IMG/VR virus record: IMGVR_UViG_3300021225_000362
Coordinates: 1-64,000 of that record
Strand: one strand, 5' to 3'
From: a virus
Length of the DNA: 64,000 nt
The notes under the pieces are model-generated. The model saw nothing but the letters and a program-made list of their open reading frames with translations, was not told where the DNA came from and ran no database searches. The position numbers and the translations under genes are program-made. The stretch's first letter is position 1, and every line of letters begins with the position of its first letter. Positions 1-64,000 of this stretch are shown piece by piece.

Positions 1-1367
1 GTTCTTCAGGTACATCAGGAACAAGAGGTACAAGTGGTACTTCAGGAACCTCAGGTAGTAATGGTTCATCAGGTACGTCAGGTTCAAGTGGTACTTCGGG
101 GTCATCAGGAAGTAGTGGAACATCAGGTTCTTCGGGAAGTAGTGGAACATCAGGTAATAGTGGTTCTTCAGGTACGTCAGGTTCTTCGGGAAGTAGTGGA
201 ACATCAGGAAGTAGTGGTACTTCGGGGTCATCGGGAAGTAGTGGAACAAGTGGAAGTTCGGGAGGAACAGGTAGTTCAGGGACAAGTGGAAGTGGAGGTT
301 CTTCAGGTACGTCAGGAAGTAGTGGAAGTTCGGGTACGTCAGGTTCTTCGGGAAGTAGTGGAACAAGTGGAAGTGGAGGTTCGTCAGGTACAAGTGGAAC
401 AGGATTTAGTACAATAACAAATTCTGTAGATAATAGAGTATTAACATCGTTAGGTACTGCAAATACTGCAAACGCAGAAGCGAATTTAACATTTGATGGA
501 ACAACACTCAATGTTAATGGAAATACACTAATAACAGGTTCATTAACAGTTGCGCCGACAGCAGGTAACACTGAATTATTAGTACAAAGTACAGGTATCA
601 AAATAGGAAACGCATTTACCGATAATCATACTGTTACAGGTTCGGTAAGAATGCCATATACAAGTAGTGGTATGATAATTTTAGATGATGCTGCGAATTG
701 GGCGAATTCTGCTAATTATACATACCCACAATTGGTTGTAAGAGGAACAGATGGGACAGTTTACAGAACAGGACTAACATTACTAAATAATGATGAAGTA
801 CAATTTTTATCTGTTGGAACCGCAGTTATGGCAACTAAAATGGCGGGAGCAACTCCCACAGTTAGGTTTGATAATGCAACAGAATTAAGATGGTCAAGTG
901 CCGCAACAAACGGATTTACATATGATACAATAGTTAAAAGAGCATCTGCAGGTGTATTAGTGGTTACAAGTTCGATTGTTGCACAATCATTTACAGGTTC
1001 ATTACAAGGCACAGCGTCTTATGCCTTAGCTGCTCCTGGTGGTTCTTCAACATCTGTTACTTTTAATAGAGTGACAGCATCATATACTTTTGTACTTGCA
1101 GATGCAGGAAAAACAGTTGAGGTTAGTGGTTCTTCAAATACAACATACAATTTAACTGTTCCTGCAGCCTCAACAACAAACTTTGCTGATGGTACATATA
1201 TTGATGTTGTGTTATATGGTTCAGGGTCTATTCAATTTGTAACGGCATCGGGAGTTACATTTAGAAGTGCAAACAATTGGACAAAATTAGGTACAAGGTA
1301 TGGTGCAGCAACATTAATAAACATTGCAGGAGATGAATGGTATTTGATTGGTAATTTAAATGCGTAA
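1..1367 (+). CDS. Tail-fibre/adhesin-like protein with Gly-Ser/Thr repeats, 5' end missing
   Basis: The reading frame is open from base 3 to the TAA at 1365-1367, so this is the 3' part of a longer gene. The first ~133 residues have glycine at nearly every third position, with only Ser, Thr and rare Arg/Asn between (GTS and GSS triplets), a collagen-like pattern. After it comes a beta-rich region with FDGTTLNVNG and NTLITGSLTV segments, like the shaft of phage fibres, and a C-terminal domain from about residue 340 that ends GDEWYLIGNLNA. Unlike many collagen-like phage proteins, the repeat has no Pro or Lys. The next gene starts 3 bases downstream. An internal ATG at 651 is in the same frame and is not a separate start. 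Its role in host binding is inferred from architecture. Confidence 0.8.
   Translation, partial: SSGTSGTRGTSGTSGTSGSNGSSGTSGSSGTSGSSGSSGTSGSSGSSGTSGNSGSSGTSGSSGSSGTSGSSGTSGSSGSSGTSGSSGGTGSSGTSGSGGSSGTSGSSGSSGTSGSSGSSGTSGSGGSSGTSGTGFSTITNSVDNRVLTSLGTANTANAEANLTFDGTTLNVNGNTLITGSLTVAPTAGNTELLVQSTGIKIGNAFTDNHTVTGSVRMPYTSSGMIILDDAANWANSANYTYPQLVVRGTDGTVYRTGLTLLNNDEVQFLSVGTAVMATKMAGATPTVRFDNATELRWSSAATNGFTYDTIVKRASAGVLVVTSSIVAQSFTGSLQGTASYALAAPGGSSTSVTFNRVTASYTFVLADAGKTVEVSGSSNTTYNLTVPAASTTNFADGTYIDVVLYGSGSIQFVTASGVTFRSANNWTKLGTRYGAATLINIAGDEWYLIGNLNA
3..401. repeat. Tandem repeat coding for (Gly-X-Y)n
   Basis: Imperfect 9-base units (GGA/T ACA/AGT TCA/AGT variants) are arranged in higher-order blocks such as GGAAGTAGTGGAACATCAGG, which recurs many times. 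All encode Gly-Thr-Ser or Gly-Ser-Ser. Such DNA can expand or contract by slippage, changing fibre length in steps of three residues. The repeat is also open in another frame, giving a spurious Val/Gln/Glu-rich ORF. Confidence 0.9.
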
Positions 1368-1370
1368 TTT

Positions 1371-2084
1371 ATGAGTATATTTGGAACAAGGGATAGTGGG
1401 GTTAAAGTTGTTAATAATGGATTAGCATTATATTTTGATGCGGGACAAACAGTGTCTTTCCCAAAGAGAGCAAATACAACAACAGGAGATACTTGGATAG
1501 ATAGAGCAAGTGGAATAACATCAACAATTAATAACAGTTTTTTAAATAGTCAATTTTTATGGAATTCAGCTAATGGTGGTTATTTTAGTGACTTTGCAAG
1601 TAATGATAACTATATATCACTTCCAAGTATGTCATTTACTAATTTAACAGGTATCACGATACAATCAATTTTTTTATATGATGCGAGTCAATTTGAAGGT
1701 CCTAAATTTTTAAATATTAGTGGTTCTACAGGTCAAGTTGAATTAGGTACAGGTTTTGGAGGAACAAATGTTGGTATAATATTATATGGTGGTTCGAGGG
1801 TAACAACAAATGTCACACAGAATGTTTGGAATTTTGCTTCAGGTACTATAAGTATACCTGGTCAATCTATAACTTTAGGAATTAATGGCGGTACAAGGTC
1901 AACAACAACACACGGAAGTTCAACAAATATCAATTTTACATCAGGATGGATGTTATCAAGAAACCCAACAAGTGGTACAGTATTGAGAGGTCGTTTAGCA
2001 AGTGTACTTTTTTATACGAGAGCATTATCTTATGATGAAGAAGTGCAAAATTTTAACGCATTGAGGATTAGATATGGTATATAA
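1371..2084 (+). CDS. LamG/concanavalin A-like phage structural protein
   Basis: This 237-residue protein has the layout of phage LamG-type proteins. It has an N-terminal NNGLALYFDAG segment followed by TTGDTWIDRASG, a jelly-roll-like middle rich in beta strands, and a C-terminal VLFYTRALSYDEE...FNALRIRYG segment, which is the usual end of the fold. Such domains bind carbohydrate or form fibre tips. It lies 3 bases after the fibre gene and is probably co-transcribed with it, so it may be a second adhesin or part of the same fibre complex. The family call is from motif recognition. Its ligand is unknown. Confidence 0.7.
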   Translation: MSIFGTRDSGVKVVNNGLALYFDAGQTVSFPKRANTTTGDTWIDRASGITSTINNSFLNSQFLWNSANGGYFSDFASNDNYISLPSMSFTNLTGITIQSIFLYDASQFEGPKFLNISGSTGQVELGTGFGGTNVGIILYGGSRVTTNVTQNVWNFASGTISIPGQSITLGINGGTRSTTTHGSSTNINFTSGWMLSRNPTSGTVLRGRLASVLFYTRALSYDEEVQNFNALRIRYGI

Positions 2085-2122
2085 ACTTCTAATTTAATTT
2101 AATTTTTTGTATATTATGTGTA

Positions 2123-4849
2123 ATGAAAATACTTGCACATACATCATTTATTGGTGACACGGGATATAATAATCACGCTCGTTCATTTTTCACCGCATTA
2201 AATAAGTTTCACACAGTTAAAGTAAGAAACTATACTGTTGGAAAAACTTGGACAAATTATCATAGAAATGCTCATGATAATGAACCATACATGACTGAGG
2301 AGTTAAAAGATATGTTAATTCTTCAATCACTACATAATAACGATGGTTCTGTTGGTGATTATCCACTATATGGTTATGAAAATGACTACAAAGCAGACGT
2401 TCACATTATTTTGAACGATGTAAATCATAGATATTTTTATGACAATTATGAAGGATATAAAATTGGTTATAATGTATGGGAATCCACAGAATATCCTGAA
2501 TATTTTTTTAATCAGATATTAAAATACGATGAATTTTGGGTTCCATCAGAATGGCAAAAAATTAATTTGTTAAAACAAGGTTATCCTGAACATAAATTAT
2601 TTGTTGTTCCTGAAGGTGTTGATGGTAATGCATTTAATCCAAAAAAAATAGAAGATTCAGAAACATTTAAATTTTTATTATTTGGTAGATGGGAGTATAG
2701 AAAATCAACAAAAGAAATTATTGAAACATTTGCAAAAACATTTGATGAAAACGAACCAGTTAAATTAATTGTTTCTGCAAATAATCCTTTTGCAACAGAC
2801 GGGTTAGGTTTAACAGAAGATAGATTAAAACGTTTCAATATAAAACATAGGGGTATTGAAGTTATAAATTTCCCTTCAAGAAGTGAATATATTAATTATT
2901 TACAAGAAGGTAATGTGTTTGTATCATGTGCAAGGAGTGAGGGGTGGAACTTACCTCTCATAGAAGCGATGGCATGTGGAACACCTTCAATATATTCTAA
3001 TTGGGGGGCACAATTAGAATTCGCAAAAGGTTTTGGTTTACCTGTAAAAACATTACATGAAGTTCCCGCATCAAATCAAGAACCACATTTTGTTGGGAAT
3101 TACATAGAACCAGATTATGTTGATTTGTCAAAAGTCATGAGAGATGCGTATGAAAATTATGTATTTCATAGACCAAGAGCAATAAGAGATTCAGAAATAT
3201 TAAGAAAAAAATTTGATTGGAATGTAATTGCAGAAAAGGTAAGTGATAGATTATCAAAATTAGATTTCAATAATGATTGGTGTTTTATAACTGTTGGTAA
3301 CACAAATTACATGAGTGTTATTGATAAATTAGTAAAATCAATAAATGAATTTTCAAAACATAAAATCATTGTATATAGTGTTGATGGTGAAATACCATTT
3401 GATTATCCATGTCTAATTAAAAGAAGATTGAGTGTTCCGTATCATTCTGAACATGATAAGTGGTATTGGAAACAATATGCATGTATAGAGTCATTGAAAG
3501 AAGGTTTTAAAAATTACGTGTGGATTGATGGTGATGTAATAGTTAATTATAATATTGATACTATTGAAAAATATTTCGAAAAAATAACACAATACCCTGT
3601 TAGTGATATACATGTTCCTGAAGAATTTGCAGGTTCATATACTGAAAACGGAGAAATTAAACATCAATTATTCAATGATAATTTAAGAAATAAATTTTCA
3701 ATCAATAAAATAAAACCGTATGCACACGTATGTATGTACATTTATAACGATATGTGCAAATGGTTTTTTGAAAAAGTGATTGAAATATATAAAAGTATTC
3801 CTTTAGACGAGTATAAAAAATATTTGGTTTGGAACGATGAAGGAATTCACAATTTATTATTGTGGAAACATAATTCAAGAACACATCTTCCTTTATCTAA
3901 TTTCGATACATCATCATATGATGGTGACGATGGTCAAACAAACAATCAATTAAGAGATTTTTATATGTTTTGGGATAAAGAGGGTCCATACAATTTTAAT
4001 AAAATTTATGGATATCAGTACATACCCAAAGATAAATCTGAAATATTATATTTTCATGGTAACAAAAATGCTGAGATTTCAGATAAAATGATTGAGTATA
4101 TTAAATTCAAAGGAGATAATAGTTTTTATAAATCAGAATATTTTTGGACAGATGAATATGTTCTTGAAAATCTTGGTGACATAAAGGATATACAAGGAGG
4201 TACGATGTTTATTGCTGAAAATTATGGTTGGACAAGGGCGATATATCATGAAATTTATAACCTTTTAGATTATTACAAAAACAGAGAAAGAAAAATATTT
4301 GATGGTGATATTGTTGTTGATTTAGGAGGTAATATAGGTATATTCAATAGATGGGCATATTCACAAGGTGCAAGTAGGGTAATATCTTTTGAACCTGATA
4401 AAAGATATTTCAAACTATTGAAAAAAAATTCTGACCCTAACTCTATTATATTTAACGCAGCAATGGCAGAAAAAATTGGGACAATGAACCTATTTGAAAG
4501 TAATCATTTAGGTGGTTCTAATTTGTTTGTTTCAAACACGAATAATATAGTTCATTATCCTGTTAGAACATATACTCTGAATTATCTTTTTGATACGGGA
4601 TTAGTCAGTAAAATTGATTTTTTAAAAGTTGATATTGAAGGTGCCGAAATTTTGGTATTTGACGGAATATCAGATGAAAATTTAAACAAGATAAAAACAA
4701 TATCAATCGAATATCATCATGCACATTTAAATTTTGATGAAGAATTAAGAGAAAGATTTATAAAAAGATTTAATGATTTAGGATTCAATACCTATCTATT
4801 ATTTCTTGGAATCAATAATCAATTACAATATTTGTATGTATGGAAGTAA
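2123..4849 (+). CDS. Three-domain fusion: GT4 glycosyltransferase, GT-A-like transferase, FkbM methyltransferase
   Basis: Residues 1-~385 form a GT-B fold GT4-type glycosyltransferase: LFGRWEYRKS begins the nucleotide-sugar half, and SEGWNLPLIEAMACGTP is the typical E-x7-E region. Residues ~388-640 look like a GT-A domain with a possible metal-binding WIDGDVIVN motif. Residues ~725-908 are an FkbM-type SAM methyltransferase, with DLGGNIGIF (motif I), SFEPD and VDIEGAE. The gene would therefore transfer one or two sugars and O-methylate the product. The next gene overlaps its end by 10 bases. A possible promoter box, TATATTA, lies at 2110-2116, only 6 bases before the ATG. Substrates cannot be read from sequence. 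Fusions of this kind are common in large phages and in capsule or O-antigen loci. Confidence 0.8.
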   Translation: MKILAHTSFIGDTGYNNHARSFFTALNKFHTVKVRNYTVGKTWTNYHRNAHDNEPYMTEELKDMLILQSLHNNDGSVGDYPLYGYENDYKADVHIILNDVNHRYFYDNYEGYKIGYNVWESTEYPEYFFNQILKYDEFWVPSEWQKINLLKQGYPEHKLFVVPEGVDGNAFNPKKIEDSETFKFLLFGRWEYRKSTKEIIETFAKTFDENEPVKLIVSANNPFATDGLGLTEDRLKRFNIKHRGIEVINFPSRSEYINYLQEGNVFVSCARSEGWNLPLIEAMACGTPSIYSNWGAQLEFAKGFGLPVKTLHEVPASNQEPHFVGNYIEPDYVDLSKVMRDAYENYVFHRPRAIRDSEILRKKFDWNVIAEKVSDRLSKLDFNNDWCFITVGNTNYMSVIDKLVKSINEFSKHKIIVYSVDGEIPFDYPCLIKRRLSVPYHSEHDKWYWKQYACIESLKEGFKNYVWIDGDVIVNYNIDTIEKYFEKITQYPVSDIHVPEEFAGSYTENGEIKHQLFNDNLRNKFSINKIKPYAHVCMYIYNDMCKWFFEKVIEIYKSIPLDEYKKYLVWNDEGIHNLLLWKHNSRTHLPLSNFDTSSYDGDDGQTNNQLRDFYMFWDKEGPYNFNKIYGYQYIPKDKSEILYFHGNKNAEISDKMIEYIKFKGDNSFYKSEYFWTDEYVLENLGDIKDIQGGTMFIAENYGWTRAIYHEIYNLLDYYKNRERKIFDGDIVVDLGGNIGIFNRWAYSQGASRVISFEPDKRYFKLLKKNSDPNSIIFNAAMAEKIGTMNLFESNHLGGSNLFVSNTNNIVHYPVRTYTLNYLFDTGLVSKIDFLKVDIEGAEILVFDGISDENLNKIKTISIEYHHAHLNFDEELRERFIKRFNDLGFNTYLLFLGINNQLQYLYVWK

Positions 4850-5508
4850 GTATATTAAATAACATAGGGTTAAAATACGGAACAGATAAAACATCTGAAA
4901 TTCATGATTATTTAAGGAAATATGAAAAACACATTCATTATTCAAGATATAGTAATATCAAAATATTAGAAATTGGTGTTTTGAATGGTGCATCTTTAAA
5001 TACGTGGAAAGAATATTTTATGAATTCCACAATAGTAGGGATAGATATTAATCCTGAATGTAAAAAATACGAAGAAGAAAATATAAAAATTGAGATAGGT
5101 TCACAATTTGATGAAAATTTTTTACATCAAGTTGGTAGTAAGTATCATGAATTTGATATGATAATAGATGATGGTTCACATTTAAATGAACATGTCATAT
5201 TCTCATTTGAGAAATTATTTAAGTACGTTAAAAAAGGTGGTTTATATATTGTAGAAGATGCGTGTACCTCATATTGGCAAGATTATGGTGGTTCAGTAGG
5301 TGGAGAAAAAACTACTATAGAATATTTCAAAAAAATAATTGATGAAGTAAATTATTTTGGTCAAATATTATATCATAAACATAATGTACATGCAAGGAGA
5401 GATGATTGGCATGAAGAGAGTTATAGAAATGATGGTATTTCTAATTTTGGTATGCAAATAGAGTCAATAAATTTTTTAAACGGAATTATAATAATAACTA
5501 AAAGATAA
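4840..5508 (+). CDS. Class I SAM methyltransferase (MycE/cephalosporin hydroxylase-like family)
   Basis: The 222-residue protein has SAM-binding motif I (ILEIGVLNGAS, residues ~44-54), an acidic GIDIN strand end, IIDDGSH (metal and substrate site in the sugar O-methyltransferase family) and KKGGLYIVEDACTSYW. The latter resembles the GGxYVxEDLHTSYW signature of MycE-like sugar O-methyltransferases. It overlaps the fusion gene before it (10 bases) and shares one base with the next gene, so it is translationally coupled within the glycosylation arm. Methylation of a sugar hydroxyl is the most likely activity; the acceptor is unknown. Confidence 0.75.
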   Translation: MEVSILNNIGLKYGTDKTSEIHDYLRKYEKHIHYSRYSNIKILEIGVLNGASLNTWKEYFMNSTIVGIDINPECKKYEEENIKIEIGSQFDENFLHQVGSKYHEFDMIIDDGSHLNEHVIFSFEKLFKYVKKGGLYIVEDACTSYWQDYGGSVGGEKTTIEYFKKIIDEVNYFGQILYHKHNVHARRDDWHEESYRNDGISNFGMQIESINFLNGIIIITKR

Positions 5509-8222
5509 TGGCACATTTACATCAACAAGAGTTTTGTTTAAAAGTAAAAAATAAATATCCTGAATATTTCAGAAATAAAAAGATTCTTGATATTGGTTCA
5601 TTAGATATTAATGGTAGTAATCGAATTTTATTTGAGGATTGTAATTATTTGGGTATTGACATTGGTGAGGGAAGAAATGTTGATTATATAAGTGTTGGTC
5701 ATTTATTCGATGGACCTGACAATTATTATGATACTATTATATCTACAGAGGTATTTGAACATGATATGTTTTATGAGGATACCGTAAAAAACATTATGAG
5801 GATGTTAAAACCAGGTGGTTTATTTTTATTTACTTGTGCTGCACCTGGTAGAGACGAACACGGAACAAGAAGAACTGATGGTGGAAGTGCCCCGTTATTA
5901 ATTCAAATATCAGAAGAGTGGGCAGATTATTATAGAAATCTAACAGATAAAGACTTTAAAAACATTAATGGGTTTAATGACTGTTTTCCCGATGGTAAAT
6001 TTGAACTATGGGAATATGTGACCGATAGACCATGTGATTTGTATTTTTATGGGTTCAAAGGTGGAGAAAAATATATCACAACAAATATTCAACCAAAATA
6101 CGAAAAAAGTAAATGGGATGAACATATTTTTGTTATTGATTCATGGCCTGACAATAATTCAAAAGAAAATGATTTAATACAACTTATAAAAAAGTTGAAA
6201 ACATATAATATTGATATATTATTGGCTGGTCATTATCCAATCAAACCTGAAATTCAAAGGATGGTTGATTATTATATATTTGATAAAAATAATCCATTAT
6301 TAACAAGTGATGAATTTGATTCACACAATGTTGCAAGCGGAAGGTGGACACAATTTGAAAATTGTAAAATAGATAATTTAAATGAATTTCATCATGATTA
6401 CGCTATATGGGAAACCATGAGGTCAGCATTTAATTATTGTAAGTTCCTAAATAAAAAATATATTCATTTTTTTGAGTACGATAATAATCCTGATTTAATT
6501 CAATATAGACAATCATTTTTAGAAAGAATACACGAACATGATGCTATCATATATGAGTATCATTCAAAAAGTATTGAAGATGTCCTTCTTCCATATTGTG
6601 CAACATTTATATTTTCGATTAGAACGGATATTGCAATTGAAGTTATTGATTCAGTGAAAAGTAAAAGAGAATATTTTATAAATAGACCAAATGGTTGGCA
6701 ACTTGAGAGGTTGTTTTTATTTTATTTAAAATTAAAGACAAATAATATTTTAAAATCAAGTTATATTGCAAATGAAAATGAACTTAATACACAAGCAGTA
6801 TGGAACAGAGATGGTGTAGATAGAAATGGCGCAAAATTTCAAGCGTATTTGGTATGTGACGAAAAACAAACTTTGTATATTCATTTGATTTCAGGTTTCC
6901 ATGGAAAAAAATCAGATAAAGATTATTTGATTGAATTGAATTATAATAATTATGGGAAATTTTATAATTTAATAAGAGAAACTATGATTGTTGAACCTAT
7001 TGGATTATATAAAAAAGGTTCAAGAGTTAAGTTGTACCATCAAGGTGTTGAAGTATTTAATGAATATTTGGGTGTGGATTTTGATGAATTTTATAAAATA
7101 AATAGTGTTAAATTTAAAAATACTAAACAACCAAACCCTAAAGCAATAAATATAAATTTTGTCGATGGTGCATATGTACAAATAGATGATAGTAATGATA
7201 TAGATTATAAAATAGAATTTATTGATAATAAAAATAAAAAATTAATTTATTCTTCAGATATAAAAGGAACGTGGTGGAGTAAAACATCAAAAACATATTT
7301 CACTGATTGGTTAATAAAAATCACGGGTGATAATTTCAAATATTCATATAGTTTAGATTTAAATGATAAGAAAGTCTTAATATCTTTTGAATCAAAATCT
7401 TTAGGTGATAATTTGGCTTGGATACCATATGTTGAAAAATTCAGAATTCAGAATAATTGTAAAGTTGTGTGTTCAACGTTTCACAATAAAATGTTTAGAG
7501 ACCAATATAAAGACATTGAATTTGTAGAACCAGGCTCTGTAGTAAATGGGTTATATGCACAATATAAAATTGGTTTATTTAAAAAAGATGGTAAGGTAGA
7601 TTATAATAGACATCCTGAAAATCCTTTGAAAATACCATTAACCAAAATTGCTTCAGACATATTGGGATTAGAATATGAAGAACTAAAACCAAAGATTAAA
7701 CAGTATGCTGAGTACAAGACTAAAACAGTAACAATTGCAGTACATTCAACTGCACAGTGTAAATATTGGAATAACCCCCATGGTTGGCAAAGTATTGTCG
7801 ATTATTTGAAAGCAAAAGGTTATGAGGTCATTCTATTGTCAAGAGAAGAAGATGGTTATATGGGTAATAAGAATCCCTCTGGTGTCATTGTACATCCACC
7901 TGGTGATATTGAGAAAGTGATTAAGGTTATACAGGAGTCATCTTTCTTTATTGGTTTGAGTAGCGGGTTATCTTGGTTATCATGGGCGTGTAATATTCCA
8001 ACAGTATTAATAAGTGGATTTACTGACGATGATTTAGAACCCAAAGATGGTATTATACGTGTGATTAATAAGAGTGTTTGTAATGGATGTTGGAGTAGAC
8101 ATGATTTTGACCCAGGGGATTGGAATTGGTGTCCTGACCATAAAGGAACATCAAGACAATTTGAATGTAGTAGAGAAATTACACCTGAAATGGTAATAGA
8201 AAAAATAAAACATATTATTTAA
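5508..8222 (+). CDS. Fusion of SAM methyltransferase, GT-like middle and TibC/BAHT-type O-heptosyltransferase
   Basis: Residues ~1-190 are a Methyltransf_11-like domain (ILDIGSLDINGS, STEVFEHD, LKPGGLFLF). A middle part (~200-480) looks like a glycosyltransferase-like domain of unclear family. From ~540 to 904 it matches the autotransporter strand-loop-strand O-heptosyltransferase family: an INFVDGAYVQI strand region, KVLISFESKSLGDNLAW, VHSTAQCKYWNNPHGW, SSGLSWLSWA, and a C-terminal Cys cluster (CNGCW, WNWCP, FECS) that in TibC-type enzymes coordinates iron. Those enzymes add heptose to Ser/Thr of autotransporter adhesins in the cytoplasm. The Ser/Thr-rich fibre gene lies 4 kb upstream and is an attractive acceptor, but that is inference. 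It is convergent with the minus-strand arm, and the stop regions overlap by 8 bases. Confidence 0.8.
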   Translation: MAHLHQQEFCLKVKNKYPEYFRNKKILDIGSLDINGSNRILFEDCNYLGIDIGEGRNVDYISVGHLFDGPDNYYDTIISTEVFEHDMFYEDTVKNIMRMLKPGGLFLFTCAAPGRDEHGTRRTDGGSAPLLIQISEEWADYYRNLTDKDFKNINGFNDCFPDGKFELWEYVTDRPCDLYFYGFKGGEKYITTNIQPKYEKSKWDEHIFVIDSWPDNNSKENDLIQLIKKLKTYNIDILLAGHYPIKPEIQRMVDYYIFDKNNPLLTSDEFDSHNVASGRWTQFENCKIDNLNEFHHDYAIWETMRSAFNYCKFLNKKYIHFFEYDNNPDLIQYRQSFLERIHEHDAIIYEYHSKSIEDVLLPYCATFIFSIRTDIAIEVIDSVKSKREYFINRPNGWQLERLFLFYLKLKTNNILKSSYIANENELNTQAVWNRDGVDRNGAKFQAYLVCDEKQTLYIHLISGFHGKKSDKDYLIELNYNNYGKFYNLIRETMIVEPIGLYKKGSRVKLYHQGVEVFNEYLGVDFDEFYKINSVKFKNTKQPNPKAININFVDGAYVQIDDSNDIDYKIEFIDNKNKKLIYSSDIKGTWWSKTSKTYFTDWLIKITGDNFKYSYSLDLNDKKVLISFESKSLGDNLAWIPYVEKFRIQNNCKVVCSTFHNKMFRDQYKDIEFVEPGSVVNGLYAQYKIGLFKKDGKVDYNRHPENPLKIPLTKIASDILGLEYEELKPKIKQYAEYKTKTVTIAVHSTAQCKYWNNPHGWQSIVDYLKAKGYEVILLSREEDGYMGNKNPSGVIVHPPGDIEKVIKVIQESSFFIGLSSGLSWLSWACNIPTVLISGFTDDDLEPKDGIIRVINKSVCNGCWSRHDFDPGDWNWCPDHKGTSRQFECSREITPEMVIEKIKHII

Positions 8223-9312
8223 CTAACATAATACCATCTCCTACTGAATATTTACCTTTTTGATATTTTTGATAGTTCGTTTTAAATGACATCATTTTTT
8301 GTAAAGTGATGTCATTTTTTATTTCTTCACAATAGAAGACTAAATCTCCCTCATTTTTATTTGTGAATTTTTTATATAGACTGAAAGAAGTGTTTTCTTG
8401 TTCGTTTTTGATATATGAATCAACATCACATTTCGTTATGATATTATCAAAAAATGGTTCTAAATTAATTACAAGATTATAATTGTCACTAATTAATGTG
8501 GTATTGATTTTTTTATAAGTGAAGTTATCTATTGACCAATATTTTTGGTTATTGAATTCTGACATAGGGATACCCCATTTCCTTATAAAATTTTTATTGC
8601 TGTTGTGTTCGAAAATTCTTGTCTTATTTTTATATTCATCACCAAATCTTGATGTTTTTGAAACAAAATGATAAACGATTGAGGAACTTAATGTTTTAAG
8701 TTCATAACCTTTTAATTTTGCACGTAATAAAAAGTCATCGTCTTCACAGAAATATGGGAAGAATGTTTTACCATCAAACCCACCAATATCTAAAAACGTT
8801 GATTTATAACCTGACATAAAAAAAGACGCACCGTCATATATTTGATGATTATTCATTTGATTATTAACATATGAATTAAAACCATCATGATTGAAATCAG
8901 GGAATGAACTACCGAAATCTTTTATTATTTTTCCAGCTCTTGAGTGTGATGAGAATATTGGTGGTTCAATCGTTGTATATGACAATATTGTTTTTTCATG
9001 AATATGTTTTTCTAAATTTTCTAAAAACATTTCACCTAATATCATATCATTATGTATCAAAACTAATTTATCAGTTTTAACTGCATTTATTGCGGTATTA
9101 TAATTTTCTGAAAATGTTAGTATGTTTGGACAACCAATAAAATACACGTTTTCATCCTTTATGTTATAACCCCATGATTTTGTATCATCATATGAACCAC
9201 CATCACTAATTACTATTGGTATTGTAGGATATTTTTTTCTTATATCTTCGTAACAGTTTTTAGTTAATTCAAAATTATTGTAGACTGCGAGAACAAGAGT
9301 TAAATTCATCAT
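8215..9312 (-). CDS. GT2 family glycosyltransferase
   Basis: The N-terminal GT-A domain shows LTLVLAVYNN, the VISDGGSYDD nucleotide-binding loop, HNDM at the DxD position (~residue 92), and GGFDGKTFFPYFCEDDDF around residues 175-195, the ED motif of inverting GT2 enzymes. At 365 residues it is longer than a bare GT2 domain, and its last ~130 residues have no recognisable family. It is the last gene of the minus-strand glycosylation operon and overlaps the stop of glf by one base. Confidence 0.8.
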   Translation of the reverse strand: MMNLTLVLAVYNNFELTKNCYEDIRKKYPTIPIVISDGGSYDDTKSWGYNIKDENVYFIGCPNILTFSENYNTAINAVKTDKLVLIHNDMILGEMFLENLEKHIHEKTILSYTTIEPPIFSSHSRAGKIIKDFGSSFPDFNHDGFNSYVNNQMNNHQIYDGASFFMSGYKSTFLDIGGFDGKTFFPYFCEDDDFLLRAKLKGYELKTLSSSIVYHFVSKTSRFGDEYKNKTRIFEHNSNKNFIRKWGIPMSEFNNQKYWSIDNFTYKKINTTLISDNYNLVINLEPFFDNIITKCDVDSYIKNEQENTSFSLYKKFTNKNEGDLVFYCEEIKNDITLQKMMSFKTNYQKYQKGKYSVGDGIMLVK

Positions 9313-10403
9313 TAATCTATTTTAGATACGTAATTTAATGCTGATTCAATTATTTTATCCATATCATAATATTTGTATTCACCCAATCTACCTCCAAAAT
9401 GAATATTTTCGAAATTATTTGAAAGTTCTTTGTACTTTTTGTAAATTTCATTATTTTTATTGTCATTTACAGGATAGTATGGTTCAGTTTTATTTACTAT
9501 ATATTGTGTTGGATATTCCCAAGTAACCCACGTTACATCAGATTTTGAATTTTCAAAATGTTTATGTTCTATTACTCTTGTATATGGTATTTCGTATTCA
9601 GTAAAATTCATAACTGGACTACCTTGGTAATTATCAATATTAAATAATTTATGTTCAAATTTTGTTGTTTTGTATTCTAATTCACCAAATTGGAAATTAA
9701 AAAATTTATCGATAGGTCCAGTGAAAATTATTTTTTTTGTTAATGAATTAAAATATTCTTTATCGTTAAGATAATCTGTATTTAATTTAATTTCTATATT
9801 ATTTAATAATTTTTCAAATATTTTGGTATATCCATCAATAGGTATCGCCTCATATTTATCATTGTAATAAGAATTATCATATGTGAATCTAACAGGTAAT
9901 CTTTTGATTATTTCTTTGGGCAGCATTTTTGGGTCTTTCATCCATTGTTTTTTCGTATACCCTTTAATAAACATCTCATAAATGTCTTTACCAACTAATT
10001 TAATTGATTGTTCTTCTAAATTTGTTGGGTTGACAATTTCTGAACTTTGTTCTTCAATTATTTTTTTTGCTTCATGTGGATATGTGATATTCCATAATTT
10101 AGAAAAAGTCCACATGTTAAATGGTAATGAAAAAATGTCATTTTTATAATTCGCAACTACATTCAATTTAAAATTTTTGAATTCTGAAAATTGATTTATC
10201 CATTTCCAAGTATGTTCATTTGATGTGTGAAAAATGTGTGGTCCGTAATAATGTATGTTTATGTCATTTCTCTTTTCAGTATAACAGTTTCCACCAATAT
10301 GATTTCTTGATTCAAGAATAAGTACCTTTTTACCTTTTCTATTCAATTCATATGCACATATCGCACCATAAAATCCTGACCCAACAATTATATAATCATA
10401 CAT
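9312..10403 (-). CDS. glf: UDP-galactopyranose mutase
   Basis: Full-length (363 residues; family usually 365-390). It has an N-terminal FAD-binding GxGxxG-type loop (IIVGSGFYGAICAYEL, residues 5-20), ESRNHIGGNC, YGPHIFHTS, GYTKKQWMKDP and IPIDGYTKIFE, all hallmarks of prokaryotic UGM. The enzyme converts UDP-galactopyranose to UDP-galactofuranose, the donor for Galf residues in surface glycans. Its place in the glycosyltransferase operon suggests that at least one neighbouring transferase uses UDP-Galf. It starts 3 bases after the stop of the preceding gene. Confidence 0.93.
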   Translation of the reverse strand: MYDYIIVGSGFYGAICAYELNRKGKKVLILESRNHIGGNCYTEKRNDINIHYYGPHIFHTSNEHTWKWINQFSEFKNFKLNVVANYKNDIFSLPFNMWTFSKLWNITYPHEAKKIIEEQSSEIVNPTNLEEQSIKLVGKDIYEMFIKGYTKKQWMKDPKMLPKEIIKRLPVRFTYDNSYYNDKYEAIPIDGYTKIFEKLLNNIEIKLNTDYLNDKEYFNSLTKKIIFTGPIDKFFNFQFGELEYKTTKFEHKLFNIDNYQGSPVMNFTEYEIPYTRVIEHKHFENSKSDVTWVTWEYPTQYIVNKTEPYYPVNDNKNNEIYKKYKELSNNFENIHFGGRLGEYKYYDMDKIIESALNYVSKID

Positions 10404-10406
10404 AAA

Positions 10407-10985
10407 TTAAATTTTTTTTATTAAAACTTGTTCATTTTTTTCTAACAATAAAAATTTGTTTTCATTTTCATTTAAAAATTTATCAATACCTATACTTGTA
10501 TCTTTCCATAGATAATCGTCAAAAAGAATATAACCATTTTTTTTACATAAATTAAAACTATTAACTGCATCTAAATATACTGAATTGGGTCTATGGTCAC
10601 CATCTATGTATATAAAAGAAAAATTATCACCATAATTTGAATTTAACTCTTCAAAAACGTTGATACTTAAATCTTTATATAATATTAATTTTCCTGAATT
10701 TATATGTTCTTTTGTATTATTTATAAATCTTTCATATTGTCCGTTAAAAAATATGTATTCAGTATTATTTAATTCAATATCATTTTCACATAAATTATCG
10801 TTCAAGTATACATCTGTTAATGGGTCAACACAAATTATTTTTCCATTATTTGATATATAATTATCGATGATGTAATTTGTAGTTAAACCTTCGAAACAAC
10901 CAATTTCTAAACATAATGAAAAGTCATCTACTTTTCTAATATTTTGTACAAACGCTTCATTCCAATTTTTAGTATAAATTTTCAT
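10407..10985 (-). CDS. Class I SAM methyltransferase (Methyltransf_24-like)
   Basis: The 192-residue protein has CLEIGCFEG (SAM motif I, residues ~29-37), ICVDPLTD (motif II), FIYIDGDH and GYILFDDYLW, the usual order in the Methyltransf_24 group that methylates sugars or small acceptors. It overlaps the next upstream gene by 4 bases (ATGA-type coupling). The acceptor is unknown; context points to a glycan. Confidence 0.75.
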   Translation of the reverse strand: MKIYTKNWNEAFVQNIRKVDDFSLCLEIGCFEGLTTNYIIDNYISNNGKIICVDPLTDVYLNDNLCENDIELNNTEYIFFNGQYERFINNTKEHINSGKLILYKDLSINVFEELNSNYGDNFSFIYIDGDHRPNSVYLDAVNSFNLCKKNGYILFDDYLWKDTSIGIDKFLNENENKFLLLEKNEQVLIKKI

Positions 10986-11644
10986 CTATTCAAATTTTCG
11001 CAAACAAATAATCCAAATCCATTCCAATATTCATCAGGACCAGTGGATTCTTGATGTGTAATTATTTCTATTTTTTTATGAATTTTTAGCTTACTTTTCG
11101 AAAAACCATCATACGTACCTCTTTGTACTCTTTCCCAATTACCATCATCCCTCCAATCATCAACAATCATGATAAAATATTTAGAAAATAAATTTTGATA
11201 ATGAGTAATTGCATTTACATGTGATTCGTATTTATGACAACCATCGTATAAATAGACATCAATAGTTTTAATATATTTTTTTATTTCATTTTCTGAAATT
11301 AAAAAACTATCTTTCTCTAAAAAATTATAAGTTTGATTTAAACATAATTTATTGACATTATTTATGAATTCTTCTTTTGTACCATCAAATTCAGACCAAT
11401 TATCAATTGCCAATGGATTAATATTGTTTTGAAATATAGATGAAATAAAACTTGAACCTTTATATGTACCAATTTCTAAATAATTTATATTATCCAAATT
11501 ACAAATATTATTATATAGGTGCCTTGTTTTTTTTCCTGACATCCCTTCTAAATTCAATATATCAATATTCAATTTTGATATATTGTTATTCGAATTTATG
11601 AAAGATTTTTCAGAATGTTCTATTAATTGTTTCAATTCAAACAT
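10982..11644 (-). CDS. Class I SAM methyltransferase (Methyltransf_24-like)
   Basis: The 220-residue protein contains YLEIGTYKGSSF (SAM loop, residues ~55-66), LAIDNWSEF, YLYDGCHKYESH and IMIVDDWRDD. The order matches the neighbouring methyltransferase at 10407-10985, but the sequences are clearly diverged. Its start overlaps the stop of the upstream gene by 8 bases. Probably another glycan methyltransferase of the same operon. Confidence 0.7.
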   Translation of the reverse strand: MFELKQLIEHSEKSFINSNNNISKLNIDILNLEGMSGKKTRHLYNNICNLDNINYLEIGTYKGSSFISSIFQNNINPLAIDNWSEFDGTKEEFINNVNKLCLNQTYNFLEKDSFLISENEIKKYIKTIDVYLYDGCHKYESHVNAITHYQNLFSKYFIMIVDDWRDDGNWERVQRGTYDGFSKSKLKIHKKIEIITHQESTGPDEYWNGFGLFVCENLNR

Positions 11645-12449
11645 AAGTATTTATTTTATTTTCTATTTGTTTTTTCCAATACGAAATTTTTAATTTTTCC
11701 ATATTGTATTTTTTATTTATTATTTCATAATATTTTTCATTTAAAAAATTTTCAGATAAACTACCCCAATCATTGATGAATAAAACTGGTAAGTCATAAC
11801 AAATATCATGTGTTTTAAAGTTTTCAATTATTGGTATTGAACCTAAATATAATGTCTCCCATAATCTGTGAGTATCGAAACCATTACCCATAGGACAGAA
11901 AACAAATTTACTTTTTTTTATGTCTCTAAAATAATTAATCCTACCATCCATTGAATAATCCATATTACCTAATTTAACCCATATTTTATCATGATATGTA
12001 TTAAAAATATTACTTCTTGTTTTTAAATTTGTGTTTGATGAAAAGTTTAAATAAGCTAAATGAGATTTGTCATGTTTTTCTTTTGAAATCTGAATTAACG
12101 AATCTTTGTTACCAATTATTTTTAATATAGGTAAATCATCGCAATCATTAGGTATTCCTAATGGTAAACTAAATGTATTAATTGATTTTGAATTATTATT
12201 TACACAAAAAACAAAATTAAATTGTGATGATATTTTTTCATCAACACAATAATCAGAATGAGAAATTATGACATTTTTTTTTATTTCTTTTGGATGTTGT
12301 TCACCTCTCCATGAAAATTTTCCACAATAAAAATAATCTGTTTTAATATGAGATAAATCATTATAATTATCTTCACATATTTTTATATAACCGTCTGTAG
12401 TTATGATATCATTTATTGAATAATCTACATTATTTATTGTATTTTTCAT
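11637..12449 (-). CDS. Exostosin/GT47-like glycosyltransferase
   Basis: The C-terminal half carries SKFVFCPMGNGFDTHRLWE followed by LYLGSIPIIE, close to the exostosin-type (GT47-like) donor-site region of fucosyl/glucuronyl transferases. The N-terminal half has FSWRGEQHPKEI and ISHSDYCV strands. I place the start at 12449 (MKNTINN), giving 270 residues; an in-frame ATG at 12479 would add ten residues and increase the overlap with the upstream gene from 20 to 50 bases. Donor and acceptor are unknown. Confidence 0.6.
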   Translation of the reverse strand: MKNTINNVDYSINDIITTDGYIKICEDNYNDLSHIKTDYFYCGKFSWRGEQHPKEIKKNVIISHSDYCVDEKISSQFNFVFCVNNNSKSINTFSLPLGIPNDCDDLPILKIIGNKDSLIQISKEKHDKSHLAYLNFSSNTNLKTRSNIFNTYHDKIWVKLGNMDYSMDGRINYFRDIKKSKFVFCPMGNGFDTHRLWETLYLGSIPIIENFKTHDICYDLPVLFINDWGSLSENFLNEKYYEIINKKYNMEKLKISYWKKQIENKINTYV

Positions 12450-13140
12450 GATATAGGTACATGTTTTCTTGATTAACATAATGAAAAGTTATAACATCTT
12501 TATCACTATCATATTTTTCCCATTTATTATTTAATAAATTTTCATGTGTATCCCACCAAAAATTTTCATTATTTATTATATTAACATTACAAGACCTTAA
12601 CCAAAAACCTAAACTTACATCACCAAAAATACATTTTTGAATATTTTTTGTTTCATTTACATATCTTTGTACAGATAAACAAGTCGATTTTGATAATATA
12701 AATCCAGACCCGCCACTTTGATAATAAAGAGGTAATGAAATATTTTCGCCTGTAATTAATGAGATGTTAGTACCTGTTTGATTACCCCAAATATCTGTAC
12801 CATCAGGATTTAAACATAACTTTCGACAAATGCAAAATAATTCATTATAATTTGGTAATTCTAATTTTTTTAAATTATTTATATTTACAAATGTATCATC
12901 ATCGGTAAAAAAATAATATTCATGGTTATTAAAGTCATAATATTTAAAAAAATTTAAATATTTGTCGAATATACCATGATAGTTCTTTTGTGTGTCATAT
13001 CCTATTATATTATCTTCTTCTGATTTGGAATCCATCAAAATTTTCACATTAACATATTTACCCCAAGTGTCTAAAATAGATTTGACTCTTGTCGATTTAT
13101 AATTGTCACATGATAGTACAATAAATTCAATATTGTTCAT
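12430..13140 (-). CDS. GT31/Fringe-like glycosyltransferase
   Basis: In 236 residues it shows the order seen in Fringe and beta-1,3-galactosyltransferase-type GT31 enzymes. FIVLSCDNYKSTRVKSILDTWG is the N-terminal strand-helix, YFFTDDDTFVNI gives the DDD metal site, SGGSGFILSKS gives the conserved GGxGxxLS, and CIFGDVSLGFWLRSCNV gives the catalytic ED/GDVxxG region. GT31 is best known in eukaryotes; prokaryotic and viral members exist but are less common. It overlaps the upstream gene by 4 bases. Likely adds a sugar by a beta-1,3 linkage, from family knowledge only. Confidence 0.7.
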   Translation of the reverse strand: MNNIEFIVLSCDNYKSTRVKSILDTWGKYVNVKILMDSKSEEDNIIGYDTQKNYHGIFDKYLNFFKYYDFNNHEYYFFTDDDTFVNINNLKKLELPNYNELFCICRKLCLNPDGTDIWGNQTGTNISLITGENISLPLYYQSGGSGFILSKSTCLSVQRYVNETKNIQKCIFGDVSLGFWLRSCNVNIINNENFWWDTHENLLNNKWEKYDSDKDVITFHYVNQENMYLYHEKYNK

Positions 13141-13937
13141 ATATTTGATACTTTTGAGATTATGTTTTCTATGTGAGATGAAAAATTTTCATATGGTCTC
13201 GGTGCATGTAAATCAATATACTTACCATTAATTAATTTATTTAAATCATAACTTGATTCTCTGTCAATTCTTTCATAAATTCCATTTTGTGGTGGAAGTT
13301 CAATTAAATTAACTGAATTTTTTAATATATTACCAGTATACATTTCTTCACTACAAAACCAACCCCAATCCTTACTTGCGTTTAAATTATCTTTTGATGG
13401 TGAAATTTTATAAAATTTAACACCGAATTTATTAGAATTATATATTTCTAAACACACATCTTCAAAAGTTTTATTTTCAAATAATAATTCTTTTTGAAAT
13501 ATTTTACCTTTCGCCACATGAAAATATCCCGCTAAACCTTCATGTTTATTTCTCCAATCTACACCGTATGCGTGTGGATTTAAATGAACATATGACAACT
13601 CATCGATATCTAATATTCTATTTTTGAAATGATAATGTTGAAGTGGATACAAATCTAAATCACCGATTATCCATGTCGTTTCAGGTTCATATTTCGTAAA
13701 ATAAAATTTACCAATCAGAGACTGTATTATTGTTGGTATTGAATCTAATTTTTTAATAAATCTAACATCACCATATTTTTTATCATATGAATTTTCGATA
13801 TTTTTTTCATTTTCACATATAACATATAAAACAGGGTTAATATTAAATTTTTCTAAAAAATGTCTACTTATAGATGACCAAAATCCTTTATAGTGTGGGT
13901 TGTCGTCTATAGTGAATATTACTTTTTCTATTTTCAT
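13137..13937 (-). CDS. Putative GT-A fold glycosyltransferase
   Basis: 266 residues. The motif TTWIIGDLDLYPLQHYHF at residues ~90-107 resembles a DxD metal-binding motif at the end of a GT-A nucleotide-binding domain. N-terminal KVIFTIDDNPHYKGFW is the likely first strand. The later part contains WGWFCSEEMYTG, which could supply a catalytic acid pair. It sits in the middle of the coupled operon, overlapping both neighbours by 4 bases. No precise family is recognised. Confidence 0.5.
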   Translation of the reverse strand: MKIEKVIFTIDDNPHYKGFWSSISRHFLEKFNINPVLYVICENEKNIENSYDKKYGDVRFIKKLDSIPTIIQSLIGKFYFTKYEPETTWIIGDLDLYPLQHYHFKNRILDIDELSYVHLNPHAYGVDWRNKHEGLAGYFHVAKGKIFQKELLFENKTFEDVCLEIYNSNKFGVKFYKISPSKDNLNASKDWGWFCSEEMYTGNILKNSVNLIELPPQNGIYERIDRESSYDLNKLINGKYIDLHAPRPYENFSSHIENIISKVSNI

Positions 13938-14593
13938 AAAACTAATTTATAATCATCAGTTAGTGGTTCTTCATTTATATTTATTCTCTCACCAATAAAC
14001 CTACCATTTTCTCTTTTAATTGGAAATGGTTTTTTTTCAAAAAACTCATCATGAGTAAATTTATCATGTTCGAAAATTTTATATATTGATTTCAAAAATG
14101 TTTGGTCATTACCGTAAGTATGTTCTTTAGTTTTCTCAAAATCATCCAACATTTGTACGAATGGTATATTTGTTTTTTTGATACCCCACATTCCACCTAA
14201 TATCCCTAATTGATTATTTCCTGCTGGTATTTTATGATATGGATGGTCTCTCATCACATGTAGTGATTTACCACTTTCTATCCATTCTTTTACCGCCAAA
14301 CTTTCTCTTAATGATATTCTTGAATCAGCGTCTCTAAAAATTGCATACTCGTAATCAGGAAAATCTAATACATAAAATCTCCAAAACATACCGTATATCG
14401 AATTATCAAAAATTTTGACTGTTTTGACGTTTAATTTTTCTAATTCATTAATTGTACTAATTGGTACTGAGTCATCATAGAAAACCATCATTTTCCAATC
14501 AGGATATATTTTATCCATCAATTCAGCATTTCTTATTGCTCCTACATTATATATTGGTTTATCCCCCCACAATGAAAAACTTACATATTTCAT
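13934..14593 (-). CDS. Putative GT-A fold glycosyltransferase
   Basis: 219 residues beginning KYVSFSLWGD. It has YAIFRDADSRIS (residues ~85-96), a convincing DxD site, then WIESGKSLHVMRDHP and QLGILGGMWGIK, typical of phage and capsule-locus GT-A enzymes whose GGMWG stretch lines the acceptor site. A closing YGNDQTFLKSIY segment resembles the final acidic motif of such enzymes. It is coupled by 4-base overlaps to both neighbours. The sugar is unknown. Confidence 0.65.
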   Translation of the reverse strand: MKYVSFSLWGDKPIYNVGAIRNAELMDKIYPDWKMMVFYDDSVPISTINELEKLNVKTVKIFDNSIYGMFWRFYVLDFPDYEYAIFRDADSRISLRESLAVKEWIESGKSLHVMRDHPYHKIPAGNNQLGILGGMWGIKKTNIPFVQMLDDFEKTKEHTYGNDQTFLKSIYKIFEHDKFTHDEFFEKKPFPIKRENGRFIGERININEEPLTDDYKLVL

Positions 14594-15348
14594 GACAATA
14601 ATTTTTTTAACATTTGTTGAGAACGTAAATTAGATAATGGTGAGGTTCCATGTGAATTTATTTGTAAATGTTCCATAAAACCAATCGTTAAATGATATTT
14701 AATTTCATTTATGAAATGGTAAAAACTAATTGACCTTTCAAACATATGTCCACAATATTTATCATCTTTTATATCATCTATGTACGATTCAAACCAAGTA
14801 ATATAGTTTTTTAAAACATCTACATTCCATGTAGAGTTACTTGATGATGACCATGAATAATTTTTTGGTAATGAATTTATAATATTTATTACATCGATAT
14901 TTGTTTTATTTTTTATTGAATTAATTAAAGGTGAACTATATTTTTCCATATCGATAAAAACAGGGTCAGAAACTGACATTGGGAAATATCCAATGAATTG
15001 TGTTTCCGAAAAATCAAACTCTTTCATGGATATATTTCTGTTAACAATAACATCATATTCAAAAAGATTTACAAATTCACTTTTAATTAAATCATTTTTA
15101 CATAATGCGTACCAACCTGTAAACGAGGTAAATTTTGGATATTCTTCGATATTGTTTTCTAATTGGTTAACAATAATAAGATTACTTAAATTTTTAATTT
15201 TTTCGGTGTTTTTCATACCAAGAAAAACCCATGTTAAATTTTTAAATTGAGAAAACTTATTAGTATGAATCAACTCTAATAATAAATCTTGGTCGTGTAT
15301 AAAAACAAATGTTTCAATTTCATTTAACTTAAAAGTTCTTTTATCCAT
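14590..15348 (-). CDS. Putative glycosyltransferase-like protein
   Basis: 252 residues with no family I can name. ETFVFIHDQDLL and LTWVFLGMKN look like the first strands of a Rossmann-like nucleotide-sugar domain. VNLFEYDVIVNRN could be a DxD-like site and resembles HFFEYDNNPD in the middle domain of the 904-residue fusion at 5508-8222. The position between recognisable transferases, with a 25-base overlap with the upstream gene and a 4-base overlap with the downstream one, supports a role in the same glycan pathway. Confidence 0.45.
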   Translation of the reverse strand: MDKRTFKLNEIETFVFIHDQDLLLELIHTNKFSQFKNLTWVFLGMKNTEKIKNLSNLIIVNQLENNIEEYPKFTSFTGWYALCKNDLIKSEFVNLFEYDVIVNRNISMKEFDFSETQFIGYFPMSVSDPVFIDMEKYSSPLINSIKNKTNIDVINIINSLPKNYSWSSSSNSTWNVDVLKNYITWFESYIDDIKDDKYCGHMFERSISFYHFINEIKYHLTIGFMEHLQINSHGTSPLSNLRSQQMLKKLLS

Positions 15349-16112
15349 AAATCTAATATTTCTTCGTTTGTTAATTTTGATACTTCATGGTCGGTCTCTT
15401 CATTTCCGAAAAATTCAGTGTTTGTTTGATAACATTCATCTTTGACTAAACACGCAACTTCTGCTAATGATGAATGAAAAACTTTAGATACAGAATCGTA
15501 CATTCCTTGTTTATCTTCTGAGAAACCTAATATTTTAATATCATCATTTAAATATTGTTTGACATGGTTATTAAAATAATCTTCCTCTCCAATCTTCCCA
15601 TAAATGTTTATTTTTTTACAACCATGTGATATTGCTCTTTGAATTGATACGTGTGTTTGTTTTCTATTTTCAATTGTACCTATAATACCACAAACGTCTT
15701 TGACATTTGATGATTTTTCATTAGCAACTAAATTTGCTTTTAAATTTGGTATTATAGAATATTCGCCCAAATAATCATTATGGAATTCCCTATGTTTATC
15801 ATGTAAAAAAATTGCGTTATCCCAAAATTTTTTAATTTTACCTACAGGAAACCATCCTTTTTCGTGAATAGATAATAAAACTTTTTTTACGTCAGGTCTT
15901 TTTTCTAAATTCAAAAAATGTGTAATTATTCTATCGTTGTTATTTAATTGCACATTCTTAATACTATCAGATTGACATTTATCTAAATGCCAATCATGCG
16001 GACCATACAGGGTACAATTAATACCATGTTTATTAAATGCGTTAGTTAAATTGATTAATGCAACCGTAGAACCACCTCTTTCACTATACCCTGTTATTAT
16101 TTTAACTTTCAT
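15324..16112 (-). CDS. GT-B fold (GT4-like) glycosyltransferase, short form
   Basis: 262 residues. It starts KIITGYSERGGSTVALINL, the N-terminal GT4 glycine-rich loop, and has IIGTIENRKQTHVSI, the common start of the second Rossmann domain, plus INIYGKIGEEDYF. The C-terminal catalytic region is abbreviated, with SSLAEVACLVKDECYQTN in place of the usual EGFGxxxxEA motif. It is shorter than a normal GT4 enzyme (about 350-400 residues), so it could be minimal or degenerate. The next gene downstream begins inside its last 25 bases. Confidence 0.6.
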   Translation of the reverse strand: MKVKIITGYSERGGSTVALINLTNAFNKHGINCTLYGPHDWHLDKCQSDSIKNVQLNNNDRIITHFLNLEKRPDVKKVLLSIHEKGWFPVGKIKKFWDNAIFLHDKHREFHNDYLGEYSIIPNLKANLVANEKSSNVKDVCGIIGTIENRKQTHVSIQRAISHGCKKINIYGKIGEEDYFNNHVKQYLNDDIKILGFSEDKQGMYDSVSKVFHSSLAEVACLVKDECYQTNTEFFGNEETDHEVSKLTNEEILDLWIKELLS

Positions 16113-16726
16113 GATGATAATCCTTTGTAAAAATTATTTTGTTTTTCTTGTTTATCGATATTTTTTATATGTAATATACTATAATCATCATGTAAAGGAA
16201 AGGAACTCATTCTAAGTTTTCCTGATATTCTTTCATGTATTTTACCTGTCCAAACTAAATGTGAACGGAAAAGTCGCGTCTGAAAATCGGGATAATTAAT
16301 TCTACCATCATTTGATACTGACCATTTCCAATGCTTAATATGTTCTTCTGTTATTCCATCAACAATATTAATTCTTGGAACTGCAAAAGCATCTGTTATT
16401 GTGCCATATAACTTCAAATGATTATTTACATTTTTTATTAAAAATTCACTAATCATTTCGTCAGCATCTAATTGAAAAATAAAATCAGCACCATGTGACC
16501 TACAATTACTATTTAAATTATTTTTAAATTTTGAAAAATCATTATCAAATGGGTATGTATAAACACTATTAGTATATTTTGCAATTTTTTTAAATAAATC
16601 CTCAGAGTATTTTTTCTCATCCATTTGAACAACAATCTTATCATTAGTATTATTCGATAATAATTCTAATAATCTGAGTACTTCAAATTCTTCATCTGCA
16701 ACTGTTATTCCATATACTAAATTCAT
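16109..16726 (-). CDS. GT2-like glycosyltransferase
   Basis: 205 residues. NDKIVVQMDEKKYSEDL lies near the nucleotide-binding loop, and ADFIFQLDADEMIS (residues ~77-90) gives a clear DxD. Then ITDAFAVPRINIVDGI and YPDFQTRLFRSHLVWTGKIHE follow, the order seen in GT2 enzymes of the WaaE/KdtX type (DADE ... QxRLF ... HE). Both neighbours overlap by 4 bases. The donor is not predictable. Confidence 0.7.
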   Translation of the reverse strand: MNLVYGITVADEEFEVLRLLELLSNNTNDKIVVQMDEKKYSEDLFKKIAKYTNSVYTYPFDNDFSKFKNNLNSNCRSHGADFIFQLDADEMISEFLIKNVNNHLKLYGTITDAFAVPRINIVDGITEEHIKHWKWSVSNDGRINYPDFQTRLFRSHLVWTGKIHERISGKLRMSSFPLHDDYSILHIKNIDKQEKQNNFYKGLSS

Positions 16727-17925
16727 TTTTTATATTTTGAATATATTTTTAAAAATTCTTCTTTCATTTTATCTATTGAAAAATCAGATGAATTATCATC
16801 TCTGAGTTCCTCAGATTTTTTTAAATAAGTTGGATAATCATCAATAACATTTTTCATTTTCTCAATTGCTTTTAAGTAATCAACAGTAAACCATTTAGAA
16901 TTTTTAATGATGAAATTATCAATAGCACTATCATGTACAGGTGTTATTGTTCCATCTAATAATATTGATTTATTTGAGGGTAAAAAATCTAAATGTCCTG
17001 ACCAATTAGATGCAATAACAGGTTTACCTGTCATGGTGAATTCTAACATAGGTCTACCAAATCCTTCACCTTTAGTAAATGTTACAAAAGTTTTAATTTT
17101 TTCGTGATTATATAAATTATTAATTTCATCGTCAGTAAGTTCACCAAACAACAAATAAATTGATGGTGGATTCACCATATCTTTTGTTATGTTTTCAATT
17201 TGTTTTTTTATTCTTTCCCTGTCAACAACTGAAAATCCTGCTGTGGATGTTTTGAGTAATAATGCGACATCTTTATTATTTTCGAATGCAACACAGAAAG
17301 TCTTAATTAACATACCAACATCTTTTCTGTCTTGACCCAAATCACCTTTTAACCAATGACCCAAAAACAAAAAGAGATTATTTTCTTTTATATTACTTAA
17401 ATCAAAATTACTATTTGTTTTTTTGAATACGTCTGTGTTAATTCCTTCAAACAATACTTCTACAGGTTTATTTACAACATACTTATTAATTAATTGTCCT
17501 GTTGTTTGGTCTATTTCTTCAAGAACAGTATTCTCAAATACTTTTTTAGAAAAATTTGATGTGGTGATTACTAAATCCATTCTGTTACAACCTTCTACCC
17601 AATCTTTTGGTGCGACAGTTGTCTCAATCCCTGCTGTACAAGCAATATTTAAATTTCCTAATGGTGTAAATTCGCTCGGTATTGTTACTTGAAAATAAAT
17701 GTCAGGTTTTCTATGTAATTCAGTTATAATATTTTGATTTACCCAATTATTAAATTCGTTTTTTTCATCCATGGCTGTCATTGGTGTCATTCCCCAAGGA
17801 CAACTATCGATTTTTATTTCGAATAAATTTGTACTATATAACATCTTTAATAAATCCCTCGAATGTGCACCATAACCTGATACTGTTTTAACTGGTCCAC
17901 GAAATAATAAAAATGGTTTTATCAT
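16723..17925 (-). CDS. GT4 family glycosyltransferase
   Basis: Full-length 400-residue GT-B enzyme. The N-terminal loop is TVSGYGAHSRDLL. FLFLGHWLKGDLGQDRKDV marks the second Rossmann fold, and TKGEGFGRPMLEFTMTGKP at residues ~285-303 is the E-x7-E donor-site motif, followed by VIASNWSGHLDFL. It is related in layout to the neighbouring gene at 17922-19283 and to the N-terminal domain at 2123. It overlaps both neighbours by 4 bases. Confidence 0.82.
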   Translation of the reverse strand: MIKPFLLFRGPVKTVSGYGAHSRDLLKMLYSTNLFEIKIDSCPWGMTPMTAMDEKNEFNNWVNQNIITELHRKPDIYFQVTIPSEFTPLGNLNIACTAGIETTVAPKDWVEGCNRMDLVITTSNFSKKVFENTVLEEIDQTTGQLINKYVVNKPVEVLFEGINTDVFKKTNSNFDLSNIKENNLFLFLGHWLKGDLGQDRKDVGMLIKTFCVAFENNKDVALLLKTSTAGFSVVDRERIKKQIENITKDMVNPPSIYLLFGELTDDEINNLYNHEKIKTFVTFTKGEGFGRPMLEFTMTGKPVIASNWSGHLDFLPSNKSILLDGTITPVHDSAIDNFIIKNSKWFTVDYLKAIEKMKNVIDDYPTYLKKSEELRDDNSSDFSIDKMKEEFLKIYSKYKK

Positions 17926-19283
17926 ATAATCTTATATAAATCGTATTTTTTACGTTTAGTGTAATTATTTAATGTTGTTTCAACACCTTCAATCAATTTA
18001 TCACACATAATTTTTGAAGATAGATTTTTCTTCATCCATTCTCTACCAACCAAACCTCTTCTTTTTCTTTCCTCTCTACCCCAATTATAAACCCTCATGA
18101 TTGCGTCAGAAACATCATCTAAATTGATTCTATCATCAAAGATGTATGGTGTCAAGGGTGAACCATTAAGTGTGTGAGAAACCGACCATACGGGTTCTAC
18201 CCATTCACCATGAGGTAAGAAATCCCATTTTTTCTTATCATGTAAGGAACCCAATTTGATATATTGGTCAGCATCAATTTGAAAACCACATTGGTCTTGT
18301 AGACCACCAGTTACATTTACAATGATAGGTGTACCTGCCATGACACTTTCTGCTGTTGTTAAACCAAAACCTTCGTTGTTTGCGATATTGATTGTACAAT
18401 CAACAATATTATAGATATGATTTAATTCATCTTGTAATATATTCATGTTCATAAAATTCACATCGTAATCAGGACATAAATCATTTTTTACTGCATATAA
18501 ATCGGTGCCGTTATTATCGACAGGTGTTGTGTACATTAACAAAAGACACTTATCGGATTTCTCTTTGGGTAATTGGTCGCAGAATAATTTATATGCATAA
18601 ATAACATCTGCGGGTTGTTTTCTTCTAATATTTCTATTATTGAATAATAGTACAAAATCATATTTTTTATCCTTATGTATCATATCATAATAATCACTTG
18701 ATATGATATCTAAAGGTTTGAATATGTTTTCATTTATACCATGAGGAACATAAGAAATCTGCCAATCTTTTAGTGGTGTTTGTGTTTTACCATTATTTAA
18801 TTTCCCAACTCTATGTACAATACCATATGTTTGTTTAGAAATACAACCAATCCAATCACAACTTTCGTAAAAGTTTTTATTCCAAATCGGGTCAGGTAAA
18901 TCATCCCATATATGGTAAAACATTAATGGTACATGTTGTCTAACTTCATGTTCTGCTTCGTACAACCAATACCAATAATGTGGGTCGGTGAAGTGTAATA
19001 TAGCATCTGGTTTTTCTATTTCAAGTAACTGTCTTATTTGAAATATATTACCATAACCATTATTTCCATAAATTCTTACATTAGCATCTTCGATTCCCAA
19101 ATTTTTCTTGATGTCATTACTAACATCAATTATTTTTCCTGATTCAGGATGGTTTACCGCAGCACCTAATTGAACCCAATCGTACTTATGACAAGTCCCG
19201 ATTACTAACTCTTTAGACATATTGGCAATTCCTGAAGTATATCTCATATCATCAGATAACAATAATATCTTTTTCTTCATCAA
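17922..19283 (-). CDS. GT4 family glycosyltransferase
   Basis: 453-residue GT-B enzyme. N-terminal LLLSDDMRYTSGIANMSKEL is the GT4 first loop; DAILHFTDPHYWYWLY and PVPHGIN-like SYVPHGINENIF close the first domain. FVLLFNNRNIRRKQP opens the second, and NEGFGLTTAESVMAGTP at ~305-321 is the donor motif. It is the second gene of the minus-strand operon, with its start overlapping the small RHH-like gene by 4 bases. Confidence 0.82.
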   Translation of the reverse strand: MMKKKILLLSDDMRYTSGIANMSKELVIGTCHKYDWVQLGAAVNHPESGKIIDVSNDIKKNLGIEDANVRIYGNNGYGNIFQIRQLLEIEKPDAILHFTDPHYWYWLYEAEHEVRQHVPLMFYHIWDDLPDPIWNKNFYESCDWIGCISKQTYGIVHRVGKLNNGKTQTPLKDWQISYVPHGINENIFKPLDIISSDYYDMIHKDKKYDFVLLFNNRNIRRKQPADVIYAYKLFCDQLPKEKSDKCLLLMYTTPVDNNGTDLYAVKNDLCPDYDVNFMNMNILQDELNHIYNIVDCTINIANNEGFGLTTAESVMAGTPIIVNVTGGLQDQCGFQIDADQYIKLGSLHDKKKWDFLPHGEWVEPVWSVSHTLNGSPLTPYIFDDRINLDDVSDAIMRVYNWGREERKRRGLVGREWMKKNLSSKIMCDKLIEGVETTLNNYTKRKKYDLYKII

Positions 19284-19480
19284 TATTTTGAATTTTTTAC
19301 ACCACCTGTTTCGTGATTATTGATTTTATTTTTAAATTCGGATTCTTTCAAATATAAATCGATTGCTCTGTTAACAAATTTTTGTAATGTTAAATCCATA
19401 TTTAATGTGGATTTCTTAAACTCTAAATAATTCTTTTTTATTATCTTTACACTTGTCAGTTTTGTCACTTCATTCTTCAT
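19280..19480 (-). CDS. Small ribbon-helix-helix-like protein
   Basis: 66 residues. LTSVKIIKKNYLEFKKSTLNMDLTLQKFVNRAIDLYLK follows the pattern of Arc/CopG-type ribbon-helix-helix DNA-binding domains: a short beta strand (SVKI), a helix, a turn and a second helix (LQKFVNRAI). It is the first gene of the long minus-strand glycosylation operon, so it could autoregulate that operon, which is inference. The upstream 19481-19565 stretch is very AT-rich and could hold the operon promoter. Confidence 0.55.
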   Translation of the reverse strand: MKNEVTKLTSVKIIKKNYLEFKKSTLNMDLTLQKFVNRAIDLYLKESEFKNKINNHETGGVKNSKY

Positions 19481-19565
19481 AGAAAAAATATTTATAATAT
19501 ATATCAGATAAATAAATATATATTAAGAAAAAATAAAAATTTTATTAATTTTTGTTAATTAAAAA

Positions 19566-19733
19566 TTACGATTGAGTACCTTGAGTACTGTTTAGTTTTT
19601 TGATGATTTCACTAACTAACTTTGCCTTATCTTCTTCTGTAATATTTGTAGAAGATGAAGTTTGATTATTAGTTGTGTTAGTTACTGTTTGAATTTGTTC
19701 TGTTTTTTTCTTCTTACATCCGCATCCAGCCAT
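19566..19733 (-). CDS. Small Cys/Lys-start protein
   Basis: A 55-residue ORF found by hand. It begins MAGCGCKKKK, has a Thr/Asn/Ser-rich linker (QTVTNTTNNQTSSST), then a short helix TEEDKAKLVSEIIKKL. I do not know its function. The CxC next to a Lys run could bind metal or nucleic acid. It lies alone between the RHH-like gene and the GIY-YIG gene on the same strand. Confidence 0.55.
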   Translation of the reverse strand: MAGCGCKKKKTEQIQTVTNTTNNQTSSSTNITEEDKAKLVSEIIKKLNSTQGTQS

Positions 19734-19749
19734 AAAATAGTTTTTTAAT

Positions 19750-20343
19750 TTAGTTTATTATTTTGAAATTATGTTTATAACATGTTTTTCTTATAGAACC
19801 ATTATTATTTTTTCCATTATTAAGTTTTATACCTCTTAAACAATTAGATATTGTCATTCTTATATTACGCAATTTTCCATTTGCGAATCCCTTTTCTTTT
19901 AAATAAATCGCACCTTCAACTAAGCTATCAAAAATGTGTTCTTCATTTGTCTTAATGTTTATCAATGAATATTTTAAGAAATTACCGTTTTTATTAAGAT
20001 TATATTTGGATAATTGTATTTTTACTTCATTATTTAAATTATTTCTTCTGAAATCATTAACTAATGCTAAATTATAACCATAATCTTGAATGTTAGAATT
20101 ATAATGTTTTATATAATAGTTTTCTGTTTCTATCAACGATTCTTCATCACATTCTTCAATTACCTCAAATTTAAAATAATTTTTACCGAATTTATTGTAG
20201 GAATTTTGTAGATGTTTGTTATCATGTTTATTATTATTTAACATCCAAAAATGTTTATATTCCCTATTTTCCATATTTATAGAACTGCCAATATATTTTT
20301 TTTTGTCAAGTGTGTTTTCTATCATATAAACACCGCATCCCAT
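19750..20343 (-). CDS. GIY-YIG homing endonuclease
   Basis: 197 residues. The N-terminal GIY-YIG domain reads GVYMIENTLDKKKYIGSS (residues 4-21), with the conserved EHxxW-like REYKHFWML and a later IEECDEESLIETENYYI helix carrying the catalytic Glu region. The C-terminal part (SNCLRGIKLNNG) resembles a NUMOD-type DNA-binding tail. Free-standing endonucleases of this type spread within phage genomes by cutting alleles that lack them. It is probably a selfish gene inserted between the small Cys-rich gene and 20440. Confidence 0.85.
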   Translation of the reverse strand: MGCGVYMIENTLDKKKYIGSSINMENREYKHFWMLNNNKHDNKHLQNSYNKFGKNYFKFEVIEECDEESLIETENYYIKHYNSNIQDYGYNLALVNDFRRNNLNNEVKIQLSKYNLNKNGNFLKYSLINIKTNEEHIFDSLVEGAIYLKEKGFANGKLRNIRMTISNCLRGIKLNNGKNNNGSIRKTCYKHNFKIIN

Positions 20344-20439
20344 ATCTATATTTTTTTAATTTTATTTATTTTTTATAATATAATAGTAATTATTACAATA
20401 ATAAATATTTTTTAATTAAATTAGATAAAAATTAGTAAA
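20344..20439. other. Divergent AT-rich intergenic region
   Basis: Nearly pure A/T between the divergent GIY-YIG gene and the plus-strand gene at 20440. It probably contains promoters for both directions, but no box stands out from the background composition. Confidence 0.35.
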
Positions 20440-21123
20440 ATGTCGAACATAATCAAATCATTAATAACAGGGACTGTCATGTCTCTATCAAGATTAAATC
20501 AAGTTAAACAGAGGGATTCATTCATTGAAGATATCGAAGAGGATACACACCAAGAACAAAAAGTTAAAAAACAAGAAATAAAAATTGTTTCTGAAAAAAG
20601 ATTTTATGAACTTTTAAATGCTGCGGATGAGGCGCATAAACTAAGACACGAAGAAAGAACCGCACAAATTTTAGAATCAAGGGGTATTGAGGGTAATTTT
20701 TTATCTTTTAAAAATATTACTTATCAACCACCATTACATGAACAATTATCGGGTAATAACCAACCAACATACAAGTTCAAAACAGATAACGATATTTGTA
20801 AATATTCTACTAATGTACACATAAAAGAAGAAGACGGAGTACTTACGTTGTCCTTTCTTATTAATTTATTAGAACATCCAATTGTTAGAAAAATTGCAAA
20901 CGATTTGTCAAATTTAACCGCATTCGCAATTAATGAAAATGCAAAAATATATGCATATGAGGTAATATCTTTCAGAGGTATAATTAGACCAAATGAAAAT
21001 GAAATATACGTTGTTTTTGAATCGGAATGTAAAATAAATGGTGAATATGCAAGAGAACTTTCATCTCAAAGTAGGACCATGTACAAAAATGATATAATTG
21101 ACCCCAAAACTTTCAAATTGTAA
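20440..21123 (+). CDS. Uncharacterised phage protein
   Basis: 227 residues. The N-terminal third is charged (EDIEEDTHQEQKVKKQEIKI). A middle segment NITYQPPLHEQLSGNNQP is proline-rich, and the C-terminal ~110 residues alternate strands and helices (VLTLSFLINLLE, IYVVFESECKING). I recognise no family. It is the first plus-strand gene after the glycosylation island and is followed by a promoter-like site before the methyltransferase gene. Confidence 0.65.
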   Translation: MSNIIKSLITGTVMSLSRLNQVKQRDSFIEDIEEDTHQEQKVKKQEIKIVSEKRFYELLNAADEAHKLRHEERTAQILESRGIEGNFLSFKNITYQPPLHEQLSGNNQPTYKFKTDNDICKYSTNVHIKEEDGVLTLSFLINLLEHPIVRKIANDLSNLTAFAINENAKIYAYEVISFRGIIRPNENEIYVVFESECKINGEYARELSSQSRTMYKNDIIDPKTFKL

Positions 21124-21157
21124 ATTTTTTTTTAATCAAAAGATTGTCTACATTTAC
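21124..21157 (+). promoter_or_regulatory. Putative promoter (T-run plus TACATTTAC)
   Basis: A T-run at 21124-21133 is followed 15 bases later by TACATTTAC (21149-21157), 34 bases before the ATG at 21192. The same combination recurs upstream of several other plus-strand genes in the window and resembles the Bacteroidota -7 element TAnnTTTG. Confidence 0.4.
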
Positions 21158-21191
21158 GTCATAGGAACGTAAAATACCAAACAAAAATAAA

Positions 21192-21881
21192 ATGGAAAAT
21201 TTTAAACCAGTAAAAAGTGTATATACATCCAATTTTGATTGTATCAAAAATATCATGGAACTATACAATATTGAAAGGTTTGATTTGGATTGTACATATT
21301 CTAAAGGTAATTTTTGGAAAAATTTACCCGAACCCATACACAAAACTGATTTATTTCCTGTAAATGACTCTGTTATAATGGCGAATTCTGAAAGTCTTCC
21401 TTTTGGAAATGACAGTATGTCAAATATAATGTACGACCCCCCTTTTGTTATTTCAGGAAAAAGTTATAAAGAAAACAAAGATGGTAGTTCGATTATCGCA
21501 AAAAGATTTGAGGGTTATAGTACGTATGAAAAATTGACAAAAAATTATTATGGTACATTAAAAGAGTTACATCGTGTATGTAAACCAAATGGGTTTGTTG
21601 TTATGAAATGTCAAGATACTGTATCAGGAGGAAAACAGTTTTTCACACATGTAAATGTAATAAATATGGGATATGGTATTGGATTTTATCCAAGAGATTT
21701 GTTTATCTTAACAAACAATGTTAGATTAAACAGTTTTGGTGGTAAATGGAAAAAACAAATGCACGCAAGAAAATACCATAGTTATTTTATTGTGTTTGAA
21801 AAAGTAAAACCTAAAGTAGAATATAATTTCTATAAAACTATTCAGATACAGGATTTTTCGGAGAACCTAAATACATTCTAA
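21192..21881 (+). CDS. SAM-dependent DNA methyltransferase-like protein (DPPF motif)
   Basis: 229 residues. SNIMYDPPFVISG contains the DPPF catalytic motif of amino-methylating (N6-adenine/N4-cytosine) DNA methyltransferases. LKELHRVCKPNGFVVMKCQDT is the downstream strand-helix seen in that class, and SLPFGNDSM is the preceding acidic region. No canonical FxGxG SAM loop is obvious. No restriction enzyme gene is adjacent, so it may protect phage DNA or be an orphan. The 3' end overlaps the convergent DUF192 gene by 44 bases. Confidence 0.65.
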   Translation: MENFKPVKSVYTSNFDCIKNIMELYNIERFDLDCTYSKGNFWKNLPEPIHKTDLFPVNDSVIMANSESLPFGNDSMSNIMYDPPFVISGKSYKENKDGSSIIAKRFEGYSTYEKLTKNYYGTLKELHRVCKPNGFVVMKCQDTVSGGKQFFTHVNVINMGYGIGFYPRDLFILTNNVRLNSFGGKWKKQMHARKYHSYFIVFEKVKPKVEYNFYKTIQIQDFSENLNTF

Positions 21882-22206
21882 CTTTATCACCAATCTTAAA
21901 ATCTTTACAAGTACCGCCAGGAAATTCAATTACATGGTCACCGATACCTGTATATCTTGGTGGGTTTGAATCGTGGTCCTCAGCAGGAGGACAATTATGA
22001 TGAATTTTACTTATACGATTATTGGATATAAACACAATATCAATTGGTATCAAACAATTACGCATCCAAAAAGAATGATGTCCTTTGTTCATTTTGAATA
22101 CCATACAACCATCTAAAGAATCTCTACCCATCATACCTCTTTCCTTTTCTTCAGGTGTGGTCAGATATTCTGCCGAAAATATTTTATTTTGAATCATCAC
22201 AGACAT
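21838..22206 (-). CDS. DUF192 family protein
   Basis: 122 residues matching the DUF192 fold: AEYLTTPEEKERGMMGRDSL, MVFKMNKGHHSFWMRNCLIPIDIVFI, and a GIGDHVIEFPGGTCKDFKIGDKV ending. The FWMRNxLIPIDIVFI block is the family hallmark. The biochemical role of DUF192 is not established; chromosomal members are often secreted, but this one lacks a signal peptide. It is the only minus-strand gene in this section and is convergent with the DNA methyltransferase gene. AT-rich AATAAATAT precedes its start. Confidence 0.88.
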   Translation of the reverse strand: MSVMIQNKIFSAEYLTTPEEKERGMMGRDSLDGCMVFKMNKGHHSFWMRNCLIPIDIVFISNNRISKIHHNCPPAEDHDSNPPRYTGIGDHVIEFPGGTCKDFKIGDKVRMYLGSPKNPVSE

Positions 22207-22240
22207 ATCAATAAATATTTATAATTAAAATAACGAAAAC

Positions 22241-22271
22241 TTTTTTTTTCAATAAAAATTATATACATTTA
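22241..22271 (+). promoter_or_regulatory. Putative promoter (T-run plus TACATTTA)
   Basis: A nine-T run at 22241-22249 and TACATTTA at 22264-22271, 14 bases apart. The ATG of the next gene is at 22276, so transcription starting about 5-7 bases after the box would give a leaderless or near-leaderless mRNA. Confidence 0.4.
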
Positions 22272-22275
22272 AAGT

Positions 22276-22479
22276 ATGAACATTAAAATTTTTGACGGAA
22301 CATTTGAATTCGATAATAGTGTACAATTAGATGAGTTTCTTCATTCTATGAATAATGAAATGGCATTAAAAATTATTCAAGTTGCTATCATGTATGCTCA
22401 ACAAAATGGTTTGTTCACTATTGAAGAATCACATACACTTTATAAGTGTTTTCAGGAAATGAGAGACAATGATGATTAA
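22276..22479 (+). CDS. Small uncharacterised protein
   Basis: 67 residues, acidic and helical (LDEFLHSMNNEMALKIIQVAIMYAQQNGLF). No signal peptide or known motif. It directly follows a promoter-like box and is the first gene of a run of small plus-strand genes. Confidence 0.6.
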   Translation: MNIKIFDGTFEFDNSVQLDEFLHSMNNEMALKIIQVAIMYAQQNGLFTIEESHTLYKCFQEMRDNDD

Positions 22480-22508
22480 TTAAAATACTTATTGTAATAT
22501 ACAATAGT

Positions 22509-22784
22509 ATGAAACGAATATTATTTATCATTATATTTTTTTTATCTTCTTGTACAACTGTAACAAGAGTAATGTATCCTGATGACTTGTATTATGCAAG
22601 ACCATATGATAGATATTACTTTTACAGAAAAAGTCTTTTATCGCTCAATAGATATAATTATTCTTATCCATATTTTTATTATCAACCTCGAATTTATGTA
22701 CAACCAAGACCACAACAACCGAGGATACATGATTTAAATCAACAAAAAAACAAACCAAGTGCGCCAATAAGAAAATTCAAGTAA
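22509..22784 (+). CDS. Small Tyr/Pro-rich lipoprotein
   Basis: 91 residues. It has a short lipoprotein signal, KRILFIIIFFLSSC, with Cys at about residue 15 as the lipidation site. The mature part is rich in Tyr, Arg and Pro (YYARPYDRYYFYRK, QPRPQQPRI). Phage lipoproteins can act in superinfection exclusion or at the host envelope, but nothing specific is visible here. The next gene starts 1 base after the stop. Confidence 0.65.
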   Translation: MKRILFIIIFFLSSCTTVTRVMYPDDLYYARPYDRYYFYRKSLLSLNRYNYSYPYFYYQPRIYVQPRPQQPRIHDLNQQKNKPSAPIRKFK

Positions 22785-22785
22785 C

Positions 22786-23004
22786 ATGAAGATTTTTTAT
22801 GTTCAAAGATATAACTTCATGAAGAAGTTTGTGGGTGGTATTGGTGAGGATTGGTTACCATTCGGTTATACTAAAGATAAAACAAAAATTGAAGAAATGT
22901 TGAAAAATTCTCAAGACATCGAAATTTTTGACCATTTCGGAGATAGTTTTATACCAAAAAAAATCATTAAAGAATACAGAATAATTGAAGTTGACGAGAT
23001 TTAA
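22786..23004 (+). CDS. Small uncharacterised protein
   Basis: 72 residues. MKIFYVQRYNF start, GEDWLPFGYTKDKTKIEEM middle. Soluble, mixed alpha/beta, no recognised motif. Closely spaced with both neighbours in the same small-gene run. Confidence 0.55.
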   Translation: MKIFYVQRYNFMKKFVGGIGEDWLPFGYTKDKTKIEEMLKNSQDIEIFDHFGDSFIPKKIIKEYRIIEVDEI

Positions 23005-23015
23005 AATAATAATCT

Positions 23016-23213
23016 ATGACAAAATATAACACACATCATTGTATACTTGATTTACAGTCTAACCGACAAGAAAAAAGTATCATTGCGGAAGATTGGGTAG
23101 TTGTTGGTAGTAGGATAGTGTTCCATATCGGAGACAGGGTAGTGGCGGATTTACCATATGACAAAACGTTTTTGGTTAAAGTCGAACCAATGGACGATAG
23201 TTTGGAGTTTTAA
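23016..23213 (+). CDS. Small uncharacterised protein
   Basis: 65 residues, predicted mostly beta (SIIAEDWVVVGSRIVFHIGDRVVADLPYD). Could be a small barrel. No family recognised. Confidence 0.55.
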   Translation: MTKYNTHHCILDLQSNRQEKSIIAEDWVVVGSRIVFHIGDRVVADLPYDKTFLVKVEPMDDSLEF

Positions 23214-23221
23214 TAAAAATA

Positions 23222-23237
23222 TGGTATTTTTATACCA
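23222..23237 (+). terminator. Weak hairpin, possible terminator
   Basis: TGGTAT-TTTT-ATACCA inverted repeat just after the stop of the preceding gene. The stem is short (6 bp) and the following T-tract is poor. Confidence 0.3.
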
Positions 23238-23251
23238 AATTTCATATTACC

Positions 23252-23884
23252 ATGAACGATATTATAAAAGTCGTTATTTGTGAAGACCATGAATTGTTCA
23301 TGAAAGGGGTCAAACATGCGTTATCCCACAAAGATGACATATGTTTTATTGGTGAGGCTGAAAATGGTATGAAACTGTTTCAATTATTAAAACATGTGAC
23401 ACCTGATGTAGTTCTATTGGATATTAATATGCCGATAATGGATGGTAAAGCAACATTATTAAAATTAAAAAAAGAATATCCAAATATAAAAGTGATTATG
23501 TTAACTATGAGAGACGAAATGTCAACAATAGTTGATATGATTAAAAACGGTGCAGATGCTTATTTAGTAAAAAATTGTGGAGAAGATAAAATATACGATG
23601 CAATAGTATCTTGTCATAAAACAGGAAAATATTTAGATGATAAAATTAGTACTGTTTTGATGTATAAAGTTCAAGGAAAAATAGAAGAAGAAAATAGGAA
23701 ACCAATATCCGAACCTGTAATCGAACCTAAATTAACAACAGTTAATAAAGTTAAATTCAATTGGACAAATGTTATAAAAATGACGTTGATTACAACGATA
23801 ATTGGTATAATTGTTATGGTAATTTTATTTTTAATAAAAAATTCCAAATCATTAAATTTTTTAGAAAATTATAGTACTCAATGA
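23252..23884 (+). CDS. Response-regulator receiver domain with a C-terminal membrane anchor
   Basis: Residues 1-~125 are a NarL-type receiver: acidic pocket CEDHE (E11/D12), phospho-acceptor D57 in VVLLDINMP, conserved T85 (IMLT) and K107 (YLVKN). These are the residues needed for phosphorylation, and DHELFMKGVK is typical of Bacteroidota LuxR/NarL regulators. Instead of the usual helix-turn-helix there is a linker and a transmembrane segment (~172-196, MTLITTIIGIIVMVILFLI). It would be a membrane-tethered phosphate sink or adaptor rather than a transcription factor (inference). The next gene, also membrane-anchored, overlaps its stop by 4 bases, suggesting a two-protein membrane complex. Confidence 0.85.
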   Translation: MNDIIKVVICEDHELFMKGVKHALSHKDDICFIGEAENGMKLFQLLKHVTPDVVLLDINMPIMDGKATLLKLKKEYPNIKVIMLTMRDEMSTIVDMIKNGADAYLVKNCGEDKIYDAIVSCHKTGKYLDDKISTVLMYKVQGKIEEENRKPISEPVIEPKLTTVNKVKFNWTNVIKMTLITTIIGIIVMVILFLIKNSKSLNFLENYSTQ

Positions 23885-24198
23885 ATAAATTCAATTATAA
23901 ACAGAAATCGATAGAATTTTCTATTGGTGTCATCATAGGATTTTTTGTTCTCACGTTGTTATTTAACAACTTTTTTATTCGGTTATCAACAAATATAAAT
24001 GGTAATTTAGAAAGAAATAATTTATATATAAATAAAAATATCGATAAATTAGATACCGTTATAAAAACTAATAATGATATCGTAATGAGACAAGAATATA
24101 TTATAAACAAATTGTTTCAGATAGAAACTGAAATAGATAAATCAAATAAAAAATTGAATATACTACATAATAAAGTTAGTGGTAGTTATCGACCCTGA
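23881..24198 (+). CDS. Membrane-anchored coiled-coil protein
   Basis: 105 residues. One N-terminal membrane segment (FSIGVIIGFFVLTLLFNNFFI, about residues 14-34) is followed by a helix with heptad-like spacing (NKNIDKLDTVIKTN ... IINKLFQIETEIDKSNKKL). Coupled by a 4-base overlap to the receiver-TM gene, so the two products may assemble together. It overlaps the convergent small gene at 24186-24314. Confidence 0.6.
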   Translation: MNKFNYKQKSIEFSIGVIIGFFVLTLLFNNFFIRLSTNINGNLERNNLYINKNIDKLDTVIKTNNDIVMRQEYIINKLFQIETEIDKSNKKLNILHNKVSGSYRP

Positions 24199-24314
24199 CC
24201 TCTGTAGTTTTTTTCTGACCTATCGTGTTTGTTACTGGATTTTTTTGCTTTCCCTAATTTTCTTTTACCAAATGTAACTTTAATTTTTTCCGCAACACCT
24301 TTTCCTTTAGCCAT
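24186..24314 (-). CDS. Very basic 42-residue protein
   Basis: Found by hand. It begins MAKGKGVAEKIKVTFG, continues KRKLGKAKKSSNKHDRS and ends YRGQGR. It has more than a dozen Lys/Arg residues, suggesting nucleic acid binding. Similar short KxKVxFGKxKxGKAKK...YRGQGR proteins occur in other Bacteroidota phages as far as I recall, without known function. It lies on the strand opposite to its neighbours. Confidence 0.6.
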   Translation of the reverse strand: MAKGKGVAEKIKVTFGKRKLGKAKKSSNKHDRSEKNYRGQGR

Positions 24315-24371
24315 ATACTGTTTTATAGATAATTATTTCACAATTCATTTCTAAATTAATTAATTGATAAC

Positions 24372-24677
24372 ATGACACAAGAAAATGGCAAATCACATCT
24401 AAATCTCACTAATTGTTGTCAATATGAAATTAAAACAACCAAAGTGTTGACTATGAAAGATGAATTTACTATTATTTGTGATAACGAACCTATAATACTT
24501 GAAGTACAGATTTCTGCTGATTTCGAAAAAGTCCCTGAAAAACATCGAGAAATGTTTTTGAATATGATGACTTCTAAATATATGAACATAGTTACTTTGG
24601 ATAATAATATTTATTCGAATACATATGTTGAAAAGAAAGTAAAAAAGAATTTTTTTAGAAGAATATTCAATCTCTAA
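24372..24677 (+). CDS. Uncharacterised protein
   Basis: 101 residues, mixed alpha/beta (FTIICDNEPIILEVQISADF, VPEKHREMFLNMMTSKYM) with a basic tail KKVKKNFFRRIF that could contact membrane or nucleic acid. No family recognised. Confidence 0.6.
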   Translation: MTQENGKSHLNLTNCCQYEIKTTKVLTMKDEFTIICDNEPIILEVQISADFEKVPEKHREMFLNMMTSKYMNIVTLDNNIYSNTYVEKKVKKNFFRRIFNL

Positions 24678-24703
24678 TAAATTAGATAAAATTCAATACA
24701 CAT

Positions 24704-24982
24704 ATGCCGAGTTTTTCTTTTTCAAACGTAATCGACACAAAAACATTTATTGATTCTTGTAATCATGATGAGATTCATGAATTAATTGATTATTTAATCA
24801 AAACAGGTCATCTCAAAAAATATTCAAATGATGTTGACCTTAGTGATGATACAAGAAAAATGACAAAAGAAGAAATGAAATATGAGGAGTCATTAAAACT
24901 ACTTAAAGGTAAATTTAATATGATGTCTTATTTGGATGCTGTTATTATCACGGAGTTGTCAAAGAAATTTAACTCGGATTAA
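24704..24982 (+). CDS. Uncharacterised helical protein
   Basis: 92 residues, largely helical and acidic (DEIHELIDYLIKTGHLKKY, MTKEEMKYEESLKLLKGKF). No motif recognised. A strong palindrome follows 15 bases after its stop. Confidence 0.6.
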   Translation: MPSFSFSNVIDTKTFIDSCNHDEIHELIDYLIKTGHLKKYSNDVDLSDDTRKMTKEEMKYEESLKLLKGKFNMMSYLDAVIITELSKKFNSD

Positions 24983-24997
24983 TAAAAAAATATAATA

Positions 24998-25029
24998 ATA
25001 TGGGGTTCATAATATTATGAACCCCATAT
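24998..25029. terminator. Perfect 32-base palindrome, likely terminator
   Basis: ATATGGGGTTCATAAT and its exact complement meet with no spacer, so the RNA would fold to a long GC-clamped hairpin. It sits between the 92-residue gene and the endolysin gene. The T-tract is short, so it may instead be a transcript-end stabiliser or protein-binding palindrome. Confidence 0.6.
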
Positions 25030-25080
25030 TTATGCGTATAATTTTACAAATTAAAACAAAAAAATGATATATTTATTGTT

Positions 25081-26529
25081 ATGAGAAGAAAACTGAATGA
25101 ACAGTTACATAGGATGTTCAAACTAATGAAAGTCGATGCGAATTTACAAGAAGAAAAAGTACCGAATAAGGCAGAATTAGTTGACTCAAACGTTGATACA
25201 TTTTATAATAATTTAGAGCAAATTGATACTCCCATATCTCAAGAAAAGTATGGGTCTATGCAGTACAAAAAAAATGTTGAAACTGTTCAAATAGGGTTAA
25301 GTTTATTGGGTTACGATTTACCAAGATTTGGTATAGATGGTTTGTTTGGACCTGAGACTGCAGAAGCGGTTAAAAAGTTTAAAATCGATAATAATATATC
25401 AGATGATAAAAAAGAGAATAATTTTATTGGACCGATTGAAGAAATGAAATTGGTACAATTAAAAAGTACATCGTATTCTCATGTGAAATATGACACAGAT
25501 GGTACTCAAAATGATTCTGTAAATAGCGCACTTCTTGATGATTTACAGAAAGCTGGTGAATCAACGGATATAGTTATTACCATCACAACCGCAAAAACAG
25601 GACATAATAAAGAAACTAAAACAGGTAATTTAAGTAGACACAGTACTCAAACTGCAGTTGATATTGGTTTGCTAAACGGAATTGGTTCTGGTGGAGCATA
25701 TAATCAATATACAGGTATTCCTGAATTCAGAAAACTTGGTAATGCTATAAAAAATGCGTTAGTAGATTTAGGGTACGTATGGAACAAAGAATCGGGCAAT
25801 CCAAAATCAGTACTATGGCAAACAGATGTAGGGGGGAATCATTTTAATCATCTTCATGTGTCTAACAATTTAGGATTACCAAACAATCAAACGGTGTCAT
25901 CAAATGTTGATAAAGTGGTAATCACACCTAATATGATAAAAGTCATGATAGATAAATTGAAGTCAAAAGGAATTACATCATCTGACTTGAAAAAATATTT
26001 GACAAAGTATGATGAAAAAAATCAAATTGATACATCAGGCATGTTTACTAATCTTGACATGAATGATGAACAGGATTTTAATCTTTACAGAGATATGACT
26101 CAATCTTATATTAATACACAAACAAATCAATTAAATATTACAGGAGAGATGTTGGCTAATGCTGCTAAGAAATATTATAGTAAAGCGTATCTTCCACCTG
26201 AATTGGTATTAACACAATTGAAAGCCGAAGGTGGATTTTCAGATAAAAGTAGTGCAAGACCTATTAGAACGAGAAACCCATTTAATGTAGGTAACACTGA
26301 AACGGGTAGTAGGGTTATGTCAAGTGTTCAACAAGGTGTGGATGAATATTATAAATTAATATCCAATAATTATTTAGTTGGAAGTAAAACACCAAGTGAT
26401 TTGTTACAACAATTTAAAAATAAACGTGGTGAATCTTACGCAGTACCTGGTGTGTATGAGAAATTCTTGAGAAACATATTACCTGCTGTTAGAAGAGTAA
26501 CAGAAAGAGTTAAATCAAAAAATAAATAA
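25081..26529 (+). CDS. Multidomain endolysin: PG-binding, M15-like peptidase, lysozyme-like domain
   Basis: 482 residues. Residues ~60-105 are a peptidoglycan-binding domain (VQIGLSLLGYDL, FGPETAEAVKKFK). Residues ~135-260 resemble a zinc peptidase of the VanY/M15 type, with SRHSTQTAVDIG and FNHLHVS supplying His/Asp/His ligands. Residues ~345-480 look like a lysozyme or glucosaminidase-like domain (ELVLTQLKAEGGFSD, TRNPFNVGNTETG). Two catalytic domains plus a binding domain suggest cell-wall breakdown at lysis or entry. No signal peptide is seen, so a holin or virion location would be needed. It stands alone between a palindrome and a 397-residue gene. Confidence 0.75.
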   Translation: MRRKLNEQLHRMFKLMKVDANLQEEKVPNKAELVDSNVDTFYNNLEQIDTPISQEKYGSMQYKKNVETVQIGLSLLGYDLPRFGIDGLFGPETAEAVKKFKIDNNISDDKKENNFIGPIEEMKLVQLKSTSYSHVKYDTDGTQNDSVNSALLDDLQKAGESTDIVITITTAKTGHNKETKTGNLSRHSTQTAVDIGLLNGIGSGGAYNQYTGIPEFRKLGNAIKNALVDLGYVWNKESGNPKSVLWQTDVGGNHFNHLHVSNNLGLPNNQTVSSNVDKVVITPNMIKVMIDKLKSKGITSSDLKKYLTKYDEKNQIDTSGMFTNLDMNDEQDFNLYRDMTQSYINTQTNQLNITGEMLANAAKKYYSKAYLPPELVLTQLKAEGGFSDKSSARPIRTRNPFNVGNTETGSRVMSSVQQGVDEYYKLISNNYLVGSKTPSDLLQQFKNKRGESYAVPGVYEKFLRNILPAVRRVTERVKSKNK

Positions 26530-26551
26530 TTGACAATAAATAAAGAAAAAA

Positions 26552-27745
26552 ATGAGCATCATACCTAAAAAAATCTTATTAAATTTAATAAAAGAATCCA
26601 TGAGTGACATGGATGAAATGGCGTTTAGAGCTAAAGGTGTCCAAGGACCTCGTAAAGATAAAGAAGGGAAATATATTATTCATAAATTCATACCTGTTTG
26701 GAAAGAAGGTAACCCAACACCTCAAGGTGGAAAAGGTGTTCCTGATGCTTGGATTATTAATCCTGATAGAGTAGAAGGTGGTGCAAGATTAGTTGTCCCT
26801 ATTGGATGTAAAGAATTATCTGAATTCATAAACGAAAATAAAGAATGGTTGGATAGTTTACATATATTACATAGAATTAAACCTGAATTATTGAATTGTA
26901 GAACAAAACAAAATCCAACAGGAATGTGGACAGACCAACCAAGAAATGTTAGACTTGGTACTGAGTACATTCCCACAGGATTACATTATGATGCAGAAGA
27001 AACAATCAAAAGAACTATGTTCGCAATGATACAATATTATTTGGGGGATAGTGAAGTAAATAAAAAACTTGAAGAATGTAGTATCCCTGTAATTTATGCA
27101 AGGGACGAGGCTCATTTGGATAGACACGGAATCATAAATAATGATGAGGTAAATTATCAAACACATACATACAACGCATATGAAGACGATGAACAATTTT
27201 ATAAATTTGTTATATCGAGAATGGCGGGTATAGATTTGGGTGAAGATTACAAAGAATATCACTTAGCAAGACAATTCAATAAAATTTATAACAATTGGAT
27301 TGAGACCAAAAAACAAAAATCGGAATATAAAGGAAAAACAGAAAAATATCTTCTTGATAAAGAAGGTTTAGATGAATTGAATTTAAGTAACGTTGTTAGG
27401 ACTGATTTGAAAATTAATGGTAAGTTGATGGGTGATAAATACGTTTGGACACTTCAATTTATTGTGAAATATGGTTCTAAATTAAAAGAAGAACCAAGAA
27501 TAAAAGGAGGTTTAAAATTAGATAAGGATATCGTAATCAATAAAACTGCAAACGTGTCCCCAAGAACAGTTTCAGGTGAAAGACCTTTTACTGATGACCC
27601 AAATATAAAGAACTATACTATAATTGATGATGGGAATATTAGAAATACTTTAGAAGAATGTTTAGAAGAATTAAGAAGTAGAATATTAAGTGACGAATTT
27701 AGTCCAATACAATCTGTTAGAGAACCAGTATCGATGATGAAATAA
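26552..27745 (+). CDS. Uncharacterised phage protein
   Basis: 397 residues, soluble. Recognisable stretches include VPDAWIINPDRVEGG, LLNCRTKQNPTGMW and LHYDAEETIKRTMFAM, but I cannot link them to a family. The N-terminal KKILLNLIKESMSDMDEM resembles the start of many phage virion-associated proteins with an LIKES-type helix, as does the endolysin's MRRKLNEQLHRMF. A bidirectional terminator follows directly, so it ends a transcription unit with the endolysin. Confidence 0.6.
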   Translation: MSIIPKKILLNLIKESMSDMDEMAFRAKGVQGPRKDKEGKYIIHKFIPVWKEGNPTPQGGKGVPDAWIINPDRVEGGARLVVPIGCKELSEFINENKEWLDSLHILHRIKPELLNCRTKQNPTGMWTDQPRNVRLGTEYIPTGLHYDAEETIKRTMFAMIQYYLGDSEVNKKLEECSIPVIYARDEAHLDRHGIINNDEVNYQTHTYNAYEDDEQFYKFVISRMAGIDLGEDYKEYHLARQFNKIYNNWIETKKQKSEYKGKTEKYLLDKEGLDELNLSNVVRTDLKINGKLMGDKYVWTLQFIVKYGSKLKEEPRIKGGLKLDKDIVINKTANVSPRTVSGERPFTDDPNIKNYTIIDDGNIRNTLEECLEELRSRILSDEFSPIQSVREPVSMMK

Positions 27746-27746
27746 T

Positions 27747-27780
27747 AAAAAAAACCTCGTAAAAAAAACGAGGTTTTTTT
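27747..27780. terminator. Bidirectional Rho-independent terminator
   Basis: Stem AAAACCTCGT (27751-27760) and ACGAGGTTTT (27768-27777) with an A-rich loop, followed by a T run on the plus strand and preceded by A's that serve the other strand. Confidence 0.85.
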
Positions 27781-27788
27781 ATGCGTAA

Positions 27789-27819
27789 TTTTTTTTATTG
27801 AATATTTTTTTTATATTTG
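27789..27819 (+). promoter_or_regulatory. Putative promoter (T-run plus TATATTTG)
   Basis: TTTTTTTT-ATTG upstream and TATATTTG at 27812-27819, an exact match to the Bacteroidota -7 consensus TAnnTTTG, directly after a terminator. The ATG is at 27824, which again implies a leaderless or near-leaderless transcript. Confidence 0.45.
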
Positions 27820-27823
27820 ATAT

Positions 27824-28063
27824 ATGACGTTAGATGAAATTTTGGATTATTATCCTGAAGAAGAAATTCTCAAAGCAGATGGTTTTGATGATGCCGTTAT
27901 TGGTATTGACCCTGAATCAATGAGATTAGTGTACGATAGAAACAAAATGTTTGATATCCTTGTTAATCAAGGAATGACTATGGAAGAAGCGGTTGAATAT
28001 TTAGAATTCAATACTTTTTGTGCTTACGTTGGAGAAAAAACCCCAATATACATTTTAATCTAA
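27824..28063 (+). CDS. Small acidic uncharacterised protein
   Basis: 79 residues, acidic (LDEILDYYPEEEILKADGFDDAVIG). It ends with helix TMEEAVEYLEFNTFCAYVG and terminal TPIYIL. It resembles small phage proteins of the 'IGID...Y..YAYVGE..PI' type but no function is known. Confidence 0.6.
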   Translation: MTLDEILDYYPEEEILKADGFDDAVIGIDPESMRLVYDRNKMFDILVNQGMTMEEAVEYLEFNTFCAYVGEKTPIYILI

Positions 28064-28067
28064 AAAA

Positions 28068-28349
28068 ATGAAAAAGCAGTACGTTATCAAAGACAATTAT
28101 CATGACAATGAAATGTTTTTGTATGTGAATGTTGATACAACATCATTGGAAGACATTTGGCAAGGATGTTGGATAAAAAAAGAACCAATTGATACACGTT
28201 ATAGACCAAAATTATTTGAAGATATTAAAGAAGCAAAGAGATATTTGAAAGAAGTTAAAAGAAAATCTGCAATCGATTGGAAAGAAAATGGACATATGTA
28301 TCGTGTTTATGGAAAAAACAAATTTGAATGGGACATATATGAACATTAA
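28068..28349 (+). CDS. Uncharacterised protein
   Basis: 93 residues, WxGCWIKKEPIDTRY middle and EDIKEAKRYLKEVKRKSAIDW helix. Soluble, slightly basic. Begins 4 bases after the previous stop and ends before a hairpin terminator. Confidence 0.6.
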   Translation: MKKQYVIKDNYHDNEMFLYVNVDTTSLEDIWQGCWIKKEPIDTRYRPKLFEDIKEAKRYLKEVKRKSAIDWKENGHMYRVYGKNKFEWDIYEH

Positions 28350-28365
28350 CTCAATTATTAAAATA

Positions 28366-28397
28366 ATCCCCAACCATTTAAATTAGTGGTTGGGGAT
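28366..28397 (+). terminator. Rho-independent terminator-like hairpin
   Basis: Perfect stem ATCCCCAACCA (28366-28376) / TGGTTGGGGAT (28387-28397), with a 10-base loop, then ATTTATTTAT. Closes the 27824-28349 unit. Confidence 0.75.
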
Positions 28398-28420
28398 ATT
28401 TATTTATAAAACTATTAACT

Positions 28421-28699
28421 ATGTCAAAAATTATAAAATTAAAACAGAAAGATGTTGAAAATGTGGTCCTCAGAGTGATTAAGGAACAAGAACAAGAAAA
28501 ACCTGAAGACACTGAGGTACAGGATGTTGAATTTGAACCAAGTACAGAAAAGATATTACAAAGTAAAAATTTAGAAGCAAGACCTGACGTTACACCTGAA
28601 ACACCTGCTCACACAGGAGTTTACATCGGTAGGGATGCTCAAGGTAATTACTTTGTGGTTGATTATAAGACAGGTGAAATTCTTGGAAAGAAAAGTTGA
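28421..28699 (+). CDS. Uncharacterised acidic phage protein
   Basis: 92 residues. An N-terminal helix (KIIKLKQKDVENVVLRVIKEQ) of the type found at the start of several phage virion proteins, an acidic Pro/Thr linker, and a C-terminal beta region GVYIGRDAQGNYFVVDYKTGEIL. No known family. Confidence 0.55.
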   Translation: MSKIIKLKQKDVENVVLRVIKEQEQEKPEDTEVQDVEFEPSTEKILQSKNLEARPDVTPETPAHTGVYIGRDAQGNYFVVDYKTGEILGKKS

Positions 28700-28756
28700 T
28701 TATAAGATAATTCAGACTATTTTAAATAATATTTGGTAAACACATTTTTCTTGATT

Positions 28757-29218
28757 ATGTTTGATGTCAAATCGGAAATCATGAAAAAAATGAAGGAGTA
28801 CATATCACCTTATGTTTTTGCGGGTTTGAAAACAACAGAGGATAAATTCTTATCACAAGTAATGTACGAAAGAAATCGAAATAAAAGTACTTCACATGAA
28901 GAAGTGTTGAAAGTGGTTTCCGAAGAGTTTGGTGTTACCATGGAAGGAATCATTTCCAAATCAAGAAAAAAGGAATTGGTTAATGCGAGATTTGCTTTTT
29001 TTGCAGCATTAAGAATCAAAATGAATATCAACTTAACTGAAATAGGTAAAATAACATCATCAAGAGACCACACATCAATTATTCATGGTTTACAAGAATT
29101 TAAGAACAGATATGATACCGAAGATGAATTCAAAAAAACAGTATCAAGGATATTCGGTATGTTAAATATAAAATATAACGGTGAAAAACTAACCGAATCT
29201 CAATACAAATACAAATGA
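28757..29218 (+). CDS. DnaA domain IV-like DNA-binding protein
   Basis: 153 residues from the ATG at 28757; a TTG eight codons upstream is a less likely start. VSEEFGVTMEGIISKSRKKELVNARFAFF, followed by INLTEIGKITSSRDHTSIIHG, follows the helix-turn-helix and DnaA-signature layout of Bac_DnaA_C (consensus GxRDHTTVxHA), which reads DnaA boxes. There is no AAA ATPase part, so it cannot act as a full initiator. It may bind host or phage origins, sequester DnaA sites or regulate transcription (inference). The start of the heme oxygenase gene overlaps its stop by 4 bases, which is an odd pairing. Confidence 0.78.
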   Translation: MFDVKSEIMKKMKEYISPYVFAGLKTTEDKFLSQVMYERNRNKSTSHEEVLKVVSEEFGVTMEGIISKSRKKELVNARFAFFAALRIKMNINLTEIGKITSSRDHTSIIHGLQEFKNRYDTEDEFKKTVSRIFGMLNIKYNGEKLTESQYKYK

Positions 29219-29727
29219 GTTTAAGAGAAAATACCAAAGAGAGACATTCTTTTATTGAAAATATTGAATTCAATAAAAGACTTTTAAATGGAGAATTATC
29301 GGTTTATGAATATACGTTGTATTTACATCAATTTCAACATATATTCGAAATCTTAGAAACAAGATTAGTTCTTCCACAAAATCTGTTAAGGGTTGATAAA
29401 ATTAAAGAAGACATCAATGAGTTGAAAGTTGAAAATGAAACATATAAAGTTTTACCCTCAACATTGAATTATGGTAATCTTCTCACCAATCAAAAAATTG
29501 GTGAACTAATGCCACATGTTTATCTTAATTATATGGCATTCATGTTTGGTGGTCAAATTATAAAAAAGAAAATACATGGTAGTGGTAGAATATATGATTT
29601 CGATGATATAAAAGAATTAATCACATTTATCAGAATACAACAACAAGATGAATGGTCTGATGAAGTGAATAATGGATATGATTTCCTAATTAAAATTTAT
29701 GACGAATTACAAAAAAGTATTAGATAA
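29215..29727 (+). CDS. ho: Heme oxygenase-like protein
   Basis: 170 residues with the heme oxygenase layout. SLRENTKERHSFIE places a His (H11) where the heme-ligating proximal His lies, NGELSVYEYTLYLHQF matches helix 2, and YMAFMFGGQIIKKKI matches the distal helix (family GDLSGGQxLKK). Heme oxygenase opens heme to biliverdin, CO and iron using ferredoxin. The normally catalytic distal Asp appears replaced (AFMFGGQ instead of GDLSGGQ), which could alter activity. It is shorter than typical enzymes (~230). Coupled upstream to the DnaA-like gene (4-base overlap) and downstream to the bilin reductase gene (29-base overlap), which strongly supports a bilin pathway. Confidence 0.75.
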   Translation: MSLRENTKERHSFIENIEFNKRLLNGELSVYEYTLYLHQFQHIFEILETRLVLPQNLLRVDKIKEDINELKVENETYKVLPSTLNYGNLLTNQKIGELMPHVYLNYMAFMFGGQIIKKKIHGSGRIYDFDDIKELITFIRIQQQDEWSDEVNNGYDFLIKIYDELQKSIR

Positions 29728-30325
29728 GACATCGAATGATATAAAAAAAATTATAGAATCACACGAAGTTCATGAAATTGAGACTGAGAATTTTGGATGG
29801 GAGAACCATAGGTATGTCTCAAAAAAATGTAGATTGATTCATTTGGAAAAATACTCTGATAAAAATTTGACCGTTCTCCATTTAACGGGATTTCCGAAAG
29901 AATGGTCAGAAGACCCAATATTTGGATTTGACATAATAGTTACAGAAAAAAAACCCTTAGCGTCTTTTTGTGATTGGTCACCTGTACTTAATGACAAAAC
30001 ATATATATCAACATATAAGTTTGAAATTAATTATGATTTACCTGATTGGACAAAAGAAATTTTTTCACAAAATGCTATCGCAATCGTACCACAAGAAGAT
30101 GAACTTGAAATAGTTTGTGGTATTGCTATAGATTCTTTTAGATTATTCTTATCTGAACTTACAGACGAAAAATCAGATAGATTACATGAGATAAAGGATA
30201 AACAAAATCTGTATTGTTCTCAACAACACAAAAATCAAAGTACAATGAATGTGTTGAAATCAAAATTAGGGGAGGACAGAGCAAAGTTTTTCATGGAATC
30301 CATTTTATTCCCAAAAATACCATAA
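29699..30325 (+). CDS. Ferredoxin-dependent bilin reductase (PcyA/PcyX-like)
   Basis: 208 residues. LIHLEKYSDKNLTVLHLTGFP carries a Glu and His matching the catalytic Glu76 and His88 region of PcyA. IFGFDIIVTEKKPLASFCDWSPV matches the FGxDxVxx...DxSPV strand with the catalytic Asp. The C-terminal YCSQQHKNQSTMNVL and FFMESILFPKIP match the YCxxQxxNxKTRxVLE...YxxxVLFDxP signature of the family. These enzymes reduce biliverdin to phycobilins with electrons from ferredoxin. Phage versions (PebS, PcyX) are established in cyanophages and marine viral contigs. The PcyA-like motifs suggest the PcyX lineage, but tree placement is not possible by eye. Confidence 0.85.
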   Translation: MTNYKKVLDKTSNDIKKIIESHEVHEIETENFGWENHRYVSKKCRLIHLEKYSDKNLTVLHLTGFPKEWSEDPIFGFDIIVTEKKPLASFCDWSPVLNDKTYISTYKFEINYDLPDWTKEIFSQNAIAIVPQEDELEIVCGIAIDSFRLFLSELTDEKSDRLHEIKDKQNLYCSQQHKNQSTMNVLKSKLGEDRAKFFMESILFPKIP

Positions 30326-30326
30326 G

Positions 30327-30602
30327 ATGAATAATCAAATAATCAATAATGAAGTTTTAGAAAGTTTATCTGAAATTGGGTATAATGGTGAACCTGTTTT
30401 ATTTGAGATATTAAATTGGTTTATTACTGACAAAGGTTTGATACCTGAGATACTTTTATGGTCACAAACAAAAAACGAGTGGTATTTTAGAATAACATCA
30501 AACTATGGTCATATTTTTAGAGAATTTTCAAACAATAAGTACTCTTATAACGATGTATATAAACATTGTATTTTATATATGATAAAGTTATCCAAAAAAT
30601 AA
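30327..30602 (+). CDS. Uncharacterised protein
   Basis: 91 residues, mixed alpha/beta (LFEILNWFITDKGLIPEILLW). Starts 1 base after the bilin reductase stop, so it is co-transcribed with the bilin genes. No motif to suggest a partner role. Confidence 0.55.
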   Translation: MNNQIINNEVLESLSEIGYNGEPVLFEILNWFITDKGLIPEILLWSQTKNEWYFRITSNYGHIFREFSNNKYSYNDVYKHCILYMIKLSKK

Positions 30603-30640
30603 TTTTTTTTTGGTTATATCGGTTCAAACTCTTATCTTCG
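30603..30640 (+). promoter_or_regulatory. Putative promoter (T-run plus TATCTTCG)
   Basis: A ten-T run followed by GG and, 19 bases on, TATCTTCG (30633-30640). A similar T-run/TATCTTGT pair lies at 34987-35018. The next ATG is 58 bases downstream of the box, giving a normal 5' leader. Confidence 0.4.
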
Positions 30641-30698
30641 TTTTCTCTTTTATCAACATCGTTTAACAACATTGTAAAGAACTACTAATCATTCAATT

Positions 30699-30950
30699 AT
30701 GGTACTTGATTACTGTAAGAATGGGTTACCTATTGTATATGACAAACCCACAAATAGAGTCATATATAAGGACAATAAGGTTGATTTTTCACTATTAAAA
30801 CGAGCATATGATTCACAAATGGACAGGGTAGAATTGGGAAACAATCTTAGGATGCGAAAGTGTGATTATTTCATTAACTTCGGATGTCTTAGACTTACAC
30901 ACGAACAATGTCAATCAATAATTAAAAAAGTCAAAAATGCAACAAATTAA
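30699..30950 (+). CDS. Uncharacterised protein
   Basis: 83 residues. DKPTNRVIYKDNKVDFSLL and NLRMRKCDYFINFGCLRL suggest a compact mixed fold. Overlaps the start of the AAA ATPase gene by 14 bases, so translation is coupled. Confidence 0.55.
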   Translation: MVLDYCKNGLPIVYDKPTNRVIYKDNKVDFSLLKRAYDSQMDRVELGNNLRMRKCDYFINFGCLRLTHEQCQSIIKKVKNATN

Positions 30951-32331
30951 GTTGGCGCAGGAAGCTTGGGACCAAGAGAAAAAACAAGAACTGGTTACTC
31001 TCGGTAACTCCCCCAAAACTTATAATCAAATTTTGGGCTACCTTGAAAATGAAATTCAGAAATCCAAAAGGATGACTAATTTCGATTACAAGATTCCTTG
31101 CTTTAAGAATGATGGTGTTTATCAATTGTACAGAGCAATTGAGGAAATCATCGGGGTTTCTACTGTAAAGGAAGAAAGTTCACCGTCAAATGGAAAAGAA
31201 CCTGTCGATACGGTTGATGTCGTTTTGGCAAATGGTGTTCGCAAGAAAATCCCATATGGCACGATTCAACTTCCTGACATGGGAGAGGATGCATGTATTG
31301 ATATTGGATATAACATGCCACATAAAATTCTCCATGTTCGTGGTGTATGTCAATTTAAGTTCAATGGATTGATTGACCAAATTATCACACGAACAATTGA
31401 ACTTCTGAAAACTGATTCAATTTATAAGAATCAGGCTTTTGAAATCAATGAGATAATCAATAACGGTCAACCCGAAATTCTTGACTTGTCGAACATTGAT
31501 AAAGAGGTGATGATTCTTTCTGATGAGACGGAATACGCACTTTCTCCTTTGAAGGCAAGGATTAACCATCCTGAGAAATGTATCAGTAACGGTATTCAAC
31601 TGAAGTTTGGTTGTATCCTCGAAGGACCGTATGGTACGGGTAAAACTCTTCTCGCATTCAAATTGGCAAAAGAAGCAATCGCAAATAATTGGTCTTTTGT
31701 TTATTTGAAGTCACCCAAACTTCTTGCTGAGACATTGAGAATGTCCAAGATGCTCGATAAGAATGGTAATGGTATTATCCTTTTTGTTGAGGACATCGAC
31801 CAAGTGACAAGGGGTGAAAGGAATGACGCTCTTCAAGATATTTTGAACACTCTTGATGGTGGTGATACCAAGAACATGAATGTCATTTCTCTTTTCACTA
31901 CTAACCACATCAGTTTGATTGAACCGACCTTCCTCCGTGGTAAGAGAATCGGCAGCATCATTTCCATGGGATTTCTGAATTGCAAGACCGCAGAGAAGTA
32001 CATCAAATATTTCTGTGAGGGTATTGAGTTGGAAGGAGATTTCGAACCCATCTACAAGATGATTGAAGAGAATGATATTGCACCTGCGTTCATGGCTGAA
32101 ATCATTGAAAATGTGAAAAGCAATATGGTGATTCGTGGTGACAAAAATATCAACGCACTCCATTTCAAAATTTGCATTGATTCTTACCTCCGTCAAGTGA
32201 ATCTTTCAAAGACCAAGGATGTGACTGTAACCAAAGAAGCACGTTTCGCATCCGCAATGAAAGAAATCCTTCATGACGATGGATATTTCAATAAGGTTCA
32301 GAACGTTATTGAAACGGTAGTTAACGAATAA
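30937..32331 (+). CDS. AAA-type ATPase
   Basis: 464 residues. An N-terminal ~220-residue region of unknown fold is followed by an AAA core: Walker A GPYGTGKT (~residues 229-236), Walker B GIILFVEDIDQ (~275-285), sensor-1 region SLFTTNH (~317-323) and an arginine-containing FLRGKRIG. It looks like the CDC48/FtsH class, which remodels or unfolds proteins. Codon use is visibly richer in C-ending codons (TTC, ATC, CTC) than neighbouring genes, hinting at high expression or different origin. A strong terminator follows 7 bases after its stop. Confidence 0.82.
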   Translation: MQQIKLAQEAWDQEKKQELVTLGNSPKTYNQILGYLENEIQKSKRMTNFDYKIPCFKNDGVYQLYRAIEEIIGVSTVKEESSPSNGKEPVDTVDVVLANGVRKKIPYGTIQLPDMGEDACIDIGYNMPHKILHVRGVCQFKFNGLIDQIITRTIELLKTDSIYKNQAFEINEIINNGQPEILDLSNIDKEVMILSDETEYALSPLKARINHPEKCISNGIQLKFGCILEGPYGTGKTLLAFKLAKEAIANNWSFVYLKSPKLLAETLRMSKMLDKNGNGIILFVEDIDQVTRGERNDALQDILNTLDGGDTKNMNVISLFTTNHISLIEPTFLRGKRIGSIISMGFLNCKTAEKYIKYFCEGIELEGDFEPIYKMIEENDIAPAFMAEIIENVKSNMVIRGDKNINALHFKICIDSYLRQVNLSKTKDVTVTKEARFASAMKEILHDDGYFNKVQNVIETVVNE

Positions 32332-32338
32332 AAAAAAT

Positions 32339-32363
32339 GTGGGGAGATGTTACGTCTCCCCAC
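32339..32363 (+). terminator. Rho-independent terminator-like hairpin
   Basis: GTGGGGAGA / TCTCCCCAC stem (9 bp) with a 7-base loop, then TATTTATTA. It follows directly after the AAA ATPase gene. Confidence 0.8.
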
Positions 32364-32386
32364 TATTTATTACAAAAAAACAAACT

Positions 32387-32554
32387 ATGTACAAGTGTAA
32401 CACTTTTTTCAAATCAATCAATGGTAAGAATTATAGTAAAGGAATGTTAATAACTTTTGAAGAGTACTATCGTATTGGGGAAGATGAAAGAAAATATTTT
32501 GTTTTTCAACAAGACCCAAATGTTGTAAAAAAATATGAAGATAAGATTAAATAA
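32387..32554 (+). CDS. Small uncharacterised protein
   Basis: 55 residues from the ATG at 32387; the longer frame open from 32339 runs through the terminator hairpin and is not used. KCNTFFKSINGKNYSKGMLI ... YYRIGEDERKYFVF resembles small phage proteins with an SH3-like or capping motif. Function unknown. Confidence 0.55.
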   Translation: MYKCNTFFKSINGKNYSKGMLITFEEYYRIGEDERKYFVFQQDPNVVKKYEDKIK

Positions 32555-32582
32555 TTAAAAAATATTCATTATATTTATTCTT

Positions 32583-32625
32583 ATCAGGTAGGGTACTCAA
32601 GTGGTTTAAGAGAATAATCAAATGT
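32583..32625 (+). other. tRNA-like 5' half, probably a degenerate tRNA remnant
   Basis: GGTAGGG-TA-CTC-AAGTGGTTTAA-GAG reads like the acceptor strand, D stem and D loop of a class II (Leu/Ser-type) tRNA. No matching anticodon loop, T arm or CCCTACC acceptor follows before the HNH gene. It could be the remains of a tRNA broken by insertion or deletion. Weak call. Confidence 0.3.
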
Positions 32626-32706
32626 TACTAAAATATTTTGGTTTATTTGAACAATATTTAATACTTTTAGTATCAACCGACATATTTATTATAAATAATA
32701 ATAAAT

Positions 32707-33120
32707 ATGCCAGGAATATACTCAGAAAAAACTTGTCCTACTTGTGGTAAAAAATCAAGAAGACGAGGAACGTATTGTTCTCAAACTTGTGTCGCAAAAC
32801 CAAAAAGAGATGAAAAAATTAAACAATGGTTAGAAGGTAACCATAATGGTATGAGGGGAAAAACACAAACCGCAAAATGGATTAAAAAATATATGATTGA
32901 TACTTTTGGTGAAAAATGTATGAAATGTGGTTGGGATGAAAGAAATCCACACACCAAAAATGTACCAATAGAATTAAGTCATAAAGATGGTGATTTTACA
33001 AACAATGATATAAATAATCTTGAATTAATTTGTCCTAATTGTCATAGTTTAACTGATAGTTATAAAGGTGCGAATAAGAAGAAAGGAAGACCTCGTAACA
33101 AATATTACAGGGGTTTATAA
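32707..33120 (+). CDS. HNH endonuclease with zinc-binding Cys pairs
   Basis: 137 residues. The N-terminal zinc ribbon is CPTCGKKSRRRGTYCSQTC. The HNH core has KCMKCGWDERN, IELSHKDGDFTNNDINNLELICPNCHSLT, where the His/Asn/His metal and catalytic residues and a second Cys4 zinc site are visible. A basic tail (KKKGRPRNK) probably binds DNA. It lies immediately before tRNA-Ser and after a tRNA-like fragment, a common place for free-standing homing endonucleases. Selfish mobility is inferred. Confidence 0.88.
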   Translation: MPGIYSEKTCPTCGKKSRRRGTYCSQTCVAKPKRDEKIKQWLEGNHNGMRGKTQTAKWIKKYMIDTFGEKCMKCGWDERNPHTKNVPIELSHKDGDFTNNDINNLELICPNCHSLTDSYKGANKKKGRPRNKYYRGL

Positions 33121-33124
33121 TAAT

Positions 33125-33214
33125 GGAAGTGTGGCAGAGTTTGGTTTATTGCAGCACTCTTGAAAAGTGCCGGGTGTTACAGCCCCATTGGTTCGAATCC
33201 AATCACTTCCGCCA
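33125..33214 (+). tRNA. tRNA-Ser(TGA): tRNA-Ser (anticodon UGA), CCA encoded
   Basis: Acceptor stem GGAAGTG / CACTTCC, anticodon stem GCACT / AGTGC around loop CTTGAAA (anticodon TGA at 33161-33163), long variable arm with CGGG...CCC pairing, T arm ATTGG-TTCGAAT-CCAAT, discriminator G and genomic CCA. Reads UCA, a codon frequent in these AT-rich genes. The T-rich stretch directly after it may end the transcript. Confidence 0.95.
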
Positions 33215-33247
33215 ATTTTTTTTTAATGTTAATTCAAAATTAAATGT

Positions 33248-33475
33248 ATGCCAACCCCAATGAGAAAGTTATTAAATTGGATGGAAGAAAATCCATTCAA
33301 TTTAGACATTCCTGTCGAATGTGTTGATATGGTTAAGATTTTATGTGAAGAAGAAAAAATTGAATTAATTAAGGCGAGAGAAGATGGGATTTATACCATG
33401 ATAAATGGTACTGTCCAAGAAAAACAAATAACCTCTGAGGAATACTACAACAAACTTAACGAAGAAAAAAACTAA
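33248..33475 (+). CDS. Small uncharacterised protein
   Basis: 75 residues. RKLLNWMEENPFNLDIPVECVDMVKILCEEEKIEL ... GIYTMINGTVQ. Acidic, helical at the start. No family. Starts shortly after the tRNA, 2 bases before the next gene. Confidence 0.55.
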   Translation: MPTPMRKLLNWMEENPFNLDIPVECVDMVKILCEEEKIELIKAREDGIYTMINGTVQEKQITSEEYYNKLNEEKN

Positions 33476-33477
33476 CT

Positions 33478-33834
33478 ATGGGTTATCTAACAACATTTAC
33501 CATTTATAATGATGGTGCTGACCAACTGACCAATAATACGGAAAAGTTTTGTAAGAAGTTACAAGAGGGTTGTTATGGTGTTTATACCAAAGATGGTGAA
33601 AGTGGAAGTTTTGGACATGGATATCATGGGAATCTTGTAACGGTTCAGAAACCGAGACACGCTGATGACCACACTTGCTATGTCCATATGGGGAATACGT
33701 TGACTGAAATGAATCCATTCAGTCAACAAACGAAAAGGTTGATGGAGTCAAATCCCGAATTTTTTGATGGTTTGTTGAAACACATGGAAAATACCATCAA
33801 AGAATTGAAAAAAATGAAAAAAGAAAAATCATGA
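33478..33834 (+). CDS. Uncharacterised conserved-looking protein
   Basis: 118 residues. GYLTTFTIYNDGADQL, GHGYHGNLVTVQKPRHADDHTCYVHMGNTL: a His-rich centre that could bind metal. C-terminal Lys-rich helix (NTIKELKKMKKEK). More GC-rich codons than its neighbours. No named family. Confidence 0.6.
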   Translation: MGYLTTFTIYNDGADQLTNNTEKFCKKLQEGCYGVYTKDGESGSFGHGYHGNLVTVQKPRHADDHTCYVHMGNTLTEMNPFSQQTKRLMESNPEFFDGLLKHMENTIKELKKMKKEKS

Positions 33835-33986
33835 TTGGTATTTTATTATTGATATTTTGTTTTCTTTTACTCATCGTTTGGTTATGGGTTGGTGGTATTG
33901 ATTACATGATGAAACACCACAAAGATTATAAAGGAGAAGATTTCCTAAATTGGAAAAACGATAAAAACAACAATACAGAATCTTAA
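33831..33986 (+). CDS. Small single-pass membrane protein
   Basis: A 51-residue ORF found by hand: MIGILLLIFCFLLLIVWLWVGG is a membrane segment at the very N-terminus, followed by a hydrophilic tail DYMMKHHKDYKGEDFLNW. It overlaps the upstream stop by 4 bases (ATGA). Confidence 0.6.
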   Translation: MIGILLLIFCFLLLIVWLWVGGIDYMMKHHKDYKGEDFLNWKNDKNNNTES

Positions 33987-34004
33987 CATCAAACTACAAC
34001 AATT

Positions 34005-34568
34005 ATGAAACAGTTTTTTTTGTCCTTGGTTTTCTTGTTTTCGGTTTCTTTTGTGAACTCACAGGTTTTTAATGGTGTGCCGATATCAGGAAATCTGCAA
34101 ACCTGTGTATCAAATTTCAAACAGAGGGGGTTTACATTTGTAAAATACAATCCGCATGGAGCAACTATGTCAGGTATGGTATCAAACAAACAAGTTGAGT
34201 TATATATTGTGGTGACACCGAAATCTAAAACGGTATGTAAGGTTGCAATTTATTTTCCAAAAAGAAGTAGTTGGTCGAAATTGTATTCAGAATATATCGA
34301 TATGAAAGACATGATAACAACTAAATACGGTGACCCTGATTATAATGTTGAAAAATTCAATTATCCATATGAATTGGGAGATGGATTTGAAACAACCGCA
34401 ATTTCTATGGAAAAATGTGAATACACTACCATATGGTTAGAGAGAGGTAACACAAATATTATTGTTGAAATATCCGAATTTTTACAGACATATATTGCGT
34501 ATGAAAATAAAAAGAATATGGATTTAAGGGAAAGAGAAGAGCAGACCATAAACATGACGACTTTTTAA
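34005..34568 (+). CDS. Secreted or periplasmic uncharacterised protein
   Basis: 187 residues. A clear signal peptide KQFFLSLVFLFSVSFVNSQ, with cleavage likely before Gln-20 as in many Bacteroidota exported proteins. The mature part has strands VELYIVVTPKS and TVCKVAIYFPK and a GDGFETTAISMEKCEYTTIWL block. Similar secreted proteins exist in Bacteroidota genomes; no function is known. A host-derived gene is possible. Confidence 0.65.
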   Translation: MKQFFLSLVFLFSVSFVNSQVFNGVPISGNLQTCVSNFKQRGFTFVKYNPHGATMSGMVSNKQVELYIVVTPKSKTVCKVAIYFPKRSSWSKLYSEYIDMKDMITTKYGDPDYNVEKFNYPYELGDGFETTAISMEKCEYTTIWLERGNTNIIVEISEFLQTYIAYENKKNMDLREREEQTINMTTF

Positions 34569-34577
34569 AAAAAACAT

Positions 34578-34763
34578 ATGTTAAAGTTAGGTAGAAATCT
34601 TATAATATTTTATCTCGGTGTTAATTATGCATATGTAAAATTAGGATTCGAAGTAGAAACTTTAAAATGGGTGTTGTTAATCTCTCTTTTAGTTTTTACT
34701 AATGTCTTAATAATGTTCAACGAAAACAAAATAAATGTAAAAATAAATGTAGATGATGAATGA
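34578..34763 (+). CDS. Small two-helix membrane protein
   Basis: 61 residues. Two hydrophobic segments (NLIIFYLGVNYAYVKLGF and WVLLISLLVFTNVLIMF) and a short charged tail. It overlaps the next gene by 11 bases. Confidence 0.5.
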   Translation: MLKLGRNLIIFYLGVNYAYVKLGFEVETLKWVLLISLLVFTNVLIMFNENKINVKINVDDE

Positions 34764-34986
34764 GCATAATATTCAGAAAAATTTTATAATCTATAAATTG
34801 AATGAAATTATGGACGATTATGAAATTAATTTGGATGATGCCATTGATTTTCTAATGGATAGATTTCTTTATTTTTATATGTTCGAATCTTTAACTATTC
34901 TCTTAGAAATTCAACACGAAGTACGTACCCTCAGAGAAAACATAGTTTCATTGTTTTTTATCAATATGTACAAATACAGACTTTAA
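34753..34986 (+). CDS. Small helical protein
   Basis: 77 residues, helical (KLNEIMDDYEINLDDAIDFLMDRFLYFYMFESL). No motif recognised. Coupled by overlap to the small membrane protein before it. Confidence 0.5.
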   Translation: MMNEHNIQKNFIIYKLNEIMDDYEINLDDAIDFLMDRFLYFYMFESLTILLEIQHEVRTLRENIVSLFFINMYKYRL

Positions 34987-35018
34987 TTTTTTCAATAACG
35001 AAAAATGTCGTATCTTGT
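34987..35018 (+). promoter_or_regulatory. Putative promoter (T-run plus TATCTTGT)
   Basis: TTTTTT at 34987-34992 and TATCTTGT at 35011-35018 (18-base spacing), 22 bases before the ATG at 35040. Same layout as the site at 30603. Confidence 0.4.
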
Positions 35019-35039
35019 TATCACTAAAAAATCAAACAA

Positions 35040-35591
35040 ATGAAAGTTTATCCTGAAATTATCAAGGTGCAAGGTTTTTGCGAGTACAAAAGTAAAACAA
35101 AAAACGTTGTAATTTTCACAAAAGAAGTAAATGATGATTTATTGTTTATCATTACATGGAATGGAGACACAAATAGAGTTTCTGTTCATCGATGGCAAAA
35201 TAACAATAATTCGGATATAAGTTTTGAAATGGTTACCAAATTGTTTTTGGTGAAATGTTCTTTACAGATGGAATTAAATAATTTTAATTTTACCGAAGAT
35301 GACCCTTCAGTAGTTTTTGATGGTGAAATCAAAAATATAATACAATTATTTAAACTTTTTGTTGATGTAAATATCATGGACAATGATGTAAACATCCCAA
35401 ATAATATTGATGAGAATTTTTTTAATGATGAATATGAATATGATGAAATGACTTTTGATTTGACTTCTAAGATGCTTATTTCAATGTTTAACGGACAAGA
35501 AGAATACGAAAAGTCAAAAAAGATTTGGAATCATTATCTTGCAATTAGAGAGAAAAACAATTGGACGAATACATTTTGTGAAATCATTTAA
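35040..35591 (+). CDS. Uncharacterised protein
   Basis: 183 residues. The N-terminal half is beta-rich (VQGFCEYKSKTKNVVIFTKE, LFIITWNGDTNRVSVHRW). The rest is acidic and helical, with an NDEYEYDEMTFDLTSKM stretch. No family recognised. Confidence 0.6.
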   Translation: MKVYPEIIKVQGFCEYKSKTKNVVIFTKEVNDDLLFIITWNGDTNRVSVHRWQNNNNSDISFEMVTKLFLVKCSLQMELNNFNFTEDDPSVVFDGEIKNIIQLFKLFVDVNIMDNDVNIPNNIDENFFNDEYEYDEMTFDLTSKMLISMFNGQEEYEKSKKIWNHYLAIREKNNWTNTFCEII

Positions 35592-35601
35592 ATTAAATAA
35601 G

Positions 35602-36174
35602 ATGAAAAAATTCACTATAGAAAAAATTCTTGTCTTTGGTAAGTTAGATGATGATAAAGGTTTAGATATTGGAGAAACCTTTTATATGGATGAATCGTTG
35701 ACAATACCACTATTACAATATGGTGGTGAAATATCAGATTGTACAGATGATACAAAAGTTGGTCAAAAAGTCTTCGAATTAGATTTAGAAAACCATGAGG
35801 TTGATTTGTTGAATGAAGAAGAGTCAGGTTTGGATACATATGTTGTCGAAAGTAAAAATTATAGACCAAGACTTGCAGTTCAATCTGAGATTGATTTAAT
35901 CAATGATTACTTGGTCAAAGAAATGTCTTGTCAGGAAAAGGATTTGATTACATTGGGTTTGAACCCAATCGTCTATGACATCAATGAAGATTTCAAACTG
36001 TTGGTGTCAACACAAATCTCAAGGTGTGTACTGAGTGACGGTAAAGTGATGATTAATTTCAATGCAATTAAATACGCCATAAAACATGGTCACGTATATG
36101 AATATGAAAACTATGATGATTTGTGGGATGATGAAAATGTAAACATCAATCAAATCATGGAAATACTAAAATAG
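35602..36174 (+). CDS. Uncharacterised acidic protein
   Basis: 190 residues from the ATG at 35602 (MKKFTIEKIL). An upstream in-frame start at 35539 lies inside the previous gene and is unlikely. GKLDDDKGLDIGETFYMDES and a very acidic VDLLNEEESGLDTYV region stand out. Function unknown. Confidence 0.6.
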   Translation: MKKFTIEKILVFGKLDDDKGLDIGETFYMDESLTIPLLQYGGEISDCTDDTKVGQKVFELDLENHEVDLLNEEESGLDTYVVESKNYRPRLAVQSEIDLINDYLVKEMSCQEKDLITLGLNPIVYDINEDFKLLVSTQISRCVLSDGKVMINFNAIKYAIKHGHVYEYENYDDLWDDENVNINQIMEILK

Positions 36175-36206
36175 TTTTTTATTACCAAAAAAAATCGTTA
36201 CATTTA
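36175..36206 (+). promoter_or_regulatory. Putative promoter (T-run plus TACATTTA)
   Basis: TTTTTT at 36175-36180 and TACATTTA at 36199-36206, 18 bases apart, 14 bases before the ATG at 36221. It drives the coiled-coil/VWA gene pair. Confidence 0.45.
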
Positions 36207-36220
36207 AAAAAACAATAATC

Positions 36221-36589
36221 ATGAGTGAAACATTCGAAACTACGTTTAAATCTGCAAATGATTTGAGCGACATGAAAGGTGCTTTCGTTGAAAGTCTCAA
36301 GAGGAATGCAAAACAAATCAAATCGGATAGAGCAATTGCAATTGCTGAAGATGCTGAGACCGAAATGAAAAGGAGGATTGAAGACCTTATCAGAGATATC
36401 AGAAAGTTGGAAAGAGAGAGGGAATCAAGATTGGATATGTCTCCCGATAACGTAACAAGTTTGAAATTGGCAACAGAGTTTGATGCAAGTCAATTTGTAA
36501 ACGCAGAACTTGAATATGGTGAGAAACTTTTCATCATGACAAGAAGGCTTCAGATTCTTCAGGAAAGATACAATTACCTTTTTAAATAA
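36221..36589 (+). CDS. Coiled-coil protein
   Basis: 122 residues. A long charged helix EMKRRIEDLIRDIRKLERERESRL and a second helix FIMTRRLQILQERYNYLF. Its codon use (AGG, ATC, CTT) is like the VWA gene that follows 7 bases later, so the two probably form a unit. Could be a partner of the VWA protein; the function is unknown. Confidence 0.6.
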   Translation: MSETFETTFKSANDLSDMKGAFVESLKRNAKQIKSDRAIAIAEDAETEMKRRIEDLIRDIRKLERERESRLDMSPDNVTSLKLATEFDASQFVNAELEYGEKLFIMTRRLQILQERYNYLFK

Positions 36590-36596
36590 TTAACAC

Positions 36597-37469
36597 ATGG
36601 GAAGTTCAGTATATAATTCAGAATTAAGGTCAGAGAGAGCATTTAGTCGTGGTTATCACACCAAAACAACAAATGAAATCTTCGAGCAAAATAAACTCCG
36701 AAGAATTCATGAGTCGATGGAACCAAAGAAAGCGTTGATTCGTGAATCAAGGGATTCCGAAACGCACCCTAACAGTGTTCCTATTATCATTGCTCTTGAT
36801 GTGACAGGGTCCATGGGAAAAATCCCACATCATCTTGTTAAAGATGGTCTTCCCACACTTATGTCGGGTATCATTCAAAATGGTATTCCTGACCCGCAAG
36901 TGTTATTCCTTGCGGTTGGTGATGTCACATGTGACCACCATCCTCTTCAAGTTGGTCAATTTGAAAGTGGTGATGAGGAACTTGATATGTGGTTGACAAG
37001 AACCTACCTTGAAGGTGGTGGCGGTGGGAATGATGGTGAGAGTTATTCTCTTGCTTGGCACTACGCAGCAAACCATACCGTAACAGATGCGTGGGAAAAA
37101 AGAAAACAGAAAGGATTTCTATTTACCATCGGAGATGAACCTATCCATTCCTCATTTACCAAGAAATATCTGAACGAAATCTTCGGTCAGGATTATCAGG
37201 GAAATACCAAGAATGAGGATTTGTTGGAAGCAGCACAGAAGATGTACAATGTTTATCACATCCATGTTGCTGAAACATCTGCAGGTAGAAGAAGTTTGGA
37301 GTTTTGGAAAAACCTGATGGGTCAACATTGTATTTCTGTTGAAAGTCACACAGACATCCCGAAGGTGATAGCAAACATCGTTTCTTCTAACGTCAGCACA
37401 TCCACACCTCAAACCGATGTGAAAGTAGATGTTGATGTTGTGGTAGATGACGAAAAAATGTTGCTCTGA
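36597..37469 (+). CDS. von Willebrand factor A-like (VWA) domain protein
   Basis: 290 residues. VPIIIALDVTGSMGKIP gives the DxTGS metal-ion-dependent adhesion site (residues ~64-68), followed by VLFLAVGDVTCDHHP and EGGGGGNDGESYSLAWHYA with the remaining MIDAS Asp. FLFTIGDEPIHSSFTKKYL continues the fold. VWA proteins often act with AAA/MoxR ATPases in protein remodelling; an AAA ATPase with similar codon use lies at 30937. An N-terminal 60-residue basic region precedes the domain. Role in the phage is unknown. Confidence 0.78.
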   Translation: MGSSVYNSELRSERAFSRGYHTKTTNEIFEQNKLRRIHESMEPKKALIRESRDSETHPNSVPIIIALDVTGSMGKIPHHLVKDGLPTLMSGIIQNGIPDPQVLFLAVGDVTCDHHPLQVGQFESGDEELDMWLTRTYLEGGGGGNDGESYSLAWHYAANHTVTDAWEKRKQKGFLFTIGDEPIHSSFTKKYLNEIFGQDYQGNTKNEDLLEAAQKMYNVYHIHVAETSAGRRSLEFWKNLMGQHCISVESHTDIPKVIANIVSSNVSTSTPQTDVKVDVDVVVDDEKMLL

Positions 37470-37489
37470 TATCAAAATTTTATTTTTTT

Positions 37490-37526
37490 AATCCCTCCAA
37501 GTTTATTATATTTGGGGGGATTTTTT
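37490..37526 (+). terminator. Rho-independent terminator overlapping a promoter-like box
   Basis: AATCCCTCCAA pairs with TTGGGGGGATT (one G-T wobble) around an 11-base loop, followed by TTTT. The loop and right arm contain TATATTTG (37507-37514), an exact TAnnTTTG box that could start transcription of the downstream purA gene. Confidence 0.7.
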
Positions 37527-37544
37527 ATTAAAAAACATAATAAC

Positions 37545-38675
37545 ATGACAGCGAATATTGTTTGTGGAACACAATGGGGAGATGAAGGTAAGGGCAGGGT
37601 CGTTAGTTGGTTGATAGATAGCAATGATTCAAGTAAGATTGTGGTGAGGTATTCAGGTGGTCACCAAGCAGGTCACACCGTCATTCATAATGGAATAAAA
37701 CATATTTTCTCAAATTTTGGTAGTGGATGTTTACAAAATGTTCCAACATATTTCAGTGAACACTGCACCGTATACCCGAATACTCTTTATAATGAATCTA
37801 AAATATTGCAAGCCAAAACCAATCAGGTGCACAAAATAATTGTGCATCCGTTGACTATGATAACCACACCATATGATGTGATTTATAACAGGGTCACAGA
37901 AATGAAGAACAGACATGGGAGTGTAGGTCTTGGTGTCGGTGCAACGATGAAAAGAAATATTGAAACTCCATACAAGTTATACGCTATTGATATTTTATAT
38001 CCCGAACTTTTCAAAGAAAAATTAAAACAAATATATCGTTATTATAGTAACATCCTTGGTGCATTGGAATTCTCTAACCTTTGTGTTTCTAAATTGGGTG
38101 ATTTGGATTTCAAATATGAAATAGAAAAGTTCCATGATATATTCACACAAAACATCATGATTGATGATTATTTATCTCTTGTTTTTTATGATGAAATCAT
38201 ATTTGAAGGTTCACAAGGTATTATGCTTGATATGGACCACGGAGTATTCCCAAATGTTACATATGGAAATACAACAACCAAGAATGCAATAAAAATATGT
38301 GAGAATATTCGTATTGATGAAATCAATAATTATTATGTGACTCGTTGTTATCAAACAAGACATGGTAATGGTTGGATGAGTAATGAACGTGAAATAAATC
38401 TAATCAATAACCATGAAGAAATAAATGTACAAAATCAATGGCAAGGTAATTTCAGAGTTGGTGAGTTTGATTTGAAACTATTCAATCATGCGTATTTGAT
38501 TGATAAAATTTATAATTCAAACATAAATAATGACAATTTAGTGGTGACATGTGTTGACCAAAGACCTGATTTAAAATTTAATGAACAATTCGGGGAAATA
38601 ATAAGAAAACACACAACAATAAAAAACATATACGAATCATTTTCACCTAACACACAAGACATAAGATTAATATGA
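37545..38675 (+). CDS. purA: Adenylosuccinate synthetase
   Basis: 376 residues from the ATG at 37545 (MTANIVCGTQWG); the longer frame from 37512 would start in the terminator. GTQWGDEGKG keeps the catalytic Asp and P-loop-like nucleotide site, YSGGHQAGHTVI holds the catalytic His, and FEGSQGIMLDMDHG and NVTYGNTTT follow. The family's Arg-rich C-terminal loop (TGRRRRTGW in bacterial PurA) is replaced by QGNFRVGEFDLKLF, and the protein is ~55 residues shorter than E. coli PurA. It converts IMP plus Asp to adenylosuccinate. The Asp-to-Ser change of Z-genome PurZ is absent. The next gene overlaps by 4 bases. Confidence 0.85.
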   Translation: MTANIVCGTQWGDEGKGRVVSWLIDSNDSSKIVVRYSGGHQAGHTVIHNGIKHIFSNFGSGCLQNVPTYFSEHCTVYPNTLYNESKILQAKTNQVHKIIVHPLTMITTPYDVIYNRVTEMKNRHGSVGLGVGATMKRNIETPYKLYAIDILYPELFKEKLKQIYRYYSNILGALEFSNLCVSKLGDLDFKYEIEKFHDIFTQNIMIDDYLSLVFYDEIIFEGSQGIMLDMDHGVFPNVTYGNTTTKNAIKICENIRIDEINNYYVTRCYQTRHGNGWMSNEREINLINNHEEINVQNQWQGNFRVGEFDLKLFNHAYLIDKIYNSNINNDNLVVTCVDQRPDLKFNEQFGEIIRKHTTIKNIYESFSPNTQDIRLI

Positions 38676-39265
38676 CAGACAATTTTAAATTAATATCTGA
38701 ATTCATAGAAGGTAAAACACAGAAAGGTGATTTTTATTTTCTTCAGATATTAAAAAGAAGAAAAGACAATCCGAAAATGGATGTTGACATGGTTCCAATT
38801 AATTTTTACTATGTCAAAGACCATCATCATCTGATGAGATTGAAACCACATATCATTGCAGATTGTAATGCCCACAATGCAAGAGCATATTTCAATCTAA
38901 ATAAAAGGAATGAAAAAAAGATTGCTCTTCAAACATTACGGATAATCGCAGATTCTATTTCAAGTGAAATATATGATGTGAAAAATGCATATCATGGTGC
39001 TTGTGGTAAGTTTTCTTCGGATGATGATAAAAAATGGATTATTGATGTTGATGGTGATTTTAACAACACCACAATTATAAATCATCCGATATATGATTTG
39101 GTAAAAAAGTTGCAACAACAAGCAACCAATGAACCATTAAATCTACTTGTACCAACAAAAAACGGAATTCACATAATTACAAGACCATTCAATCTACAGG
39201 AATTCAGGAAACATTATCCACATACCGATATCCATAAGGACAATCCAACAATCTTATATTGTTAG
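38672..39265 (+). CDS. Uncharacterised protein, possibly primase-like
   Basis: 197 residues. KKWIIDVDGDFNN and NLLVPTKNGIHIITRPF resemble the acidic metal-binding strand and the S/K-GxHxxxxPF strand of small archaeo-eukaryotic primase-type domains. The match is by eye only and other folds are possible. It is coupled to purA by a 4-base overlap. Confidence 0.45.
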   Translation: MTDNFKLISEFIEGKTQKGDFYFLQILKRRKDNPKMDVDMVPINFYYVKDHHHLMRLKPHIIADCNAHNARAYFNLNKRNEKKIALQTLRIIADSISSEIYDVKNAYHGACGKFSSDDDKKWIIDVDGDFNNTTIINHPIYDLVKKLQQQATNEPLNLLVPTKNGIHIITRPFNLQEFRKHYPHTDIHKDNPTILYC

Positions 39266-39270
39266 TGATG

Positions 39271-39305
39271 TTTTTTGGTAATTAAAGAATTTTTTTTTAC
39301 ATTTA
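39271..39305 (+). promoter_or_regulatory. Putative promoter (TTTTTTGG plus TACATTTA)
   Basis: TTTTTTGG at 39271-39278 and TACATTTA at 39298-39305, 19 bases apart, matching the TTG/TAnnTTTG spacing of Bacteroidota promoters. The ATG at 39321 follows 15 bases later. Confidence 0.5.
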
Positions 39306-39320
39306 CAAAAAGAAAAATTT

Positions 39321-40199
39321 ATGAATACATTTTTGAAAACAATTGCAAGTTCGTTACTTATGACATTTATCGCCCTTGTGTCATATGGTGTTTACAATCT
39401 ATTTGAATTGAATTATTTCAAATCAAATTTATTTACAGGGGTGATTGCACTCATATTTGGAGTCGCAGCAATGTATTATGGTTTTAATTTGTTAAGAAAA
39501 ATTTGGACAATAAGTATTTTATTTTTGATTGTTATATTGCAAGGATGTTCATATGCTAAATCAAACCAACAAGTGGTAGTATCAAGTGATTGTGGTGTAA
39601 CATGGCAGAAAATTAATATGGGTGAAGCGGTCCCTCGTCCAGGTGTCAATCCTTGCTACATGAAAGTGGTTATACCTAACTTTCCAATGCAAGGAGAAAG
39701 TAAATTCATTACGAACCTTAAAGATAAAGTCAGGACAGTTACACATATTGATTATGATTATACGATTATAGAACCATTGGCGTTCATTAAACAGGCAAAG
39801 TTCTTAGGTAAAGCAAATACAGATGCCGATGATGAAGCTGCTATTGGGTCCAATTTTGAAGGTGCTGAGAATATGGTGATAGACAAAAGGATTAAGGATG
39901 TTGCAAAGGATATTTTTGTAAGTGAAGATATTGTAGAATTGGACCAATCAGAATTGGAAGATAGACTCCTCTCAGAAAGCAATAAAGTACTTGAACCACT
40001 TGGTATAAAATTGAATTTTATCACACTTACCTTTGACCTTGATGAACAAACACGAATGGCAATTGATATTGCAACTGCAATGAAAATTTATCAAAGCCGT
40101 GGACTTGTCGATGTTGGTAAAGAAGTAATGAAAGAGAGAGCGGGTGCAACCAAAATAACTGTAGAAAATAAACCCGATAACACAAATAAATCTGAATAA
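39321..40199 (+). CDS. Membrane-anchored SPFH/band 7-like protein
   Basis: 292 residues. Three N-terminal hydrophobic segments (LLMTFIALVSYGVYNL, LFTGVIALIFGVAAMYYG, ISILFLIVILQGC) lead into a soluble domain. Its strand-helix order and LEDRLLSESNKVLEPLGIKLNFITLTFDLDEQTRMAIDIATAMK segment resemble the SPFH (prohibitin/stomatin) fold, where a long helix follows such a strand. A lipobox-like LQGC at the end of the third segment is probably incidental. SPFH proteins form membrane rings or scaffolds. In a phage this could affect host proteases or membrane domains (inference). Confidence 0.6.
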   Translation: MNTFLKTIASSLLMTFIALVSYGVYNLFELNYFKSNLFTGVIALIFGVAAMYYGFNLLRKIWTISILFLIVILQGCSYAKSNQQVVVSSDCGVTWQKINMGEAVPRPGVNPCYMKVVIPNFPMQGESKFITNLKDKVRTVTHIDYDYTIIEPLAFIKQAKFLGKANTDADDEAAIGSNFEGAENMVIDKRIKDVAKDIFVSEDIVELDQSELEDRLLSESNKVLEPLGIKLNFITLTFDLDEQTRMAIDIATAMKIYQSRGLVDVGKEVMKERAGATKITVENKPDNTNKSE

Positions 40200-40200
40200 T

Positions 40201-40458
40201 ATGTGGCCATTCAACAGGAAAAAAAAGAAAAAAGAAGAAAAAAAGAATTCATCTTACTATTCTTCTTATACACCATCAGACTCAACCATGTTTAATCCGT
40301 CAGTCTTTAGTTTTGATGATGATTCATCGTCATATAAATCAAGTAACACAGATTATGGTGGTGGTGATTTTGGTGGTGCAGGTGCAGGTAGCAGTTGGGA
40401 CAGTGGTTCATCAGATTCGGGTGGTGACTCAGGTGGCGGAGATGGTGGTGGAGACTAA
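40201..40458 (+). CDS. Low-complexity Gly/Ser/Asp-rich protein
   Basis: 85 residues. Basic start (NRKKKKKEEKKN), Ser/Tyr-rich middle, and a Gly/Asp/Ser tail (GGGDFGGAGAGSSWDSG, GGDGGGD) like the tails of some membrane-associated TPM-type proteins. Disordered; no known function. Starts 1 base after the SPFH-like gene. Confidence 0.55.
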   Translation: MWPFNRKKKKKEEKKNSSYYSSYTPSDSTMFNPSVFSFDDDSSSYKSSNTDYGGGDFGGAGAGSSWDSGSSDSGGDSGGGDGGGD

Positions 40459-40516
40459 AAAGGCGATAATTTGAAAATATCGACAATAAACACGAATTTA
40501 AATCAAAACCAAGTTT

Positions 40517-40852
40517 ATGAAAAAGTATCTTATCATCTTATTTGTTTTTACACTTTTCGGTTGTTCGACATTGAAGAATTTCTTTGACTCAGAAAAGAAC
40601 GCACCGAAAGAAAAGTTTTCAGTGGATAAAAATGTTATTCTCTTTGAAAACAAACCATTTGCTGAACTTCAAGCAATGACATGGAGTTTGGATGGTGGTG
40701 AATTGGTCAGGGAAATGAATTTCAAATTGTTGGATAAGCATGATTTATCAATCATTGGTGGTATGATTGATTTTCTCTCTGACAGGCATCAAGGTGATGA
40801 GATTGAGGTGGAGTTTGAAATACCACATAATAACGAACAATTCAAATTATAA
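40517..40852 (+). CDS. Lipoprotein
   Basis: 111 residues. Signal KKYLIILFVFTLFGC with lipidated Cys at residue 16. Mature part LKNFFDSEKNAPKEKFSVD ... EIEVEFEIPHN. It lies one base before the secreted nuclease gene, so both would reach the envelope together. Function unknown. Confidence 0.65.
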   Translation: MKKYLIILFVFTLFGCSTLKNFFDSEKNAPKEKFSVDKNVILFENKPFAELQAMTWSLDGGELVREMNFKLLDKHDLSIIGGMIDFLSDRHQGDEIEVEFEIPHNNEQFKL

Positions 40853-40853
40853 A

Positions 40854-41492
40854 ATGAAAAAGTTTATAGTATTCATTCTTCTATTACAATTTCAAACAAT
40901 ATATTCTCAAGATGTGATTACGCTCAAACACAGGGCGTATATCACATCTTTTGATGTTCATAAGAAATATCCCGTCATGGTGCAATGGTGGGTGACAAAA
41001 AAGATGTTTTCATGTGATTATAGGAACAATCGTATCAGTACGTTCTCTGCCGACCCTAAATTGAAGGAACACACTAACCTGAATGATATGTACAAACATT
41101 CGGGATATGACCGTGGACACGTATTTCCCGCTCTCTACGGGGAATGTGATTACAGAACCATGAAAGAATCCTTTTATTATTCCAACATGTTGCCACAAAC
41201 ACCATCATTAAATCGTGGTGATTGGAAAATGGTTGAGGAATTGACAAAGTTGGAGTGTTTGAAATATGATTCTGTTTATGTATGGGCGGGTGGTATTGGT
41301 GAAGTCAAGAAATTGGGTACAATGTCGGTTCCTGAGTATTGTTGGAAAGTCATTTACATAAAGAAGACGAAGGAATATTTTTGTTTTTTATTTAAGAATG
41401 ATTTTTCAAGACCGAATGGAATTAACGATAATAAAGTTGAAATTGGTGTGATAGAAAAAATGACAGGATTTAACTTCAACACAAAAAATTAA
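40854..41492 (+). CDS. Secreted DNA/RNA non-specific endonuclease (DRGH type)
   Basis: 212 residues from the ATG at 40854. A signal peptide KKFIVFILLLQFQTIYSQ is visible; an in-frame upstream ATG at 40767 would bury it and is rejected. GYDRGHVFPALYG carries the catalytic DRGH motif of the NucA/EndoG family, and FYYSNMLPQTPSLNRGDWKMVEELT gives the conserved Asn metal ligand region (N..P..xxxN...W). Exported by the host, it could degrade extracellular or periplasmic nucleic acid, for example scavenging nucleotides or blocking competing phages. That role is inference. Confidence 0.88.
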   Translation: MKKFIVFILLLQFQTIYSQDVITLKHRAYITSFDVHKKYPVMVQWWVTKKMFSCDYRNNRISTFSADPKLKEHTNLNDMYKHSGYDRGHVFPALYGECDYRTMKESFYYSNMLPQTPSLNRGDWKMVEELTKLECLKYDSVYVWAGGIGEVKKLGTMSVPEYCWKVIYIKKTKEYFCFLFKNDFSRPNGINDNKVEIGVIEKMTGFNFNTKN

Positions 41493-41496
41493 ATCG

Positions 41497-42069
41497 ATGC
41501 CAACTTTAACAGTTACTGAAGAACAATTAAGATTGATTGAACATGCTCTTGAATTTTATTCAAGAGTTGGTATAGCACAGATGTGGGTAATCAAAGACCA
41601 TCCGACATTTCAAAATGTTTTGGGTGATAAACTTCGTGTAAAAAAACCGTTGGAAGTTGGTGATGAAACTGAAAGAGGCACTGTAACTGAAATCGGGAAA
41701 GGATACGTAAAGACGAAAGGATTTTGGAGCGCAAAAGAGGAAGAGAGAACATGGAAAGATGTTGAGAATATCAAACATTCAATAGATTACGGTCAATTCC
41801 ATGATATCCGAGAAAGAGCCGATAAATTATTTAATGAGGCTAAGAACTTGTTGTTGCAGGAAGATATGCACAAAAATGGTTCATATGGTATCCATAATTC
41901 AAATGTCCATGAATCCTGCAGAACTGCGTTTGATATCAAGCAAGTGATAAGACATGAGTTTTGGAAAAGAAATCCTAATAGACGTGAAATGACTGTAGAT
42001 TCACACATTCATTTTACTTCAACTGTAGATTCACATAAAATTAAATGTAACCTCGATGAGAACGAATAA
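41497..42069 (+). CDS. Conserved phage protein of unknown function
   Basis: 190 residues. TEEQLRLIEHALEFYSRVGIAQ at the N-terminus and YGIHNSNVHESCRTAFDIKQVIRHEFW near the C-terminus. The latter is a recurring block in hypothetical proteins of many unrelated phages. No biochemical role known to me. Overlaps the next gene by 14 bases. Confidence 0.65.
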   Translation: MPTLTVTEEQLRLIEHALEFYSRVGIAQMWVIKDHPTFQNVLGDKLRVKKPLEVGDETERGTVTEIGKGYVKTKGFWSAKEEERTWKDVENIKHSIDYGQFHDIRERADKLFNEAKNLLLQEDMHKNGSYGIHNSNVHESCRTAFDIKQVIRHEFWKRNPNRREMTVDSHIHFTSTVDSHKIKCNLDENE

Positions 42070-42310
42070 AGAACTATTGGAATTGATGTTGGAAAATCAA
42101 CAAAATTTTCATTCTGGTTTATGTGCTTGGATAATAAGTATGTATCTGCGAGGTATAATAACAACAGAGGAGTATTATGAATTTAAAAAGTATTTAAATC
42201 AAAATAAACCAATAACTTTCCATAGAATATTTAGTGCATTTTGGTGGAAGCAAGGAGATATTAATCCTCGTATTAAATGGATTAAAAAACACATCAAAAA
42301 GTTGTCATGA
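42056..42310 (+). CDS. Uncharacterised protein
   Basis: 84 residues. NKELLELMLENQQNFHSGLCAWIISMYLRGIITTEEYYEFKKYL, basic C-terminus (WIKKHIKKLS). Common type of small phage helical protein. 4-base overlap with the next gene. Confidence 0.55.
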   Translation: MRTNKELLELMLENQQNFHSGLCAWIISMYLRGIITTEEYYEFKKYLNQNKPITFHRIFSAFWWKQGDINPRIKWIKKHIKKLS

Positions 42311-42537
42311 AACCTATTCATAAGTTTAATGGCGGGTTGGGTGCTACCTTATGTCACTCTTGCAATGTTATCATAACCACAGGTTTAACAGAAGACCTCT
42401 ATTGTGAATTCTGTAACCCTGATTTTATGAAGGATAAAACACCCGATGAATGGTTGGAGATTGTTTTAAATAAACAGGGTTACATATCCCGAAGTCAACA
42501 AGAAATTTATGAAAAATTACTAAAAAAAGTTTTGTAA
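42307..42537 (+). CDS. Zinc-ribbon-like small protein
   Basis: 76 residues. LCHSCNVIITTGLTEDLYCEFC has two CxxC pairs for a zinc ribbon; the C-terminal helix is SRSQQEIYEKLLKKVL. Possibly nucleic acid binding. A short TTTGATATA box follows before the next gene. Confidence 0.6.
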   Translation: MKPIHKFNGGLGATLCHSCNVIITTGLTEDLYCEFCNPDFMKDKTPDEWLEIVLNKQGYISRSQQEIYEKLLKKVL

Positions 42538-42565
42538 TATTAAAACTTTGATATAATTTTGTTCT

Positions 42566-42865
42566 ATGGAACAGAAAGACATTCTTGACTTGGCAAGTGA
42601 AGAGGTGTGGAATCACCTCACCAATGGCAATCCCGAAGGGGATTTTATGCATTCTACTATAGGTGCTGCAGATAAAATTTTATGGTGGTACAAAGGGTAT
42701 AAAAAGTGTCAAGAAACTCATCCCATCACTAAGGAAGCGATAAAGCCGTTACAGGAATTGTTAGATGAGGGTTATGACCCCTATGACTCGGCACATCATT
42801 TACAAGTTCAGAAGATGTTGAAGGTTATTGAACAATTTATTTCAAACTTAAAACTTGATATATGA
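42566..42865 (+). CDS. Uncharacterised protein
   Basis: 99 residues. SEEVWNHLTNGNPEGDFMHS and WWYKGYKKCQETHPITKEA. It ends SNLKLDI, the same seven residues that end the gene at 43100-43420, because both ends are formed by a repeated junction sequence. Function unknown. Confidence 0.55.
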   Translation: MEQKDILDLASEEVWNHLTNGNPEGDFMHSTIGAADKILWWYKGYKKCQETHPITKEAIKPLQELLDEGYDPYDSAHHLQVQKMLKVIEQFISNLKLDI

Positions 42866-43089
42866 CACAAGAAGAGCAAATATTTAATGAAATTTATAAA
42901 AAGAATATTAATGAATGTATTGAACATGGTCGTAAATATAATATAAGCTACGAGTATTCTGAGCAACGAAGAGATGATGCATTAACATTAACTTATTATG
43001 AAATAAGAGATTATAGGTGGAAAGAAGCAAAACTTGTAGAATATGCAACTAAAAAATATTTAGATTATTTTTCTATCGTTCCTAATTAA
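42862..43089 (+). CDS. Uncharacterised protein
   Basis: 75 residues, charged and helical (EEQIFNEIYKKNINECIEHGRKYNI). Starts inside the first copy of the junction repeat. Confidence 0.5.
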   Translation: MTQEEQIFNEIYKKNINECIEHGRKYNISYEYSEQRRDDALTLTYYEIRDYRWKEAKLVEYATKKYLDYFSIVPN

Positions 43090-43099
43090 AACTTGATAT

Positions 43100-43420
43100 A
43101 TGAACAACGAGTACATCATTGTTAACAAGACTGCTATTCAGAAAAGAATAGAAGAGTTGGAGAGACAAATAAAAGAATCTTCCATTGAAGAAACAGGTGA
43201 ATATGATTTTCAGTGCGAAGATAAAATAGAAGAACTGAATTGGGTTCTTTCTCAATCAACTCCTTTAATTCCTGAGATTGAAGAGGCTATTCAATTTGGT
43301 AAAGACATTAGAAGTGAAAAATCGTTCATAAACAATAATTTTGGAATCCCATTTTTAGATTATGAAGATTCAACAGAAGAAACTAATAATTACATCTCAA
43401 ACTTAAAACTTGATATATGA
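43100..43420 (+). CDS. Uncharacterised coiled-coil-like protein
   Basis: 106 residues. TAIQKRIEELERQIKESSIEETGEYDFQCEDKIEELNWVLSQST resembles small phage proteins with a paired-helix core. Ends SNLKLDI like 42566-42865. Start and end both lie in copies of the junction repeat. Confidence 0.55.
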   Translation: MNNEYIIVNKTAIQKRIEELERQIKESSIEETGEYDFQCEDKIEELNWVLSQSTPLIPEIEEAIQFGKDIRSEKSFINNNFGIPFLDYEDSTEETNNYISNLKLDI

Positions 43421-43836
43421 CACCTACTAAACAAACAGTTTATTTACCTGTAAAGGTAGAAGATGAATTACCTAATTCTAAAGATGAATCTGAAATTGAA
43501 GTTTTATTTCAATACAAAGGAATTTTATTTTTGGGTTGGTTTAATCCTGAAACAAAGTTTTTTTCAACGTCTAACGGACTTGCAGAATACTATACAGATG
43601 TTGATTTGTGGTTTAAGTTGCAAGAAGCATTTGTCTTCACACCCGAACAACTCAACGAATACACACAGAGTGTAATCAAGCAAGCACTTGAAACTGCTGC
43701 TGAGAAAGCTGAAATTAAAGAAAGAAAAGTATCATATAGCTCAAGCTCTGGTTCTGAGTATGGTTATGTTCAATCTATAAATAAACAATCAATCATATAC
43801 ACGTTTGAAGAAACCTATAAAAAGTATAAGGTATGA
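43417..43836 (+). CDS. Conserved-looking phage protein
   Basis: 139 residues. YLPVKVEDELPNSKDE is a typical opening of DUF551-related phage proteins. LFLGWFNPETKFFSTSN is the beta part, and FTPEQLNEYTQSVIKQALETAAEKA a long helix common to several flavobacterial phage families. Function unknown. Confidence 0.55.
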   Translation: MTPTKQTVYLPVKVEDELPNSKDESEIEVLFQYKGILFLGWFNPETKFFSTSNGLAEYYTDVDLWFKLQEAFVFTPEQLNEYTQSVIKQALETAAEKAEIKERKVSYSSSSGSEYGYVQSINKQSIIYTFEETYKKYKV

Positions 43837-44180
43837 TTTGGAATATCTTTAAATCAAAAGAAGAGAAAGCTAAAGTAAAAAGAGAAAATCTTGAAAAAGA
43901 ATTAGAAGATTTTACAAAAAAATATAAGGAATATTTTAATTCCTATGCTTTTACGGGGAGACAGGTAGTCATTTATAGAGAACCCGAAATAAAAGATGGT
44001 AAGTTAATAATAAATTATATTACGGAAAGTACAACTCAAGGATATACGAATTATTATGGATTATGGCGTATTCAAGCAATGTATGGTGAAGATTTTATAA
44101 AACAACATAGAATTAACTTCTTACGTTTAAAAAATCAATTTGAACGGTTGGGTTTAAAAATAGAAAAAATAAAACAATGA
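43833..44180 (+). CDS. Uncharacterised protein
   Basis: 115 residues. A basic coiled-coil start (EEKAKVKRENLEKELEDFTKKY), then a beta section RQVVIYREPEIKDGKLIINYI. Overlaps both neighbours by 4 bases. Confidence 0.5.
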   Translation: MIWNIFKSKEEKAKVKRENLEKELEDFTKKYKEYFNSYAFTGRQVVIYREPEIKDGKLIINYITESTTQGYTNYYGLWRIQAMYGEDFIKQHRINFLRLKNQFERLGLKIEKIKQ

Positions 44181-44539
44181 ACGAAAAAGAAATACTTGAA
44201 TACAATAAAAGATGTGCTGAGTTTTTAGGATGGAAAAACTTAAACGATGATTCTTTTCCTGAGTATGTAAATCCATTAGGAGATTTTTACCAATTAAAAG
44301 AATTAAAATTCCATTCAGATTGGAATTGGATAATGGAAGTGGTTGAGGCTATTGAGAAGTTAAAATTTAATGTTAGAATAACTATCGCCTGCATTACAAT
44401 AGAAAATGCTTTTGATAATGATTCTAATTTAAGTCCAATTTATAAGTTTCATTCAATGCAAGGTGAATTTGAAAGTAAAAAAGAAGCAGTTGTAGAAGCA
44501 ATCAATCAATTCTTAATTTGGTACGAACAAAATAAATAA
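44177..44539 (+). CDS. ABA-sandwich/BC1872-like phage protein
   Basis: 120 residues. CAEFLGW, then KFHSDWNWIMEVVEAIEKL and a late SKKEAVVEAINQFLIWYEQN helix, match the layout of a widespread small phage family with an alpha-beta-alpha sandwich (the 'FSTDW...ME..E' group). No function known. Confidence 0.6.
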   Translation: MNEKEILEYNKRCAEFLGWKNLNDDSFPEYVNPLGDFYQLKELKFHSDWNWIMEVVEAIEKLKFNVRITIACITIENAFDNDSNLSPIYKFHSMQGEFESKKEAVVEAINQFLIWYEQNK

Positions 44540-44541
44540 AA

Positions 44542-44781
44542 ATGGAATATAGAATCATTAAACGCAAAGGATGTGATGACAAGATTGTGTACGAGTGTCA
44601 ACAAGAAATTATGGGTAGATTTCGTACAATGGATATCATCAAAAGTAACCCTTCTGGTTGGGAGGTTTGGTGTGGGACTAACATTCGTCCAGCGGTATTC
44701 AATACCCCAGATGAAGCGAAAGCATTTATCGAATATTACAAAAAGGAAATTGCAGAAGAGGTGGTATATAGAACAAAATAA
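44542..44781 (+). CDS. Uncharacterised protein
   Basis: 79 residues. YECQQEIMGRFRTMDIIKSNPSGWEVW then FNTPDEAKAFIEYYKKEIAEEVVY. Small alpha/beta protein of the kind common in phages; no name. Confidence 0.5.
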   Translation: MEYRIIKRKGCDDKIVYECQQEIMGRFRTMDIIKSNPSGWEVWCGTNIRPAVFNTPDEAKAFIEYYKKEIAEEVVYRTK

Positions 44782-44788
44782 ATAAGGT

Positions 44789-45181
44789 ATGAATACACCT
44801 GTAAGTTTTCCATTAGCAAAGTTGGTAAAAGAAAAAGGTTTTGATATACCCTGTACAGAAGGTTGGATAAACTATTTAACATCATTTACAGGAGAAACAG
44901 GAATGCCTGATGACGAATCTAATTTGGTTTTAGATAGATTAGGAAACCCCCATTTAATAGAAAGACCAACCATTGATGATGTAGTGATGTGGTTGTATGA
45001 GAAACACGGTATTTGGGTTTATCCAAGACCAGTTTTAGACGAAGATGGGGGATGGATTTTTAAAGGTTATGTAAAGCTTATGGCTAATTTTAAAGCCAAA
45101 GAAATTCAGACGAAACTAATGAGACAACCAACAGAAGCCTACGAAGCTGCTATTGAGTACACCCTAAATAATTTGATATGA
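44789..45181 (+). CDS. Paralog family member (MNTPVSFP / EKHGIW type)
   Basis: 130 residues. Opens MNTPVSFPLAKLVKEKGF and has TIDDVVMWLYEKHGIWVYP and PTEAYEAAIEYTLNNLI. The 45178 gene repeats the same frame of motifs, and 45607 shares the EKH and YEEAEHA parts. The family is typical of flavobacterial phages (inferred from memory). Function unknown. Confidence 0.65.
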   Translation: MNTPVSFPLAKLVKEKGFDIPCTEGWINYLTSFTGETGMPDDESNLVLDRLGNPHLIERPTIDDVVMWLYEKHGIWVYPRPVLDEDGGWIFKGYVKLMANFKAKEIQTKLMRQPTEAYEAAIEYTLNNLI

Positions 45182-45558
45182 ACACACCTGTAAGTTTCCC
45201 AATAGCTAAGTTGTTAAAAGAGAAAGAGTTTAATTTAAAAGTGATGAGCTTTTATGATTATGAAAGATTATCCACACCTTTTGATAAACAAAGACAATTG
45301 GATGGTTTAATTAATTATAACCCTATCAATTGGAATAGTACTAAAAACCACTATACATCAGCTCCAACTATAGCAGATGTAGTGATGTGGTTGTATAAGA
45401 ACCACAAAATATGGATTAGTGTTGACCCTGAGAATGACACTGACACATGGTTCCATACTATAACTCATGGGAAGTCTGTAACTGTTTTTGGTAATTACAG
45501 TTCATTGACAGAAGCATACGAAAAAGGTATTGAACATATATTAAATGAAATAATATGA
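45178..45558 (+). CDS. Paralog of the preceding gene
   Basis: 126 residues. MNTPVSFPIAKLLKEKEF start, TIADVVMWLYKNHKIWISV middle and TEAYEKGIEHILNEII end, aligned block by block with 44789-45181. The middle segments differ completely, suggesting duplication followed by rapid change. 4-base overlap with its neighbour. Confidence 0.65.
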   Translation: MNTPVSFPIAKLLKEKEFNLKVMSFYDYERLSTPFDKQRQLDGLINYNPINWNSTKNHYTSAPTIADVVMWLYKNHKIWISVDPENDTDTWFHTITHGKSVTVFGNYSSLTEAYEKGIEHILNEII

Positions 45559-45606
45559 AATATAAACAAAGACAATGTGGCGGATTTATTTTTAAATACA
45601 AAAAAA

Positions 45607-45942
45607 ATGAAAATATTTAAAGAATTAAACAAGATTGGTTATAAACATTACACGGAAAATACCATTGAAGAATTAGATAATTTACCATTAGATTCTGAAG
45701 AAAGAATAATGGAACAATCCTTAGCTTTCCGTTGGTTTAGAGAGAAGCATCAGATAGTATGTGTTATAGATTTTTACAATGATGGAGACCTATGGGAAGA
45801 TACTATGTATACGGTGACTATAAGTGAGTTTGAACACTTTAAAAGTCATGACTCATTTGTACAATTTGAATACAAAACCTATGAAGAAGCAGAACATGCT
45901 TGTCTTAGAAAACTAATTGAAATCTGTCGTAAAATAGAATAA
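45607..45942 (+). CDS. Third member of the EKH/EAEHA family
   Basis: 111 residues from the ATG at 45607 (MKIFKELNKIGY); a GTG at 45577 is also in frame. SLAFRWFREKHQIVCVIDFYNDGDLW and YKTYEEAEHACLRKLIEICRK match the helix-strand-helix pattern of the two preceding genes, without their N-terminal MNTPVSFP part. Confidence 0.6.
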   Translation: MKIFKELNKIGYKHYTENTIEELDNLPLDSEERIMEQSLAFRWFREKHQIVCVIDFYNDGDLWEDTMYTVTISEFEHFKSHDSFVQFEYKTYEEAEHACLRKLIEICRKIE

Positions 45943-45971
45943 TCGGCATATTTATATAGAAATAATATACT

Positions 45972-46895
45972 ATGATAGGCATTTATAAAATCACATCACC
46001 CTCAGGTAGAGTTTATATTGGACAGTCAAAAAACTTGGAAAGAAGAAAAAGAGATTACGAAAAATATATTAAAAATTCTAATAGACAAGTAAAGTTATTA
46101 GCCTCTTTAAACAAATATGGATGGGAAAATCATACATTTGAAATTATTGAAGAATGTAATTTTGATGATTTGAACAAATGTGAAAGATATTGGCAAGAGT
46201 TTTATGATTCTATAGAAAATGGTCTAAATTGCATATACACTAAAACTGAAAATAAACCAGCACAATTTAGCGAAACTTCAAAATTAAAAATGAAACAATC
46301 TAGAATCGGTAAAAAAGCTTCTGAGGAAACTAAAAAGAAAATGTCTGAATCTAGAAAAGGGTATAAATTTTCAGAAGATATTAAAAAGAAAATGTCTGAA
46401 ATTAAAATATCAAAAAGGCCTCCGCATTTTAAAATAAAAACACACAACAAAAAAAATTATAAGTCAATATCGTGTATTTCTAATGATAACATACTATACG
46501 AATTTGAAAGTATTAAAGATGCCGCTAAAAAAATTGGGGTAACAAGTTCAGCTATTTACAATGTTTTATATAAGTCCATAACAGGTAAGGTAAAAGGATG
46601 GCATAGTTTTAAAATGCTAAAACCAAATGAAAAGTATTTAGCCAATTTAGATATTATAAAACAAGGTAAGCCTAAAATATCTGAATTATGTAAGAAAATA
46701 TCGGCAGCTAATTGTAAGAGATTATTTAGTAAGCGAATAATTCAGTATGATAAATCAATGAATGTTGTCGCTGAATATGAATCGTTATCAGAAGCATCTA
46801 GACAAACAAATATAAATGCACAAAACATATCCGCAGTTTGTTTAGGTAAAAATAAATCAGCAGGTGGATATAAATGGGAGTATAAAACTAATTGA
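45972..46895 (+). CDS. GIY-YIG homing endonuclease with NUMOD repeats
   Basis: 307 residues. GIYKITSPSGRVYIGQSKNL is the GIY-YIG core, with the catalytic Arg/Glu region KNLERRKRDYEKY...IIEECNFDDLNKCERYW. Then NUMOD3-like repeats follow (ETSKLKMKQSRIGKKASEETKKKM and SEDIKKKMSEI), and two NUMOD1-type helix-turn-helix units (FESIKDAAKKIGVTSSAIYNVL, YESLSEASRQTNINAQNISAV). A full-length homing enzyme, more complete than the one at 19750. It sits in the accessory region between unrelated genes. Confidence 0.9.
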   Translation: MIGIYKITSPSGRVYIGQSKNLERRKRDYEKYIKNSNRQVKLLASLNKYGWENHTFEIIEECNFDDLNKCERYWQEFYDSIENGLNCIYTKTENKPAQFSETSKLKMKQSRIGKKASEETKKKMSESRKGYKFSEDIKKKMSEIKISKRPPHFKIKTHNKKNYKSISCISNDNILYEFESIKDAAKKIGVTSSAIYNVLYKSITGKVKGWHSFKMLKPNEKYLANLDIIKQGKPKISELCKKISAANCKRLFSKRIIQYDKSMNVVAEYESLSEASRQTNINAQNISAVCLGKNKSAGGYKWEYKTN

Positions 46896-46913
46896 ATTTC
46901 TAAAAACAAAACA

Positions 46914-47528
46914 ATGATAGTATCAAAAATTGAATTTCCGAATTTCACGGGTGTGAAATGCAACATGATGCCTTTTATACAAGGTGACAGTACTTCTCTT
47001 CCTGAAGTATATAAACCTTATTCATCAATCATTGATTCTATTTTTCTTGAACAAGGTGAAATAGGGTTTTTGACCATAGATGAGTCCTATGTAAAAGCCA
47101 AAACATCTCAGAGAGGTTATAATTCAAAAGGTATCAACAGGAATGTACATATTGAAGTAGGTAGAAATGAATCCTCAAATTATTGGGGTGGTGGTGGAGG
47201 TTCATCTTGGGGTGGACATAACAAAACTATTCTTGACGATTCAACTATGGTTCTGATTGCCAATAGTATTTCAGACACTTGTAGATATTGGGATGTCAAG
47301 GAAATGTCATATACTAAAGATGGTGACCTTAGTGATTACATCACAAAATACCCTGAAGAAACAGGTCAACTCATGAAAAAAGGTGAAGTTGCTAAGATAT
47401 CAATTTTCACGCCACATGAGTGTGTAACACAACAAAATGATGATTACAGACAATTTTTTAGAATTGTAGGTAAAGGTGTTAAAGGACGAGAAGATTATTT
47501 TACTGTCAATCCACTTGTAAGGTATTAA
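46914..47528 (+). CDS. Uncharacterised protein with glycine-rich insert
   Basis: 204 residues. FPNFTGVKCNMMPFIQGDS, then NYWGGGGGSSWGGHNKTILDDSTM, a flexible loop between two structured parts, and KKGEVAKISIFTPHECVTQQNDDYRQFFRIVGKGV. Preceded by AAACAAAACA. It and the next gene form a two-gene unit. No family recognised. Confidence 0.6.
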   Translation: MIVSKIEFPNFTGVKCNMMPFIQGDSTSLPEVYKPYSSIIDSIFLEQGEIGFLTIDESYVKAKTSQRGYNSKGINRNVHIEVGRNESSNYWGGGGGSSWGGHNKTILDDSTMVLIANSISDTCRYWDVKEMSYTKDGDLSDYITKYPEETGQLMKKGEVAKISIFTPHECVTQQNDDYRQFFRIVGKGVKGREDYFTVNPLVRY

Positions 47529-47540
47529 AAACAAAATAAC

Positions 47541-48560
47541 ATGGGAAGTTTTTATGTGAATTGTTCTATCACTAACAAAACTATTAGTGATGATGATGAT
47601 ATGGTCGTTCAGTTTATGGTGCCAGCAAAGTGGGGACAATATTGTTCTGAAGATAAAACAGAATCGTACAACAATTTGACAATATCTCTATTTCTTTCAA
47701 TGGTTAAAATGAAAGGATTGGAAGAAGCAATGAAAGAGCATCAAGTTTACTTGACAGAAAAGAATGATGATGATTTTTTGGCACCAAAAGGTCTTATTGT
47801 TTCCGATAGTGTTTTAAGTAATTGGGTTCCAATTGGACCTGCTATCAGAGGAAAGTACGATGATTATGGAAATATTGCACCTTCTGGTGATGAAGAAAAT
47901 ATCAGAAGAATAAAGATATTGGAGACCATTTTTTATGGTGTCCCTTTTCAATCAATCATGAAAGCAGCAACCGATGATAGGTGGTTTAGACTTGGAATAA
48001 AAGAAAATAATGAAAGTTGGAAAGTCAAAGGTTTGGATAAGAATTTATCAGACGAGGCAATGATGTTATTTAAAAATCTTTCGGTAACTTACATACATCA
48101 ACCTGTGTACGATGAAATCAAACAATTTGATTTTTGTGCTGAGGAGGGTGTAATGAAAGATGATTATTCCATGAAATGGAAAAATGACCATATAAATCCT
48201 GTTAGGGAAAGTTTTGTCGATGTTTTGAAAACTATGAATGAACCTGATGAAGATACAGAGAAATCTGTATGGACAAGAATAAATAAATGGAAGATTGAAG
48301 AAAAATTGGGGCGTGTTACGATAATAAGCAATTTGCCTGATAATATTAAGCAAGAATATCTCATTCGTTTACAAACAGTTATTGATGAAACCGATTTTGA
48401 GTGGTTCTTTGAAACAATAACATTTGTATATAGTTTATCAGGGTTAAGAGTTCAACTGAATCAATCATATTATGGTTCTCAAAGCAGAAATTGGAATGGG
48501 TGGTTACGAATTGAATCAGCACTGAATCCAATTTTGGAAGAAAAACTGAAAGAAGAATAA
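47541..48560 (+). CDS. Uncharacterised protein
   Basis: 339 residues, acidic. GSFYVNCSITNKTISDDDDMVVQFMVPAKWGQYC resembles a beta-barrel start, and PNILEEK-type ALNPILEEKLKEE ends it. YYGSQSRNWNGW near the C-terminus is an aromatic patch. The size and conserved-looking aromatic blocks suggest a real enzyme or binding protein, but I cannot place it. Confidence 0.6.
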   Translation: MGSFYVNCSITNKTISDDDDMVVQFMVPAKWGQYCSEDKTESYNNLTISLFLSMVKMKGLEEAMKEHQVYLTEKNDDDFLAPKGLIVSDSVLSNWVPIGPAIRGKYDDYGNIAPSGDEENIRRIKILETIFYGVPFQSIMKAATDDRWFRLGIKENNESWKVKGLDKNLSDEAMMLFKNLSVTYIHQPVYDEIKQFDFCAEEGVMKDDYSMKWKNDHINPVRESFVDVLKTMNEPDEDTEKSVWTRINKWKIEEKLGRVTIISNLPDNIKQEYLIRLQTVIDETDFEWFFETITFVYSLSGLRVQLNQSYYGSQSRNWNGWLRIESALNPILEEKLKEE

Positions 48561-48575
48561 ATTCGCAGCAGTACA

Positions 48576-48827
48576 ATGAACAAGATAAAAAAAATGCATT
48601 TGGACGCTATTAAAGATTCTTATCACACTTATAGATTAGATGAGGAAGATGATTCTATAGTAGATACTGTTTTTTTAGAAAATAAAGCAGCGTCCAAATC
48701 ATCAGAGATAACAGGACAAATTGCTGTTGAGTTTGTGCGATGGTATGAAAATAGAGATAAATCTATTGATGAGAATATGCTCACATGGGAAGATTATTAT
48801 AAAGAATTTCTAAAAACAAAACAATGA
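48576..48827 (+). CDS. Small acidic protein
   Basis: 83 residues. IKKMHLDAIKDSYHTYRLDEEDDSIV ... FVRWYENRDKSIDENMLTWEDYYKEFLKTKQ. Typical small phage protein of the FxxWYEN type. Overlaps the tiny gene at 48824 by 4 bases. Confidence 0.5.
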   Translation: MNKIKKMHLDAIKDSYHTYRLDEEDDSIVDTVFLENKAASKSSEITGQIAVEFVRWYENRDKSIDENMLTWEDYYKEFLKTKQ

Positions 48828-48919
48828 AAATACTTTTGGTTATCTCTTTATTGCTCGGTGTGATTGGTGTTATGTATTCATTTTATACTACTTTTATAGT
48901 AAAAAATAAAAAACAATGA
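48824..48919 (+). CDS. 31-residue membrane peptide
   Basis: Found by hand: KILLVISLLLGVIGVMYSFYTTFIV forms one membrane helix, then a short KNKKQ tail. It overlaps both neighbouring genes by 4 bases (ATGA junctions) and is preceded by AAACAAAACA, which supports translation. Confidence 0.5.
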   Translation: MKILLVISLLLGVIGVMYSFYTTFIVKNKKQ

Positions 48920-49122
48920 AAATTTATCATTTAACAATACTCGGATATTACAACAACTCAGACACAACACATCAAACATCCATAAAGTGTGATGGAATGA
49001 GTTACTCACATGAAGGATTCTATAAGTTTTGGGTCAAAATAGAGGCAAATAGATATGAAGATATTGCATATTACCCAATCAGAAACACAATCATTACAAG
49101 TATAGAAAACGTAAAAGAATAA
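48916..49122 (+). CDS. Uncharacterised protein
   Basis: 68 residues, beta-rich (IYHLTILGYYNNSD, FYKFWVKIEANRYEDIAYYP). No family recognised. Coupled by overlap to the membrane peptide before it. Confidence 0.5.
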   Translation: MKIYHLTILGYYNNSDTTHQTSIKCDGMSYSHEGFYKFWVKIEANRYEDIAYYPIRNTIITSIENVKE

Positions 49123-49124
49123 CT

Positions 49125-49385
49125 ATGAAAAAACTATTACTGTCACTCATCATCCTATCTTTTTCAGGATGCTTTAGTTATTCAGAGAAGAGTGGGAAGC
49201 TGATGCTGTATAAACCTTTAGTTGTGCTTGGTAAAGATAGAGTCGCAACAAAGATGGGTACGCTGTATTCTTTTGATTTTTATATTAATGGAACTACATA
49301 CTCAGTTTCTACAACAAAGGAATTGTATGATTGGTACAATGTAGGAGACACGCTTCATGAATATCAACTCATTCCTAACGAATAA
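49125..49385 (+). CDS. Lipoprotein
   Basis: 86 residues. Signal KKLLLSLIILSFSGC with lipidated Cys at residue 16; mature part LGKDRVATKMGTLYSFDFYINGTTYSVS is a likely small beta domain. One of several lipoproteins in this section. Confidence 0.6.
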   Translation: MKKLLLSLIILSFSGCFSYSEKSGKLMLYKPLVVLGKDRVATKMGTLYSFDFYINGTTYSVSTTKELYDWYNVGDTLHEYQLIPNE

Positions 49386-49394
49386 AACAAAACA

Positions 49395-49679
49395 ATGAAA
49401 AAATTAATTCCTTTTATTCTCATACTAATTGGATGTGGGAATAATGACCAGATTGTAATCAGTAAAGAAGAATACAAAAAATTGAAAGGTGACACAATAA
49501 AACCTGAATATCCAAAGCCATTTAAACTTTTAGGTAAAAGGAGAGGTGAATCACAAATTGTATTGGGTTCAGATGGACATGAATACATTGAGTTAAATTG
49601 GAGTAACAACACATATAATGTTCTTCATTCTCCAGAATGCATCAAATGTAAAGGTGACACAATAAAAACAAAACAATGA
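49395..49679 (+). CDS. Lipoprotein with CxxC end
   Basis: 94 residues. Signal KKLIPFILILIGC with Cys at 14. The repeat KLKGDTIKPEYP ... CKGDTIKTKQ marks a duplicated GDTIK motif. HSPECIKC near the end gives a CxxC that could be a disulfide in the periplasm. Confidence 0.6.
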   Translation: MKKLIPFILILIGCGNNDQIVISKEEYKKLKGDTIKPEYPKPFKLLGKRRGESQIVLGSDGHEYIELNWSNNTYNVLHSPECIKCKGDTIKTKQ

Positions 49680-50113
49680 AAACAAGAATCTACAACTTTA
49701 TAAAGTATGTATTTGATGAGATGCCTTATTATAAGGTGTTCATCTTATTTACACTACTGATTCAACCTATTTCTATTCCTTTAATTATGTTCCTTTTTGA
49801 AGTGGGAATTATTAAAGGTTTGATTTCTTCTATTCTTATATCAATGCTATCTTCAAGTTATGTCTCATTGATAATTCTTGAAATGAGAAGAGTTACAATA
49901 TTTTGGAATGCTGTTCATGATTTCCAAGGTGATTTAAATGAGGTTAAAACAAAACAAGATGTGCTATCACTAAATAGTAAATTCAATCAACTCAAAAAAC
50001 TTTCTACTGGTCTTAAAACACATAGTGATAAGTTGAATGAATTACAAACAGTAATGACTGTTAAGTTTGAATTACTGCCCGATTCTGATACTAATAGTGT
50101 TACAAACCAATAA
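49676..50113 (+). CDS. Membrane protein with coiled-coil tail
   Basis: 145 residues. Two membrane segments (VFILFTLLIQPISIPLIMFLF and LISSILISMLSSSYVSLIIL) then a helical tail NEVKTKQDVLSLNSKFNQLKKL. Possible envelope or host-membrane protein. 4-base overlap with the lipoprotein before it. Confidence 0.55.
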   Translation: MKTRIYNFIKYVFDEMPYYKVFILFTLLIQPISIPLIMFLFEVGIIKGLISSILISMLSSSYVSLIILEMRRVTIFWNAVHDFQGDLNEVKTKQDVLSLNSKFNQLKKLSTGLKTHSDKLNELQTVMTVKFELLPDSDTNSVTNQ

Positions 50114-50126
50114 AAAATAAACCGTT

Positions 50127-50303
50127 ATGACAATTACAATAGTTTTAGAAAGAGATGATATGGTTATTAGTAAAAAGAATGTATCTAAAGATGAGATAGA
50201 TTTTAGTTGTTTTAATATTTCTCACATGTTTATTGAACGTGCTCACACTATACATTTTGTTGATGATGACCAATCGATAATAGTTCTAAAAGAAAGAAGT
50301 TAA
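50127..50303 (+). CDS. Small beta-rich protein
   Basis: 58 residues, found by hand: MTITIVLERDDMVISKKNV then FSCFNISHMFIERAHTIHFVDDDQSI. Compact alternating pattern, no family. Between the membrane protein and the 200-residue gene. Confidence 0.5.
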   Translation: MTITIVLERDDMVISKKNVSKDEIDFSCFNISHMFIERAHTIHFVDDDQSIIVLKERS

Positions 50304-50311
50304 AATAAACT

Positions 50312-50914
50312 ATGTTAATGAAAAAACTATCTGAAGACCATTACATTATTTGTGATGATTCAGAGATTACGACTGGAGATATAGTAGCAGAAAAACTACT
50401 TACAGGTAAGTATGAGCTATTTACAATCCATACTCTGAATGATATAGACAAATCAACACAGAAGAAAATCACCCACTCTACACAACCGTTAGGATTCTTG
50501 AATGAAGTTGGATTAACTACCGCTAATTTGAAACCTGATTGGACTAATGTAGAATATCTTCCTTTATCAGAAGTAAAAGAACTTCTTGGTGTGGTGGATG
50601 TGGAGAAGAAGGCACATAATTGGTCAACAAGACAAACCACAAGAAGTACAGACTATTGGAGAAGTATGGTTTCGACTTATGTTGAGGCATACAACCAAGC
50701 CCTTGAAGATAACAAGGAGAAGAAGTACACAGAGGAGGATATGAGGAAAGCTATTGAGATAGCACAAACAACCTCTTATGTAAGCACCCAACTTTTTTCT
50801 GACCAATCATCAGTTAAACACAACTTTAGTGCAGAAGAAATAATTCAATCCCTCCAACCCAAAACAGAATGGGAAGTAGAATTTATTGATGGTAAACTAA
50901 AACTCAAGTCATGA
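50312..50914 (+). CDS. Uncharacterised phage protein (KYTEEDMRKAIEIAQ family)
   Basis: 200 residues. ICDDSEITTGDIV, then KKYTEEDMRKAIEIAQTTSYVS and EEIIQSLQPKTEWEVEF. These C-terminal blocks recur in hypothetical proteins of flavobacterial phages, as far as I recall. An ATG two codons in is an alternative start. 4-base overlap with the next gene. Confidence 0.55.
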   Translation: MLMKKLSEDHYIICDDSEITTGDIVAEKLLTGKYELFTIHTLNDIDKSTQKKITHSTQPLGFLNEVGLTTANLKPDWTNVEYLPLSEVKELLGVVDVEKKAHNWSTRQTTRSTDYWRSMVSTYVEAYNQALEDNKEKKYTEEDMRKAIEIAQTTSYVSTQLFSDQSSVKHNFSAEEIIQSLQPKTEWEVEFIDGKLKLKS

Positions 50915-51132
50915 AAAATATAATCTTAGTACTGGTAATCCTGTTAATATCATGTAACGAAAGAAAACAAAGGGAATACAAAGTTCATACAAGTTACGGA
51001 AGTGGTTTCAATTCACCGTCTACCACGGTAAATTGTGACTCCGTTAAATTAATTACACCTAAACATGCCCGTGTATATGTAGATGGTGTCGCAACAGACT
51101 TATATGCTGACCAAATACTTGTTAGTAACTAA
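50911..51132 (+). CDS. Small lipoprotein
   Basis: 73 residues. KNIILVLVILLISC lipobox with Cys at residue 15. Mature part TSYGSGFNSPSTTVNCDSVKLITP ... YVDGVATDLYADQI is a likely small beta domain. Confidence 0.6.
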   Translation: MKNIILVLVILLISCNERKQREYKVHTSYGSGFNSPSTTVNCDSVKLITPKHARVYVDGVATDLYADQILVSN

Positions 51133-51142
51133 AATGTAATTT

Positions 51143-51487
51143 ATGAAACTTTGGAAGTGGCAAAACGGAAGACAGGCGGATTGTGAGTATAAAAAGTTAC
51201 CATTGTGGTACTTCAAAATTGGTAAATTCGGATTCGATTGTTATATTTTGAAATATAACGATAAACAATTTTTACCGTTACATGTTGACCCAATAGAAAA
51301 TGGAAAACATTGGAGATTAAACATTGGTTGGGGTGAATCTGAATTTTATTGTAAAAAATTGATATTCGGGAAAAAATTTGGGAAATTATCATTATATTTG
51401 TTTAGACCTGACCTATACAAACATTCTCTATATACCATGACAAGGACAACAAAGATTTCGTTTGGTTTTGCAAGGTTTAAAAAATAA
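51143..51487 (+). CDS. Uncharacterised protein
   Basis: 114 residues. KLWKWQNGRQADCEYKKLPLWYFKI and FDCYILKYNDKQFLPLHVD ... GKHWRLNIGWGE. Basic, aromatic, probably a compact fold. It immediately precedes the kinase/ligase pair, so it may be co-transcribed with RNA repair. Confidence 0.5.
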   Translation: MKLWKWQNGRQADCEYKKLPLWYFKIGKFGFDCYILKYNDKQFLPLHVDPIENGKHWRLNIGWGESEFYCKKLIFGKKFGKLSLYLFRPDLYKHSLYTMTRTTKISFGFARFKK

Positions 51488-51490
51488 AAT

Positions 51491-51889
51491 ATGAAAGAAC
51501 TTTACTTATTGAGAGGTTTACCAGGAAATGGTAAATCAACAATCGCAAAAATGTTGGTTGGAGATAAAGATTATTGCCACAAAGAAGCCGATATGTATTT
51601 TGTTGATTTAAATGGTAATTACAAATTCGAACCGTCCAAAATAAAAGATGCACATCAGTGGTGTAAAGATGAGATTGAGTTTGCTATGAAATATGAACAC
51701 TCACCAGTTGTTGTATCAAACACATTTACTCAGGAATGGGAAATGGATGATTACTATCTATTGGCTGAGAAATATGGTTATCGTGTACATAGTCTTATTG
51801 TTGAAAATCGCCATGGTGGTGTTAATCTGCATGGTGTTCCAATAGAGAAGTTACAACAAATGCGTGACAGGTTCGATATTAAATTGTAG
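51491..51889 (+). CDS. P-loop kinase (polynucleotide kinase 5'-kinase-like)
   Basis: 132 residues. ELYLLRGLPGNGKSTIAKML is a Walker A of the AAA_33/PNK kinase type (LRGLPGSGKST). DMYFVDLNGNYKFEPS and VVVSNTFTQEWEMDDYY follow, as in T4 PseT-type kinase domains (the conserved NTN/NT motif and acid). No phosphatase domain is present, so it would phosphorylate 5'-OH RNA ends only. Immediately followed by an RNA ligase gene, as in the T4 tRNA-repair pathway that counters anticodon nucleases. Confidence 0.78.
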   Translation: MKELYLLRGLPGNGKSTIAKMLVGDKDYCHKEADMYFVDLNGNYKFEPSKIKDAHQWCKDEIEFAMKYEHSPVVVSNTFTQEWEMDDYYLLAEKYGYRVHSLIVENRHGGVNLHGVPIEKLQQMRDRFDIKL

Positions 51890-51892
51890 ATT

Positions 51893-52933
51893 TTGAAATA
51901 TTCATTAGACATATTGGAAGACTACATTGGTAAAGGTATGGTGGTAAAACAAACACATCCAACTTTACCTTTGTCCATTTATAATTATTCTCGTACATGT
52001 CAGTATGGCAGATATTGGGATGATATAACTTTAAATTGTCGTGCGCTGATTTTGGATAATGATGGTAATGTTGTTGCCAAATCATTTCAAAAATTCTTCA
52101 ATATGGAAGAATTGGAACCAAATCAAATCCCGAATGAACCATTTGAGGTATTTGAAAAAATGGATGGTTCATTGGGTATTTTCTTCCATTACCATGGTAA
52201 ATGGCACATGTCAACTAAGGGTTCCTTTACTTCTGAGCAATCAGTGAAGGGTATGCAAATAGCAAGGAAATATAACCTTGATAAAATTTGCATTCCTGGT
52301 TACACATATCTATTCGAGATAATTTATCCTGAAAATATGATATGTGTAAATTACGGTGAATCAGAAAGATTGGTGTTATTATCAATCATGGATTCTGAAG
52401 GTGTTGAAATACCATATAAAGATATTGTAGAATCGGGTGAATGGGATTTGGTGAAAAAATACGATGGTATTTCTGATTTCTCTGTATTGAAAGGTATGAT
52501 AGCAGATAATGCTGAAGGGTTTGTTGTTCGTTTCAAATCTGGAATGAGAATGAAAATCAAAAGCGAAGAATATATCAGGTTGCATGCCATAATGACAAAT
52601 ATTTCAACAACATCCATATGGGAGACATTATCGAATGGTGGAACTATGGAAGATATTTTGAATCTTGTACCTGATGAAGTTGCAGAAAAGGTTGTCGAAA
52701 TAATTAAAGATTTGGCGATACGTTTTGATAATATTCGAAAAGATTATCTTTCATATTATGCTGACATAACATTAAAGATAGGAACCGAAGACAGGAAAGC
52801 GTTTGCTGAGCAAGCTCTAAGGTATAATCATTCATCAATTTTATTTTCTTTGTTAAATGGTAGAGATATAAATCCAATTATTTGGAAAATTATTAAACCA
52901 AAATGGAGAAAAATATTCGCAACAGACAAATAA
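51893..52933 (+). CDS. rnlA: T4 Rnl1-like RNA ligase
   Basis: 346 residues. The start is probably the TTG at 51893 (LKYSLDILEDYIGKGM), because residues before the first ATG match the family's N-terminus. QTHPTLPLSIYNYSRTCQY, TLNCRALILD, VFEKMDGSLG (nucleotidyl-transfer Lys in KxDGS), TKGSFTSEQ, TYLFEIIYPENMI and EGFVVRFKSGMRMKIKSEEY are the six nucleotidyltransferase motifs in order. It joins 5'-phosphate and 3'-OH RNA ends with ATP. Paired with the kinase gene just upstream. Confidence 0.88.
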   Translation: MKYSLDILEDYIGKGMVVKQTHPTLPLSIYNYSRTCQYGRYWDDITLNCRALILDNDGNVVAKSFQKFFNMEELEPNQIPNEPFEVFEKMDGSLGIFFHYHGKWHMSTKGSFTSEQSVKGMQIARKYNLDKICIPGYTYLFEIIYPENMICVNYGESERLVLLSIMDSEGVEIPYKDIVESGEWDLVKKYDGISDFSVLKGMIADNAEGFVVRFKSGMRMKIKSEEYIRLHAIMTNISTTSIWETLSNGGTMEDILNLVPDEVAEKVVEIIKDLAIRFDNIRKDYLSYYADITLKIGTEDRKAFAEQALRYNHSSILFSLLNGRDINPIIWKIIKPKWRKIFATDK

Positions 52934-52939
52934 TATAAA

Positions 52940-53275
52940 ATGAAAATTGTTTATGCATTGTTATTAAGTTTACTTGCACAAGTAATTTCTTTTGTGCAGT
53001 TACAAGGACAGATGATATGGAAATTCCCCAAAGAAAATCCATATATTATGATGTTTTTGGGATTACCAATATCCTTAATTTTTATAAGGACAACAAAAAT
53101 TTTCAATGAACAATTTGATGCAAATTGGCCTGGCAGATTGATTGGATTTGGTGTAGGTGTCATAGTGTTTACCATAATGAGTTGGTTGATGTTTAACGAA
53201 CACCCAACACCCAAAACAATAACTTGTTTGGTTCTTGCATTCACAATTGTTTTGTTACAAATATTTTGGAAATAA
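52940..53275 (+). CDS. Small multi-helix membrane protein
   Basis: 111 residues with four hydrophobic segments (VYALLLSLLAQVISFVQL, YIMMFLGLPISLIFI, IGFGVGVIVFTIMSWLMF, TCLVLAFTIVLLQIF). Size and layout recall small DMT/SMR-like proteins, but a transport role is not supported. A GQMIWKFPKENP loop is typical of this family in Bacteroidota phages, as I recall. Confidence 0.6.
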   Translation: MKIVYALLLSLLAQVISFVQLQGQMIWKFPKENPYIMMFLGLPISLIFIRTTKIFNEQFDANWPGRLIGFGVGVIVFTIMSWLMFNEHPTPKTITCLVLAFTIVLLQIFWK

Positions 53276-53288
53276 AAAAAACAAAGCC

Positions 53289-53606
53289 ATGATTATCGCA
53301 ATTGCAATTTGTGTGTTAATTATTATGATTGTTATTGAATTATTAATCACATGGATATGTGGTAATTTCATCAAAGAAGAGATAGTAACCAAGTATTTAG
53401 ATGAAAAAGAAGATGAATTCCGTCTTAATTTTTTTTCGGATAGTATTATTCAAAATCCGAATGATGTAACATTTATTACCAACCATCCAGGATTATCATT
53501 TTTTTCAGAATATTATGTTTATGGTATAGGTAGAGTTTACAGATGGTCAGAAGGTCACAGAAGGATTGAAAAATTATTTGAAGAATTAAAAAATAAAAAC
53601 TCATGA
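53289..53606 (+). CDS. Single-pass membrane protein
   Basis: 105 residues from the ATG at 53289; an earlier in-frame start lies inside the previous gene. N-terminal segment MIIAIAICVLIIMIVIELLITWIC, then an acidic stretch and YGIGRVYRWSEGHRRIEKL. A shortened echo of the GRVYRWSE part appears at 54121-54171. Confidence 0.55.
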   Translation: MIIAIAICVLIIMIVIELLITWICGNFIKEEIVTKYLDEKEDEFRLNFFSDSIIQNPNDVTFITNHPGLSFFSEYYVYGIGRVYRWSEGHRRIEKLFEELKNKNS

Positions 53607-53866
53607 AAGAAAAAATTTTTACCCAACTTGGTTTCAATAAAGAAATTGTTACCAAAGAAGAATCAGGTGGTAAAAGTGGTTATTACTATTACAGTATCGA
53701 CATTGGTGACATAACCTTATTATCATGTGCAAATGATGAACTTGATAAAGGTGAGTGGTATTGTAAAATTTTGGACTATAATTCTATCGTTATTAAATCT
53801 GAAAAACATTTGGTATCTTTAATTGAGACATTGAAATCTTGTTTGGTAATAAAGAAAAAAAATTAA
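53603..53866 (+). CDS. Uncharacterised protein
   Basis: 87 residues. IFTQLGFNKEIVTKEESGGKSGYYYYSIDIGDITLLSCAND. Alpha/beta, similar in type to immunity-like small proteins, but with no specific match. 4-base overlap with the gene before it. Confidence 0.5.
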   Translation: MKEKIFTQLGFNKEIVTKEESGGKSGYYYYSIDIGDITLLSCANDELDKGEWYCKILDYNSIVIKSEKHLVSLIETLKSCLVIKKKN

Positions 53867-53867
53867 C

Positions 53868-54119
53868 ATGTCCAATCTTGAATATTTCAAAAAAGAATTG
53901 GAACCATTTAAAAACACATTAGTTATTTTAAATTTCGAAATCGTTAATCTTATTGATGTGGTTGAAGATGATGACGATTGTTATTGGGTTGTAGATAATT
54001 CTAACGTAACAAATCTTGTTTCATGTGTTATTGGTTGGTATCCTTTAAAAAATAAAATTGATGATTACCAAAAATTGGTAAACAAATGGAATTTATTTTC
54101 AACAATAAAAGCAGAATAA
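53868..54119 (+). CDS. Uncharacterised protein
   Basis: 83 residues. LVILNFEIVNLIDVVEDDDDCYWVVDNSN ... IGWYPLKNKIDDYQKL. Acidic small protein, likely soluble; no family. Confidence 0.5.
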   Translation: MSNLEYFKKELEPFKNTLVILNFEIVNLIDVVEDDDDCYWVVDNSNVTNLVSCVIGWYPLKNKIDDYQKLVNKWNLFSTIKAE

Positions 54120-54120
54120 C

Positions 54121-54171
54121 ATGGGGAGAGTGTGGCGTTGGTCTGAATCAAACAAATTCATTAAGAATTAA
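54121..54171 (+). pseudogene. Tiny remnant echoing the 53289 gene
   Basis: A 16-codon ORF reading MGRVWRWSESNKF, very close to GRVYRWSEGHRR in the gene at 53289-53606. Probably the leftover of a partial duplication. Too short to be confident that it is translated. Confidence 0.3.
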
Positions 54172-54189
54172 TTGAAAAGACGGTGCAAA

Positions 54190-54417
54190 ATGATAACAAT
54201 AAATAATACAAATATGAAACAATGTAAATGTTGCGGTAGAGAAATGGAATTAAGATTGGGTTATTGTTTTGACTGCGTTGAGTCCGAGTCAATAATCAAA
54301 GATGGTGTTGATATGTACGATAAGGAAATACCAATCAAAGAAGGTTTAACCGAAGGAATGTCAAGACTTCAACACATTTTAAGAAAATATATAAAACATG
54401 GCACAGCAAATATTTAG
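54190..54417 (+). CDS. Zinc-ribbon-like small protein
   Basis: 75 residues from the ATG at 54190; a TTG at 54172 is an alternative. CKCCGREMELRLGYCFDC gives two CxxC pairs. The helix GMSRLQHILRKYI follows. Similar CxxCG...RLGYCFDC proteins occur in Bacteroidota phages; likely nucleic acid binding. Overlaps the next gene by 20 bases. Confidence 0.6.
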   Translation: MITINNTNMKQCKCCGREMELRLGYCFDCVESESIIKDGVDMYDKEIPIKEGLTEGMSRLQHILRKYIKHGTANI

Positions 54418-54610
54418 TGTAAAAGAAAAATTACCAAACGTTGAACATGGAAGTTTTTTGGTTTACGCACCAAAAAGTTTTCCAAAAAACAGTCGTTGGT
54501 TAGTGGCAGAATATTACGATGACGTTAAAGGATTTTATAGTGAATCGTCTGAAAATTTTTTAGATGATGTGACACATTGGACAACACTTCCTGATGAACC
54601 AATAAATTAA
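54398..54610 (+). CDS. DUF551-like protein
   Basis: 70 residues. SVKEKLPNVEHGSFLVYAP ... VAEYYDDVKGFYS ... DVTHWTTLPDEP. The start/strand/HWxxLPxxP pattern matches the DUF551 group found widely in phages. Function unknown. Confidence 0.7.
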   Translation: MAQQIFSVKEKLPNVEHGSFLVYAPKSFPKNSRWLVAEYYDDVKGFYSESSENFLDDVTHWTTLPDEPIN

Positions 54611-54618
54611 ATATACAC

Positions 54619-54942
54619 ATGGCACAACAAAAACTATACACAGAAGAGCAAGTACTTGGGTTTCTTAATTTTTATGAATCTGCAAATCCAAGAGAGTATG
54701 GTGGTTACCAACACCCAACTATGGATGGGTCAGAACGCTTACATAACAACCAAACAACTAAGAATATACTCAACGCATATACAAATAGTATAACTCCAAT
54801 AGAACTACCAAGTGATGAGGAGATAAATGAATTTTCGCCATACGTTCCTCAAGATGCAAGTATAGATTTTTGGGCAAACAAAGAGGGTTTTATTGAAGGT
54901 GCTAAGTGGTTGAGAGATAAAATACAAGGAGGTAACAAATGA
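54619..54942 (+). CDS. Conserved-type phage protein
   Basis: 107 residues. YTEEQVLGFLNFYESA, ITPIELPSDEEINEFSPYV and EGFIEGAKWLRDKIQ, a pattern shared by many Bacteroidota phage hypotheticals. No function known. 4-base overlap with the next gene. Confidence 0.55.
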   Translation: MAQQKLYTEEQVLGFLNFYESANPREYGGYQHPTMDGSERLHNNQTTKNILNAYTNSITPIELPSDEEINEFSPYVPQDASIDFWANKEGFIEGAKWLRDKIQGGNK

Positions 54943-55211
54943 ACAATATTCAAAGTAGCGATGACTACATGGAATCAGTAGCCGAAGAATTAAGACTTAA
55001 CGGAGTTGAAAAGGTAGTAGTGAATGGAGGCACAATAAATGTAATGTCATTAGGTGTTTCAATGCGTTATGATTATATTTACAAACCAGATGTAATGTCT
55101 GATGTTTATAGATGTTTGAGTAATTTAGGGCTAAAAATACACAATGAACATTTAAATAATAAATTGCATTCATTAAAATCTTTTGAACAATTGCAAATAC
55201 TAAACAAATAA
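54939..55211 (+). CDS. Uncharacterised protein
   Basis: 90 residues. SVAEELRLNGVEKVVVNGGTINVMSLGVSMRYDYI. Alpha/beta; no family recognised. It precedes the TAVEW gene array. Confidence 0.5.
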   Translation: MNNIQSSDDYMESVAEELRLNGVEKVVVNGGTINVMSLGVSMRYDYIYKPDVMSDVYRCLSNLGLKIHNEHLNNKLHSLKSFEQLQILNK

Positions 55212-55212
55212 C

Positions 55213-55449
55213 ATGGCACAGCAAACGGCAGTTGAATGGTTATACAGTCATTTATTCCCTAAACAATTGGATGGATTTAGTGATGAAGAATGGGGTAAAA
55301 TTGATAAAGCATTTGAACAAGCCAAAAAAATTGAGAAGGAGCAGATAAAAAAATCATGGTTTGATTCTACTTTACAGTTTGACAATGCAGCAAGTATTGA
55401 TAAAAAAGAATTTGAACAATACTACAACGAAACATATGGAACAGAATAA
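55213..55449 (+). CDS. TAVEW-module protein 1
   Basis: 78 residues. QTAVEWLYSHLFPKQLDG ... FEQAKKIEKEQIKKSWFDS ... FEQYYNETYG. This three-block layout (TAVEW, QAKxMExEQ, YYNxTYG) recurs in the next four genes. It is characteristic of flavobacterial phage hypotheticals; function unknown. Confidence 0.65.
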   Translation: MAQQTAVEWLYSHLFPKQLDGFSDEEWGKIDKAFEQAKKIEKEQIKKSWFDSTLQFDNAASIDKKEFEQYYNETYGTE

Positions 55450-55450
55450 C

Positions 55451-55696
55451 ATGACAGCTGTTGAATGGTTTTTTGAAGTATTGGCACACAATGATATTAT
55501 TGACCATAAAAGGCTTTGTGTTGATGAAAACCTTTATAATCTATTGTACTCATTGAAAAACCAAGCAAAACAAATGGAGAGAGAGCAGCACAATGAAACA
55601 TGGTTAACTGCTCAAGAAGAAAGTTTACATGAAAATTATTTTGGTAGGTCAAGACTATTTTTAGAATATTTCAAAGAAACATATGAACGAAAATAA
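55451..55696 (+). CDS. TAVEW-module protein 2
   Basis: 81 residues from the ATG at 55451 (MTAVEWFFEVLA); an upstream in-frame ATG at 55361 lies inside the previous gene and is rejected. KNQAKQMEREQHNETW and YFKETYER give the other two blocks. Confidence 0.65.
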   Translation: MTAVEWFFEVLAHNDIIDHKRLCVDENLYNLLYSLKNQAKQMEREQHNETWLTAQEESLHENYFGRSRLFLEYFKETYERK

Positions 55697-55913
55697 ACAG
55701 CAAACAGCAATGAATGAACTTTTGGTGTGGGTTCGGAAAACTTTACCAATGGACTTGGATTATCCAAGGATGATTGAAGATAAGATTGAATCATTAATAC
55801 CAAAAGAGAAGGAGCAGATATGCGATGCTTTTGACAAAGGGAAATGGGATACAATGGCTTTTAAAGGAACATTAAAAGAACAATACTACAATCAAACTTA
55901 TGGCACAGACTAA
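55683..55913 (+). CDS. TAVEW-module protein 3 (diverged)
   Basis: 76 residues. QQTAMNELLVWVRKTLP replaces TAVEW; IPKEKEQICDAFDKGKW and YYNQTYGTD keep the other blocks. Overlaps both neighbours by 14 bases. Confidence 0.6.
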   Translation: MNENKQQTAMNELLVWVRKTLPMDLDYPRMIEDKIESLIPKEKEQICDAFDKGKWDTMAFKGTLKEQYYNQTYGTD

Positions 55914-56361
55914 CATGACGGCAGTTGAATGGTATGCTAAAGAACACCACAAACTTTTGATTCAACTGGAGAATAAGGAATTAAGTTTAGGAGCATATGT
56001 TGTAAAGCACTCTGATATTCTAAAACAAGCCAAACAAATGGAGGCAGAACAAAAGAAACTGCTTACAGAAATAATGGAAGCAGACCAAAAAAGTGGGTTG
56101 TATGAAGACCATATTGGTGACACCAACAAAATGGTCACGGCAGTTGAATGGTTCATAGATGCAATTACAGAAAGTGGTCATCTGTGGATGACAGATAAGC
56201 CAAACGATATGTTAGAGCTTGCTAAATTTATTGAACAAGCCAAACAAATGGAGAAGAGGCAAATAGTAAAAGCATATAATGCATATTACAGCGAAAAAAC
56301 GTTTATAGATGGGGATTATCTGAAAGGAGAAGAGTATTATAATCAAACATATGGAAAATAA
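55900..56361 (+). CDS. TAVEW-module protein 4, internally duplicated
   Basis: 153 residues, two modules in one chain: NMTAVEWYAKEHHKLL...QAKQMEAEQ, then MVTAVEWFIDAITE...QAKQMEKRQ...YYNQTYGK. The second module carries its own Met and could be the fusion of two once-separate genes, because the stop and start between them have been lost. Confidence 0.65.
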   Translation: MAQTNMTAVEWYAKEHHKLLIQLENKELSLGAYVVKHSDILKQAKQMEAEQKKLLTEIMEADQKSGLYEDHIGDTNKMVTAVEWFIDAITESGHLWMTDKPNDMLELAKFIEQAKQMEKRQIVKAYNAYYSEKTFIDGDYLKGEEYYNQTYGK

Positions 56362-56803
56362 GCAGACGGCAGTAGAATGGTTTGCAAAAGAGATAAACAA
56401 TATGAATGTTTCAAGAGAAGCAACATTGTTTATTAATAAATTAAAGGACCAAGCCAAAAAAATGGAGTATGAACAAAACAAAGTCACTGAAGATACTTCA
56501 GATGGTTACCATACATTCAAGGAACTCTATGATTTCCGCATGCTTTACAATGCTGCACTCTTTAATGAATGGGCATTGCAAAACAAATATGAAGTTCATA
56601 AGAGTTGGTTACATCATGATGGTGAACTCTGTCTTGGTGGCGGTTGGTTCATTGTTGTGGCAATATTACCAACAGGACAAATAAGTAATCACTATAGTGC
56701 AGAATATTGGGATTTGTTCAAGATTCCTGAAACAGTAAAAGCATTGTATCCTTTTGACGGACATACTTCACAAGACGTTTTAAACAGATTGAAAAATTTA
56801 TGA
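56351..56803 (+). CDS. TAVEW module fused to a WDGH-like domain
   Basis: 150 residues. Residues 1-~40 are a TAVEW module (KQTAVEWFAKEINN ... DQAKKMEYEQ). Residues ~50-150 match the phage WDGH-type domain: DGYHTFKELYDFRMLYNAAL, KSWLHHDGELCLGGGWFIV, and FDGHTSQDVLNRL at the end. The domain is common in phages, without known activity. 4-base overlap with the next gene. Confidence 0.72.
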   Translation: MENKQTAVEWFAKEINNMNVSREATLFINKLKDQAKKMEYEQNKVTEDTSDGYHTFKELYDFRMLYNAALFNEWALQNKYEVHKSWLHHDGELCLGGGWFIVVAILPTGQISNHYSAEYWDLFKIPETVKALYPFDGHTSQDVLNRLKNL

Positions 56804-57021
56804 AACAAATTGAAACAAAAACGCATTATTGGTTTTTCAAAAAAACTAATGACAGGTACGATTACTATTTCATAAGGTCAATGACAGAAGGACTTGACAA
56901 AGTGAATTGGTTTATAGGTTATGAGAATAGTTTCGGTTTAGTATCATCCGTTGGTGGACCAATAACAGAAGAGAAACAGAAAGAACTTGAAAGTGAATTT
57001 CAATTAGAATTGAAAAAATAA
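56800..57021 (+). CDS. Uncharacterised protein
   Basis: 73 residues. THYWFFKKTNDRYDYYFIRSMTE ... ITEEKQKELESEFQLELKK. Acidic C-terminal helix; function unknown. Confidence 0.5.
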   Translation: MKQIETKTHYWFFKKTNDRYDYYFIRSMTEGLDKVNWFIGYENSFGLVSSVGGPITEEKQKELESEFQLELKK

Positions 57022-57025
57022 AATT

Positions 57026-57274
57026 ATGATAGAATATATCATCATATACGTTATCAGTGCAATCGGGACTTATTTCGGGATACATAAAACACATTCAAAA
57101 GGAGGTTCGTTTGACAGTATAAATCCTTCATTTGCGGATTTAATATTTACATTCTTACCTATTGTCAACACTGGCTTTGCTCTAATTTATTTTTGTGGTT
57201 GGGTAATTTACAAGATTGATAAAATATTCCATTCAGGTGATTTTATATCAAATTTCTTTCGTATCAAAAAATAA
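57026..57274 (+). CDS. Small membrane protein
   Basis: 82 residues, two hydrophobic segments (YIIIYVISAIGTYFGI and DLIFTFLPIVNTGFALIYFCGWVIYKI). No family recognised. It closes the 42-57 kb run before an intergenic promoter-like site. Confidence 0.55.
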   Translation: MIEYIIIYVISAIGTYFGIHKTHSKGGSFDSINPSFADLIFTFLPIVNTGFALIYFCGWVIYKIDKIFHSGDFISNFFRIKK

Positions 57275-57319
57275 AACAAATTATAGTGTTATAACAAAAG
57301 TATCCACATTTTCATGTGA

Positions 57320-57350
57320 TTTTTTTTATTGAATTAATTACTTACATTTA
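57320..57350 (+). promoter_or_regulatory. Putative promoter (T-run plus TACATTTA)
   Basis: Eight T's then ATTG, and TACATTTA at 57343-57350, 18 bases before the ATG at 57369. The 57275-57319 stretch before it has no gene. Confidence 0.45.
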
Positions 57351-57368
57351 CCTTAAACTTCAAATATC

Positions 57369-58178
57369 ATGAAAGTAAACATGGAAAGTTTGCTCAAAGA
57401 GCAAAAACAGAAAGACCAAGCGATTCTGAACAGCGACCCTGTTAAGGATGTGAAACTTCTTTTAGAGGGAGATTCACAGGAAGACCTCAGAATCCTTCGT
57501 AATCTATCCAATTCATCGCAATTGTCTCAGGTTGAAACAATTAGGGGGAGACAGATTGAGTTGGAGAATTTGGAGAAAAATTATGTGGGTGATGTCTATA
57601 CCATTGACCAAATTAAAAAATTGTGTATAGATTATCATTTGAGATTTCTCTCATCAAATTTATACACAGGTTCATTTGATGTAGAACTTACTTCAAAGTT
57701 GAAACAATTTTCAGCAGATGCGAAAGTTGAGTTGAATGAATGGAACTTAAAGAATAAGTTCTTCATTATGGCTCCGCAAGAAATGTTTCAATTAAGAGAT
57801 GAAAAATATCTCACAAAGAGACAATTGGACCCTGTTATCTTTTATAAAATTAATGACACCCATTACAGAATGGTTCACAAGTGGGGCAATGATTTTACCA
57901 TTTTCAGATTGATTGATGGTTTCAGGTGGAAATCATGGTGGAATTATCAATTATTCAATACATTCATGTTAATGCCGATTTTTGGGTTAATCATTGGTTT
58001 GTTTTCCGATATTCATGATATAACACACCGTACAATCCTCATACCAACATTAATCACGATTTTTTCATTTATTTCAGCTTATTTCATTTTTGCTTTCGAA
58101 AAACATGATGAAGGTGAAGAAATTCATGGATTTTTCAGCAATAACAATTGGTGTTCAGAATCAAAATTAAAAAGATAA
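57369..58178 (+). CDS. Membrane protein with two C-terminal helices
   Basis: 269 residues. The first ~185 are soluble and charged (LLKEQKQKDQAILNSDPVKDVKLLLEGD), with a DEKYLTKRQLDPVIFYKI block. Then FMLMPIFGLIIGLF and ILIPTLITIFSFISAYFIFAF form a membrane hairpin, and EKHDEGEEIHGFFS ends it. Similar two-helix C-termini occur in phage proteins that sit in the host membrane. More C-ending codons than neighbours. Confidence 0.6.
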   Translation: MKVNMESLLKEQKQKDQAILNSDPVKDVKLLLEGDSQEDLRILRNLSNSSQLSQVETIRGRQIELENLEKNYVGDVYTIDQIKKLCIDYHLRFLSSNLYTGSFDVELTSKLKQFSADAKVELNEWNLKNKFFIMAPQEMFQLRDEKYLTKRQLDPVIFYKINDTHYRMVHKWGNDFTIFRLIDGFRWKSWWNYQLFNTFMLMPIFGLIIGLFSDIHDITHRTILIPTLITIFSFISAYFIFAFEKHDEGEEIHGFFSNNNWCSESKLKR

Positions 58179-58462
58179 TGAAAAAGGTAATCATTCTCGG
58201 ATTTTTTGTTTCAATGGTTTTTTTGTCATATTCATCAATAAAATTCGTTGTGTATCTATTTTCGGATGACATGGAAATTGAATATGTTGAAAAAGAAAAT
58301 CATCTCACATATTTAGAAGAGGAAAAGAGAAATATCCAACATAAGAGTGACCATCATGTTCATGAATTTATCGATTTAAGATATACCTATATCAAGAAAA
58401 ATTTTGGTTGGGACATGAAGATTGATACATTGGGTACATCTACTTATTATGAAAAAAATTAG
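58178..58462 (+). CDS. Single-pass membrane protein
   Basis: 94 residues from the ATG at 58178, which shares a base with the previous stop. VIILGFFVSMVFLSYSSIKFVVYLF is the membrane segment. The charged tail (MEIEYVEKENHLTYLEEEKRN) probably faces one side as a helix, with a second half rich in His. Confidence 0.55.
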   Translation: MKKVIILGFFVSMVFLSYSSIKFVVYLFSDDMEIEYVEKENHLTYLEEEKRNIQHKSDHHVHEFIDLRYTYIKKNFGWDMKIDTLGTSTYYEKN

Positions 58463-58467
58463 TAGTT

Positions 58468-58680
58468 ATGTCGAATGAATATCCATATGACATGATGGAT
58501 AACGATGAAAGATTTAAGATATTTGCATCGAAAGAGCAAGTAAATAGATTTCATCTTTGTAGTGGTGAAGTTGTTAACGGTGTATTCGTATCTTCGGATA
58601 CACTGTTAACAAATGCCACAATATCCGATTGTTACGCTATGATTCAACTCATTGAAAAAGGTTACCTACTAAATTTGTAA
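58468..58680 (+). CDS. Uncharacterised protein
   Basis: 70 residues. SNEYPYDMMDNDERFKIFASKEQVNRFHLC. Acidic start, mixed end; no family recognised. Confidence 0.5.
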   Translation: MSNEYPYDMMDNDERFKIFASKEQVNRFHLCSGEVVNGVFVSSDTLLTNATISDCYAMIQLIEKGYLLNL

Positions 58681-58682
58681 AG

Positions 58683-58904
58683 ATGGTAGTATCAGAGTTA
58701 ATTGAAATTTTGCAAAAACTTGACCCTGATTTAAGAGTTTTTGTTCAAGGTTATGAATCAGGTTTCGATGATATTAAAATATCTGATGAAACCAATTTTT
58801 CGTTGTATATTAACGAAGAATGGTACTATGGACCACATGAGAAGGATAAAAACGGACCGATTAAAGGTATTGTACTCGAAAGAGCAAGAAATAAAAATAA
58901 TTAA
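58683..58904 (+). CDS. Uncharacterised protein
   Basis: 73 residues. VVSELIEILQKLDPDLRVFVQGYESGFDDI matches the common phage 'L...L.....DxxVxVxGYESGFDD' type (small structural-fold hypotheticals). Last ordinary gene before the tiny-gene array. Confidence 0.6.
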   Translation: MVVSELIEILQKLDPDLRVFVQGYESGFDDIKISDETNFSLYINEEWYYGPHEKDKNGPIKGIVLERARNKNN

Positions 58905-58915
58905 TGATTTGAATT

Positions 58916-59089
58916 ATGAATAATCATTTTTCACCACATTTTAATTTATTCTTTGATGAATTGGGTTCAGAGGTGACAACAACATATGAAATCGTTAATA
59001 CAGATAATATATTTGATAAAGTTGTTAATACTGTCATAAGAGAGGAGTTTGCACAATTGGGTACGGAAATAACACGAATTAATAGATGA
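58916..59089 (+). CDS. Array protein 1
   Basis: 57 residues, MNNHFSPHFNLFFDELG start and FAQLGTEITRINR end. First recognisable member; overlaps the next by 4 bases. Confidence 0.6.
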   Translation: MNNHFSPHFNLFFDELGSEVTTTYEIVNTDNIFDKVVNTVIREEFAQLGTEITRINR

Positions 59090-59286
59090 AAAATAAAAAA
59101 TATAAAATGGAATCATTTGTTAGATATTTTTACGGAATCAACCCAAGAGTAGAAAACGAAAAACATATTAACGAAAAACAATTTATACGTGCATTTGATA
59201 ATTTTAATAATGAATATAATACATTAAGTGATTTAAATATAGAAATAAAACGACTAACAGATGACATTAATAAGAGACGACATTGA
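59086..59286 (+). CDS. Array protein 2
   Basis: 66 residues, FDNFNNEYNTLSDLNIEIKRL as the C-terminal helix block. It has a longer basic N-terminus (MKNKKYKM) than most members. Confidence 0.6.
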   Translation: MKNKKYKMESFVRYFYGINPRVENEKHINEKQFIRAFDNFNNEYNTLSDLNIEIKRLTDDINKRRH

Positions 59287-59431
59287 AAAATTCTTTTTAG
59301 AGTTTTTTCAGAACAAACATCAATCATCAATGGACGAAATGTTTATTGATGATTTTGAATTTTTATACAATGATTTATCAGATATGTCAACTGAAATTGA
59401 CATCATATTAGACAATCGAATTTATGAATGA
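59261..59431 (+). CDS. Array protein 3
   Basis: 56 residues, MTLIRDDIEKFFLEFF start, YNDLSDMSTEIDIIL end. It starts 26 bases inside the previous gene and overlaps the next by 8 (ATGAATGA). Confidence 0.55.
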   Translation: MTLIRDDIEKFFLEFFQNKHQSSMDEMFIDDFEFLYNDLSDMSTEIDIILDNRIYE

Positions 59432-59612
59432 ACACATTGACATGGAAGGACTTATTGAGAATAATATGCCATTTATAGACAGCACATCAGAAAGAGAATT
59501 AACTTATAATATGGTGATGTTGTTTATGAAAAATGATAAAGAAAGAGTGATGAGGTGGAGATTAAATGCGGAATTTCGTGATATAGAAACAGAAATAACC
59601 AATTTAATATGA
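59424..59612 (+). CDS. Array protein 4
   Basis: 62 residues, MNEHIDMEGLIENNMPFID start, RLNAEFRDIETEITNLI end. 4-base overlap with the next gene. Confidence 0.6.
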   Translation: MNEHIDMEGLIENNMPFIDSTSERELTYNMVMLFMKNDKERVMRWRLNAEFRDIETEITNLI

Positions 59613-59818
59613 GTATGTTATTTAATTTTAAACTATCATTACATAATTTTGATATTGATGTAAAATCAGATAGATTTTTACTTTATGATAGAACTTTGAA
59701 TAATGCATACAATGATGTTTTTGATGAACTCGTTGAATTGGAGGATGAAATTGGTCAGTTTGGGATAAAAATGAATCAAAAATCAGTTGGAAAAAAATTT
59801 TCGTTGGAAAATTCATGA
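59609..59818 (+). CDS. Array protein 5
   Basis: 69 residues, NNAYNDVFDELVELEDEI helix, followed by a basic tail (MNQKSVGKKF) unusual for the array. Confidence 0.55.
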   Translation: MSMLFNFKLSLHNFDIDVKSDRFLLYDRTLNNAYNDVFDELVELEDEIGQFGIKMNQKSVGKKFSLENS

Positions 59819-59985
59819 AACACATAAAACTTGATGAAGAATTTTTTGAACCTCATAGTGAATTTACTACTATGTTAGTGTCATTAAATGGGGTTACAAA
59901 TACAAACATAAGGACAAATGAAGAAACAGAAGAATTTTTTACTGTAATTATGGAATTACATAGTTTAATAAATAGTTTATCGTAA
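59815..59985 (+). CDS. Array protein 6
   Basis: 56 residues, found by hand: MKHIKLDEEFFEPH start, FFTVIMELHSLINSLS end. Next start 2 bases later. Confidence 0.55.
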   Translation: MKHIKLDEEFFEPHSEFTTMLVSLNGVTNTNIRTNEETEEFFTVIMELHSLINSLS

Positions 59986-59987
59986 AC

Positions 59988-60176
59988 ATGGAATATCAAG
60001 AACAGAGAAATGACGCAGAATTTTGGCGTTCTCATTATGAATTAAAAGAATCAATCAATAACTATTTATATGATTTTTTTATTAGTACAAATGAAAATTC
60101 ATTTAATGACCAATTTCCTGAATTTAGGCGTTTAGAATTAGAAATATCATACTTTCTATCAAAAAAACATCCATGA
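59988..60176 (+). CDS. Array protein 7
   Basis: 62 residues, QFPEFRRLELEISYFLSKK gives the EI helix block. 4-base overlap downstream. Confidence 0.55.
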   Translation: MEYQEQRNDAEFWRSHYELKESINNYLYDFFISTNENSFNDQFPEFRRLELEISYFLSKKHP

Positions 60177-60388
60177 CCAAAATTACTGAAGAATTATCAG
60201 AATCAATGAATTCGGTAATCATCAGACCAATACATGATGAACTGATTTATTTTAAAATAAGTAATAATATTATTCTTCGTGACTCAGATTGGAATGAATT
60301 ATTTAATATAATGGAAGATTTAAAAATACAGACAGATGAATTATTTATGGATGAAAAAATAAAATCAATTTTGAATGCGAATAGATAA
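60173..60388 (+). CDS. Array protein 8
   Basis: 71 residues, the longest of the array. WNELFNIMEDLKIQTDELF helix, then KIKSILNANR. 14-base overlap downstream. Confidence 0.55.
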   Translation: MTKITEELSESMNSVIIRPIHDELIYFKISNNIILRDSDWNELFNIMEDLKIQTDELFMDEKIKSILNANR

Positions 60389-60560
60389 GACATTTATTGA
60401 CATAAATCGTTTTGATAATTTTATCGTTGACCATCTACAAATTTTTATGAAAACCAATTCTGATATTTTTAACAATGATGTTTTTCAATCATTTACAAAT
60501 TTGTGCGTTGATTTTAGGGAACTTCGAAGTGAAAATGATAATTTAATACCCAATGTTTAA
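60375..60560 (+). CDS. Array protein 9
   Basis: 61 residues, MRIDKTFIDINRFDNFIVD start, VDFRELRSENDNLI end. 8-base overlap downstream. Confidence 0.55.
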   Translation: MRIDKTFIDINRFDNFIVDHLQIFMKTNSDIFNNDVFQSFTNLCVDFRELRSENDNLIPNV

Positions 60561-60741
60561 AAATAATAGTGAAGACTTTCAAGTGTTTTATACCTCATTT
60601 ATTAAAGAATTAGAATATAATATAGGTTGTGGTATGCGTAATGGATTGACAATAGAAATCGATAACAATTTTCAAACCAATGAAATGTATGAAGGTTTAT
60701 ACAGTGAAATTAATGATTTAATTAATGAAGAAATGAAATAA
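60553..60741 (+). CDS. Array protein 10
   Basis: 62 residues, FKNNSEDFQVFYTSFIKEL start, EGLYSEINDLINEEMK end. One of the few members followed by a small gap (11 bases). Confidence 0.6.
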   Translation: MFKNNSEDFQVFYTSFIKELEYNIGCGMRNGLTIEIDNNFQTNEMYEGLYSEINDLINEEMK

Positions 60742-60752
60742 AATCCATTTAT

Positions 60753-60932
60753 ATGAAAAATTCAAGGTCAATACATTCAACATTGATTAATTTCGATAAC
60801 AAACTATATTATGGAATACAAAATTATATTCATTTAGAAATAGATTGGGAATTACACAAGAAAATTAATGAAATTTTAAATATTGATTTGGAACCATTGC
60901 AAGATTTGTTGGATGATTTAATAGATTATTAA
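60753..60932 (+). CDS. Array protein 11
   Basis: 59 residues, found by hand: MKNSRSIHSTLINFDN start, LEPLQDLLDDLIDY end. A 25-base gap follows, the largest in the array. Confidence 0.55.
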   Translation: MKNSRSIHSTLINFDNKLYYGIQNYIHLEIDWELHKKINEILNIDLEPLQDLLDDLIDY

Positions 60933-60957
60933 TCAGATATAAAAATTTGAAAAAACT

Positions 60958-61155
60958 ATGTACAATTCTATCTTACGTGACATTACACAGAAGTTGTTTG
61001 AAACAATGACAAACCCAAAACATAAAGAAATTGAATCTATTGCGTACACAATTAAAAGATATGTTGAATTAAAACGAGATTTATATGTTTCTCCTGATTC
61101 AGAAATGGATGAATTAACCGATGCAATTGATGAACTATACAAAATCAAAAAATGA
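60958..61155 (+). CDS. Array protein 12
   Basis: 65 residues, MYNSILRDITQKLFETM start, SEMDELTDAIDELYKIKK end. More basic N-terminal half than other members. Confidence 0.55.
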   Translation: MYNSILRDITQKLFETMTNPKHKEIESIAYTIKRYVELKRDLYVSPDSEMDELTDAIDELYKIKK

Positions 61156-61331
61156 ATAACAGATTTTCAATACATCACTCAATAAATACATTTGACACCG
61201 ATTTTTTTAGAAAAGGGAATTTCGTCCCAATTTACGAAGACGATGTTATGAATAAAGTAAAAGAAGAAATGTCGATGTTAGATTTTCATCCATTGGATGA
61301 TGAAATAGACAAATTTATTGACCATGAATAA
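61152..61331 (+). CDS. Array protein 13
   Basis: 59 residues, found by hand: MNNRFSIHHSINTFDTDFF start, LDDEIDKFIDHE end. The end overlaps the next start by 8 bases (ATGAATAA). Confidence 0.6.
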   Translation: MNNRFSIHHSINTFDTDFFRKGNFVPIYEDDVMNKVKEEMSMLDFHPLDDEIDKFIDHE

Positions 61332-61482
61332 TAAAATTTACTTACCGTTGACGGAAAAAATGTTCTATTTTGGTACGAATCACACAATCTTGAATCAAAC
61401 TAATGATTCTTGGTGGACATTACGTATGGAAATTGAATCAGATTTAAAAAGAGAAATAACAAACCTCATTTATTATGAATAA
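61324..61482 (+). CDS. Array protein 14
   Basis: 52 residues, shortest complete member, found by hand: MNNKIYLPLTEKMFYFG start, RMEIESDLKREITNLI end. ATGAATAA junctions on both sides. Confidence 0.6.
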   Translation: MNNKIYLPLTEKMFYFGTNHTILNQTNDSWWTLRMEIESDLKREITNLIYYE

Positions 61483-61657
61483 AAAAATTAACATAAAAGA
61501 ATTCAATTTTAATGAAATAATTTATTCAGAAGAAGAAATTAAAGAAATTCATTTTTTAGTTCAAGAAATTTATTTACCATATTACCAACCAATTTTTTTT
61601 GAAGCAAATTTTTTGAAACGTGAAATCAATTTTTTGGCATATAGACAAGAAAATTAA
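61475..61657 (+). CDS. Array protein 15
   Basis: 60 residues, MNKKINIKEFNFNEIIYSEEE start, NFLKREINFLAYRQEN end. Confidence 0.6.
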   Translation: MNKKINIKEFNFNEIIYSEEEIKEIHFLVQEIYLPYYQPIFFEANFLKREINFLAYRQEN

Positions 61658-61802
61658 ACTCGAAGTCGTGTTGTATTTACCTGATGAACCTATAGATACA
61701 GAAGTAACACAGATTTTATCGGAAGATTTTTATGAAGCGGATAATTTGTTCTTTCAATTAGAACGACAAATCGAAAACATCATTCATGAACAAAAAAATT
61801 GA
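61620..61802 (+). CDS. Array protein 16, start codon unclear
   Basis: 60 residues if it starts at the GTG at 61620. The place where the ATG of other members would be expected (61641) reads ATA-GAC-AAG-AAA, so the ancestral start may have been lost. Ends FQLERQIENIIHEQKN. Confidence 0.45.
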   Translation: MKSIFWHIDKKIKLEVVLYLPDEPIDTEVTQILSEDFYEADNLFFQLERQIENIIHEQKN

Positions 61803-61986
61803 CCTGAATCCGCCACTAATAGGTGAAGTTATTGGGTTTATGAATGGAATACACGATATACACTTCATATTAGATTTTGATTTACATTCCGCATTGTATT
61901 TTAATTTATTTTCTTATTCTTTAGAAATACATAGACTGAGAGATAACATAAATGAAATTATCGATGAACAAGGAAATTATAAATAA
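61786..61986 (+). CDS. Array protein 17
   Basis: 66 residues, MNKKIDLNPPLIGEVIGF start, LEIHRLRDNINEIIDEQ near the end; 17-base overlap with the previous gene. Confidence 0.6.
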   Translation: MNKKIDLNPPLIGEVIGFMNGIHDIHFILDFDLHSALYFNLFSYSLEIHRLRDNINEIIDEQGNYK

Positions 61987-62134
61987 AGTTGCGATGAAAT
62001 TACATCATTCTTTAAATTCTGAATTAACAATCAATACGGATTTAATTTTGTTATATGGTGAATTTTATTCCAAATCTTCGATTGAAATAAATGAATTGAA
62101 ATCTGAAATAAATGATTTTATCGATGAACAATAA
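61964..62134 (+). CDS. Array protein 18
   Basis: 56 residues from ATGAACAAG at 61964 (MNKEIINKVAMKLHH); an in-frame ATG at 61952 is possible. SKSSIEINELKSEINDFIDEQ end. 11-base ATGAACAATAA junction downstream. Confidence 0.6.
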   Translation: MNKEIINKVAMKLHHSLNSELTINTDLILLYGEFYSKSSIEINELKSEINDFIDEQ

Positions 62135-62288
62135 AATTGAATTGGATAATGAGAAGTATGATGATTTATGCGATGTCACGTCTGAATCAATTAAGGAAGA
62201 TGTATATCTTAAATTATGTCTCGATTTTAACTTCGAACTGATGGAAATTAAAAATTTCACAACCTTTTACATAAACCATGAACAATAA
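62124..62288 (+). CDS. Array protein 19
   Basis: 54 residues, found by hand: MNNKIELDNEKYDDLCDV start, FYINHEQ end. Both ends are ATGAACAATAA junctions. Confidence 0.6.
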   Translation: MNNKIELDNEKYDDLCDVTSESIKEDVYLKLCLDFNFELMEIKNFTTFYINHEQ

Positions 62289-62448
62289 AATTAAAATTAA
62301 ACTCAAACAGATAAACGATATATTCTATCTAAATAAAGATGTGGAAGAATTAATACAATTGATAACTGTATATGGGTTTGAAAATAATTTAAATTTTGAA
62401 ATCCATGAAATTACCGACCAAATAAATGTTCTTTGTGGTGAACAATAA
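62278..62448 (+). CDS. Array protein 20
   Basis: 56 residues, found by hand: MNNKIKIKLKQINDIFYL start, EIHEITDQINVLCGEQ end. Confidence 0.6.
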   Translation: MNNKIKIKLKQINDIFYLNKDVEELIQLITVYGFENNLNFEIHEITDQINVLCGEQ

Positions 62449-62623
62449 TAAAATATCACTTTTTGAACCTGTACATAAAAATTTTAATTTGGATATCAAT
62501 CCCATATATAATGATTCTTTTGATGTTACGTTATATCTTGGATTACATGACGAACTTAAATTTACAATTGAGACAGAATTCAATCAATTAAATGTTGAAA
62601 TAGATGAAATACAAAAAATGTGA
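62438..62623 (+). CDS. Array protein 21, GTG start
   Basis: 61 residues if started at GTGAACAATAATAAA (62438), the array junction with G for A; an ATG 12 bases upstream is in frame. INPIYNDSFDVTLYLGLHDEL matches the NPFDxLL block of later members. Confidence 0.55.
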   Translation: MNNNKISLFEPVHKNFNLDINPIYNDSFDVTLYLGLHDELKFTIETEFNQLNVEIDEIQKM

Positions 62624-62771
62624 AATAGATGAAAAAATTCTGTTTGAATTGTTTTCTTATGATACCCATGAATATATACAATGGTTATGTATTCCTAAGT
62701 TATTTTTCCAATTAAGAGTACCAATTGAATTGGAATTTATGAATTTAAAATCTCAAATAGATGGATTATAA
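62604..62771 (+). CDS. Array protein 22
   Basis: 55 residues, found by hand: MKYKKCEIDEKILFEL start. QLRVPIELEFMNLKSQI closely matches QLREPTEMEYMELESEI in the next gene. Confidence 0.6.
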   Translation: MKYKKCEIDEKILFELFSYDTHEYIQWLCIPKLFFQLRVPIELEFMNLKSQIDGL

Positions 62772-62949
62772 TAAATGCAGATTCAATAAAAATAAGTTGA
62801 AAGAATTTGTATCTTTCGATATCAATACTTGGATACATTGGGTGCTTCCTTATCAAATATTTAACCAATTAAGAGAACCAACGGAAATGGAATATATGGA
62901 ATTGGAATCTGAAATAAACGTCTTTTGTAAAAAACAAATCAATGAATAA
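62761..62949 (+). CDS. Array protein 23
   Basis: 62 residues, MDYNKCRFNKNKLKEF start, FNQLREPTEMEYMELESEI end block; close paralog of member 22. Confidence 0.6.
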   Translation: MDYNKCRFNKNKLKEFVSFDINTWIHWVLPYQIFNQLREPTEMEYMELESEINVFCKKQINE

Positions 62950-63103
62950 GAGAATTGATTTAACGGATATACGACTGAATCATTTTGCACTTGAAATTGT
63001 TATCACATTTGAAGTGTGGTGTGAATTGAATGAATTACTATACGAGATGATTTTTAATGAATTAAAAGAAATTGAAGAACAAATCGATGAACAACAAAAT
63101 TGA
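62942..63103 (+). CDS. Array protein 24
   Basis: 53 residues, found by hand: MNKRIDLTDIRLNHFAL start, NELKEIEEQIDEQQN end. Confidence 0.6.
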   Translation: MNKRIDLTDIRLNHFALEIVITFEVWCELNELLYEMIFNELKEIEEQIDEQQN

Positions 63104-63272
63104 ACCACATTTTTTCATGAACACATATAGTTTATCTCCAATAGAAGACTATAATACCGAAAGATTATTTGATGAACTTTACGAATCACAAAATCAAGGG
63201 ATACACAGAGAATTCCATGAACTATATTTCGAAATAAAAAATATCTCCAATGAACAAATCATTTATCAATAG
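63087..63272 (+). CDS. Array protein 25
   Basis: 61 residues from ATGAACAACAAA (63087); a TTG at 63072 is less likely. SPIEDYNTERLFDELYESQ and HELYFEIKNISNEQ blocks. Confidence 0.6.
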   Translation: MNNKIEPHFFMNTYSLSPIEDYNTERLFDELYESQNQGIHREFHELYFEIKNISNEQIIYQ

Positions 63273-63426
63273 TTCATCCACCATTATATTTGAGTCACTT
63301 CACACAGAACTAAATGAAAATTTAAATTTAGATTTATATATTAACTTACATCTTAAATTGAAAAGTCAATTAGAATTAAATACCAGACAACTAAATTTTG
63401 AAATAAAAGAAATCTGCAATGAATAA
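63250..63426 (+). CDS. Array protein 26
   Basis: 58 residues, found by hand: MNKSFINSSSTIIFESL start, LNFEIKEICNE end, 8-base ATGAATAA junction downstream. Confidence 0.6.
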   Translation: MNKSFINSSSTIIFESLHTELNENLNLDLYINLHLKLKSQLELNTRQLNFEIKEICNE

Positions 63427-63595
63427 TAATACACGTTTACAATTCTTGGAAAAATTACCATTCTTTACACCAACCATAGACAACCCTTTTGACCTACTAT
63501 TATTCCAAGAACTACATGTATCAATGAATCAAACAACAAATAAAGAAATGAATGAATTATGTTTCGCCATAAAACAAGTTATCAATGAACAATAA
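63419..63595 (+). CDS. Array protein 27
   Basis: 58 residues, found by hand. IDNPFDLLLFQELHVSMNQ gives the NPFD block; ends MNELCFAIKQVINEQ. Start of the strictly 166-base-spaced part. Confidence 0.65.
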   Translation: MNNNTRLQFLEKLPFFTPTIDNPFDLLLFQELHVSMNQTTNKEMNELCFAIKQVINEQ

Positions 63596-63761
63596 TATAC
63601 GTTCAGAATTCTCGGAAAAAGTATTAACCATGACACCACATTACAAAAACCCTTTTGACGATTTATTACACAAAGAACTATATGTATCCCTAATTCAAAC
63701 AACAACTACAGAAATGATAGAATTACAATATACAATAAAAGAAATCTGCAATGAACAGTAA
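63585..63761 (+). CDS. Array protein 28
   Basis: 58 residues, found by hand. KNPFDDLLHKELYVSLIQ block and LQYTIKEICNEQ end. Same length as its two neighbours. Confidence 0.65.
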   Translation: MNNNIRSEFSEKVLTMTPHYKNPFDDLLHKELYVSLIQTTTTEMIELQYTIKEICNEQ

Positions 63762-63927
63762 ATTAATGGAAGACTTGAAAGAAAATATACCAGACTTTAC
63801 ATCAAACATCGAAAACCCTTTTGACAATTTATTATTTGATAATCTATATTTCACATTAAGACAAAGAGTTATCTGGGAAATGAATCAATTAGAAACCACC
63901 ATAACAAGAATCACCAATGAACAATAA
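63751..63927 (+). CDS. Array protein 29
   Basis: 58 residues, found by hand. IENPFDNLLFDNLYFTLRQ block and TITRITNEQ end. Net acidic (10 Asp/Glu versus 5 Lys/Arg). Confidence 0.65.
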   Translation: MNSKLMEDLKENIPDFTSNIENPFDNLLFDNLYFTLRQRVIWEMNQLETTITRITNEQ

Positions 63928-64000
63928 GTTAAATTTAACCAAATTACATGATAACTTATATACCAATTTATTTCACAAAGATATATTCCCAGAAGACCTC
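63917..64000 (+). CDS. Array protein 30 (3' end outside window)
   Basis: 28 codons visible, MNNKLNLTKLHDNLYTNLF. Begins in an ATGAACAATAA junction, so the array continues past the window. Confidence 0.6.
   Translation, partial: MNNKLNLTKLHDNLYTNLFHKDIFPEDL

Follow-up and report, generated by a model that had tools for sequence, protein, structure and literature searches.

A tandem array in the genome of a large virus of bacteria is, judged from its sequences, one paralogous family of small proteins that has a single origin and was expanded by serial duplication. The window analysed here is the whole 64,000-nt stretch, positions 1-64,000 of a parent record of 79,457 bases. In that record the array spans positions 58,916-64,916 and comprises 34 intact ORFs (52-71 codons) and one decayed copy, co-directional in a single row on the plus strand, and its right edge meets a convergent minus-strand operon. 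The window contains 29 complete ORFs and one truncated by its end; the remainder of m30, m31, the decayed copy and m32-m34 follow in the same record. The earlier note, made from the window, was therefore right that the plus strand is packed with tiny ORFs of this size and that the array runs on past the window, though for only about 0.9 kb. We tentatively read the array, at somewhat less than even chances, as a repertoire of small helical binders, mostly acidic, that arose by serial duplication, is coupled in translation and is probably directed at the host. The members are as follows.

58916..64000, plus strand: the part of the array inside the window; in the parent record it goes on to 64,916
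58916..59089, plus strand: m01, 57 aa, first member
59086..59286, plus strand: m02, 66 aa, the sole basic member (net +4)
59261..59431, plus strand: m03, 56 aa, relatedness weak
59424..59612, plus strand: m04, 62 aa
59609..59818, plus strand: m05, 69 aa
59815..59985, plus strand: m06, 56 aa, relatedness weak
59988..60176, plus strand: m07, 62 aa
60173..60388, plus strand: m08, 71 aa, relatedness weak
60375..60560, plus strand: m09, 61 aa
60553..60741, plus strand: m10, 62 aa
60753..60932, plus strand: m11, 59 aa
60958..61155, plus strand: m12, 65 aa, top match of the right-half (m13-m34) profile, 29.0 bits
61152..61331, plus strand: m13, 59 aa; from m13 to m31 every start-to-start step is 1 mod 3
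61324..61482, plus strand: m14, 52 aa
61475..61657, plus strand: m15, 60 aa
61641..61802, plus strand: m16, ancestral start now ATA (alternatively GTG at 61,620)
61786..61986, plus strand: m17, 66 aa
61964..62134, plus strand: m18, 56 aa, alternative start 61,952
62124..62288, plus strand: m19, 54 aa; 11-nt junction ATGAACAATAA at 62124-62134
62278..62448, plus strand: m20, 56 aa; junction ATGAACAATAA at 62278-62288
62438..62623, plus strand: m21, 61 aa, GTG start; ATG at 62,426
62604..62771, plus strand: m22, 55 aa, QLRxPxExE pair with m23
62761..62949, plus strand: m23, 62 aa, QLRxPxExE pair with m22
62942..63103, plus strand: m24, 53 aa
63087..63272, plus strand: m25, 61 aa
63250..63426, plus strand: m26, 58 aa
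63419..63595, plus strand: m27, 58 aa, NPFD subgroup
63585..63761, plus strand: m28, 58 aa, NPFD subgroup, AlphaFold2 model with pLDDT 82.9
63751..63927, plus strand: m29, 58 aa, NPFD subgroup
63917..64000 in the window, to 64,090 in the parent record, plus strand: m30, 57 aa
64080-64259, plus strand: m31, beyond the window, parent record
about 64242-64390, plus strand: decayed copy, beyond the window, parent record
64385-64555, plus strand: m32, beyond the window, parent record
64567-64725, plus strand: m33, beyond the window, parent record
64737-64916, plus strand: m34, beyond the window, parent record

The members have diverged strongly, and most pairs show no significant pairwise match. 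In leave-one-out profile tests, 23 of the 34 members exceeded all but at most 2 of 300 self-shuffles and 29 exceeded all but at most 5; m03, m06 and m08 are not significant individually. A profile of m13-m34 placed the twelve left-hand members at ranks 1, 2, 3, 4, 6, 8, 9, 12, 13, 15, 28 and 35 in a set of 303 proteins that included 291 other ORFs of the same phage, while a profile of the whole array matched nothing else in the genome that carries it at E-values up to 10. Most members are thus demonstrably related, and the lack of mutual similarity that the earlier note had named as fatal to its proposal is not what these profiles revealed. Most members bear at the C-terminus the signature [ED]-h-x-[ED]-L-x-x-E-I-x-x-[IL], and both local motifs pointed out previously are confirmed exactly, NPFDxLLxxxLY across m27-29 and QLRxPxExE across m22-23.

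Similarity between neighbours exceeds that between distant members, a bias that none of 5000 permutations reached, and it is highest between neighbours and toward the right end of the array. At the DNA level, m27 and m28 match at 74% over 174 nt, and matches are also found between m27 and m29 and between m22 and m23. In four close pairs only, and by a simple counting method, dN/dS is about 0.75-0.96, such that replacement sites diverge almost as fast as silent sites while the frames remain open. Repeated local duplication, greater conservation at the right end and relaxed or fast divergence, all proposed from the window, are therefore supported; with dN/dS near but below 1, relaxed constraint fits as well as diversification.

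Overlaps occur at 28 of the 33 junctions, by 4 to 26 nt (counting m16 from its ancestral start at 61,641, where ATA now stands and ATG is missing). In the right block the commonest overlap is 11 nt, ATGAACAATAA, which gives E-Q-stop in the frame of the upstream gene and M-N-N in that of the downstream one; the junctions of the left block differ. The tail of one gene (EQ-stop) and the beginning of the following one (MNN) thus share nucleotides, typically this sequence, so that each duplicated unit brings along a start site placed within the gene before it. From m13 to m31, the 18 successive start-to-start steps are all 1 mod 3. Translation coupling through overlapping stops and starts is established in other prokaryotes (PMC6728339, PMC10666635), and here too the shared stop and start codons would let translation of one gene feed the next; the usual coupled pairs overlap by 4 or 1 nt, sometimes 8, whereas the right block favours 11 nt and about 30 genes are chained together. 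As in Bacteroidota, translation in this system seems to be initiated without Shine-Dalgarno sites. Tight gene packing is a general trait of this region of the phage.

It could be argued from the short DNA repeats at the junctions that the repeats work at the level of DNA or RNA and that the reading frames are incidental, but we regard this as extremely improbable. Counting ORFs of 52 codons or more gives 34 on the plus strand of the array but 7 on its minus strand, and 200 second-order Markov shuffles average 2.6 and never exceed 8. Under neutral substitution, the log10 probability of every frame remaining open is -15 to -34, and GC content by codon position (0.36/0.19/0.23) is typical of genes. 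The steps are constant modulo 3 while lengths vary, a 901-nt stretch shows no excess of RNA structure (z = 0.41), and Rfam gave no match. Conservation at the C-terminus is partly common to the start region of the next gene (an A-rich codon after I). Two signature residues, E(-8) and L(-4), lie well ahead of the start motif of the next gene and are conserved, in the left block too, despite its different junctions, so the protein itself is constrained.

Members are mostly acidic, as had been noted, with a mean net charge of -5.0, where the phage's remaining small ORFs average -1.2 per 58 aa (P = 3e-6). The further suggestion of a DNA mimic is not supported by composition: the acid fraction (D+E) is just 18% versus 15% in those ORFs, and net charge ranges from +4 (m02) to -11. 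Phage DNA mimics such as SPO1 Gp44 (PMC8208478) are likewise small acidic phage proteins, whereas the present family is only moderately acidic and has one basic member, and no sequence or fold similarity was found. The N-terminal halves vary widely. The sole confident AlphaFold2 model, that of the right-hand member m28, has predicted helices at residues 3-14 and 23-57; that of the left-hand m01 is poor apart from a C-terminal helix (29-56). The predicted long helix bears 3-4 spaced hydrophobics. Foldseek searches of BFVD and PDB gave no match at E 0.001 or better, and a PDB profile search gave weak matches only, mostly to long helical segments. Membership in the ribbon-helix-helix (RHH) proteins (MetJ/Arc/CopG), which have comparable lengths and a vaguely similar hydrophobic spacing to some members, was rejected at the sequence level, as PF01402 (RHH_1), positive in 14 of 14 control genomes, was silent in this genome at E up to 10. 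The only Arc match (E 0.1) covers residues 4-21 of m18, off the signature. The models show one long helix and, in both m28 and m01, no strand, although these are monomer models in which the strand of an RHH dimer would be invisible.

In all searches, the array is known from one genome only. No relatives of its members were found in PHROGs, Pfam, PDB, named phages, viral contigs or bacterial and archaeal genomes, and scans of all members with PADLOC (which covers defence, not counter-defence, systems), PHROGs and Pfam gave no convincing match; no member falls into a known counter-defence family. Searching 50,697 phage records with the locus (blastn) and with nearly all members (tblastn) returned nothing, and neither did single-protein and subgroup searches of viral contigs and genome contigs or a search for the triple junction pattern. 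The triple spaced signature pattern had one match in viral contigs, inside a long repeat-containing protein. Bacterial and archaeal genomes gave 29 matches, which included neither an array nor anything that the profile recognised. Against 35 related phage records, the best hits of the whole-array profile (E 0.005 to 0.04) fell within long unrelated frames. These family, structure and genome searches bear out the earlier impression that the family matches nothing known. The closest relatives found lack the family, and those examined carry unrelated small genes at the equivalent place, as expected for an accessory region with fast turnover. No relatives were found for the left-flank gene (57369-58178), and the open-access literature, outside which many journals lie, yielded no description of a phage array of such layout.

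To our knowledge, the genes of the SPO1 host-takeover cluster are not one paralogous family, whereas a single family fills the run in this phage. The two are alike in their dense small accessory genes (26 in the SPO1-type cluster; PMC6873191, PMC8208478). A precedent for tandem amplification is offered by T4 tifA, a small anti-defence gene amplified in tandem through microhomology (PMC9391042), and by the amplification of a T6 segment driven by the homing endonuclease SegB (PMC13096335). These share with the array small phage genes in tandem, short homology at many junctions and homing-endonuclease-like genes in the genome (here two GIY-YIG genes); the tandem copies of the right block share junction repeats of about 11 nt, comparable to the short homologies that join copies in amplification of the tifA type. 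However, the repetition that arose in the T4 and T6 experiments involved a single locus (dmd-tifA, or a tRNA-Tyr segment), whereas the array consists of 34 strongly diverged single-gene units. The product of tifA is an 85 aa ToxN inhibitor, and the parallel in small size and amplification might suggest an antitoxin-like or decoy repertoire specifically against host toxin-antitoxin or abortive-infection systems. We find this quite unlikely, as neither sequence nor fold gave a match and the family is acidic, whereas TifA homologues bear a central cluster of positive residues (PMC9391042).

Two further explanations are, in our judgement, unlikely. The members could be subunits of one heteromeric assembly, packed via the conserved C-terminal helix and kept in step by coupling of similar helical subunits. 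The overlap of most junctions and the long helix with its spaced hydrophobics are compatible with this, and E. coli gene pairs that overlap or lie close together (-8 to +10 nt) show a 4.5-fold enrichment of subunits of the same complex (PMC10666635). However, close packing is general in this region of the phage, the members differ widely in length (52-71 aa), N-terminal half and charge, one copy is broken and another lacks its ATG, and the high dN/dS is at odds with the stronger conservation expected of subunits in a fixed complex. The decayed copy, the lost start of m16 and the dN/dS values would in turn suit a gene-accordion relic, that is, a dosage amplification for which selection has lapsed, leaving weakly constrained, drifting copies whose function is redundant or absent. 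Even with 15 substitutions per gene, though, the chance that neutral drift leaves all 34 frames open is about 1e-15 or less; in addition, signature residues survive in the most diverged members, and idle DNA is lost from compact genomes.

In the preferred reading of a host-directed repertoire, recombination between the short junction repeats would gain or lose whole units, each immediately translatable by termination-reinitiation; with new units ready for translation, the phage could extend and diversify the set at little cost. Less surely, the members may be made from a long rightward accessory operon, as soluble helical binders with a variable N-terminal half and a long C-terminal helix or helical hairpin, and different copies might bind different or fast-changing host proteins, such as defence components. 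It is more doubtful that the array is a self-extending repertoire generator, a cassette of 160-170 bp in which unequal exchange adds ready-to-translate, freely diverging anti-defence binders, the duplication junction serving at once as protein end, next translation start and recombination homology.

Whatever their function, 34 copies of an orphan family arrayed in a single virus are unusual. The array is also a natural overlapping chain of about 30 genes, seemingly without Shine-Dalgarno sites, in which termination-reinitiation is directly testable. If the repertoire reading is true, it would show a way for a phage to generate many new small proteins by duplicating a single coupled gene unit, and the members of the array could serve as a library from which candidate inhibitors of bacterial targets might be drawn.

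The array, a row of tiny related plus-strand genes, runs from 58,916 to 64,916 once the parent viral record (79,457 bases; the window covers its first 64,000) is read past the window end, as the earlier note had anticipated. On that strand 34 ORFs, each 52-71 codons long, are intact (m01-m34, numbered left to right); shuffled sequence gives a mean of 2.6 (maximum 8) that reach 52 codons. The start codon of m16 (61,641) is ATA, versus ATG in its paralogues, with the rest of the frame open, and this member may be unexpressed or started elsewhere (GTG at 61,620). A further copy has decayed:
ATG at 64,242, plus strand, between m31 and m32: decayed copy reading MNQIDDKPNTEHIIKEI-stop-SVLNYIDNDTQKILVNMILNEIVDIKLDIDA, resembling m33

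On the 3' side, a low-coding stretch bearing terminator-like hairpins is followed by a convergent minus-strand operon that continues to the record end and includes:
68,382-69,140, minus strand: ParB-like gene, a minus-strand neighbour of the array
Operon next to the array, minus strand: DUF932 gene, among others

Six imperfect tandem copies of a unit with TCTGAATATTCTTTGGCA, spaced 46-48 bp apart (record 65,670-65,981, past the window end), adjoin the last minus-strand gene and might serve as binding sites or as an origin-like element.

The relatedness of the members, previously judged by eye, is borne out by leave-one-out profiles, in which no more than two of 300 shuffled versions equal or outscore the real member in 23 of the 34 cases, and no more than five in 29, and by a split-half comparison: a profile trained on the right half (m13-m34) ranks the left half (m01-m12) at 1, 2, 3, 4, 6, 8, 9, 12, 13, 15, 28 and 35 of 303 proteins, the remainder being 291 further ORFs from this phage. 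Across the whole record, the family profile matches inside the array only. Aligned on the most conserved isoleucine (position 0), both halves have the signature [ED](-8) h(-7) x [ED](-5) L(-4) x x E(-1) I(0) x x [IL](3). The right half has extra leucines at -23, -19 and -15, parted from this second block by a more polar stretch with some prolines, a pattern that by eye suggested a helical hairpin; AlphaFold2, however, predicted one long helix for m28 (H23-57, mean pLDDT 82.9), and also for m01 (H29-56, with a low-confidence N-terminal half). Ribbon-helix-helix membership, considered for the residue spacing, failed a profile test, and no membrane-like segment was found in the members (highest 19-residue hydropathy 1.25).

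Upstream of their starts, non-array genes of this phage are enriched in A at positions -9 to -13 (82% at -12, 67% at -13), like those of Flavobacterium johnsoniae, a species that lacks Shine-Dalgarno sites and in which initiation is promoted by A at -12 and -13 (PMC6847099). Within m13-m31, A makes up 84% at these positions, and at a typical junction (the stop/start overlap between successive members) they sit in the preceding gene's tail, in the codon that follows the conserved isoleucine, so that apparent tail conservation is partly the next gene's start signal. E(-8) and L(-4), about 40 and 28 nt before the next start, keep their conservation in the left half too, where junctions differ, so selection acts on the protein sequence itself. 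Over a 901-nt stretch, array RNA did not fold better than shuffles (z = 0.41).

Members at most two places apart are more alike than other pairs (none of 5000 permutations gave as high a value), upholding the earlier proposal of repeated local duplication; the most similar copies are m27/28/29 and m22/23. Each of the 18 start-to-start steps between m13 and m31 is 1 mod 3 despite lengths of 145-181 bases, the outcome expected from copying entire units that share one stop/start overlap, with later indels staying in frame. The junction seen most often there has 11 nt of overlap, ATGAACAATAA or a near match, read as GAA CAA TAA (E, Q, stop) upstream and ATG AAC AAT (M, N, N) downstream; the remaining junctions overlap by 4, 8, 14, 17, 20, 23 or 26 nt, and a few lack overlap. 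We infer that the array was built by recombination between short junction repeats, which would resemble the amplification of T4 tifA by recombination at 6-10 bp microhomology (PMC9391042). Homing endonucleases are able to drive such amplification (PMC13096335), and this phage has two GIY-YIG endonuclease genes:
Window 19,750-20,343, minus strand: GIY-YIG endonuclease gene, candidate homing endonuclease
Window 45,972-46,895, plus strand: GIY-YIG endonuclease gene with NUMOD domains, candidate homing endonuclease

The minus-strand neighbour genes have relatives elsewhere: the ParB-like gene matches viral contigs (24-63% identity, the longest 311 kb), several of which carry further genes of the operon nearby. 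The array family is absent from all 35 related records, and the equivalent place in those examined holds unrelated genes and no tandem families. Named phages gave no match, nor did viral contigs by several search routes or bacterial and archaeal genomes. Pattern searches are insensitive to distant relatives, and the searched sets may omit entries closely similar to this record, so that close sister strains may have gone undetected.

Elsewhere in the window, the small proteins 55361, 55900 and 56351 (54,600-56,800) have a common TAVEWF...QAKxMExEQ pattern (55361 and 55900 are 34% identical) and form a second small-gene family, unrelated to the array, with similar proteins in the related contigs L016 and L043. 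A tandem paralogue pair at 44,789-45,558 (36% identical) starts with MNTPVSFPxAKLxKEK in both copies. The left-edge protein (3-1,367) has a long GSSGTSG-rich repeat, and its gene adjoins glycosyltransferase-like and methyltransferase-like genes, all as judged by eye. An adenylosuccinate synthetase gene (37,548-38,675; PF00709, E 2e-50) possibly has a role in nucleotide modification.

Among the closest copies, to which the comparison was confined, simple counting gave dN/dS of 0.79 (m27/28), 0.77 (m28/29), 0.96 (m27/29) and 0.75 (m22/23, ungapped), and open frames are kept far above neutral expectation. Residues are thus weakly constrained, and staying a protein of this kind is strongly constrained. 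These values are compatible with diversification and equally with relaxation. The main evolutionary rival is a gene-accordion relic under relaxed constraint. The main functional rival, a stoichiometric assembly of the members, draws on the enrichment of overlapping gene pairs for complex subunits (PMC10666635). The DNA-mimic repertoire suggested in the earlier note fares poorly, given 18% acidic residues and one basic member. We favor a binder repertoire with host proteins as targets, given that the members are small and mostly negatively charged (mean -5.0), lie in a lengthy stretch of small accessory genes, are missing from relatives, and have diverged fast while keeping their frames.

Overall, the array is genuine and unusual: one virus carries 34 copies of an orphan family, strung together as genes that mostly overlap. 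Its layout and origin are well supported; as to function, its products may be host-directed binders, for which counter-defence is the most familiar case.
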